The position numbers were made by a program, and so were the translations under genes. A stretch of DNA of 33,146 bases, taken from assembly GCA_031266805.1 (NCBI GenBank), contig JAISAH010000007.1, positions 1 to 33,146 of the forward strand. The letters are read 5' to 3'. Below the pieces are notes generated by a model, which saw only the letters and a program-made list of their open reading frames with translations, did no database searches and was not told where the DNA came from. The first letter of the stretch is position 1, and each line of letters opens with the position of its first letter. This document shows, piece after piece, positions 1 to 33,146 of the stretch. This DNA comes from Gracilibacteraceae bacterium (GTDB taxonomy: Bacteria; Bacillota; Desulfitobacteriia; Desulfitobacteriales; Syntrophobotulaceae).

Positions 1-96
1 TCTGCCGCTGTCGGAGTCCGCGGCGCTGATTCGCGCCCATGAGGGCATAAGCAACAAAGCTATTGCAATCAACAATGCGGCGGTTTTCCTGGCCAA
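1..96 (-). CDS. Secreted or membrane-anchored protein, 5' end only
   Basis: Only the first 32 codons are in the window; the gene continues past the left edge. A TTG start at 96 follows an AAGGAG ribosome binding site (106-111) by 9 nt. The peptide has a short positive N-terminus (A-R-K), a hydrophobic core rich in Leu/Ala/Ile, and a small-residue stretch with ISAADSDSG after it, which is a typical signal peptide pattern. A near-consensus sigma-A promoter lies just upstream (132-160). The mature protein is not visible, so no function can be given. Confidence 0.6.
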   Translation of the reverse strand, partial: MARKTAALLIAIALLLMPSWARISAADSDSGR

Positions 97-105
97 GGCA
101 ATCAA

Positions 106-111
106 CTCCTT
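106..111 (-). promoter_or_regulatory. Ribosome binding site of the left-edge gene
   Basis: AAGGAG on the minus strand, 9 nt before a TTG codon. It fixes the TTG at 96 as the start, because the earlier in-frame TTG directly abuts the site. Confidence 0.6.
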
Positions 112-131
112 AATATTATGATACTTCCGGT

Positions 132-160
132 ATTTTACCATCAATTGCGCCGCCCGTCAA
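132..160 (-). promoter_or_regulatory. Sigma-A promoter for left-edge gene
   Basis: On the minus strand TTGACG (155-160), a 17-nt spacer and TAAAAT (132-137). It lies about 35 nt upstream of the TTG start, giving a very short leader. Confidence 0.65.
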
Positions 161-182
161 CCATGGTCAAATTATTCACGCC

Positions 183-206
183 GAGCCCGACCGTGAGCCC
201 GACCGT
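183..206. repeat. Tandem repeat, 2 x 12 bp
   Basis: GAGCCCGACCGT occurs twice head to tail between the left-edge gene's promoter and the end of hepT. Two copies only; no function is evident. Confidence 0.6.
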
Positions 207-288
207 GAAGTATGGGTGCGACAAATTTGTAGGGCCCTCTCTTTCGACAGCTTCGACACAGGAAACTGCTTTTCAATAAAAGACGCCG

Positions 289-732
289 TCATTCGTCCTC
301 GTTTTCCTCCTCGTATGCTGCCTCAGCATCTTCCAGCGCTTTGATATTTTTCTGGTGCGTCAATTCAATGTCAAAGGGGCCTTCTTCCGCGTCGTAAGCT
401 TTCAAAATCCCTTCCAGTATCCCCGCCAGTTCTTTGATCTCTACAGTCGACACATTCCAAATAATATCCCAGTCCACGTTATCATATTCATGGGCGATCA
501 CATTGCGAGTCGTGCGGATAGCCGCCCACGGGATGGCGCCGTGTTTTCTTTTATAGTCATCTGAAAGCTTTTGCTGCAGTTCGCCAATGTTGAGCAAAGT
601 CATGCATATGGCGCGACGTATGATTTCGCTTTCCATGAAACCATTGTAGTCCACGTCTTTAATGATACCGCAAAGTTCCATGGCTTCTTCATGAATTTTG
701 ATAGTAAGCATTCGATCTCTGTTTAGAGCCAT
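289..732 (-). CDS. hepT: HepT-like toxin (DUF86) of an MntA-HepT toxin-antitoxin pair
   Basis: A 147-residue all-alpha HEPN-superfamily protein. The HepT signature R-x4-H-x-Y is present as R76, H81, Y83 (R-NVIA-H-E-Y), preceded by the usual helix with the NIGELQQKLS motif at about 48-57. In characterised pairs HepT is an RNase that the partner nucleotidyltransferase MntA neutralises by AMPylating the Tyr of this motif. The acidic C-terminus (AYEEENEDE) is not part of the core fold. The start at 732 lies 44 nt inside the end of mntA, so the two are probably translationally coupled. All motif residues are intact, so the toxin looks functional. Confidence 0.85.
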   Translation of the reverse strand: MALNRDRMLTIKIHEEAMELCGIIKDVDYNGFMESEIIRRAICMTLLNIGELQQKLSDDYKRKHGAIPWAAIRTTRNVIAHEYDNVDWDIIWNVSTVEIKELAGILEGILKAYDAEEGPFDIELTHQKNIKALEDAEAAYEEENEDE

Positions 733-1042
733 AGCACTTCACCGCCTTTTCGATGATTAACCGACTATCTTTCTTGAGAGGAAGTGTGACGACATTGATT
801 TCTTTGTGCAGCATATCCTCAAGATCGCTGATAATCCCCCCCAACGTGAAAAGCGACCATCCGTTATTTTCAAATTCTACCAATAAATCCAAGTCGCTAT
901 TTTTGTTTTGCGTACCACTTGCGTAAGAGCCGAAATAGAACGCGTTCTTTATGCCGTAGCCTGGTGCGATTTCTTTTACGGCTCGGCATATGTCTTTGTG
1001 GGTCAGCATAGCCTGACTGATTTTATTCTCCTGTGTCGGCAT
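689..1042 (-). CDS. mntA: MntA-type antitoxin, minimal nucleotidyltransferase
   Basis: A 117-residue minimal nucleotidyltransferase. The catalytic signature G-S-x10-D-x-D is complete: G38-S39, then D50 and D52 in a NSDLDLLVEF context. MntA proteins transfer AMP to the HepT active-site tyrosine. The start at 1042 is chosen because GGAGGT sits 5 nt upstream and because the protein then begins where the family does; a longer in-frame extension to 1192 runs through the XRE gene and is a shadow. The last 44 nt overlap hepT. Together with hepT it is a small portable module of the kind found in defence and mobile islands. Confidence 0.83.
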   Translation of the reverse strand: MPTQENKISQAMLTHKDICRAVKEIAPGYGIKNAFYFGSYASGTQNKNSDLDLLVEFENNGWSLFTLGGIISDLEDMLHKEINVVTLPLKKDSRLIIEKAVKCYGSKQRSNAYYQNS

Positions 1043-1082
1043 TTTACACCTCCAACAACAACAAAATCGCAGTGATAATGAG

Positions 1083-1151
1083 TCATTCGTCCCTCGCTGT
1101 GTCGGCGAACACGCTGTCACGCGGTTTGCAAAGTGCCTTGATAGTCTGCAT
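1083..1151 (-). pseudogene. N-terminal stub resembling DUF499 ATP-binding protein
   Basis: A 22-codon reading frame starts 6 nt after the stop of the XRE gene, using GGAGGA inside the end of that gene as ribosome binding site, and stops at TGA (1083-1085). The peptide begins MQTIKALCKPRDSVFADTAR, which resembles from memory the N-terminus of DUF499 ATPases (pattern xTIxxLCxPRxSVF). Those are proteins of about 1000 residues in restriction/defence-like loci, often after a small Cro/C1 gene. The likely reading is a deletion remnant with the body of the gene lost and mntA now next to it. The family assignment rests on about 15 residues. Confidence 0.45.
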
Positions 1152-1157
1152 TTTAAT

Positions 1158-1358
1158 TTAATCCTCCATCTCCATGATGTCAGCGAAATCACATTTTAGG
1201 GCGGTGCAAATCTTTACCAGTATGTCCGTGGTCACGCTGTCGCCTCTGCCAAGTTTGGCAATCGAAGTTCCGCTTATCCCTGCCAACTCACATAGTTCAC
1301 CCTTTTTCATCTTTTTGTCGATTAGCAACTTGAATAATTTGTTATAACTCGCAGCCAT
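1158..1358 (-). CDS. Cro/C1-type helix-turn-helix regulator
   Basis: A 66-residue protein that is essentially one XRE domain: helix 1 about 5-15, the HTH around ELCELAGISGTSIAKLGRG (21-39), and the closing helix DILVKICTALKCDFADIM. An ATG at 1358 with GAGGTG 6 nt upstream sets the start, and a promoter lies at 1405-1433. It probably autoregulates the small operon in which it is first. Regulators of this size often sit at the head of restriction or defence loci, which fits the DUF499-like stub 6 nt downstream. Confidence 0.8.
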   Translation of the reverse strand: MAASYNKLFKLLIDKKMKKGELCELAGISGTSIAKLGRGDSVTTDILVKICTALKCDFADIMEMED

Positions 1359-1404
1359 ATTTCACACCTCGCCTGTCTATGTCTGAAATAACTCAACATA
1401 CAAT

Positions 1405-1433
1405 AGCATAACACATAAAGAAAACTATTTCAA
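1405..1433 (-). promoter_or_regulatory. Promoter of the XRE-mntA-hepT operon
   Basis: TTGAAA (1428-1433), 17-nt spacer, TATGCT (1405-1410) on the minus strand, about 50 nt upstream of the XRE start. Confidence 0.55.
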
Positions 1434-1473
1434 GAGAAATTTGTTTATATGTAAAGATATTTGCTGATTTTGC

Positions 1474-1840
1474 TTGAAATATGTTCAGACGCCGCTGCAT
1501 GATTGGGTAAGATTTATCGCTGCCGAGACGGAGGAGGAATTGAATATGATAGCCGAAAGGAATCAGACGATAAGCCGCGCAGTCGTCAAACTGCGCGAGT
1601 TGCCCACCGACGAGAAAGCCCGCGACATCCATGAGCGCCGCAAGAAGCAGCGTCGGGACGAGTGCCGGGCAGTGAAGTAGTGCGAATTTGAGTTTGCGAA
1701 AAGCCTTATGCGCGTTGGTGACCATAGACAAAATTATTGCTGTTACCAGCTTGACCCGCGAGAAAATAGAGGACTGCGTCAGTAGTTATGCCCTGCGGGT
1801 AATGCCGGAAACAGTGTGTTGCCAACTGCCGCATTGCTGA
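1474..1840 (+). pseudogene. Decayed C-terminal part of an Rpn-family nuclease/transposase
   Basis: The frame from 1474 reads EEELNMIAERNQTISRAV and DEKARDIHERRKKQRRDE, which matches the helical C-terminal part of Rpn (recombination-promoting nuclease, PD-(D/E)xK) proteins. After an in-frame TAG (1678-1680) the same frame continues with FAKSLMRVGD, and a frame change near 1722 restores IDKIIAVTSLTREKIED, the usual Rpn tail. The frame then ends at TGA 1838-1840. The catalytic N-terminal domain is absent; the sequence upstream at 1440-1473 does not extend it. A stop, a frameshift and a missing N-terminus make this a dead remnant. Confidence 0.6.
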
Positions 1841-1875
1841 AAATTCCACGCTAATCGGTTTGCGTCGCTGATGTC

Positions 1876-1903
1876 CGAAAGTAGTGAGGCGAAAGTAGTG
1901 AGG
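1876..1903. repeat. Tandem repeat, 2 x 14 bp
   Basis: CGAAAGTAGTGAGG occurs twice without a gap. Confidence 0.65.
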
Positions 1904-1922
1904 GTTATCGGAACAAAGATAT

Positions 1923-1984
1923 AATCGGAACCGCTTGCGCGAGGCTTGATGTTTACAGCATTGTTCGTGTGGACGGTTCCGATT
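1923..1984. repeat. Inverted repeat, 11-bp perfect arms
   Basis: AATCGGAACCG at 1923-1933 and its exact reverse complement at 1974-1984, 40 nt apart. It could be the ends of a small element or a stem; no function can be assigned. Confidence 0.55.
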
Positions 1985-2001
1985 CATAAGGTTAGTCAAG
2001 C

Positions 2002-2043
2002 GCCAGATTCCGCGAAATACTGGTTGTATTCGCGGAATCTGGC
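2002..2043. repeat. Strong hairpin, 15-bp perfect stem
   Basis: GCCAGATTCCGCGAA (2002-2016) pairs exactly with 2029-2043 around a 12-nt loop. It lies about 85 nt past the stop of the leftward SDR gene and could end that transcript, but no T-tract follows on either strand, so a factor-independent terminator is not supported. Confidence 0.6.
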
Positions 2044-2128
2044 AACCTGACCCAAGGCGCGAAAGCGCCGAAAAAAGATGCTCAACGGTCTGCGTTTTTC
2101 CTCCGTCCGTCGCGAATACGGCGCCGTC

Positions 2129-2884
2129 TCACCGTCCGGCGTCAATTGACGATCCGCCGTCGGCGAAAAATGTGTAGCCTGTGAGATAGTCGGAATCCCG
2201 GCTCGCCAGAAACACCGCTATCGGGGCGATGTCCTCGGCCTGGCCAAGACGCCGCACCGGCAGTTGAGCAGCGATCGCGTCCAGCCCTTCCTGCGGCGTA
2301 CTTTCGGCTAATCCTTCGGAACTGGCTAACGGGCAAATGATATTCACGTTGATCCCGTACTCGCCCCATTCGCGGGCCGCGACCCTGGACAGCGCCCGGA
2401 TAGCCTCTTTCGTTGAGGCGTATGCCGCGAACGTCGCCAAACCCTTGACGCCGGCGGCTGAGGCCATGTTGACGATCTTGCCGCCGCGATCCTTCATATA
2501 AGAGAAGCACTCCCGCATGAAGCGCCATGTGCCCATGTAGCCGGAGTTGAAAACCCGGTAGACATCCTCGTCCGAATGGTCCAGCACCGAGGTGTGGTTT
2601 TTAAAAACCTGGGCATTGTTCACCAAGATGTCAACGGTTCCGTAGCGTTCGACCGTGAACGCCACGACGCGGGCCACATCCTCTTTCACCGCCACGTCAC
2701 AGGCGATTGCCGCGGCGTCGCCGCCGGCGGCCCGAATCCGCGCGGCAGCGTCCTCAGCCTTGGAAACCGTGCGCGTGGCGAGAACCACCCGCGCGCCCTC
2801 GCCGGCGTACGCCGCCGCGATCGCTCTGCCCACGCCCTGGCCCGCCCCGGTGACTATAGCTGTCTTGCCTTCCAGTTTTCCCAT
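2129..2884 (-). CDS. SDR-family NAD(P)-dependent oxidoreductase
   Basis: A full-length 251-residue classical short-chain dehydrogenase/reductase. It has the dinucleotide motif TGAGQGVG (12-19), NNAQ at 89-92 where NNAG is usual, Ser142, and the catalytic Y155-x3-K159 (YASTK), ending in the usual GYTFFADGG segment. Such enzymes interconvert hydroxyl and keto groups; the substrate cannot be read from sequence. The ribosome binding site GGAGG lies 8 nt before the ATG at 2884. It is the last gene of the etfB-etfA'-SDR'-MFS-SDR cluster, 25 nt after the frameshifted transporter, and one of the two cluster genes without a visible lesion. Confidence 0.87.
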   Translation of the reverse strand: MGKLEGKTAIVTGAGQGVGRAIAAAYAGEGARVVLATRTVSKAEDAAARIRAAGGDAAAIACDVAVKEDVARVVAFTVERYGTVDILVNNAQVFKNHTSVLDHSDEDVYRVFNSGYMGTWRFMRECFSYMKDRGGKIVNMASAAGVKGLATFAAYASTKEAIRALSRVAAREWGEYGINVNIICPLASSEGLAESTPQEGLDAIAAQLPVRRLGQAEDIAPIAVFLASRDSDYLTGYTFFADGGSSIDAGR

Positions 2885-2909
2885 AGTTATTTCCTCCTAA
2901 CGATCTCGC

Positions 2910-4183
2910 TCAGGCCGCGTCATACTTGGAAACGTAGTTTTTACCCAATCTGTCAGCCGTGATATACAGCACGCAGGCCAGCGCCGTCGTCGCGCACGAA
3001 ATATAGAAAGTGGCGCCGTAACCGCCGAGATTGGCCGCTATGGCGTTGTAGACCGGCATGAATATGCTGGAACCGAGCGTCGTCGCGATCGACACCGCTC
3101 CAAAAATAGCGCTGTAGGCCTTGATCCCAAACGCTTTCCGCACATAGATCGGCGGCTCGATATTATAAACGCCGAGTCCCAGACCGAAGACCACCGCGGC
3201 GGCGTAGACGAAGGTGGTGCCGCTCGTCAGCGAAAGCAATATCAATCCGGCGCAGGTGATTGTCGTGCCGGTGATATTGGCTTTGTTGACCCCGAACTTA
3301 TCCGTCGCCGCCCCGAGGAATATTTTGCCGGCGATAAGCCCGCCGGCACAGCACGACACGATCAATCCGGCGCCGACCGCATCCATAGCCAGATCCACCC
3401 GACCGAAAGTCGCGAGCAGCTGGTTGGACGCGGTCTAAAACAGAACTGGCCGATAAACATCAGGAAAAAAGCCGGAGTGGCGAGCGCCTGTTTCACGGTC
3501 AGACCGCGCGGAGCGCCGGACGGCTGCGCGTTTTTCGCGTTTTCGCTTTTCGCCTCCGGCGAGGCGCCGTACGGAGCCAGATTCTTTTCCTGAGGCGTTT
3601 TCAGCAGCAACAGCGTTACGGGAACGCACAAAACCACGCAGATAAGTCCCACCGCGAAAAAACCTGTCCGCCAACCACCGGTATCGATGATCCGACCGAC
3701 GACCACATTCATGATCATGGAGCCGATGCCGCTGAAAGCCAAGGCAACGCTCATGGCGAAAGCGGTTCTTGCCCGGAACCACATGGTGATCATGGTCGGC
3801 ACGGCGATAAAGTAGAGTACGCTGGAACCGGCGGCGACAATCACCGCGACCGCGTAAAACTGCCACAGTTGCCCGCACAGACCGTACAGGGCGCAACCGC
3901 CGCCCAGCACCACGGAGGCCATAGCCATAACATAGCGGGGCTTGATTTTTTCAAACAGTTTGCCGGCCATCGGCCCGAGAAAAGCCATGACGATAGCGGA
4001 AATAGACAAATAGAGCGACAAAGTGGAGATAGGAACGTCCAGATCCACACTGATAGGATACAGAAAAACCGCGGCAGTGCCGCCGACCGTACCCAGCGTG
4101 CCGAAGACAAGCAGACAGCAGCCCGCCATAACCACCCAGGCATAGCCGGTTTTCGCGGTATCGCCGGTAGTCGCGTCATTCAA
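2910..4183 (-). pseudogene. MFS transporter interrupted by a frameshift
   Basis: Two overlapping reading frames together make one major facilitator of about 420 residues with about 12 hydrophobic segments. The N-terminal part runs from a TTG start at 4183 (AAAGAGGTG 8 nt upstream) to FFLMFIGQF near 3440. The C-terminal part continues in another frame from TASNQLLATFGRVDLAMD near 3434 to the stop at 2910. The second frame has a stop (3435-3437) just before the junction, so one indel in TGTTTTAGACC explains the break. The general look is of carboxylate-type MFS carriers, perhaps OFA-like, which is a guess. Either the gene is broken or the assembly has an indel here; neighbouring lesions favour real decay. 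Confidence 0.8.
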
Positions 4184-4202
4184 AAGCAGACACCTCTTTT
4201 CA

Positions 4203-4216
4203 CTTATAATTATAAG
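4203..4216. repeat. 14-bp perfect palindrome upstream of the MFS gene
   Basis: CTTATAATTATAAG is fully symmetric and lies about 20 nt upstream of the transporter start. It may be an operator or a by-product of AT-rich leader sequence. Confidence 0.35.
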
Positions 4217-4220
4217 GAAG

Positions 4221-4252
4221 CTTCGGGCATCCGTTTACGCGGATACCCGAAG
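4221..4252. repeat. Hairpin between SDR fragment and MFS gene
   Basis: CTTCGGG (4221-4227) pairs with CCCGAAG (4246-4252), continued inward by ATCCG/CGGAT after one mismatch, loop TTTACG. On the minus strand it lies just after the SDR fragment's stop and could attenuate or end transcription there; the following sequence is AT-rich but not a clean T-run. Confidence 0.45.
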
Positions 4253-4260
4253 GTCAAAAC

Positions 4261-4584
4261 TCAGCTGGCGGCGTTGCCCCCGTCTACGGCAAAGATCGAA
4301 CCGGTGATGAAAGAGGCGGCGTCGGAGAGCAAGAATGTCACCGCGGCCGCTATTTCCCCGGTTTGGCCCAAGCGACCTACTTTGTTGCCGGCCGCGACGC
4401 GATTATACATTTCCGGGTTCTCTTTTTTCATTATCAGCAGCGGCTCAGTTTCGATCGTGCCGGGGCAGACGGCGTTGATCCGCAGCTTGGTGGCCGCGTA
4501 TTCCAGCGCGGCGGATTTCGTCAGGCCAACCACGCCGTGTTTGGCCATAACATAGCTGGTGATCTTGCTCAGACTGCCCTTCAA
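4261..4584 (-). pseudogene. C-terminal half of an SDR oxidoreductase, N-terminus deleted
   Basis: About 107 residues corresponding to the second half of a short-chain dehydrogenase: catalytic Y11-x3-K15 (YVMAK), INAVCPGTIETE, and the C-terminal FITGSIFAVDGG. The whole Rossmann N-terminal half, including TGxxxGxG and NNAG, is missing, so NAD(P) binding and activity are not expected. The reading frame starts at a TTG overlapping the TGA of the etfA stub (TTGA), so translation could restart there. Homology seems to extend a few codons upstream in the same frame to about 4600, which places the deletion junction near 4590-4615. Confidence 0.75.
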
Positions 4585-4655
4585 GCCGGCTTTACATATG
4601 CCGTCAACTCAGCCGCTATCGTCTGATTGTCGCTGAATACGAAGATACCGGCCAT
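4581..4655 (-). pseudogene. etfA: etfA stub: first codons of ETF alpha subunit
   Basis: A 24-codon frame begins MAGIFVFSDNQTIAAEL, a recognisable start of electron transfer flavoprotein alpha subunit (EtfA/FixB), and stops at TGA 4581-4583. Its ATG overlaps the etfB stop as TAATG, the normal coupling for an etfBA pair. The remaining roughly 300 codons, including the FAD-binding domain, are gone and the DNA runs directly into the second half of an SDR gene. A single deletion joining etfA to the SDR explains both fragments. Confidence 0.7.
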
Positions 4656-5428
4656 TATACGACCCCCTCTTTTTTCAGCGCCGCGGCGAACAGGCGAACA
4701 TTCTCGCCCGCTTCCGGATGCTCGAAGATGATCCGTTTCCGGTCGCTCTGATATCCTTTTATTCCCTCCGCTTTGACCGAAGGTTCCGTGCTGATTGACA
4801 GATCGGCCAAGGGGATATCCCTCTGCGGTTTGCGTTTGGCGGCGATTATGGCTCGCATACCCGGAAGCTCCGGCGTGTTGATTTCTGGAGCGACGGCGAT
4901 CACGGCGGGCAGTTCGGCTTCGATGGTCTCCAGGCAGTTCTCCAGCTTGCGGGTCGCCCGGAGAGAGCGGCCGCGGATCTCAAAGGCGACCACGGCTGTT
5001 ACGATCGGCCAGCCCAGCGTGACTCCGAGCCGGGAGGCGGTCTGCTGTCCATAGAGATCGCTGGATCCTTCCGCGCATATGCCCAGAACGGCGCCACCCG
5101 CTGCTTCGATCCCCTTGGACAGCGCGTCGGCGGTAAAGCGATAGTCCGTGTATTGGACGTCGCCGGTATTGACATGAAAGGCTTCCTCTAAGCCCCGAGA
5201 AAGGGCGTCCCGCATGGAAGACGCGGCCTGCGCGGGTCCCGCGGTAACGCCGGCGGGGATGGCTTGTTCCATCTGTTTAGCGGCCTGGACCGCCGCTTCT
5301 ATGGCGTTACGGTCATAATCGCTGATTTTATAGCCCGCTTTGCTGAAATCAGGCCGCAGATCGTCGTCAAAACGGATATCAGCCTCGTCCCGGACCCATT
5401 TGTAACAAGCGATAACTTTTTCGGACAT
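4655..5428 (-). CDS. etfB: Electron transfer flavoprotein beta subunit (EtfB/FixA)
   Basis: A 257-residue protein of normal EtfB length. The ETF-beta fold shows as MSEKVIACYKWVRDEADIRF, then DYDRNAIEAAVQ (about 38-49), GWPIVTAV (139-146) and the family signature region VAPEINTPELPGMRAIIAAKRKP (about 179-201). EtfB binds AMP or FAD and works only as a heterodimer with EtfA, shuttling electrons between acyl-CoA-type dehydrogenases and the quinone pool or ferredoxin. Here the partner gene is reduced to a stub, so this copy is probably orphaned unless another EtfA substitutes. It is the first gene after the promoter at 5556-5584. Confidence 0.85.
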   Translation of the reverse strand: MSEKVIACYKWVRDEADIRFDDDLRPDFSKAGYKISDYDRNAIEAAVQAAKQMEQAIPAGVTAGPAQAASSMRDALSRGLEEAFHVNTGDVQYTDYRFTADALSKGIEAAGGAVLGICAEGSSDLYGQQTASRLGVTLGWPIVTAVVAFEIRGRSLRATRKLENCLETIEAELPAVIAVAPEINTPELPGMRAIIAAKRKPQRDIPLADLSISTEPSVKAEGIKGYQSDRKRIIFEHPEAGENVRLFAAALKKEGVV

Positions 5429-5541
5429 AGCCTCACCTTCTTACTACGTGATTTTTCCGATATCAGGCCATAGCGGCGTCTCTCCCCCCTTTCCGATTCG
5501 GTTCACCCCGCTTCGCCACCCCCTCCCCACCTTTTGGACAG

Positions 5542-5556
5542 TTATACAGATGTTCA
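5542..5556. promoter_or_regulatory. Operator-like repeat, copy 1
   Basis: TTATACAGATGTTCA, identical in 14 of 15 positions to 5810-5824. It lies immediately downstream of the etfB -10 box, where a bound protein would block transcription. Confidence 0.45.
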
Positions 5557-5584
5557 TTATAGGCGGGTTAAGCATTACTGTATA
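5556..5584 (-). promoter_or_regulatory. Promoter of the etfB operon
   Basis: TATACA (5579-5584), 17-nt spacer, consensus TATAAT (5556-5561) on the minus strand, about 128 nt upstream of etfB. The operator-like repeat 5542-5556 covers the expected transcription start. Confidence 0.6.
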
Positions 5585-5691
5585 TCCGCAATCAATGTAA
5601 AAATTTACTGGCGGAATTGTACGTTTGTCGGACTCCAGCGGTGTCTTCCCGGAAAAAGTCGACGGCGCTGAAATATTGCCGGGGGAAAGTA
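5585..5691. other. Rest of the divergent intergenic region
   Basis: Between the two divergent promoters. No further clear motif or coding sequence is seen. Confidence 0.4.
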
Positions 5692-5720
5692 TTGCCTTTC
5701 GCTGTTATTTCCGCTATAAT
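5692..5720 (+). promoter_or_regulatory. Promoter of the PucR-type regulator
   Basis: TTGCCT (5692-5697), 17-nt spacer, consensus TATAAT (5715-5720). The leader to the ATG at 5875 is about 150 nt and contains two operator-like repeats. Confidence 0.65.
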
Positions 5721-5809
5721 GAAGAAGATTTGAAAGCATATTGTTTCATCTTGCGCGTAATCATGAATCAAGCCTTATCATCTCGTTTTTAGCGGTTCCG
5801 TTTTGTAGT

Positions 5810-5856
5810 TTATACAAATGTTCAGTCTGATTCTTTTGAGATTCTACAAATGTCTG
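5810..5856. promoter_or_regulatory. Operator-like repeats, copies 2 and 3
   Basis: TTATACAAATGTTCA at 5810-5824 and the weaker TTCTACAAATGTCTG at 5842-5856 share the core TACAAATGT. They lie in the leader of the regulator gene, suggesting autoregulation; copy 1 is at the divergent etfB promoter. Confidence 0.45.
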
Positions 5857-5874
5857 ACAGGGGGTGCGATTGCG

Positions 5875-7440
5875 ATGATTTATGCCGAGATCATGGACAT
5901 CCTGTTAAGAGAATTTCCTCTGCGGCTGATTTCAGCCGTCTCCGGGTTGGAGATCAAAGATGTTCGTCTCCTGGACAAAAAAACCAAAAACTATTGCCCC
6001 GACACCTTGTATGTTGGCCTTTATCCCCAAGTCAAGCGCGAACAGATTTCCGGACAAACGCCCTTACTCCTGTGCGGCCAGATCCCTCCGGATTTTCTCG
6101 CGGTGCATGAATGTCTGGCGACCGCAGAGGAAGAAGACCTGTATCCGCTTTATAACGCCGCCAAGGATCTGTGTCTGGACGAATGGCGTATTACAGCGGA
6201 TCTGGCGAAGTTTCTCGCTGTTTCCAAAGAGAACTATCTCACGGAAATGGTCAACGAGGCCGCTCGCATCGTGGGAAACCCCATCATCGTCATGGATATT
6301 TCTTACAATATTCTCGCCTATTCGGAAAACGTACCCGGCAATGATCTGTGGTGGACTGAGTTCTCGAAAACCAAGCATTTCTCACATGATTTTATCAGCG
6401 ACGCCTTGCGCCTTGAACAGACGCTCCAGACAGGCGATAACGAGCCGTTTTTGGTTACGACTTGCGCGGGGAGCGCCGTGCCCAAACTCTCGTCGCGTAT
6501 GGTTGCCAATCACAGGCATATCGGCAGTATCGTCATGCGGGCCAGCAATACGCCTATTGAAAACAGGCATTTCCAGCAACTGGCCGTGATAAGCAAGGTC
6601 ACGGCCAATACGATAGAATCAATTTATGGTTTTAAGTACATGGGGACGATCCAGGAAAAACTGCTGGCGGACATTTTAGACGCCAAAGACAAGGAACAGC
6701 TTTACAGCGCTTGCCAAAATATGGAAAATATATGTAAAAAAGATATCCCCGCTAAAATGCGCGCTTCGGTCGTGCGGTGCCGTGAAAACGGCAGCGGTAA
6801 TGCCGTTGATATCAGGAGGGATCTCGTCTCCTATCTGCGTTTCGGCCTAAAATCCTTGTTCTCTTCCTCCTGCGTCGCCTGCCACCATGATCATCTGGTG
6901 ATGCTCAACGCGATAGAAGCTGACCGCATATCCTTGCCGCCTCAGCAGTTGCGGGTTCTGGCGGATTATGCGGAAAACGAGAAGGTGCGGATCGGCGTCA
7001 GCAATACCTTTACCGCGCTGCATCATCTGCCGAACGCCTACCGGCAGGGGACCGCGGCTTTGGCGCACGGCGGGGCGCGGATCAGTTATTACGCGGACTG
7101 CATGTTTGAGGATATGCTGGCGGCCTGTTCCGGCATAGGCATCATGGCCAATATGCCTCACCCCATGCTGGATCTGCTGTTGGAGCATGACGCGCGGAAC
7201 GGCGCGAATCTATATGAAACTTTGCGGATCTACCTGGAGAGCGGCAAGAATGTCAAAAAATGCGCGGAACGGTTATATCTGCACCGCAGCACCCTGTATT
7301 ACCGCCTCAATCGCATCAAAGAATTAACGGAGACGGATATTGACGAACCGGGTACATCCTTTGTCCTCTTATGCTCCTACCGCATCAGGCAAAGCCGCGG
7401 CTCAAGACTTTCGCTCCCGCCGGGTTTTCAGAGTTATTGA
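5875..7440 (+). CDS. PucR/CdaR-family transcriptional regulator
   Basis: A 521-residue regulator. An N-terminal region of about 130 residues of PucR type is followed by a GAF-like segment (IVGNPIIVMDISYNILAYS, about 140-160 onward), a GGDEF-like degenerate middle domain, and the PucR C-terminal HTH (NVKKCAERLYLHRSTLYYRLNRIKEL, about residues 460-485). Members control catabolic operons in response to metabolites, usually as activators. The ATG at 5875 is preferred over an in-frame ATG at 5818 because AGGGGG precedes it and the upstream start has no ribosome binding site. Its divergence from the etfB cluster and the shared repeats make it the probable local regulator. It ends 3 nt from the convergent ispE stop. 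Confidence 0.8.
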   Translation: MIYAEIMDILLREFPLRLISAVSGLEIKDVRLLDKKTKNYCPDTLYVGLYPQVKREQISGQTPLLLCGQIPPDFLAVHECLATAEEEDLYPLYNAAKDLCLDEWRITADLAKFLAVSKENYLTEMVNEAARIVGNPIIVMDISYNILAYSENVPGNDLWWTEFSKTKHFSHDFISDALRLEQTLQTGDNEPFLVTTCAGSAVPKLSSRMVANHRHIGSIVMRASNTPIENRHFQQLAVISKVTANTIESIYGFKYMGTIQEKLLADILDAKDKEQLYSACQNMENICKKDIPAKMRASVVRCRENGSGNAVDIRRDLVSYLRFGLKSLFSSSCVACHHDHLVMLNAIEADRISLPPQQLRVLADYAENEKVRIGVSNTFTALHHLPNAYRQGTAALAHGGARISYYADCMFEDMLAACSGIGIMANMPHPMLDLLLEHDARNGANLYETLRIYLESGKNVKKCAERLYLHRSTLYYRLNRIKELTETDIDEPGTSFVLLCSYRIRQSRGSRLSLPPGFQSY

Positions 7441-7443
7441 AAA

Positions 7444-9659
<2,216 letters not shown>

Positions 9660-10181
9660 TCAGACAGATCCTAATAAAAAAACCTCTTGTTTCAGCAGCT
9701 CATCTTCCCGATAAAATGAATAACGACAAACAAGCTTTCCTTCAGCCGCCGCCAACTCAATCACAGCCCTGTATGGATTTTCGGCGTCATTCTCCGAAGC
9801 GGCGCCGGCGCCCGCGTCGCAGGCGTCAACAAAAAACTGAAACGCCTCCACCCGCTCCCCGCCGAAAAAAGCCAGCGAACGGGTGAATTCCGCCGCCACC
9901 CGAACGACGACTTCAGTTCCGCACCCGGTCAAACGAAAATACCACTGCAATACCAACGCCTGCAGGAGTTCTTCCTCAATACGCGAAATTTCCTGCTGCG
10001 GGGCGAGCGTTTTTACCGTTTCTTCTATGCAAACGAGCGCTTTTTCCGGGCTGCCTAACTGGATGTAACCCTTTATGACCTGTATGGTATTCAAAAAATC
10101 ATGCCGCTGCCGGCGGAGAAACTCCGTTTGCCGCAAGAGCAGGCGCCGCTCCGTCTCAATCACATTCACACCTTCAGGCAA
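9660..10181 (-). CDS. Spo0B-like histidine phosphotransferase domain protein
   Basis: A 173-residue protein with the Spo0B/sensor-kinase dimerisation helix RQRHDFLNTIQVIKGYIQLG, putting the phosphoacceptor candidate at H27, followed by a second helix ending near residue 60 and a diverged C-terminal domain without a recognisable ATP-binding N/G box. In Bacillus subtilis, spo0B lies between rpmA and obg and relays phosphate from Spo0F to Spo0A; the position here is the same. Whether it acts in a phosphorelay in this organism cannot be told; it may be a relic in a non-sporulating lineage. It starts 14 nt after the rpmA stop. Confidence 0.75.
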   Translation of the reverse strand: MPEGVNVIETERRLLLRQTEFLRRQRHDFLNTIQVIKGYIQLGSPEKALVCIEETVKTLAPQQEISRIEEELLQALVLQWYFRLTGCGTEVVVRVAAEFTRSLAFFGGERVEAFQFFVDACDAGAGAASENDAENPYRAVIELAAAEGKLVCRYSFYREDELLKQEVFLLGSV

Positions 10182-10195
10182 TCGGGAACAATTCC

Positions 10196-10471
10196 TTACG
10201 CTGTGACGGCCGCCGGCCGCTGCGGGTAAACACTGACCTTCTTGCGGTATTTATCCCGGCGCTCAAATTTCACATAACCATCGATAAGGGCAAAAATCGT
10301 GTCGTCCCGGCCCAGGCCCGTGTTGTTGCCGGGATGGATCTTTGTGCCCCTCTGCCGAATCAGAATATTGCCCGCCGCGACGTACTGGCCGTCGGAGCGT
10401 TTAACGCCGAGACGCTGAGCCTGACTGTCGCGCCCGTTGCGGGTGCTGCCCATTCCTTTTTTATGCGCCAT
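10196..10471 (-). CDS. rpmA: 50S ribosomal protein L27
   Basis: A 91-residue L27 with the canonical [28 protein letters not shown] start and [20 protein letters not shown] core. The N-terminus begins directly at M-AHKKG. Most Bacillota make L27 with a nine-residue extension ending in FFA that the protease Prp removes, and carry prp between rplU and rpmA; here both extension and prp are absent (24 nt separate the genes). In-frame codons upstream of the ATG do not encode an extension. The C-terminus ([10 protein letters not shown]) is slightly longer than average. Confidence 0.96.
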
Positions 10472-10495
10472 GCGGTTTCGCCTCTTTCCTCTGTC

Positions 10496-10819
10496 TCAGG
10501 CCGCGTTATTGACCTGAATGCTTTCGATCTGGATCCTCGTATAAAGCTGCCGGTGCCCGCGTTTCACCCGCACGTGCTTCTTGGGTTTATAGCGAAAAGC
10601 GACGACTTTTTTGCCTTTGACATGCTCCAGCACTTTGACCTGAACTGTCGCTCCCTTTACCAGAGGGTCTCCGATCAGCAGACCTTCCTCGCCCGAAACC
10701 AGTAACACTTCTGTGAGTTCGACCGTGGAATCCGCTTCAGCCGCCAATTTTTCCACATTAAGCACATCCCCGGGACTGACCAGGTACTGCTTGCCACCGG
10801 TCTGTAAAACCGCGTACAT
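10496..10819 (-). CDS. rplU: 50S ribosomal protein L21
   Basis: A 107-residue L21: [25 protein letters not shown] start, [26 protein letters not shown] near the end. The ATG at 10819 gives the family's normal N-terminus; a longer frame to 10960 would run through the promoter and is rejected. It is the first gene of the rplU-rpmA-spo0B-like-obg-ispE operon and is transcribed from a perfect consensus promoter. Confidence 0.96.
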
Positions 10820-10925
10820 TCTCTCTCGTCCCTTCTTGAAATCTCGCCCGCCGCAGGCCGATCCGCGCCGCGAATCAGTTAATGCCCGCCCGGAGCGGCA
10901 TTGTCCGCATAGTTTCTTGTCAGAC
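10820..10925 (-). promoter_or_regulatory. rplU 5' leader, candidate L21 leader
   Basis: The mRNA has about 105 GC-rich nt between promoter and rplU start. Bacillota commonly carry a structured autoregulatory L21 leader here. Complementary GC segments are visible, but I cannot match the family consensus base by base, so this is by position only. Confidence 0.35.
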
Positions 10926-10931
10926 CAATAG

Positions 10932-10960
10932 ATTATACATATCATCAGACGATTTGTCAA
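10932..10960 (-). promoter_or_regulatory. Perfect sigma-A promoter of the rplU operon
   Basis: TTGACA (10955-10960), 17-nt spacer, TATAAT (10932-10937) on the minus strand, an exact match to both consensus hexamers at optimal spacing. Confidence 0.88.
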
Positions 10961-11144
10961 ATGTGATTTTCATTCGCCAAAACCTGGAAATCCGCTCCGA
11001 CAGCGGCGTGTGGCTTCCGGCTCTAAAATTTATCGAAAAATTAAATTTTTCTCAATAATCAAGAAGGGTTTTGCTTTGTCATGAAGAAATATCCTGTTAC
11101 TCCAACATAATGGGGAGTAAATACGTAATAAAGGAGGGAGTTTT
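10961..11144. other. Intergenic region between rplU and sigma-factor operons
   Basis: AT-rich toward the right, with a small palindrome GAAAAATTAAATTTTTC around 11034-11050. A promoter for the plus-strand sigma gene must lie here, but no standard -35/-10 pair is convincing; it may be recognised by an alternative sigma factor. Confidence 0.4.
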
Positions 11145-11234
11145 ATGATTTTCGAGGACTTATCCGAAATTTCTTATGGGAAAATCAATCTTTGTATTTC
11201 TTTGTGCGAGAAATACCCATTAATCCGGAGGTGA
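11145..11234 (+). CDS. Small 29-residue ORF before the sigma-factor gene
   Basis: An ATG at 11145 follows a very strong AAAGGAGGGAG ribosome binding site. The peptide MIFEDLSEISYGKINLCISL continues for 9 more residues to a TGA at 11232-11234 that lies inside the GGAGGTGA ribosome binding site of the sigma gene, whose ATG is 5 nt further on. This arrangement is typical of a translated leader or small coupled protein. No family is recognised. Translation is supported by the ribosome binding site only. Confidence 0.5.
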   Translation: MIFEDLSEISYGKINLCISLCEKYPLIRR

Positions 11235-11239
11235 TATTG

Positions 11240-11731
11240 ATGATTTCTAACGAATTGGCCGAGAAACTCTATGAGGAAAATGCCCATTATCTACGCAGTA
11301 TTCTAAGTAAGATCGAAAAAGACAATTCGCATATCGACGATATTTTGCAGGAGACGTTCTGCAAGGCCTTTCAATCGTTTGATCAGCTGCGTGACGTCTC
11401 AAAATTCCGATACTGGATCAGCAGGATCGCCGTCAATCAATGCTACGAGTACTTCCGCCGCAAACGGGAAGTGCCGTCAGACATCATTGACAGCCCTTCC
11501 TGCTATGCGAATCTGGATTTCCTGCTTGATAAAGACCTGATGACGCGGGCGCTGCAAGAACTGAAACAGGAAGAACAAGAACTTTTTACCATGAAATACT
11601 TCTTTGACCTGGACTTGCAGGATATCGCCAACCTGTTGGAAATCAGCGTGAGCAACGCCAGCGTCCGTCTGCACCGCGCCAAAACCAAATTGAAACATAT
11701 TCTGGAAATCCATGAATGCGATTGCTGTTAA
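11240..11731 (+). CDS. ECF-type sigma-70 family RNA polymerase sigma factor
   Basis: A 163-residue two-domain sigma factor. Region 2 is at about 5-75 (DDILQETFCKAFQSFDQL, KFRYWISRIAVNQCYEYFRRK) and region 4 at about 100-155 (LKQEEQELFTMKYFFDLDLQDIANLLEISVSNASVRLHRAKTKL); regions 1 and 3 are absent, as in ECF factors. The ATG at 11240 with GGAGGTG upstream is chosen over an earlier in-frame start. The protein ends in HECDCC, a Cys cluster that might bind metal or sense redox state (inference). No anti-sigma gene follows: the next features are hairpins and convergent cysK. Confidence 0.85.
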   Translation: MISNELAEKLYEENAHYLRSILSKIEKDNSHIDDILQETFCKAFQSFDQLRDVSKFRYWISRIAVNQCYEYFRRKREVPSDIIDSPSCYANLDFLLDKDLMTRALQELKQEEQELFTMKYFFDLDLQDIANLLEISVSNASVRLHRAKTKLKHILEIHECDCC

Positions 11732-11768
11732 ATTCTTCTTGGGAAGCGCCGGCAAATAAAGTACAGTC

Positions 11769-11794
11769 GCCACGCCGCGATCTCGCGGCGTGGC
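11769..11794. repeat. Hairpin between sigma gene and cysK
   Basis: GCCACGCCGCG (11769-11779), loop ATCT, exact complement 11784-11794. A GC-rich 11-bp stem in the convergent intergenic region; no T-tract follows on either strand, so it may slow or end transcription with factor help or protect 3' ends. Confidence 0.6.
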
Positions 11795-11804
11795 AAGGCG
11801 CCGG

Positions 11805-11835
11805 ATACCGCTAATACAAACAGTATTAGCGGTAT
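11805..11835. repeat. Second hairpin between sigma gene and cysK
   Basis: ATACCGCTAATAC (11805-11817), loop AAACA, exact complement 11823-11835: a 13-bp perfect stem just beyond the cysK stop. Like its neighbour it lacks a T-tract. Confidence 0.6.
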
Positions 11836-11857
11836 TCGGCGGCACAAGTTAATTTCC

Positions 11858-12793
11858 TTATTCCTGAGAGTACAATACCGTAGATAAATAGCGCTCCCCG
11901 GTATCCGGCAAAACGGCTACGATGAGTTTGCCCTTGTTTTCCGGGCGTTTGGCGATCTCCGCCGCCGCGAATACCGCCGCGCCGGAGGAAATACCCACGA
12001 GCAGCCCCTCGCTTTTAGCCAGCTCCCGCGAAGCGGTAAAAGCCTCGTCATTTTTCACGGTAAAAATTTCGTCGATGATCGAGCGATTCAGGACGACAGG
12101 CACGAACCCCGGGCCGATGCCTTGGATCTTATGAGCACCGGAGCGGTTTTCCGACAGCACCGGCGAATCAAAAGGCTCGACCGCCACGACCTGCACACCT
12201 GGTTTCTTCTGTTTCAAAACTTCCCCGACGCCGGTAATCGTGCCGCCGGTGCCGACGCCGCTGACAACTATATCGACCGCGCCGTCCGTGTCGCGCCAGA
12301 TCTCCTGGGCCGTGGTCCGGCGATGGATCTCCGGATTGGCCGGATTGTCGAACTGACCGGGGATGTAGGAATCCGGGGTTTGGTCCGCCAGTTCCTTCGC
12401 TTTGGCTACCGCGCCTTTCATGCCTTCCGCCCCCGGGGTCAGCACGAGTTCGGCGCCTAGGGCTTTCAGGAGGTTGCGGCGCTCAATGCTCATGGTTTCC
12501 GGCATGGTCAAAATGAGCCGGTACCCGCGGACCGTCGCCACAAAAGCGAGCGCAACGCCGGTATTCCCGCTCGTGGGTTCGATCAGAGTCGTGCCTTTTT
12601 TGATCAGCCCTTTTTCCTCGCCGTCCTTAATCAGCGCGTAACCGATGCGATCCTTGACGGAGGACAGCGGGTTGTAGTATTCCAGCTTGGCGACGACTGT
12701 GGCCTCCAGTTTTTTTTGCGCGTTGTAATTCGTGAGTTCCAGCAGCGGAGTGTTCCCGATGAGATCCGTCAAGGTTTTAGCGATTTTCGCCAT
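11858..12793 (-). CDS. cysK: Cysteine synthase (O-acetylserine sulfhydrylase)
   Basis: A 311-residue fold-type II PLP enzyme making cysteine from O-acetylserine and sulfide. It has the PLP lysine K47 in [10 protein letters not shown], the substrate loop TSGNTG (74-79), the phosphate-binding GTGGTITG, and the EPFDSPVLS and GIGPGFVP segments typical of CysK. The ATG at 12793 follows GAGGAGG; a longer frame to 12850 has no ribosome binding site. It is monocistronic, with its own promoter (12872-12900) and convergent with the sigma gene. Confidence 0.95.
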
Positions 12794-12871
12794 GATTGCG
12801 CCTCCTCGTAAAAATTTGGGCGGATAGCCCGCATAAGATAATGTTTGCATATATGTTTAATATGCTTTTCT

Positions 12872-12900
12872 ATTGTATCATCGCCCCTTGAGTCTGTCAA
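12872..12900 (-). promoter_or_regulatory. Promoter of cysK
   Basis: TTGACA (12895-12900), 17-nt spacer, TACAAT (12872-12877) on the minus strand, with a leader of about 70 nt. No T-box or S-box motif was recognised in it. Confidence 0.75.
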
Positions 12901-12930
12901 GGCTTATCGGTGAAAAATTGTCAAAAATTC

Positions 12931-12959
12931 TTGACTATCCATCGCGAAAATGTTAAACT
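12931..12959 (+). promoter_or_regulatory. Promoter of rpmE
   Basis: TTGACT (12931-12936), 17-nt spacer, TAAACT (12954-12959); divergent from the cysK promoter with about 30 nt between the -35 boxes. Confidence 0.65.
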
Positions 12960-13003
12960 GACGAAGTTGATATTCGCACCAAAACCAGAAAAGAGGGCAG
13001 GGC

Positions 13004-13204
13004 GTGAAAGAAAAAATCCATCCGCAATACGGGGCCAGTACCATAACCTGTGCTTGCGGCAATGTAATTGAAACCGGCAGCACCAAAAAGGACATAAAAG
13101 TGGAAATTTGCTCCAAGTGTCATCCTTTTTATACGGGTGTGCAAAGATTCGTGGATTCCGGCGGCCGGGTAGATCGTTTCAAGAGAAAATACGGCTTGCA
13201 GTAG
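13004..13204 (+). CDS. rpmE: 50S ribosomal protein L31, zinc-binding form
   Basis: A 66-residue L31 beginning at GTG ([10 protein letters not shown]). It has the four zinc-ligand cysteines of the C+ type: C16, C18, C36 and C39 (CAC...CSKC), followed by [26 protein letters not shown]31 bridges the ribosomal subunits; the zinc form is normally expressed when zinc is sufficient. It is a single gene, followed by the MITE-like element and then an intrinsic terminator. Confidence 0.95.
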
Positions 13205-13218
13205 CCGCTATAAGTTAT

Positions 13219-13380
13219 GGACACCTCTAAATACTCACTCGTCGCGCCTCCGCCGCTCTTTTCCCGTCAGGCGTCGCCCACGTCAGTCACCATACCGCCC
13301 CGGGTATGCCTCCTTCCTCCGCCTAGCCTGGCGGGAAAATTGCTGGCGGAGGCATCGACTCTGAGTATTTAGAGGTATCC
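13219..13380. mobile_element. MITE-like 162-bp element with terminal inverted repeats
   Basis: The ends are 19-bp inverted repeats with one mismatch: GGACACCTCTAAATACTCA at the left, and the complement of GGATACCTCTAAATACTCA at the right. Both ends are flanked by TTAT (13215-13218 and 13381-13384), a likely 4-bp target-site duplication. The interior nests further: GCCTCCGCC (13246-13254) pairs with 13345-13353, TTTTCCCGTCAGGC (13259-13272) with 13326-13339 using one G-U pair, and CATACC (13291-13296) with GGTATG (13303-13308). It has no coding capacity. It fits a non-autonomous miniature element that sits between rpmE and its terminator, so its RNA would fold into one long hairpin in the rpmE transcript. 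Confidence 0.72.
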
Positions 13381-13390
13381 TTATGAAACT

Positions 13391-13417
13391 AAGCAGAGCG
13401 GCGGCTCTGCTTTTCCT
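13391..13417 (+). terminator. Intrinsic terminator downstream of rpmE
   Basis: AAGCAGAGC (13391-13399), loop GGCG, complement 13404-13412, then a T-rich run beginning at 13411. It ends about 40 nt before the prfA start, so prfA needs a promoter within or downstream, or read-through. Confidence 0.7.
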
Positions 13418-13455
13418 TGCGCTTAGGAAGTGCCGACAAATCTTGGGGTGACGCC

Positions 13456-14529
13456 ATGTTTGAACAGCTGGAAGAGATGGAAAAAAAATATGAGCATCTG
13501 ACGGAGATGCTGACGCAGCCGGAAATCATCGCCAATCAGGCGGAGTTCCAGCGGATCGCCCGCGCCCAAGCCGCGCTGACGGAATTGGCCGCGGTTTTTC
13601 GCGATTACCGCGCGGCGCAGGGTGAATTAAGCGATTTGCAGGCGATGCTGGCGGACGAAGATGATCATGATATGCGGGCGATGATAGCGGAGGAGGAAAA
13701 AGAGCTGGACGAGCGGAGCGGCGCTTTGGCCGCCCGACTGCGGACGCTGCTCCTGCCGCGCGATCCGGATGATGAAAAAAACGTCATCGTGGAGATCCGC
13801 GCCGGGACGGGCGGCGAAGAAGCGGCGCTTTTTGCCGGCGACCTTTACCGCATGTATACGCGTTACGGCGAGGCCCGGCACTGGAAAAACGAGCTTCTCA
13901 GCGCGAGTTACACGGATATCGGCGGTTTTCGGGAGATCATTTTTATGCTTGAAGGGCGAGATGTATACAGCCGTCTGAAATTTGAGAGCGGCGTCCATCG
14001 CGTGCAGCGCATCCCGGCCACCGAGTCGAGCGGGCGCGTCCACACCTCGGCGGCCACGGTGGCCGTGCTGCCGGAAGCGGCTGAGGTGGAAATAGACATC
14101 GACCCTAATGATCTGCGCATCGATATTTTCTGTTCCAGCGGGCCGGGCGGCCAGTCCGTAAACACGACCCAGTCGGCTATCCGCGTGACCCATCTGCCGA
14201 CGGGGCTGGTCGTCTCCTGTCAAGACGAGAAATCACAACATAAGAACAAGGATAAAGCCCTGCGCGTTTTGCGGGCCCGTCTGCTGGAAAAAGCGCGGGC
14301 GGAAGCGCAGGACGAAATGGCCGAACGGCGCCGGAACCAGGTGGGGACCGGCGACCGCAGCGAGCGCATCCGCACTTATAATTTTCCCCAGGGCCGGGTG
14401 TCCGATCACCGCATCGGCCTGACTTTGCACAAGCTGGACGCCGTCCTGCTCGGCGATCTCGACCCTGTCGTCGACGCCCTGACGGACGCGGATCAGGCGG
14501 CGCGGCTGCGGGAGAGCGAGTGGGCCTAA
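13456..14529 (+). CDS. prfA: Peptide chain release factor 1
   Basis: A 357-residue class I release factor recognising UAA and UAG. The PCRF domain spans about 60-180 and the peptidyl-hydrolysis GGQ motif is at 231-233 ([10 protein letters not shown]). The central domain contains the [11 protein letters not shown] segment, and the C-terminal part contains [16 protein letters not shown]. The ATG at 13456 gives the family's usual N-terminus ([12 protein letters not shown]); an in-frame ATG further up lies over the terminator. The stop TAA overlaps the prmC start as TAATG. Confidence 0.95.
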
Positions 14530-15368
14530 TGAAAACTCTGGCCGCGGCGGCGGAAAGGCTGGCCGCGGCCGGAGTGGAAGCGCCGCGCGCCGAGGCGGAT
14601 CTGCTCCTGGCCCATGTACTCGGCGCCGGGCGGGATAAATTATATATTGAACAAAACCGGCGGCTGACGCCGGCGGAAATCGCTTCTTATGAGGTTTTAC
14701 TCACGCGGCGGGCGGCCCGCGAACCCTACGCCTATCTGACCGGCCGGCGGGAATTCCTCGGCCGGGATTTTGAGGTGTCCGCGGCGGTGCTGATCCCGCG
14801 GCCGGAAACCGAGGAACTCGTGCTGGCGGCGCTGGCGGATCGCGGCGCCGGCGGGCGGCGCTGGCTGGATCTTGGAACCGGCAGCGGCGCCGTCGCGATC
14901 AGTCTGAAGCTGGCCCGACCGGAAGCGGCCGTGACCGGGACGGATATTTCCGCCGCGGCTTTGCGGACGGCGGCGAGAAACGGCGCCCGGCTGGGCGCGG
15001 ATCTGCGCTGGGCACGGGGCGACCTGTTCGCGGCCGTAGCGGACGAAGTCTTTGATCTGATCGTCATGAACCCGCCTTACATATCGCCGCGGGAATACGC
15101 GGCCTGCGCGCCGGAATTGCGAAAAGAACCGTCGATCGCTCTCGTGGCCGCCGAAGACGGTTTGCTGTTTTACCGCCGTCTGGCGCGGGAGGCGGCGGCG
15201 CGCCTCAGCTCAGGCGGAGCGCTGTGGATGGAGATCGGCGCGGCCCAGGGCGCGGCGGTGCGGGAAATATTTACGGCCGCCGGCTGGCGGCTGGAGATCC
15301 GCCGCGACCTAGCCGGACGGGAGCGTCTGGCGCGAGCCGTTCCGGTTCGGTCTTACTTCACTTCATGA
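14529..15368 (+). CDS. prmC: Release factor glutamine methyltransferase
   Basis: A 279-residue SAM-dependent enzyme that methylates the GGQ glutamine of RF1 and RF2. The N-terminal helical domain (about 1-75) is followed by the methyltransferase fold with WLDLGTGSGAVAISL as SAM-binding motif I and the catalytic NPPY at 181-184. It pairs functionally with prfA, which it overlaps by one base. A GTG 9 nt upstream (14520) is an alternative start. Its last 11 nt overlap the convergent regulator gene, an unusually tight 3' arrangement. Confidence 0.94.
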   Translation: MKTLAAAAERLAAAGVEAPRAEADLLLAHVLGAGRDKLYIEQNRRLTPAEIASYEVLLTRRAAREPYAYLTGRREFLGRDFEVSAAVLIPRPETEELVLAALADRGAGGRRWLDLGTGSGAVAISLKLARPEAAVTGTDISAAALRTAARNGARLGADLRWARGDLFAAVADEVFDLIVMNPPYISPREYAACAPELRKEPSIALVAAEDGLLFYRRLAREAAARLSSGGALWMEIGAAQGAAVREIFTAAGWRLEIRRDLAGRERLARAVPVRSYFTS

Positions 15369-16155
15369 CGCGGCCGGTGTAAGCTTCCACCATGTTCTCG
15401 ATCTGCGCCAAAGTCGATTCCGCCCAGGGGTACTCAAAAAGATACTCCCCGCCCCAAGCGGCGATGGCTTTTTTTTGCCCGTCTAGCAGATCATAGTAAT
15501 CACAGGCGAAAGTACCCTGCCGCACATGACAGCTCCCCCGGTTGGAGACAAGAATATTCAAACTCTTATCCTTGAATATGCCGCGCAGGTAAGAGACGGC
15601 TTTGCGATAGAGCTGTTTTACATGTTCGTCATAATGCCGGTTATCCCACAGCACGTTTACAGCCATCTCCATCGTGACGGTGCCGCGCTTATCCACAAGC
15701 AGCGCCAGCAATTCTTTCGCCTTCGCGTTTTTAAAATGAATGGGCTGTCCGTCAATAAACACGTCAAAATGGCCGAACGTGCGCACTGTCACTTGCGCTT
15801 CCTTACAGGGCAGCAGTTTAGTCAGCGTTTTGCCGACGGCCTCTTCGGTGAGCGGTTTCAGCCAATAGGCGTCGCTGCAGGCTTGCATGGCCTCTACGGC
15901 GTGAGCGTCCGTCGAAGCGGCCAGCGCCAGTTTCATATTATCATGGTAACGAGCCAGCGAACAAAGCGCCGCTTGAGCGTCGCCCAGTTCGTCCAGATCC
16001 AGTATCAGTAATCCGGGATTTTCATTGATCAGGTGAACAAAACCGCTGCTATGACTGGCGAAAGCGCTGACCTGATGCTCGCTGCCATGAGCCTGACAGC
16101 ATGACGTCAGCAAGCGGCGGGTTTCTTCCTGCGGGGAAATGATCACAATATCCAT
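15358..16155 (-). CDS. Receiver-like plus winged-helix (SARP-type) regulator
   Basis: A 265-residue protein. The N-terminal 115 residues follow the receiver pattern: candidate phosphoacceptor D53 in LLILDLDEL, S81-T82 and K100-P101. The acidic pair normally after beta-1 is missing (IISPQEE), so Mg2+-dependent phosphorylation is doubtful. From about 122 the sequence VTVRTFGHFDVFIDGQPIHF begins an OmpR/SARP-type winged helix (NAKAKELLALLVDKRGTV, KQLYRKAVSYLRGIFK) ending with a short helical tail. It is probably a DNA-binding regulator whose receiver responds to something other than classical phosphorylation. It lies 8 nt after the PilZ gene, with which it forms an operon. Confidence 0.72.
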   Translation of the reverse strand: MDIVIISPQEETRRLLTSCCQAHGSEHQVSAFASHSSGFVHLINENPGLLILDLDELGDAQAALCSLARYHDNMKLALAASTDAHAVEAMQACSDAYWLKPLTEEAVGKTLTKLLPCKEAQVTVRTFGHFDVFIDGQPIHFKNAKAKELLALLVDKRGTVTMEMAVNVLWDNRHYDEHVKQLYRKAVSYLRGIFKDKSLNILVSNRGSCHVRQGTFACDYYDLLDGQKKAIAAWGGEYLFEYPWAESTLAQIENMVEAYTGRVMK

Positions 16156-16163
16156 AATCGCTT

Positions 16164-16799
16164 CTATATCTCATCTTCGCGCGACTGCCGCAGCTGCACC
16201 TGTCTCTGGTAAATATAACTGCAAAGGAGAGCGTCGGCGTGCGGCACGAGCGGGTCAAGGCGGCAGCCGTAAAACACGGCGTCGGAAGAATCGCGTTCCG
16301 CGCGCAAAATAGTGAAAAACAAGGGGAACGGCACCACGGGTATCGTGAGCGACCCACGCATGCCTATATCCAATTCATTGTTTGAGGTGAACATCACGCC
16401 GCCGGCGGAAATATTTTTCACTTCGACGTTAACAGGCTTAGCGTAGTCGATCCAGTTTTTTTCCTCGTCCTCGCAGCTGGTGACCTGCCCGCGAAAATCC
16501 ACCCGCACCTTCAGGTTGCTGCGCCGTTCGATCCGCCCGCTCCAGCGAGTGATGAGAAAATTTGCCTGAGTGTTCGGGACGATGAAAGTCAGAATAGCCG
16601 CCGCTTCATAAATGCCGAGTTCACTGTACAGGAGTACGTTTACCGGCCGGTGCAGAGTGAGACTGCCGGTATTGAAATCCTTCAGTATCAACTGCGGTTT
16701 CATGTTCTCATCACTTTGCACGGTGCACCACAAGCTGATAGCTAGGAGCACAGGTTTCTCACCGCTGGTGAACACCTCGGCTTTGCGGTAGATCTCCAT
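16164..16799 (-). CDS. PilZ-domain (c-di-GMP receptor) protein
   Basis: A 211-residue YcgR-like protein. The N-terminal beta-rich domain (about 1-85) resembles YcgR/FlgZ N-domains, and the C-terminal PilZ domain (about 87-205) carries both c-di-GMP motifs: R89-x3-R93 (RIERR) and N129-x-S-x-x-G134 (NISAGG, where D is more common at the first position). Such proteins alter motility or surface behaviour on binding c-di-GMP. An upstream TATAAT at 16835-16840 lies about 35 nt before the ATG, without a good -35 box. It is the first gene of a two-gene unit with the receiver/winged-helix regulator. Confidence 0.8.
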   Translation of the reverse strand: MEIYRKAEVFTSGEKPVLLAISLWCTVQSDENMKPQLILKDFNTGSLTLHRPVNVLLYSELGIYEAAAILTFIVPNTQANFLITRWSGRIERRSNLKVRVDFRGQVTSCEDEEKNWIDYAKPVNVEVKNISAGGVMFTSNNELDIGMRGSLTIPVVPFPLFFTILRAERDSSDAVFYGCRLDPLVPHADALLCSYIYQRQVQLRQSREDEI

Positions 16800-16886
16800 A
16801 GTTCACCCCTCACAGTTACATATCACATCATTTTATTATAACCTAAAAAGAGCGGAAGGGAAAGTTTTTTTTGAAATGCCGAAAGT

Positions 16887-17438
16887 TTATCTTGGAGCAT
16901 CGGCGCGGGGTTGGCAGCCGCAGTAATTCTGCCGGTAAAACCCCTCTCTTCGGGCGATAGCCATCGTTTTCCCATAGCCGTCCTTTTTTTTGAAATCTTC
17001 CGGGATAAAAACCGGAGCCGGGGCTTCCCGCGCCAATTCCGCTCCGAGAGCCAGAAGAAGCGCGCTTTTTTTGCGCGGGCTTACCGTGAGCGTCGTCGTG
17101 AAAAAACCTATGCCTCGCTCCCTTGCGTAAGCAGCCGTCCGGGCCAGACGATAGCGGAAACAAATCAGACAGCGGCGTCCGCCCTCCGGTTCCGCTTCCA
17201 GCCCGCGCACCGCCCGCTCCCAATCGCCGCGCTCCACGTCGTCTTCCACGAAAACGCAGCCGGCAGTCCGCGCGCCGCGCCGGCATTCGTCACGCCGGCG
17301 CTCGTATTCTTCCCGCGGAAAAATATTCGGATTGCAAAAATACACGACCGGTTCGTAGTCCGCCCGCAGTTTTTCCAGCGGATAGCCCGCGCAAACCGCG
17401 CAGCAGGCGTGCAGGAGAACAGAAGGCCGCGCCGTCAC
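16887..17438 (-). CDS. queH: Epoxyqueuosine reductase QueH
   Basis: A 183-residue DUF208/QueH enzyme for the last step of queuosine tRNA modification, reducing epoxyqueuosine. The metal and cluster cysteines are visible: LLHACCAVC with C12, C13 and C16, RRCLICFRYRL in the middle, and YRQNYCGCQ near the C-terminus. It also has the conserved FFTTTLTVSPRK segment. It starts with GTG in the GTGA overlap with the lipoprotein stop, so the two are coupled. No other queuosine genes are in the window. Confidence 0.9.
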   Translation of the reverse strand: MTARPSVLLHACCAVCAGYPLEKLRADYEPVVYFCNPNIFPREEYERRRDECRRGARTAGCVFVEDDVERGDWERAVRGLEAEPEGGRRCLICFRYRLARTAAYARERGIGFFTTTLTVSPRKKSALLLALGAELAREAPAPVFIPEDFKKKDGYGKTMAIARREGFYRQNYCGCQPRADAPR

Positions 17439-18136
17439 TCGGCCGTCTCGGCCGCCTGCGCCGTCCCGGCCGCCTGCAGGGAGCTATGGATAAAGAGCAC
17501 ATCCCGGTGCATAGTGTCCCGCTCGCTCCCTGTGCCGTGATACCCGGCCAGCCAGATATAGTCCGTTTCGTTCCAGTCGATATAGGTATTGATAATTTGA
17601 TCCTCCCCATAGACTGAAATATAGCGGATGGCTTTTTTACCGCCGATGTCAAGATTTTCCGAATGAAGATCCTCCTCTGTAAAATCTAATTCCGCCAAGG
17701 CTATATCGCTCAGATTTCTTCCGTCTTTCGCCAGGATCGACAGGCTGACCTTGGCGGAATTAGGATCCAGGATACCTTTTCCGCCGTCTTCATATACGTC
17801 CGGGTCTTTCTTCCAGAAGGTCAGCACTTCATACCCGGAAGTCTCCCCACTTTCCTCCAGGCTCCAATAATTCGGATACTCTATCATATAATTCTCAGCG
17901 GTAAAAGTGAGGATTGTGATCCCCTCCATGGTTTCATCCGGCGACAATTCCGGCGCCTGCTGCTCAGGCGGGCGCTCAGGCCCGCTCTCCGGCGGATTCG
18001 GCGGCGCCGTTTCCGGCGGATTTGACGCGCCGCCGCCTGCCGCGGGCGGCGGCGCGTTTTCGCCGCAGGCGGCCATAAACAAAACACCGAACGTCATCAA
18101 GAAAAACATGCCCCAACAAATAATTTTTTTCATCAT
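17435..18136 (-). CDS. Predicted lipoprotein of unknown function
   Basis: About 233 residues. The signal is of lipoprotein type: MMKKIICWG, a hydrophobic core and MAAC with the lipidated Cys at 24. The next 50 residues or so are a low-complexity Pro/Gly/Glu-rich linker (APPPAAGGG, PPETAPPNPPESGPERPPEQQ). A folded domain follows with YMIEYPNYWSLEE, ILAKDGRNLSD and AIRYISVYGEDQIINTYIDW, resembling PsbP/DUF1795-like domains found in surface lipoproteins (tentative). The ATG at 18136 with GGAGAT upstream is chosen; a longer frame to 18250 is unlikely. It is co-transcribed with queH without an obvious functional link. Confidence 0.7.
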   Translation of the reverse strand: MMKKIICWGMFFLMTFGVLFMAACGENAPPPAAGGGASNPPETAPPNPPESGPERPPEQQAPELSPDETMEGITILTFTAENYMIEYPNYWSLEESGETSGYEVLTFWKKDPDVYEDGGKGILDPNSAKVSLSILAKDGRNLSDIALAELDFTEEDLHSENLDIGGKKAIRYISVYGEDQIINTYIDWNETDYIWLAGYHGTGSERDTMHRDVLFIHSSLQAAGTAQAAETAE

Positions 18137-18156
18137 TGATCTCCATACGACTCTCC

Positions 18157-18185
18157 CCCCGCTGTCAGCGGGGCGGAGCGCTCCT
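18157..18185. repeat. GC-rich hairpins in the lipoprotein leader
   Basis: A short stem CCCCGCT-GTC-AGCGGGG is followed by the palindrome GGAGCGCTCC, about 25-50 nt upstream of the lipoprotein start. It may affect leader stability; nothing more is evident. Confidence 0.4.
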
Positions 18186-18312
18186 TTCCCGGCGGATTGT
18201 TGAACAAAAAATTTTTTTGATTTTACCCGTTTTATTAAGCTGATTCTCAACTCCAGCTATTATACTAAAACCAGCTCTTATACCTTCCTTAAAATATATC
18301 TGGGGAAACCCG

Positions 18313-18339
18313 AACCTGAGACGTCTCAGGTTTTTTTTT
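18313..18339 (+). terminator. Intrinsic terminator oriented on the plus strand
   Basis: AACCTGAG (18313-18320), loop ACGT, CTCAGGTT (18325-18332), with nine T residues at 18331-18339. The T-run makes it active rightward, yet no plus-strand gene lies upstream within 2.9 kb. Leftward it can only act as a hairpin after the SDR gene. Confidence 0.65.
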
Positions 18340-18364
18340 GCCCCGCATCCTCGCGCTCAGCCGA

Positions 18365-19102
18365 TCAAATAAAAGCGCCGCCATCTACCACGATGTTCTG
18401 ACCTGTAATAAATCCGCCGTGCGCGATGATGCCGTAAGCCGCTTCCGCTATATCTTCCGGTTTGGCCGGCCGGCCCAGCGGCGTGCCGCCGGCCAGGGCC
18501 TCGATATGATCCTCATGCCCCGCCACCCAGCGGGTAGTGACGATGCCGGGCGCCAGACCGATAACGCGAACTTCCGGCGCCAGCACCCGGGCCAGGGATT
18601 TCGTGACGCTTATTTCCGCCGCTTTGGAAGCGGCGTAGGCGAGAGAACTGCCGAGACCGGTCAGGCCGGCGATGGACGTGATATTGATGATAACGCCCCG
18701 GCTCCGCCGGAGCGCCGCCGCCGCCGCCCGGCAGCAAAAGAACGTGCCTTTGACGTTGAGGGCAAACACTTCGTCCCAATATTCCGACTTCATTCCCTCC
18801 AGATCCGCGTGTTCGACAAAATGCGTCCGCCCGGCGTTGTTGACCAGAATGTCCAATCCGCCGGCATCGGCGGCGGTCTGCGCCATCATCGCCCTGACCG
18901 CGCCGTCGTCCGTCACGTCGGCCCGGTACAGACGGCAAACAGCGCCCATCTCCTCTATTTCCCGCCGCGTCTCCTCCGCTTCCCGGGCGGAATGGGCATA
19001 ATTGACGGCGACCGCCGCGCCCGCCCGCGCGAGACGCAGAGCGACCGCCCGGCCGATGCCCGTCCCTCCCCCTGTGATCAAAGCGGTTTTTCCCTGTAAC
19101 AT
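18365..19102 (-). CDS. SDR-family oxidoreductase, FabG-like
   Basis: A 245-residue short-chain dehydrogenase/reductase: TGGGTGIG at 10-17, NNAG near 87-90, NITSIAGLTG with the catalytic Ser, YAASK with the Tyr and Lys, and the C-terminal ITGQNIVVDGG. It is close in shape to 3-oxoacyl-ACP reductases, but the substrate cannot be assigned. It begins 16 nt after the stop of the J/TPR gene and is the last gene of the long ogt-to-SDR run. Confidence 0.88.
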   Translation of the reverse strand: MLQGKTALITGGGTGIGRAVALRLARAGAAVAVNYAHSAREAEETRREIEEMGAVCRLYRADVTDDGAVRAMMAQTAADAGGLDILVNNAGRTHFVEHADLEGMKSEYWDEVFALNVKGTFFCCRAAAAALRRSRGVIINITSIAGLTGLGSSLAYAASKAAEISVTKSLARVLAPEVRVIGLAPGIVTTRWVAGHEDHIEALAGGTPLGRPAKPEDIAEAAYGIIAHGGFITGQNIVVDGGAFI

Positions 19103-19118
19103 TTGCGCGTCCTCCTGT

Positions 19119-22100
19119 TCAATGGAATAGTTTTTTCAGCTTATCCCAAACGCTCTCTTTGCCACTCCGTTTCATCCTGTCAATATATTCTAATTTATGA
19201 AGAAAATTCCGATAGCCGAGATCGTTTTTGACGGCGATCGTTTCCTGGACATACTGTCTGGCCTTCTCAATATCGCCCTGTTCCTCATACAGGCGGGCCA
19301 AGCCAAAAAGAGCGTCATAGCAAACGCGCGTCACGCATAAGGGGTAATCGCCAGCTCCGGCCAAAGCCTGCCGAAAAGCTTCTTCCGCTTCCGTCAGCCG
19401 GCCCTGCCCGCGCAGACACTCCGCCCGCCAATAGTAATAGCAGGGCGTGCGTTCTTTCGGCGGCACGGCGTCCAGCAAGGCCATCGGTTTCCGCCAAAAG
19501 CCTCGGACCGGGGCGCCGCTTCGGCTTGTCTGATAACGCCCGGGCCGCAGCAGACGCCGCATCAGACGGCCCCGGCGTATATACATTCTGTAATTGTCCG
19601 GTTCCGCTTCTATGGCTTTTTGATAATAAAGATTAGCCATAATGATATTTTGTTTGGCGTATTCATAATACTGCGCTAGGGAGGTCAGCACAAAAGAGTC
19701 TTTGCTTTTTTCCGTCTTGAGCGCGCGCGCGTACCAAAACCAGGCTTCGGACAGGCGGCCCTGTTCATAGAAACATTCGGCGGCGTGGCACATCGTTTCC
19801 GCGTCCATGGCGCGCACGCGCACGAGAGTTTCCAGCAGATCGGATCCCTCGCGGTAACGGCCGCGCTCCTTGAAAAAGATAAGCTTGCTCCGCGTTATTT
19901 CCGCCACAGCCGGTTCGTCGTCAGGGCTGAAGTGCGCCAAAGCGCTTTCCCATACTTCCAGCGCTTCCGCTTCCCGGCCCTTTTCCGCCAGCGCGTTCCC
20001 CAGCGTCTTATATGCCGCCAGAATATCCGGGTCGCGCTTGATCGCCTGTTCCAGATATTGGATCGCTTCGTCCCGCTTACCTTCGGCATAAAAGGTGATG
20101 CCCAAATTATTGTAAGCGTACGCGTAGTTGGGGTCTAATTCTATAGTTCGGAAATAGTCCTTCTTCTCCGCTTCCGTATTGCCGAGATAACTGTAGGCCA
20201 ATCCCCGCGCGATATAATAATAAGGGTGTTCGCGGATTTCGATCTGTTTGGTCAGCAATTCGACCGCCTGTTCGTTCTTGCCTAATTTCGTCATGACGTC
20301 AGCCATATTGCCATAGGCGACCTGATGGTTCGGATCCAGTCTTATCGCCTCGGTAAAAGCGATTACCGCCTCATCATAACGCCTGACGTTTTCCAGCACC
20401 AATCCCTTGAGGTTCCAAGCGTCGGCATAACCGGGACGATTCCGCTCAAACCAGGATATTTCCATCAGCGCCTGAGCGTAAGCTTGCCGGCGGCGCAGAA
20501 TATGGATAATGGAGACGCGAAAATCAAGATTTTCCGGCGCCGCGTCCCGCGCTTGCTGAAACACGGCCAAGCTGGAATCGTAATCATCCCGGTTGCTGTA
20601 ATATTGGGTCAGGGCGTAAACGGCGACGGCCGCGCCCGGAGCCTCCTTCAGCCACTCCCTCAGTTCCGCCGCCGTTCCGGCCTGCGGCGCCAAATTCAAA
20701 GACGCGGCCAGAGCGTACATCCGAAAATTTTTATCTTGGGCATTATCCTCTTCTAATTTTTGGCAAATGGAAAGGACTTCCTTATATTCTTCGGCGTCAT
20801 AAAATATGTTTAGTTTTAAATTTATCAGATCGGATAGCAGCGGATATTCCGCCAGCGTGTTTTCAATAATTTCCAGCGCCCCGCCATGATCGCCCATATC
20901 ATATAAAATATGGGATTTATGAATGCGCAAACCCAAATTACCGCCGTTCGCGGCCAATCCCCGCTCCGCCGCTTTGAGCGCCGCTGTCTGGTCGCCCCGC
21001 CGCCGGAAAATACCGGCCATCGCATCGTAAATGTCCGCCTCCGCCGGGAATTCCCTCAGGTAATAATTACAGCGTTCCAAGGCTTTATCTTCCAGACCCA
21101 GAAGCATATAGGCGGAAGGGATCTGCCGGGCCAGCCGCCTTTTGTCCTCCTCGGTCTTTTCCCAGGCGGAAAATTCCCTCTCCGCCCCCTCCTTATCGCC
21201 GGCTTCCAGCAGAGCGTACGCCAAAACGCCGTGATGTTTTGCCGCGTGTTCCGGCGCGGGGATCACGTCAGCCAGCAATGACCGCACATCGGCAAAACGG
21301 CGGCAATTATGGTAACAACTGGCTAATTTATATATTATTTCCTGGTCGTCCGGCGCCGCCGGCAGGCGTTCCTCCAGTTCCGCTCCCATTTTTTCGTTGA
21401 TATCATAGAATGAGGAAACCAAAAAACCGTCATACGGGTTTTCATAGATCAGCTCCCAATAGCAGTTTTTCGCCTCGTCAAGATTCCCGCTCAAATGCCA
21501 GGACTCCGCCAAACCGACCTTGGCGTTATAATGCTCCGGTTCCTCCAGCAGCACCGCCTGAAACAATTCGCGGGCCTCCGCGTATTTGCCCTTTCTCAGG
21601 CGGCAATGCCCCAGCATATTCGCCGCCCGGATATCATCCGGTCTGGCGGCGCGGAGATCCGCGGCCAAAGTTTCCGCTTCCTCCGTGTTCCGGGCCAGGG
21701 CGTAACGTATTTTTAGCAGCGTCAGATCGGGGTGATCGATCCCCATGCCGTCGGCCGCGGCGAATTGACCGTCAATATTTTCATAGGCGCCCTGGTTTAA
21801 GGCGGCGTTGATATTGAAAAAAAGATCCAGAAAAGCGTCGTAGTCAAACCCCGGCAATGCGGGAAACAGGGCGTAGCGAATCAAATCGTCATACGCGCTC
21901 TGGTTTAAAACATAATCGATGTAATTGGGGGGGAACTTCTCTTTCAGCAGTTCCTGCCGCTCTCCCCAGCAAAAAAACTCGGACAGAAATTTCCAGACGG
22001 AATGCGGTAAATTGTTGTGGTCCATGAGAAAAGCTAGCAGTTTCTCGCCGATCTCCTGCTGAGTATCCAGCCGCTGGCATATATCCGCGCTGAGCGCCTG

Positions 22101-22364
22101 CCGCCAGTCCTCGGCGTTTATCCGCCGCGGAAAATCGGCGTATATATCCTCTAAAGCGGCGATCACCTCGTCTTCCGGAGTCGCCGCCGCCGCAATCGCC
22201 GTTTCCCGGCAATAGATCAGCGCCTGCTCATACGCCTCCCGCAAACGCAAAAAGCCTTCCTGATCGTCTTCGGGGTTATGGCTTGGCAGCCGGCGGCGAT
22301 ACGCCTGCTTGACCGCGTTTTCGTCTTTAGTCTCCCCTATTCCCAATATTTTCCAAATATCCAT
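19119..22364 (-). CDS. Large J-domain protein with TPR array, Hsp70 partner
   Basis: A 1081-residue protein. The first 55 residues are a J-like domain of the DjlB/DjlC kind (MDIWKILGIGETKDENAVKQ, then AYRRRLP and GFLRLREAYEQAL), but the invariant HPD is replaced: the stretch reads S-H-N-P-E-D-D. From about 210 to 1040 the protein is largely tetratricopeptide repeats, clearest in WNLKGLVLENVRRYDEAVIA and AYNNLGITFYAEGKRDEAIQ. No signal peptide or membrane segment is evident, so it should be cytoplasmic. The gene starts 27 nt after the stop of the Hsp70 gene, indicating a dedicated chaperone/co-chaperone pair in which the TPR array may select clients. Confidence 0.83.
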   Translation of the reverse strand: MDIWKILGIGETKDENAVKQAYRRRLPSHNPEDDQEGFLRLREAYEQALIYCRETAIAAAATPEDEVIAALEDIYADFPRRINAEDWRQALSADICQRLDTQQEIGEKLLAFLMDHNNLPHSVWKFLSEFFCWGERQELLKEKFPPNYIDYVLNQSAYDDLIRYALFPALPGFDYDAFLDLFFNINAALNQGAYENIDGQFAAADGMGIDHPDLTLLKIRYALARNTEEAETLAADLRAARPDDIRAANMLGHCRLRKGKYAEARELFQAVLLEEPEHYNAKVGLAESWHLSGNLDEAKNCYWELIYENPYDGFLVSSFYDINEKMGAELEERLPAAPDDQEIIYKLASCYHNCRRFADVRSLLADVIPAPEHAAKHHGVLAYALLEAGDKEGAEREFSAWEKTEEDKRRLARQIPSAYMLLGLEDKALERCNYYLREFPAEADIYDAMAGIFRRRGDQTAALKAAERGLAANGGNLGLRIHKSHILYDMGDHGGALEIIENTLAEYPLLSDLINLKLNIFYDAEEYKEVLSICQKLEEDNAQDKNFRMYALAASLNLAPQAGTAAELREWLKEAPGAAVAVYALTQYYSNRDDYDSSLAVFQQARDAAPENLDFRVSIIHILRRRQAYAQALMEISWFERNRPGYADAWNLKGLVLENVRRYDEAVIAFTEAIRLDPNHQVAYGNMADVMTKLGKNEQAVELLTKQIEIREHPYYYIARGLAYSYLGNTEAEKKDYFRTIELDPNYAYAYNNLGITFYAEGKRDEAIQYLEQAIKRDPDILAAYKTLGNALAEKGREAEALEVWESALAHFSPDDEPAVAEITRSKLIFFKERGRYREGSDLLETLVRVRAMDAETMCHAAECFYEQGRLSEAWFWYARALKTEKSKDSFVLTSLAQYYEYAKQNIIMANLYYQKAIEAEPDNYRMYIRRGRLMRRLLRPGRYQTSRSGAPVRGFWRKPMALLDAVPPKERTPCYYYWRAECLRGQGRLTEAEEAFRQALAGAGDYPLCVTRVCYDALFGLARLYEEQGDIEKARQYVQETIAVKNDLGYRNFLHKLEYIDRMKRSGKESVWDKLKKLFH

Positions 22365-22391
22365 TTTCCATCCCTCTCAGACAAGAAAATT

Positions 22392-24086
22392 TCAGTAATC
22401 CTCATCCTCTAACATTTGGAAAAAACTTTTGAGTTCCGCCGCCGCTTCAGCAATTTCTTCCGGATCCTGTTTCTCCAGCGTGGCCTCAAAACTTATGAGC
22501 AGCGAAGAAATTTCGTAACGCGCCGACCCGAGCAGTTCCTGATAAAGTCTCTCGCCTTTTTCCAGCAAATAGCGATATTCATCTTTTTCCCGCGGATGGA
22601 TCTTCAAAGATTGCAGGTTCTCGAGGCTTTGGCGGATCTCCTCCTCCGTCATCGCCCCCGGATTTTTTTCGATGATCAGTTTTTCCGTCTTGCCTGTGGA
22701 CACCGTCGTCACTTCGACTTCCAGTATCCCGTTCACGTTATATGTGTAGCGTATATCCAAAGCCTCTTTTCCCGCCGGTCCCTGCGGCACGCGTATGACC
22801 AGTTCACCGAGAAAAAGGTTCTCCCTGGCTTTGCGGCTTTCACCCTGCAGCACGTCCACCCGCACGGTCTGCTGATTGTCATACAGCGTGTAGACGCGGC
22901 TGACGCGGGAAGCCGGAATGACGGTGTTGCGCTCGATGATCGGACAGTAGACGCCGGATTGATAGACGCCTTTGGCGCTGGGCACCGATACGCTGGTCCC
23001 CAGCGTGAACGGGCAAACGTCCGTCAGCACCAACTCCCGTATTATTTCATTCCGCTCTTTCATGGCGGCATAAACCGCCGCCCCCAAAGCGACCACCTCG
23101 TCGGGGTTGATATGCGAGGCGGGCAGGCGGCCGAACAACCGGCTGACAAAATTACGGATAATAGGCAGTTTAGTGGCGCCGCCCACAAGAACGACCGTGT
23201 CTATATCGGCCAGTTTCAGGGAAGCGTCGGCCAAAGTGCGGATAACCGGGGCCCGCAGTTTATTCAGGATAAAAGCGCACTGTTTTTCAAAATCGTCAAT
23301 ATTGACCGTCATATTGAGCATTTCCCCGTTATGCGGGTAGGACATGGTCACCGTTTTGCCCGCCGTGAATTCCTTTTTCGCCGTCTCGGCGCTCTTTTGC
23401 AGGATAGCTCTCTCCCGGGGCGGCAATTCCGCGTCGCCCAGATCATTTTTATACAAAAACATGGCCGCCAGCGCGTTCGTGAAATCCTCGCCGCCCAGAA
23501 AATTGTCGCCGGCCACAGCCCGGACTTCCATCACATTGTCATTATAATCCAGAATGGATATGTCAAACGTGCCGCCGCCCAAGTCAAAAATGAGGTATTT
23601 GGCCTCCGCCGGGCGCTCATGCAGGCCATAGGCGATGGCGGCCGCCGTCGGTTCATTCACGATGCGCTCCACTTTCAGCCCGGCTAGTTCCCCCGCCGTT
23701 TTGGTGGCGCGGCGCTGCATATCGTTAAAATACGCCGGCGTGCTTATCACCGCCTCGTCGATTTTTTCGCCCAGAAAAGCTTCCGCGTCCTCTTTCAGTT
23801 TGCGGATGACGAAAGAAGACAATTCCTCCGGCAAAAAGGTCTTGCCGCCCAGACGGTATTCTTTTTTGCTCCCCATATGCCGCTTGAAAACAGCCGCGGT
23901 CTGTTCGCTGTGCGTGATCTGCCGTTCCCGGGCGATCTTGCCCACATAGACTTCGCCGTCGCCGCCTACGCTGACGACGGAAGGCGTCAGGTTTTCCCCG
24001 AAAGAATTCGGGATGATCCGCGGCCCTTCCGGGGTAAAATAAGCGGCCAGACTGTTTGTAGTTCCGAGATCAATACCGATGATCAA
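22392..24086 (-). CDS. Hsp70-family chaperone, HscC-like
   Basis: A 564-residue Hsp70, shorter than DnaK. The ATPase domain has MIIGIDLGTTNS, VNEPTAAAIAYG, IFDLGGGTFD and VLVGGATKLPIIRNFV; the substrate-binding beta domain has VCPFTLG and NQQTVRVDVLQGES; the helical lid is short (about 490-564). These traits match HscC-type Hsp70s, which work with atypical J proteins rather than DnaJ/GrpE. It starts with TTG at 24086, 7 nt after AAGGGAG. It lies 40 nt downstream of pepF and 27 nt upstream of the J/TPR gene. A housekeeping DnaK is expected elsewhere. Confidence 0.88.
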   Translation of the reverse strand: MIIGIDLGTTNSLAAYFTPEGPRIIPNSFGENLTPSVVSVGGDGEVYVGKIARERQITHSEQTAAVFKRHMGSKKEYRLGGKTFLPEELSSFVIRKLKEDAEAFLGEKIDEAVISTPAYFNDMQRRATKTAGELAGLKVERIVNEPTAAAIAYGLHERPAEAKYLIFDLGGGTFDISILDYNDNVMEVRAVAGDNFLGGEDFTNALAAMFLYKNDLGDAELPPRERAILQKSAETAKKEFTAGKTVTMSYPHNGEMLNMTVNIDDFEKQCAFILNKLRAPVIRTLADASLKLADIDTVVLVGGATKLPIIRNFVSRLFGRLPASHINPDEVVALGAAVYAAMKERNEIIRELVLTDVCPFTLGTSVSVPSAKGVYQSGVYCPIIERNTVIPASRVSRVYTLYDNQQTVRVDVLQGESRKARENLFLGELVIRVPQGPAGKEALDIRYTYNVNGILEVEVTTVSTGKTEKLIIEKNPGAMTEEEIRQSLENLQSLKIHPREKDEYRYLLEKGERLYQELLGSARYEISSLLISFEATLEKQDPEEIAEAAAELKSFFQMLEDEDY

Positions 24087-24126
24087 ATTTTTTCTCCCTT
24101 GCTGACGTTTTTTGCGGAGCGCGGCG

Positions 24127-25923
24127 CTAGCCGATCAGTTCTTCCAGCTCCGCCGTCATGGCGGCAAAGACCTCCAGCGCGCGTCGCACCGGCTCAGGCC
24201 CGGTCATATCCACCCCGGCTTTTTGCAGCAGGGCCAGCGGGCTTTCGGAGCAGCCGCCGCTCAGAAACGCCAGATACTTCCGCGCGGCCGGGGCTCCCTC
24301 GCGCAGGATGCCGTCCGCCAGAGCCGTAGCCGCCGCGAAACCGGTCGCGTACTGATAAACATAAAACGCGTTGTAAAAATGCGGAATACGCGCCCATTCC
24401 ATGTCTATTTCCGCGTCCAGCGTCACAGCCGGGCCGTAATACAGCTCGTTCAGCGCCCTGTATTCTTTGCTTAGCATTTCCGCCGTCAGCGATTCCCCTT
24501 TTTCCGCCGCCGCGTGAGTCAGTTTCTCAAACTCGGCGAACATCGTCTGCCGGAAGACCGTGCCGCGGAACTGGTCGAGGTAATGGTTCAGCAGATAGGC
24601 TTTTTGCTCTTTGTCCGCCGCCCGGCTCAGCAAATGCCGGATCAGCAGCGTTTCGTTCAAAGTCGAAGCGACCTCGGCCACAAATATTTTATACCCGGCA
24701 TAGTGATGAGGCTGGTTCGCGCCGGAATGCCAGGTATGCAAGGCGTGGCCCATCTCGTGCGCCAGCGTGAACAGCGAGTCGAGCGTATCCTGATAGTTCA
24801 GCAGCACATAAGGGTGAGAGGCGTAAGTTCCCCAGGAATATGCCCCGCTCGTCTTACCTTCGCTTTCATAGACGTCGATCCAGTTTTCGCCGAAACCGCG
24901 GCGCAGCAAAGTCAAATACTCCTCGCCCAGCGGCAAAAAAGCCTCCGACAGAACGTCCCGCGCCTGTTCGTAGGTATAAAAAACTCTCGCCGCCGGCACG
25001 AGCGGGGTGTGCATGTCATACATGCGCAAATCGGTAAGACCGAGCGCTTTTTGCCGCAAGGCGATATAACGGTAAAAAACCGGCAGAAATTCGTGGACGA
25101 CCGTGATGAGGTTATCATAGACCACAGTCGGCACATCGGCGGAAAAAAGCGCCGCGGCCAGAGCGGAAGGGTGACGGCGGGCGCGGGCGTAAAAACAGTC
25201 GGTTTTAACGCTCGCGTTGTAAAGAGCGGCCAGCGTGTTCACCTGAGCGCCATAAGAGCGGTAAAGAACGCGGAAAGCTTCCTCCCGCACGGAGCGGCGG
25301 GGACTTTCCAGAAAACGGATATAAGAGCCTTTGGTCAGCTCCGTTTTCTGCCCGTCTTCATCCTCGACCTCGCCGAATTTAATGTCGGCGTCGTTCAGCA
25401 TCGAAAAGACCGTTCCCGGACCTTGCGCCATTTCCCCTGTTTCCGCCAGCAGTTTTTCTTCCGCCGGTGAAAGCACATGCGGTTTATGGCGAATGATCTC
25501 ATCCAGCGTTCGGCCAAAAGGAGCAAGCAGCGGCGCGGCGCGCAGTTTCGCCAGTGCGCCGTCTTCCGCCGCCAGCAGTTCCGGCTCAATGAAGGAAAGA
25601 GCGCTGCCGGCCTGCACGCTCAAATTCATAGCGCGCCCGGTCAATCCCTGGTAAAAAGCTTCGCGATTGTCCTCGTCCCGTTTCATGCGGGCAAAGGTAT
25701 ATAATTCCTCCAGATTCGCCTCGATCCTGTCCGCCCAAAGCAGGCAGTCCAGCAAACGCCGCGGGCTCTCCGTCAAACGCCCGTGGAAAGATCCTCCCTC
25801 CGCGAGCAGAGTTTCCGTAGCCGCGAACAGTTTTTCCCATTCCGCCTGATCGGCGAAAATAGGGCTGAGATCCCATTTGTATCGGGGGGCGATTTCCGCC
25901 CGCTGCCGTAATTTTTTCGTCAT
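24127..25923 (-). CDS. pepF: Oligoendopeptidase F (M3B metallopeptidase)
   Basis: A 598-residue cytoplasmic zinc peptidase that cleaves short peptides. The M3 zinc site H389-E-M-G-H393 (LAHEMGHALHTWHS) is intact, followed by the downstream glutamate region FVAEVASTLNE and the C-terminal FYNAFYVYQYATGFAAA typical of PepF. Length is normal. An ATG at 25923 with GGAGG 9 nt upstream sets the start. It is 27 nt after thrC and 40 nt before the Hsp70 gene. Confidence 0.93.
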   Translation of the reverse strand: MTKKLRQRAEIAPRYKWDLSPIFADQAEWEKLFAATETLLAEGGSFHGRLTESPRRLLDCLLWADRIEANLEELYTFARMKRDEDNREAFYQGLTGRAMNLSVQAGSALSFIEPELLAAEDGALAKLRAAPLLAPFGRTLDEIIRHKPHVLSPAEEKLLAETGEMAQGPGTVFSMLNDADIKFGEVEDEDGQKTELTKGSYIRFLESPRRSVREEAFRVLYRSYGAQVNTLAALYNASVKTDCFYARARRHPSALAAALFSADVPTVVYDNLITVVHEFLPVFYRYIALRQKALGLTDLRMYDMHTPLVPAARVFYTYEQARDVLSEAFLPLGEEYLTLLRRGFGENWIDVYESEGKTSGAYSWGTYASHPYVLLNYQDTLDSLFTLAHEMGHALHTWHSGANQPHHYAGYKIFVAEVASTLNETLLIRHLLSRAADKEQKAYLLNHYLDQFRGTVFRQTMFAEFEKLTHAAAEKGESLTAEMLSKEYRALNELYYGPAVTLDAEIDMEWARIPHFYNAFYVYQYATGFAAATALADGILREGAPAARKYLAFLSGGCSESPLALLQKAGVDMTGPEPVRRALEVFAAMTAELEELIG

Positions 25924-25950
25924 AGTCCAATTCCTCCGCTATATTATCCG

Positions 25951-27480
25951 TCAGAACGGCGGCGCGAACTTACCGCTCACCCAGGCGGCTATCTCTTCCG
26001 GCGCCAACAGGGCTTCCCGCCGTTCCTTCTTGGTGTCCAGGCCGCGCAAAGCCTGAGGCGCCGGCCATCCCGTCACTTGCTCCAGCTCCGCCAGCGCCGC
26101 CCAGGGCTCCGCGGGCGCCGTCTCCGTGAGGGCCGCCAGCACCGCCGGCGCGAATTTGAAGGGGCTGGCCGTGGAGACGACGATCGTATAGGTTTCGTCG
26201 CCGCTGGCGGCGCGGTAATCCTCCGCCATGCCCCAGGCGATCGCCGTATGCGGATCCAGTAAATAGCGCCATTCCCGCCATACGCGCCGGATGACGGCGC
26301 GGCAGGCGTCTTCATCCGTCCAGCCGCCGGCGAACACCGCCTGACAAGCTTTCAGCACACTCTCCTCAACTTGGAAGCGGCTTTTTTCCTGCAGATCGGC
26401 GTATAAACGCCTGATCTTTTCACCGTCCCGGCCGCCCAGCTCAAAGAGCAGGCGCTCAAAATTGCTGGACACGAGGATATCCATCGAGGGAGATTCCGTG
26501 CGGAAAAACTCCCGGTTGACATCATAAACGCCGTCCCGGAAAAAATCCGCCAGAACGTTGTTGCGGTTGGAAGCGCAGAGCAGCCGCCCCACCGGCAGAC
26601 CCATACTCCGCGCGTACCAGCCGGCGAGTATGTTGCCAAAATTACCGGTCGGCACGGCAAAATTCACCGGCGCTCCGGCCTTCACCCGGTTTTGCCGCAC
26701 AGCTTCCAGATAAGACCAGATATAATAAACGATTTGCGGCAGGAGCCGCCCCCAGTTGATGGAATTAGCGGAGGAAAACAAGACTCCTCGTTCCGCCAGA
26801 GCTTCGCGCAGCCATTCCGTGGTAAAAGCCGTTTTCACCGCTTGCTGGCAAACGTCAAAATTACCGCGCACCGCGGCGACAAAAGTGTTGTTTCCGCCCG
26901 TCGTCAGCATTTGTTTTTCCTGCACCGCGCTGACCCCGCCGTCCGGATAAAAAACGCAAACGCTGGCGCCCGGCACGTCGCGGAAACCTTCCAGAGCCGC
27001 CTTGCCGGTGTCGCCCGACGTGGCGGTCAGGATCAGGATCTCCCGCCCGGCGGCCACCTGGGCCGCGGCTGCCGTCAGCAAATGGGGCAGCGCCTGGAGC
27101 GCCATATCTTTAAAAGCGGCGGTCGGGCCATGCCAGAGTTCCAGCACGCCCAGCGCCCCCGCCTCTATGAGCGGCGCCGGCGAGCCGGGGCCAAAACGGC
27201 CGTCGCCGTATACCGCCGCGGCCGCCGCCACTCCCGCCTCCGGCAAATCGGGCGCCAGCAAGCGGACGACCCGGGCGGCCACGGCGCTGTAATCCAAATC
27301 AAGCCATTCGCGCCAGGGGAGCAGCGGCAGGCTCCGCGGCACATAAAGCCCCCCGTCCGGCGCGATGCCGGCGGTGACGGCCGCGGCGGTCCCAAGCGGC
27401 GCCGCCAAGCCGCGGGTGCTTTCGCAGCTCGGGGGCGTAATTTCTTTTTTCAGCGGGTGACTAGCGATATTATCGGGCAT
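25951..27480 (-). CDS. thrC: Threonine synthase
   Basis: A 509-residue PLP enzyme converting O-phosphohomoserine to threonine. It has the N-terminal EST(R)G-like region, DGGLYVPRSLP (42-52), the PLP lysine K124 in HGPTAAFKDMALQ, ILTATSGDTGKAAL, and NFAVPTGNFGNILAG; the length suits the longer ThrC class. The first 11 nt overlap the end of ogt (ATGCCCGATAA), so initiation is likely coupled. No other threonine-pathway gene is adjacent. Confidence 0.93.
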   Translation of the reverse strand: MPDNIASHPLKKEITPPSCESTRGLAAPLGTAAAVTAGIAPDGGLYVPRSLPLLPWREWLDLDYSAVAARVVRLLAPDLPEAGVAAAAAVYGDGRFGPGSPAPLIEAGALGVLELWHGPTAAFKDMALQALPHLLTAAAAQVAAGREILILTATSGDTGKAALEGFRDVPGASVCVFYPDGGVSAVQEKQMLTTGGNNTFVAAVRGNFDVCQQAVKTAFTTEWLREALAERGVLFSSANSINWGRLLPQIVYYIWSYLEAVRQNRVKAGAPVNFAVPTGNFGNILAGWYARSMGLPVGRLLCASNRNNVLADFFRDGVYDVNREFFRTESPSMDILVSSNFERLLFELGGRDGEKIRRLYADLQEKSRFQVEESVLKACQAVFAGGWTDEDACRAVIRRVWREWRYLLDPHTAIAWGMAEDYRAASGDETYTIVVSTASPFKFAPAVLAALTETAPAEPWAALAELEQVTGWPAPQALRGLDTKKERREALLAPEEIAAWVSGKFAPPF

Positions 27481-27934
27481 AGCGTTCTTCCATTTCCAAT
27501 AAGTACTTTTTCACAGGCAGTCCGCCGCCGTATCCGACCAACCCGCCGTTTTGCCCGATTACCCGGTGGCAGGGGACGATAATGGCGACGGGGTTCCGGT
27601 GATTGGCCATGCCGACGGCCCGGCAGGCCAGGGGCTTCCCGATCTGAACGGCCATATCTTTATAACTGCGGGTCTCGCCGGCCGGAATGGTCCTGAGGGC
27701 CGTCCACACGGATATCTGAAAGTCCGTTCCCCGCAAAGACAGGGGCAAGTCGAACTCAAACCGCTCGCCCCGAAAATATTCAGAGAGCTCGGCCGCCGCC
27801 GCTTCGATCAACGGGGTTTTCGCGGTTGGAACTTCGGCCGAATTCGCGGCAAAAAACACTCTTGTAATAGAAGCGTTTTCCGCCGCTATGCCCAGTCTGC
27901 CGACAGGATAATCATAAAACCATATATCTTCCAT
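27470..27934 (-). CDS. ogt: Methylated-DNA--protein-cysteine methyltransferase
   Basis: A 154-residue repair protein that removes O6-alkyl groups from guanine in a suicide reaction. The acceptor is C122 in IIVPCHRVIG; also visible are the DNA-binding helix TRSYKDMAVQIGKPLACRAVGMANHRNP (split at about 88-114) and GYGGGLPVKKYLLEME at the C-terminus. A good AGGAG site precedes the ATG at 27934. It is first in the ogt-thrC-pepF-hsp70-J/TPR-SDR run, 36 nt after the terminator of the 6S RNA gene. No separate promoter fits in that gap. Confidence 0.92.
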   Translation of the reverse strand: MEDIWFYDYPVGRLGIAAENASITRVFFAANSAEVPTAKTPLIEAAAAELSEYFRGERFEFDLPLSLRGTDFQISVWTALRTIPAGETRSYKDMAVQIGKPLACRAVGMANHRNPVAIIVPCHRVIGQNGGLVGYGGGLPVKKYLLEMEERYAR

Positions 27935-27969
27935 GATCTTTATCTCCTAGGCGTCAGCTTTTTCATGAT

Positions 27970-27999
27970 AAAAAGCAGGAGAGTATCTCCTGCTTTTTT
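27970..27999. terminator. Bidirectional intrinsic terminator after the 6S RNA gene
   Basis: AAAAGCAGGAGA (27971-27982), loop GTA, TCTCCTGCTTTT (27986-27997), with T-runs at both ends: leftward 27974-27970, rightward 27994-27999. Leftward it would end 6S RNA transcription just before ogt. Confidence 0.8.
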
Positions 28000-28177
28000 C
28001 CCCACGCTGCCGTAAGACCGCCGGTTTTCTGACCCTGCTGAAGCAGGTGGGCGCCTGGAACCACGCTTCTGTCTTCTTTAAGTAAAAGCATGACATAATG
28101 AGTCGCTCACTGCCGGCTCCCGTGTCAAATTTAGGATCAAAACCATGCTTGCCCTACCAACAGAGCAGGAATGTCTG
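27986..28177 (-). ncRNA. ssrS: 6S RNA (SsrS), RNA polymerase regulator
   Basis: A gene-free stretch with its own strong promoter and terminator gives an RNA of about 190 nt, the size of 6S RNA. On the minus strand the 3' half holds the GGCGCCCACCTG segment, the hairpin CCTGCTTCAGCAGG, GGTCAGAAAACC and the ACGGCAG motif near the end that I associate with 6S RNAs of Bacillota and other phyla. CTGTTG near the 5' end pairs with CGGCAG, and the outer TCCTGCT pairs with AGCAGGA at the 3' end, giving the long closing stem. 6S RNA mimics an open promoter and sequesters sigma-70/sigma-A holoenzyme. Ends are estimated from promoter and terminator. Confidence 0.72.
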
Positions 28178-28183
28178 GTTGCT

Positions 28184-28212
28184 ATTATAGCATGATCACA
28201 TTAAGAACGCAA
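28184..28212 (-). promoter_or_regulatory. Promoter of the 6S RNA gene
   Basis: TTGCGT (28207-28212), 17-nt spacer ending in TGC (extended -10), TATAAT (28184-28189) on the minus strand. The start is expected near 28176-28177. Confidence 0.75.
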
Positions 28213-28246
28213 TTGTTTTTTGTTTCCCAAGCCTATGTCCGACAAA

Positions 28247-28642
28247 TTATTTTCTTTCTTCCAGATACGCCAGTCTCTCCTGCAGATTAGCCGACATGAT
28301 TTCCTGCGCCCGCAGCCGCTGCCGCAGATTATCCGCCGTGTGCAGCAACTCCGCCATAACCCCCGCTTCCTGACCGGCCGTTTCTTCAGGCGCTGCCGCT
28401 TTGAGTTCCGGCGGTTCCTGCTGATAAGCTATCTGAACATAACGGCTGTTACGTCCCGCCTTGGTCGCGATCACTCCTTCGTCCGCGAGAACCTGCAGGG
28501 CTTTTTTCATCGTGATACTGGCTGCTCCCGTGCCGCGTTGGATCTCGGCATAAGCGACTTCAAATGCGGCGTTTTGATGACGCATCGCCATGTCTGCGAA
28601 AAAGTCAACAAATTTCTTGTATGTCTTTTCCTTCAGTTTCAA
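28247..28642 (-). CDS. Winged-helix DNA-binding protein with coiled-coil tail
   Basis: About 131 residues. A winged helix of GntR-like shape occupies roughly 25-85 (VAYAEIQRGTGAASITMKKA, then QVLADEGVIATKAGRNSRYVQI). A linker rich in Glu/Ala/Pro and a predicted coiled coil follow (about 95-131, LLHTADNLRQRLRAQEIMSA onward). The start is taken as TTG at 28642, because AGGAGG ends directly at the ATG at 28651, too close to use, and 9 nt before this TTG. No effector domain is visible, so it is a small dimeric regulator of unknown target, with its own promoter (28668-28696). Confidence 0.6.
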   Translation of the reverse strand: MKLKEKTYKKFVDFFADMAMRHQNAAFEVAYAEIQRGTGAASITMKKALQVLADEGVIATKAGRNSRYVQIAYQQEPPELKAAAPEETAGQEAGVMAELLHTADNLRQRLRAQEIMSANLQERLAYLEERK

Positions 28643-28667
28643 GATATTCATCCTCCTAAGTAATAAT

Positions 28668-28696
28668 TATTTAGTATATCATATCATATCTCTCAA
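28668..28696 (-). promoter_or_regulatory. Promoter of the winged-helix gene
   Basis: TTGAGA (28691-28696), 17-nt spacer, TAAATA (28668-28673) on the minus strand, in the AT-rich gap after panB. Confidence 0.55.
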
Positions 28697-28724
28697 CATT
28701 TTGGCAATATAAATAACAATTATT

Positions 28725-29546
28725 TTATAAATTTTTTAGCACATCTTCTCGTATCGTAAAACTATGGGTGTTATCCGGAAATATACCCTCTTTTACCTCC
28801 TCGCAATACGTTTTCACCGCGCTGATGATTTCTCCCTGTAATTGCGCGTACTGCTTGACAAATTTGGGCGTGAAACGGTCAAACAAACCCAGCATATCGT
28901 GAAACACCAGCACTTGACCACCGGCGTCCGGCCCCGCTCCGATGCCGATGGTCGGGATCCGGAGTTTTTCGGTTATCACCGCGGCCAGCTGGGCCGGCAC
29001 CGCCTCCAGCACGATCATGATCGCTCCCGCTTCCTCCAGGATCTGCGCGTCTCTAAGCAATTGCCTCGCCCCGTCCAGGCTCTTGCCCTGAACTTTGAAG
29101 CCGCCCAGTTGAGCGGCGGTTTGCGGCGTGAGGCCGATATGCCCGACCACCGGTACGCCGGCTTTAGTCAAAGCGCGAACGATAGGCGCCCAATCTTCAC
29201 CGCCTTCCAGTTTCACGGCGTCCGCGCCGCCTTCTTTCATCAGCTTTCCGCTGTTGCACAGCGCCGCACTGATTTCAGCACAGCTCATGAACGGCAGATC
29301 GCAGATAATGAAAGTTTCCGGAGCGCCGCGCCGCGCCGCCTTCATGTGATGGAGCATGTCCGCCGTCGTCACGGCGACGGTGGAATCGTAGCCTAGGACG
29401 ACCATGCCCAGTGAGTCTCCGACCAAAATAGTGTCTACGCCCGCTGATTCCGCCGCTCTGGCCATTGTATAATCATAAGCCGTGATCATTGTGATTTTTT
29501 CGCCGTCGTCCGCCATTTTATGCAGTTCCGGCACTGTTTTTTTCAT
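28725..29546 (-). CDS. panB: 3-methyl-2-oxobutanoate hydroxymethyltransferase
   Basis: A 273-residue enzyme adding a one-carbon unit from methylene-THF to alpha-ketoisovalerate, the first committed step to pantothenate and CoA. Conserved stretches are ITMITAYDYTMARAAE, VGDSLGMVVLGYDST, KLEGGEDW, HIGLTPQTAAQLGGFKVQG and IGIGAGPDAGGQVLVFHDMLG. The ATG at 29546 follows AAAGGA; a frame extending to 29573 is less likely. It is the last gene of the unit with pfkA; panC and panD are not here. Confidence 0.94.
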   Translation of the reverse strand: MKKTVPELHKMADDGEKITMITAYDYTMARAAESAGVDTILVGDSLGMVVLGYDSTVAVTTADMLHHMKAARRGAPETFIICDLPFMSCAEISAALCNSGKLMKEGGADAVKLEGGEDWAPIVRALTKAGVPVVGHIGLTPQTAAQLGGFKVQGKSLDGARQLLRDAQILEEAGAIMIVLEAVPAQLAAVITEKLRIPTIGIGAGPDAGGQVLVFHDMLGLFDRFTPKFVKQYAQLQGEIISAVKTYCEEVKEGIFPDNTHSFTIREDVLKNL

Positions 29547-29579
29547 AAGATCCAATCCTTTCGTAAAAAACACGATTGG

Positions 29580-30545
29580 TCATATCGCTAATTGATCCGC
29601 CAGTTTATATATATCCTCGTCAAAAGGAGGTCTTTCCGCAAAAGCCAGACTGAGGGGGCGCAGGATTATTTCATTGTGCCAGGCCGCCACCATAACTTCC
29701 GATTCGCCGTCCAGCAGGGCCTCTACGGCCCTGGCCCCCATGCGCGTGGCTAAAACCGCGTCGGCGGCCGACGGACTGCCGCCGCGCTGCACATGGCCGA
29801 GAATTGTTACGCGCGATTCCACGCCGGCGATTTCATGCAGGCGCTCGCCGATTTCCCGGGCGTCCCCCGCGCCTTCGGCCACAATGATAATGCTGTGATT
29901 TTTACCTCTTTTGATGCCGCGCTGGATTTTTTGCCCTATTTCGTTTAGATCGTAAGGAACTTCCGGGATGATGATCGTCTCCGCGCCTATGCCCAGACCG
30001 GACCGGAGCGCTATATCGCCGCAGTTGCGCCCCATCACCTCCACGATGAAAGCGCGCTCATGCGACGAAGCCGTATCCCGCAGTTTGCTGACAGCCTCGA
30101 TCACGGTGTTGACCGCCGTATCAAACCCGATGGTCAGTTCGGTGCCGAGAATATCATTGTCGATCGTGCCGGGAACGCCCACGACATTGACGCCGCGCTG
30201 GGCGAGAGATTGGGCGCCGCGATAGGAACCGTCCCCGCCGATAACGACCAGACCGGTTATCCCCCGCTCACGCAAAGCGGCGGCCGCTTCAGCCTGCCCT
30301 TCGTCCGTCAGCATGGCCAGACAGCGCGCTGTCTGGAGCATAGTGCCTCCCCGGTGGATAATATCGGCCACGGAACCCAATTCCATGCGCCGGATGTCAC
30401 GGCGCAGCAAACCCTCATAGCCGTGATATATACCATATATTTCCAATTCATGGAATATGCCCTTGCGCGTCACGGCCCGCACGGCGGCGTTCATGCCCGG
30501 AGCGTCCCCGCCGCTTGTGAGTACGGCAATTTTCTGTATCGTCAT
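29580..30545 (-). CDS. pfkA: ATP-dependent 6-phosphofructokinase
   Basis: A 321-residue group A phosphofructokinase, committing fructose-6-phosphate to glycolysis. It has TSGGDAPGMNAAVR at the N-terminus, VVIGGDGSYRGAQSLA with the Gly residues that favour ATP over pyrophosphate, the catalytic PGTIDNDILGTE, VEVMGRNCGDIAL, and GHVQRGGSPSAADAV. It begins 6 nt after the DnaA-like gene's stop, so expression of the two is probably linked. Confidence 0.95.
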   Translation of the reverse strand: MTIQKIAVLTSGGDAPGMNAAVRAVTRKGIFHELEIYGIYHGYEGLLRRDIRRMELGSVADIIHRGGTMLQTARCLAMLTDEGQAEAAAALRERGITGLVVIGGDGSYRGAQSLAQRGVNVVGVPGTIDNDILGTELTIGFDTAVNTVIEAVSKLRDTASSHERAFIVEVMGRNCGDIALRSGLGIGAETIIIPEVPYDLNEIGQKIQRGIKRGKNHSIIIVAEGAGDAREIGERLHEIAGVESRVTILGHVQRGGSPSAADAVLATRMGARAVEALLDGESEVMVAAWHNEIILRPLSLAFAERPPFDEDIYKLADQLAI

Positions 30546-30551
30546 TTAGTT

Positions 30552-31394
30552 TTAATCCCCTTCCCGAGCCGCATAGGCGCGGCAGCGCTGCCGGATGCAG
30601 TTGACAGTGTGGCCGAGATAAAAAGCGATATCCCGGTGAGAAAACCCGAAATCCTCCGTCAGGCGATGGCAAATCTCGCGGCGCGCCTGCACGATATCCG
30701 TTTTTTTGCTGCGGCCGACGATATCGCCATGGCTGACGCCGCAGAGCGCGGACAGCACTTGCCGGTACGCCAATCCCAGATCCCTTAGGACAAACGGTTC
30801 GCCTGCGGCGTGCCCGTCCACAGCGACAGCTATTTCCTTAAAACTCATATCAGAAACAGGCAGGACCGCCATGCCGTCGGTCGATACGCCCTTACGGCGG
30901 GCATAGTAAAGCAAAAACTGTTCCTTCTCCTCCACGCTGGCGTCTTTTATCGCGAAGGAAAGCGCGGTGATGAGATTGGCCTGAATGCGGGCGCCGAGGG
31001 CCTCCGGACAGTAATGGCCGTCGCTGGCCGTGACGACCACTTTCCCGCCGCGGGAGATCACATCTTTCATGGTGTAAAACATTTCTTCCAGTGTCTTTTT
31101 CTTGCCGTTGAGCGCGTGGATATCGTCGAGGAGCAAAATCTGAGAGGCGCGCAGTTCCTTGCGCCAGACGCTGTAATCCCCTTTTTGCAGCAAAAAAGCG
31201 AATTTGCGGGCAAAGGCGGCGGAATCAAGGAAGGACACCCGCCATCTCCGCTGCAGCTTTTTTAACAAATACTCCAGCAGCACGGTCTTGCCGCTGCCGG
31301 GACATCCGCGTAAAAGCAGTATATCAGGGGCGACGGCGGGGTCATAACTGTTCAGGACATTATAACACAATCCGTTACACTGGCTCACATACAT
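30552..31394 (-). CDS. Short DnaA-like AAA+ ATPase with DnaA-type C-terminus
   Basis: A 280-residue DnaA/Hda relative. It has Walker A GCPGSGKT (30-37), Walker B ILLLDD (86-91), a possible sensor 1 at VVVTAS, and the GARIQANLITAL segment where DnaA has its Arg-rich sensor/box VII region. The C-terminal part (about 225-275) resembles DnaA domain IV (KTDIVQARREICHRLTEDFG, HRDIAFYLGHTVNCI), but the DHTTV-like recognition element has changed. DnaA domain I, which binds helicase, is missing, so it cannot be the replication initiator. The ATG at 31394 follows GGAGG; a frame to 31463 lacks support. It lies between an unknown gene and pfkA. Confidence 0.72.
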   Translation of the reverse strand: MYVSQCNGLCYNVLNSYDPAVAPDILLLRGCPGSGKTVLLEYLLKKLQRRWRVSFLDSAAFARKFAFLLQKGDYSVWRKELRASQILLLDDIHALNGKKKTLEEMFYTMKDVISRGGKVVVTASDGHYCPEALGARIQANLITALSFAIKDASVEEKEQFLLYYARRKGVSTDGMAVLPVSDMSFKEIAVAVDGHAAGEPFVLRDLGLAYRQVLSALCGVSHGDIVGRSKKTDIVQARREICHRLTEDFGFSHRDIAFYLGHTVNCIRQRCRAYAAREGD

Positions 31395-31408
31395 TTCGCA
31401 TCCTCCGT

Positions 31409-31933
31409 CTAACTCCGCCAAACGTTTATGATTTCCGGGTGCAGATAAAGAGCGCGGGGGCAAGAGAGTATTTCGCCCCGCTCGCCTAAAAACCGCCGGT
31501 CGAACGGCCTGGAAAAAAACAGTTTGACAGCCGTTTTCTCATCTTGTGAGCGCATCTCCACTTTATCCGGATAGAAAAGATACTTATAAGCGCCGTCCCG
31601 CCACGTCAGACATAAATCGCCGATCTCCAGGCGCACGACCCCAAATTCTTCTATATATACGCGGCGAATAGGGCAAAAACCCTGCCGCACTGTGTCCGTC
31701 TCCACCGCGATTTGCCCGTCGCTTCTCTTGAGTTCCAGCGCGTATTCGACGATCAGGCGGCCGGAAAGGGACGTCTCCTCCAAGAGGCGCGCGTAGCCCC
31801 GCGTTTCCCTCGCCATTTCCCGCAAATTTTCCAGTGTAACGACTTTAATGTCCCGCAGATTTTCGATTTCCGCCGTCAAGCAACTGTAAATTCGTTCCAG
31901 CGCTTCCAGCAGACGTTCATCAGTCTCCCGCAT
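31409..31933 (-). CDS. Protein of unknown function
   Basis: A 174-residue protein with no family I recognise. The N-terminal 60 residues are strongly helical and probably coiled coil (RLLEALERIYSCLTAEIENL, TLENLREMARETRGYARLLE). The rest is beta-rich (IAVETDTVRQGFCPIRRVYI, VVRLEIGDLCLTWRDGAYKY). No signal peptide or membrane segment. It starts after a 50-nt leader with a possible promoter (31984-32012) and ends 14 nt before the DnaA-like gene, so it heads the unit with DnaA-like, pfkA and panB. Its coiled coil and the neighbouring ATPase suggest a partnership, which is inference only. Confidence 0.65.
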   Translation of the reverse strand: MRETDERLLEALERIYSCLTAEIENLRDIKVVTLENLREMARETRGYARLLEETSLSGRLIVEYALELKRSDGQIAVETDTVRQGFCPIRRVYIEEFGVVRLEIGDLCLTWRDGAYKYLFYPDKVEMRSQDEKTAVKLFFSRPFDRRFLGERGEILSCPRALYLHPEIINVWRS

Positions 31934-31983
31934 AAACTCACCGCTTTTCTGTTATGTAACAACGGATACGGGCAGTCCGCGTC

Positions 31984-32012
31984 ATTTTATCACCGCGCTA
32001 AAATCCTGTCGG
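31984..32012 (-). promoter_or_regulatory. Candidate promoter of the unknown-dnaA-like-pfkA-panB unit
   Basis: CCGACA (32007-32012), 17-nt spacer, TAAAAT (31984-31989) on the minus strand. The -35 matches in four of six positions. Confidence 0.4.
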
Positions 32013-32144
32013 CAGGCGGTGGTCTCGCTCAATATTCTACCCTAAAAGTTTTCCCGACGCCAGTAATTATTTGGTAAGCGGGAAATTTTTTAACGCAGAT
32101 ATAAACGACAACCACTCCTGGAAAAAAGCAAAGCGGATCGCCTG

Positions 32145-32867
32145 TCAATCGAAAGTCGCCCGTGAGGTGGCGGAAGCGTCCTGGTATTTTTTCAGCCGTT
32201 TGGTACTGCGGATACAATATAGCCCGTTGATCTGCTCCAGAAGATTTTCGTTTTTCAGATCCTTAATGATCCTCACCACGGTGATGCGGTTAATACCGAG
32301 GAGATTGGACAGCATTTGCTGGCTTATTTTTTCATTGATCAGTATTTTTCCGTCATAAATGACGCCGAAATTGTCGGCAAAAATAAGCAGGAGATTACAT
32401 AGCTTCCAAGTGGCGTCGTGAATACAAGTCTGCCGGACCTGATCCATTGCGGCAAAAAATTTATAGGAAAGAGATTCGACGACATCCATCATCAGCTGCG
32501 GATCTGTCTGCATGGCAGCCAGCAGAGAGTCTTTTTCGATGCAAAAGAGTTCGGAAGGTTTGACGGTCTTGAAGTAAACCTGGACCGGTTTATCCATCAG
32601 CAGATTGGCTTCAAGCATAATGGAGTTTTCTTCCATAAAATTGTAGACCCGTTCTTCGCCGCTGTTCGTGTATTCATATGTAATTACGCGCCCTTTTTTC
32701 ACGGCATAACAGCAAAGGGGGATCGCGCCCGGTTCGGCGAGAATAAAATCCTTGCGGAAATTCTTCAGAACACCCAACCGCTCAAATCTTTGAATACCGC
32801 GCGTAAGATAAAGCAACCGCGTGGGGTAATCTGTGTAGCCACGGCTCAAACGATTGTTCCTGATCAT
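32145..32867 (-). CDS. Crp/Fnr-family transcriptional regulator
   Basis: About 240 residues. The N-terminal cyclic-nucleotide-binding-like beta barrel (about 25-125; FILAEPGAIPLCCYAVKKGR, FMEENSIMLEANLL) is joined by the long dimer helix to a Crp-type winged helix (about 172-215; EKISQQMLSNLLGINRITVV, IIKDLKNENLLEQINGLYCI). The HTH has the usual S-x-x-x-L-x-R pattern only loosely. No FNR-type cysteine cluster is at the N-terminus. ATG at 32867 is chosen because GGAG sits 9 nt upstream; ATG 32882 and TTG 32885 are alternatives. It is divergent from the gene cut by the right edge, its likeliest target. Confidence 0.78.
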   Translation of the reverse strand: MIRNNRLSRGYTDYPTRLLYLTRGIQRFERLGVLKNFRKDFILAEPGAIPLCCYAVKKGRVITYEYTNSGEERVYNFMEENSIMLEANLLMDKPVQVYFKTVKPSELFCIEKDSLLAAMQTDPQLMMDVVESLSYKFFAAMDQVRQTCIHDATWKLCNLLLIFADNFGVIYDGKILINEKISQQMLSNLLGINRITVVRIIKDLKNENLLEQINGLYCIRSTKRLKKYQDASATSRATFD

Positions 32868-32968
32868 ATCTTTACGCTCCATCAACGTGCGGTGCAGTTA
32901 TGGGAACAACTGTAACTGAGGCAACCTATGCTGCATAGATTCTATCACTTGAAATTCCGAAGGCCTAA

Positions 32969-32982
32969 GTAGTTTAAGCTAC
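32969..32982. promoter_or_regulatory. Palindrome in the divergent region, possible operator
   Basis: GTAGTTTAAGCTAC is symmetric except for one base pair (GTAG.TTAA.CTAC). Its size and position between the Crp/Fnr gene and the divergent gene suit a Crp/Fnr-type operator. Confidence 0.4.
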
Positions 32983-33036
32983 ATTATATCAAAATATATT
33001 CGCCGGCGTAAGTCCTTATACTCGCGGAGGGTGTAG

Positions 33037-33053
33037 ATACAAAAATAATGTAT
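33037..33053. promoter_or_regulatory. Inverted repeat at the -35 box of the right-edge gene
   Basis: ATACA (33037-33041) and TGTAT (33049-33053), 7 nt apart, ending at the first base of the -35 hexamer of the promoter at 33053-33081. Possible regulator site. Confidence 0.35.
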
Positions 33054-33081
33054 TTACAATTCAATAGGGATCGTGTATGCT
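33053..33081 (+). promoter_or_regulatory. Candidate promoter of the right-edge gene
   Basis: TTTACA (33053-33058), 17-nt spacer, TATGCT (33076-33081), about 35 nt before the ATG. An alternative -10, TATACT, lies slightly downstream. Confidence 0.45.
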
Positions 33082-33115
33082 GGTGCTATACTCAGCAGGA
33101 AGGAGACGCGATCCG

Positions 33116-33146
33116 ATGCCCGAATCAAGTGACAAAACTGCAGATA
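33116..33146 (+). CDS. 5' end of a gene cut by the right edge
   Basis: An ATG at 33116 follows AAGGAG by 10 nt; only MPESSDKTAD is visible, too little to identify. It is divergent from the Crp/Fnr gene. Confidence 0.5.
   Translation, partial: MPESSDKTAD

Follow-up and report, generated by a model that had tools for sequence, protein, structure and literature searches.

A probable mobile palindromic repeat of the MITE-like kind, with a conserved strand-polar core and changing arms, inserted between rpmE and its terminator

Does the long palindrome between rpmE and prfA in this Gracilibacteraceae genome belong to the operon as a fixed RNA structure, or did it arrive there as mobile DNA? In the 33,146-nucleotide stretch that was analysed (contig JAISAH010000007.1, hereafter the window), rpmE stops at 13204 and is followed by a 162 bp near-complete palindrome at 13219-13380. 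Its ends, GGACACCTCTAAATACTCA and TGAGTATTTAGAGGTATCC, form 19-bp terminal inverted repeats with one mismatch and are flanked on both sides by TTAT, as the initial annotation had described and as the sequence and an inverted-repeat search confirm. The search returns arms at 13216-13237 and 13362-13383 that are 91% complementary, and no other inverted pair within 400 bp anywhere in the window is as long or as good. No ORF of at least 60 aa is present inside the element. Copies were oriented by their core, and we call R the strand that carries GGAGGAAGGAGG...GACTGACGAC, which is the minus strand in the window. The features of the locus are the following.

13004..13204, plus strand: rpmE (ribosomal protein L31), the host gene 5' of the insertion; an ORF of 66 aa with orthologues in the congeners G001, G002 and G004
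13215..13218, no strand: left flanking TTAT, a possible target duplication; from sequence, the empty site of G001 having a single TTAT, CATAAGTTTATGAAAC
13219..13380, minus strand (the best-folding R strand): mobile palindromic element, family A; from own-genome copies, empty sites and strand folds
13219..13237, plus strand: left 19-bp terminal inverted repeat; from the inverted-repeat search and a genome end-match scan
13281..13320, minus strand: conserved core, GGAGGAAGGAGG - CATACC loop GGTATG - GTGACTGACG, common to families with unrelated ends
13362..13380, minus strand: right 19-bp terminal inverted repeat, whose outward reading has the Shine-Dalgarno-like TTTAGAGG(T)
13381..13384, no strand: right flanking TTAT; from sequence
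13391..13415, plus strand: terminator-like hairpin with a T run (AAGCAGAGCGGCGGCTCTGCTTTTC), now split from rpmE by the insertion; from sequence, and directly after rpmE in relatives
13458..14529, plus strand: prfA (peptide chain release factor 1), the downstream host gene; an ORF

The plus strand of the element folds, as annotated, into one long multi-step hairpin (-91.7 kcal/mol, z = -11.2, with 0 of 200 shuffles as good), and the minus strand fold is stronger (-103.2, z = -11.6). So stable a fold would suit a fixed, non-mobile regulatory RNA of the rpmE-prfA operon, but the element is missing from the same spacer in all three congeners and present elsewhere in the genome, and an Rfam search of 13150-13450 returns nothing at E <= 1. 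The structured RNA expected in the initial annotation holds insofar as the fold is strand-specific, but the best-folding strand is antisense to rpmE-prfA. We rejected the fixed operon RNA on the empty rpmE-prfA sites and give it next to no credence. The only Rfam match in the window at the gathering threshold is a 6S RNA (27995-28174, minus strand, RF00013, 67.4 bits).

Comparison of orthologous spacers shows what the insertion has displaced. In G001, the closest relative compared and 97% identical over rpmE, the spacer is empty and reads AAGTTTATGAAAC, and those of G002 and G004 also lack the element. The terminator-like hairpin AAGCAGAGCGGCGGCTCTGCTTTT, which lies just 3' of the element in the window, directly follows rpmE in the element-free G001 and G002, in agreement with the annotated separation of rpmE from its terminator. 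About 10 bp from the insertion point, the G001 spacer (L203, contig C47) has an unrelated palindrome of about 32 bp, AAGGAAGTACTGATTAATCAGTGCTTCCT, so that this spacer has acquired a palindrome on two occasions.

Nine more copies, complete or almost so and 90-96% identical, are present in the same genome, one of them split by an inserted piece and one cut at a contig end; the genome also has two half copies and further loci that have only the element centre in common. A genome search for the 19-bp terminus, set as a test in the initial annotation, gave 44 matches with no more than 3 mismatches, whereas a reversed control pattern gave 2. Two copies on contig C141 are missing from G001, and other copies and solo ends are likewise insertions relative to it; for copy L010 (C76), whose core carries about 75 bp of inserted sequence, the two flanks are separated by 2 bp in G001. 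A small mobile DNA repeat, present in many copies in the genome, has recently inserted at 13219-13380. Its length (162 bp, below about 500 bp), non-coding sequence, 19-bp inverted ends, dispersed copies and empty sites support its description as a variant of a miniature inverted-repeat element (MITE), and the non-autonomous, MITE-like character first proposed is upheld.

MITEs normally have conserved ends and a disposable middle. Here a centre of about 50 bp, reading GGAGGAAGGAGG-CATACC-loop-GGTATG-GYGACTGACGAC on the minus strand in the window, is conserved among elements with unrelated ends, comprising families A to D and further relatives across the order, and it occurs with entirely different ends in the own genome itself (C11; C7 and C14). 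One collection scan located the core in five MAGs, at 60 loci in all. Three of these MAGs belong to a single project, named Gx485 (Gracilibacteraceae and Peptococcaceae), and the others are a Clostridiales and a Clostridia MAG. Within the order it is present in 10 of 74 genomes, with at least 10 matches each in G023 and G031, and family B is abundant in two Peptococcaceae MAGs. To judge from these sequences, the core-conserved superfamily is the reverse of an ordinary MITE. In three family B copies (L140, L173 and L178) the core contains a repeated insert of about 108 bp that ends in GGTTCGACTCC, similar to a tRNA T arm. Two candidate functions for the core were dropped: a hammerhead-like CUGANGA...GAAA, for which the required stem II does not form, and a short conserved ORF (MATDDNAA-like), whose start codon lies in a hairpin and is lost in family D.

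While the core stays, the arms change together. When arms were exchanged between copies, none of 2000 shuffles paired as well over the outer 18 bp as the real arms of families B and C; in family A, 37 of 2000 reached the observed value. Paired changes are found on both arms even 2-6 positions from the tip, terminal bases included, and may span several bases, as with ACAGA/TCTGT in L155 against TTAAA/TTTAA in relatives, or AGGCGT/ACGCCA in L009 against GGACACC/GGTGTCC. Template-switch repair of imperfect palindromes could explain some of this covariation. The multi-base changes in L155 and L009 resemble single conversion events and so favour an ordinary MITE, in which a DDE transposase would read the duplex ends only, template-switch correction would keep the arms alike and any wobble polarity would be the founder effect of a few master copies; this we regard as a real possibility that falls short of being probable, and the conservation of the centre in place of the ends argues against it. 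A mini-hairpin at a gene end is seen in both species (L079/L132 at C92:166, and L224 in G001) as GGACACC../..GGCGTCC and AGGCACC../..GGTACCC, its two arms having changed in a matched way, and may be a terminator.

The second difficulty for an ordinary MITE is that the two strands of the element are not equivalent. In 45 of 46 copies (34 of 35, and 11 of 11 among the wider relatives) the R strand has the stronger fold of the two strands, the advantage in 34 of 35 also holds when the arms alone are folded, and the R-strand fold is strong with DNA parameters as well. In the outer 18 bp of the arms G.T exceeds A.C by 30:5 distinct family/site/pair states (P = 2e-5), and in the 52-bp arms by 45:19 (P = 0.0016), counts that overstate independence since copies within a family share ancestry; family D is without wobble polarity, at 2 G.T to 3 A.C cells. 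As a G.T on one strand is an A.C on the other, a process that acts at the level of the duplex cannot produce a G.T bias. Most families share one polarity, although duplex-level processes have no means of distinguishing the R from the Y strand. One single strand, as RNA or as ssDNA, therefore appears to be under selection.

The pairing of the R strand extends into its centre. As read from correctly registered copies and the sequences themselves, the internal loop GGAGGAAGGAGG/GCGACTGACGAC pairs as G-C, G.A, A.G, G-C, G.A, A.G, A-U, G-C, G.A, A.G and G-C, and what had seemed an 'unpaired' centre is made of three tandem G.A/A.G motifs, which bring the R strand close to a continuous rod. Across copies the middle positions of the core are A-U or U.U followed by G-C or U.U, and the wider relatives keep all three tandem motifs, with U.U or A-U in the middle. 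We offer as speculation, and think it rather unlikely, that recognition of the element depends on the folded shape of one strand, an RNA or ssDNA rod with tandem G.A and wobble pairs, instead of on fixed end sequences, which would fit ends that change together and different end sets around one core across the order. The R strand is weakly oriented with respect to neighbouring genes (69 to 47, P = 0.05), a bias on which we rejected a strong orientation to genes, and elements between convergent genes are rare (2 of 35).

Strand-polar folding that remains strong with DNA parameters would also be expected of a single-strand transposition of the IS200/IS605 (PATE-like) kind, in which an R-strand ssDNA hairpin is excised and inserted. 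Two half copies at the 3' end of TnpB genes point the same way: the stop codons of these genes (L031 on C128, 990-2183, and L032 on C58, 1948-3143) lie inside a half copy of the element. A TnpB element was nonetheless rejected as the mother, given that both TnpB loci have one arm only and share sequence beyond the element tip; a MITE fragment caught by a TnpB element fits these two sequences better. A short palindromic repeat unrelated to the element, GTCATTCCGGGCTTGTCCCGGAATCC, recurs in several loci (L031, L032 and L140). PATEs derived from IS200/IS605 have no inverted ends, insert 3' of a fixed tetranucleotide and make no duplication. In the element, by contrast, the two ends are inverted repeats, and family B copies are flanked by TTA left and right whichever way they are oriented. 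With the weak orientation of the R strand relative to flanking genes also counting against it, we judge single-strand transposition of this kind decidedly improbable.

The target sites bear on what may have moved the element. At rpmE-prfA the filled site has TTAT/TTAT and the empty site of G001 one TTAT, with one T differing, and a target duplication of 3-4 bp is plausible from these sequences. The TTAT duplication originally proposed thus fits its own locus, but other family A copies are inconsistent with it: those at C141:1584, C141:3131, C141:42920 and C35 differ from their empty sites by a few bases in either direction, with no clean duplication. Most family B copies have TTA on both sides and one has TTG on both sides. 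Among the wider relatives a C precedes the terminal TAG...CTA-type ends in 11 of 11 and a G follows in 10 of 11, which places these elements in CTAG. IS630- and IS5-like enzymes use targets of the CTAG/TA and TTA types, and the CTAG and TTA flanks of the relatives are shared ground with an ordinary MITE. A transposase with matching ends, for which the initial annotation had proposed to search, was not found in the own genome, the congeners, the copy-rich MAGs G061 and G062 or the complete G023, of which the drafts may miss one, and no autonomous partner appeared as end pairs 0.7-3 kb apart in G000, G061, G062, G023 or G001. The term MITE is also applied where no autonomous partner is known, and the missing parent weakens the claim on the mover, not the MITE-like label.

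Copies appear to shorten after insertion. About half of the 44 ends sit outside full elements; they include mini-hairpins some 27-47 bp long and many solo ends of roughly 14-28 bp, dispersed next to genes. Since minis and solos also occur in family B and in the complete G023 (an 81-bp mini and a solo), they do not stem from faulty assembly. Both probably arose when long palindromes were deleted.

Some of these ends lie where a ribosome-binding site would be expected. Read outward, the family A end is TTTAGAGG(T), and 6 of the 44 ends, which offer a Shine-Dalgarno-like GAGG(T/C/G), have the ATG of an ORF of at least 100 aa at 1-4 nt past the tip, against 1.3% of random positions (binomial P about 2e-5, for a window picked after seeing the cases). 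At two of these ends (L063 and L056) the relative is without the insert, and its purine-rich motif is altered or displaced in the own genome; at C141:6372 the relative has GAGGAG where the own genome has GAGAAG, and at C38:79805 the AAAGGAATGG of the relative is AAAGGCCTGG in the own genome, displaced by the inserted end. On this sequence evidence, we infer that family A ends may be used as ribosome-binding sites.

Among known systems, the Correia repeat enclosed elements of Neisseria (PMC2649163) and the RUP of pneumococcus (PMC3049150) are non-coding units of 100-160 bp with terminal inverted repeats and a conserved core, present in many intergenic copies close to genes and folding as RNA. 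RUP and BOX occur preferentially between convergent genes (PMC3049150), where the present element is rare. Compared by anatomy and literature only, the element resembles Correia and RUP in size, inverted repeats, core and copy number, but its families combine different ends with the same core. We know of no report of a strand-polar wobble pattern for Correia or RUP. With IS630/IS5-type MITEs the element shares shortness, lack of coding sequence, inverted repeats and, in its relatives, CTAG or TTA flanks, and differs in its conserved middle, covarying arms and the lack of a transposon found with matching ends. REP/REPIN sequences with RAYT are likewise palindromic extragenic repeats with single and paired forms, but REPs are of 20-40 bp, whereas the full unit here is 162 bp with a conserved core.

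We propose that the element is probably a non-autonomous, MITE-like mobile palindromic repeat, one of an order-wide superfamily with a conserved strand-polar core and mutually complementary changing arms, which has inserted between rpmE and its terminator. Insertion would have followed the split of the species from the closest relative compared. Its units of about 160 bp keep their core, with arms that change freely but remain complementary, and would be moved in trans by a DDE-type transposase, as suggested by the CTAG and TTA flanks of relatives, of the kind used by IS630/IS5-like enzymes. Mobile lineages might last only where the R strand, in RNA or ssDNA form, can adopt an uninterrupted rod that includes G.U and tandem G.A pairs. 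After insertion, long copies would shrink to mini-hairpins and solo ends, and some family A ends may have come to occupy the ribosome-binding-site position of the next gene. The strand signature, which duplex-level transposition leaves unexplained, provides a testable case for selection on the single-stranded form of a bacterial mobile repeat, and the Shine-Dalgarno-like ends of family A illustrate concretely how host translation start regions may be taken over by a mobile repeat.
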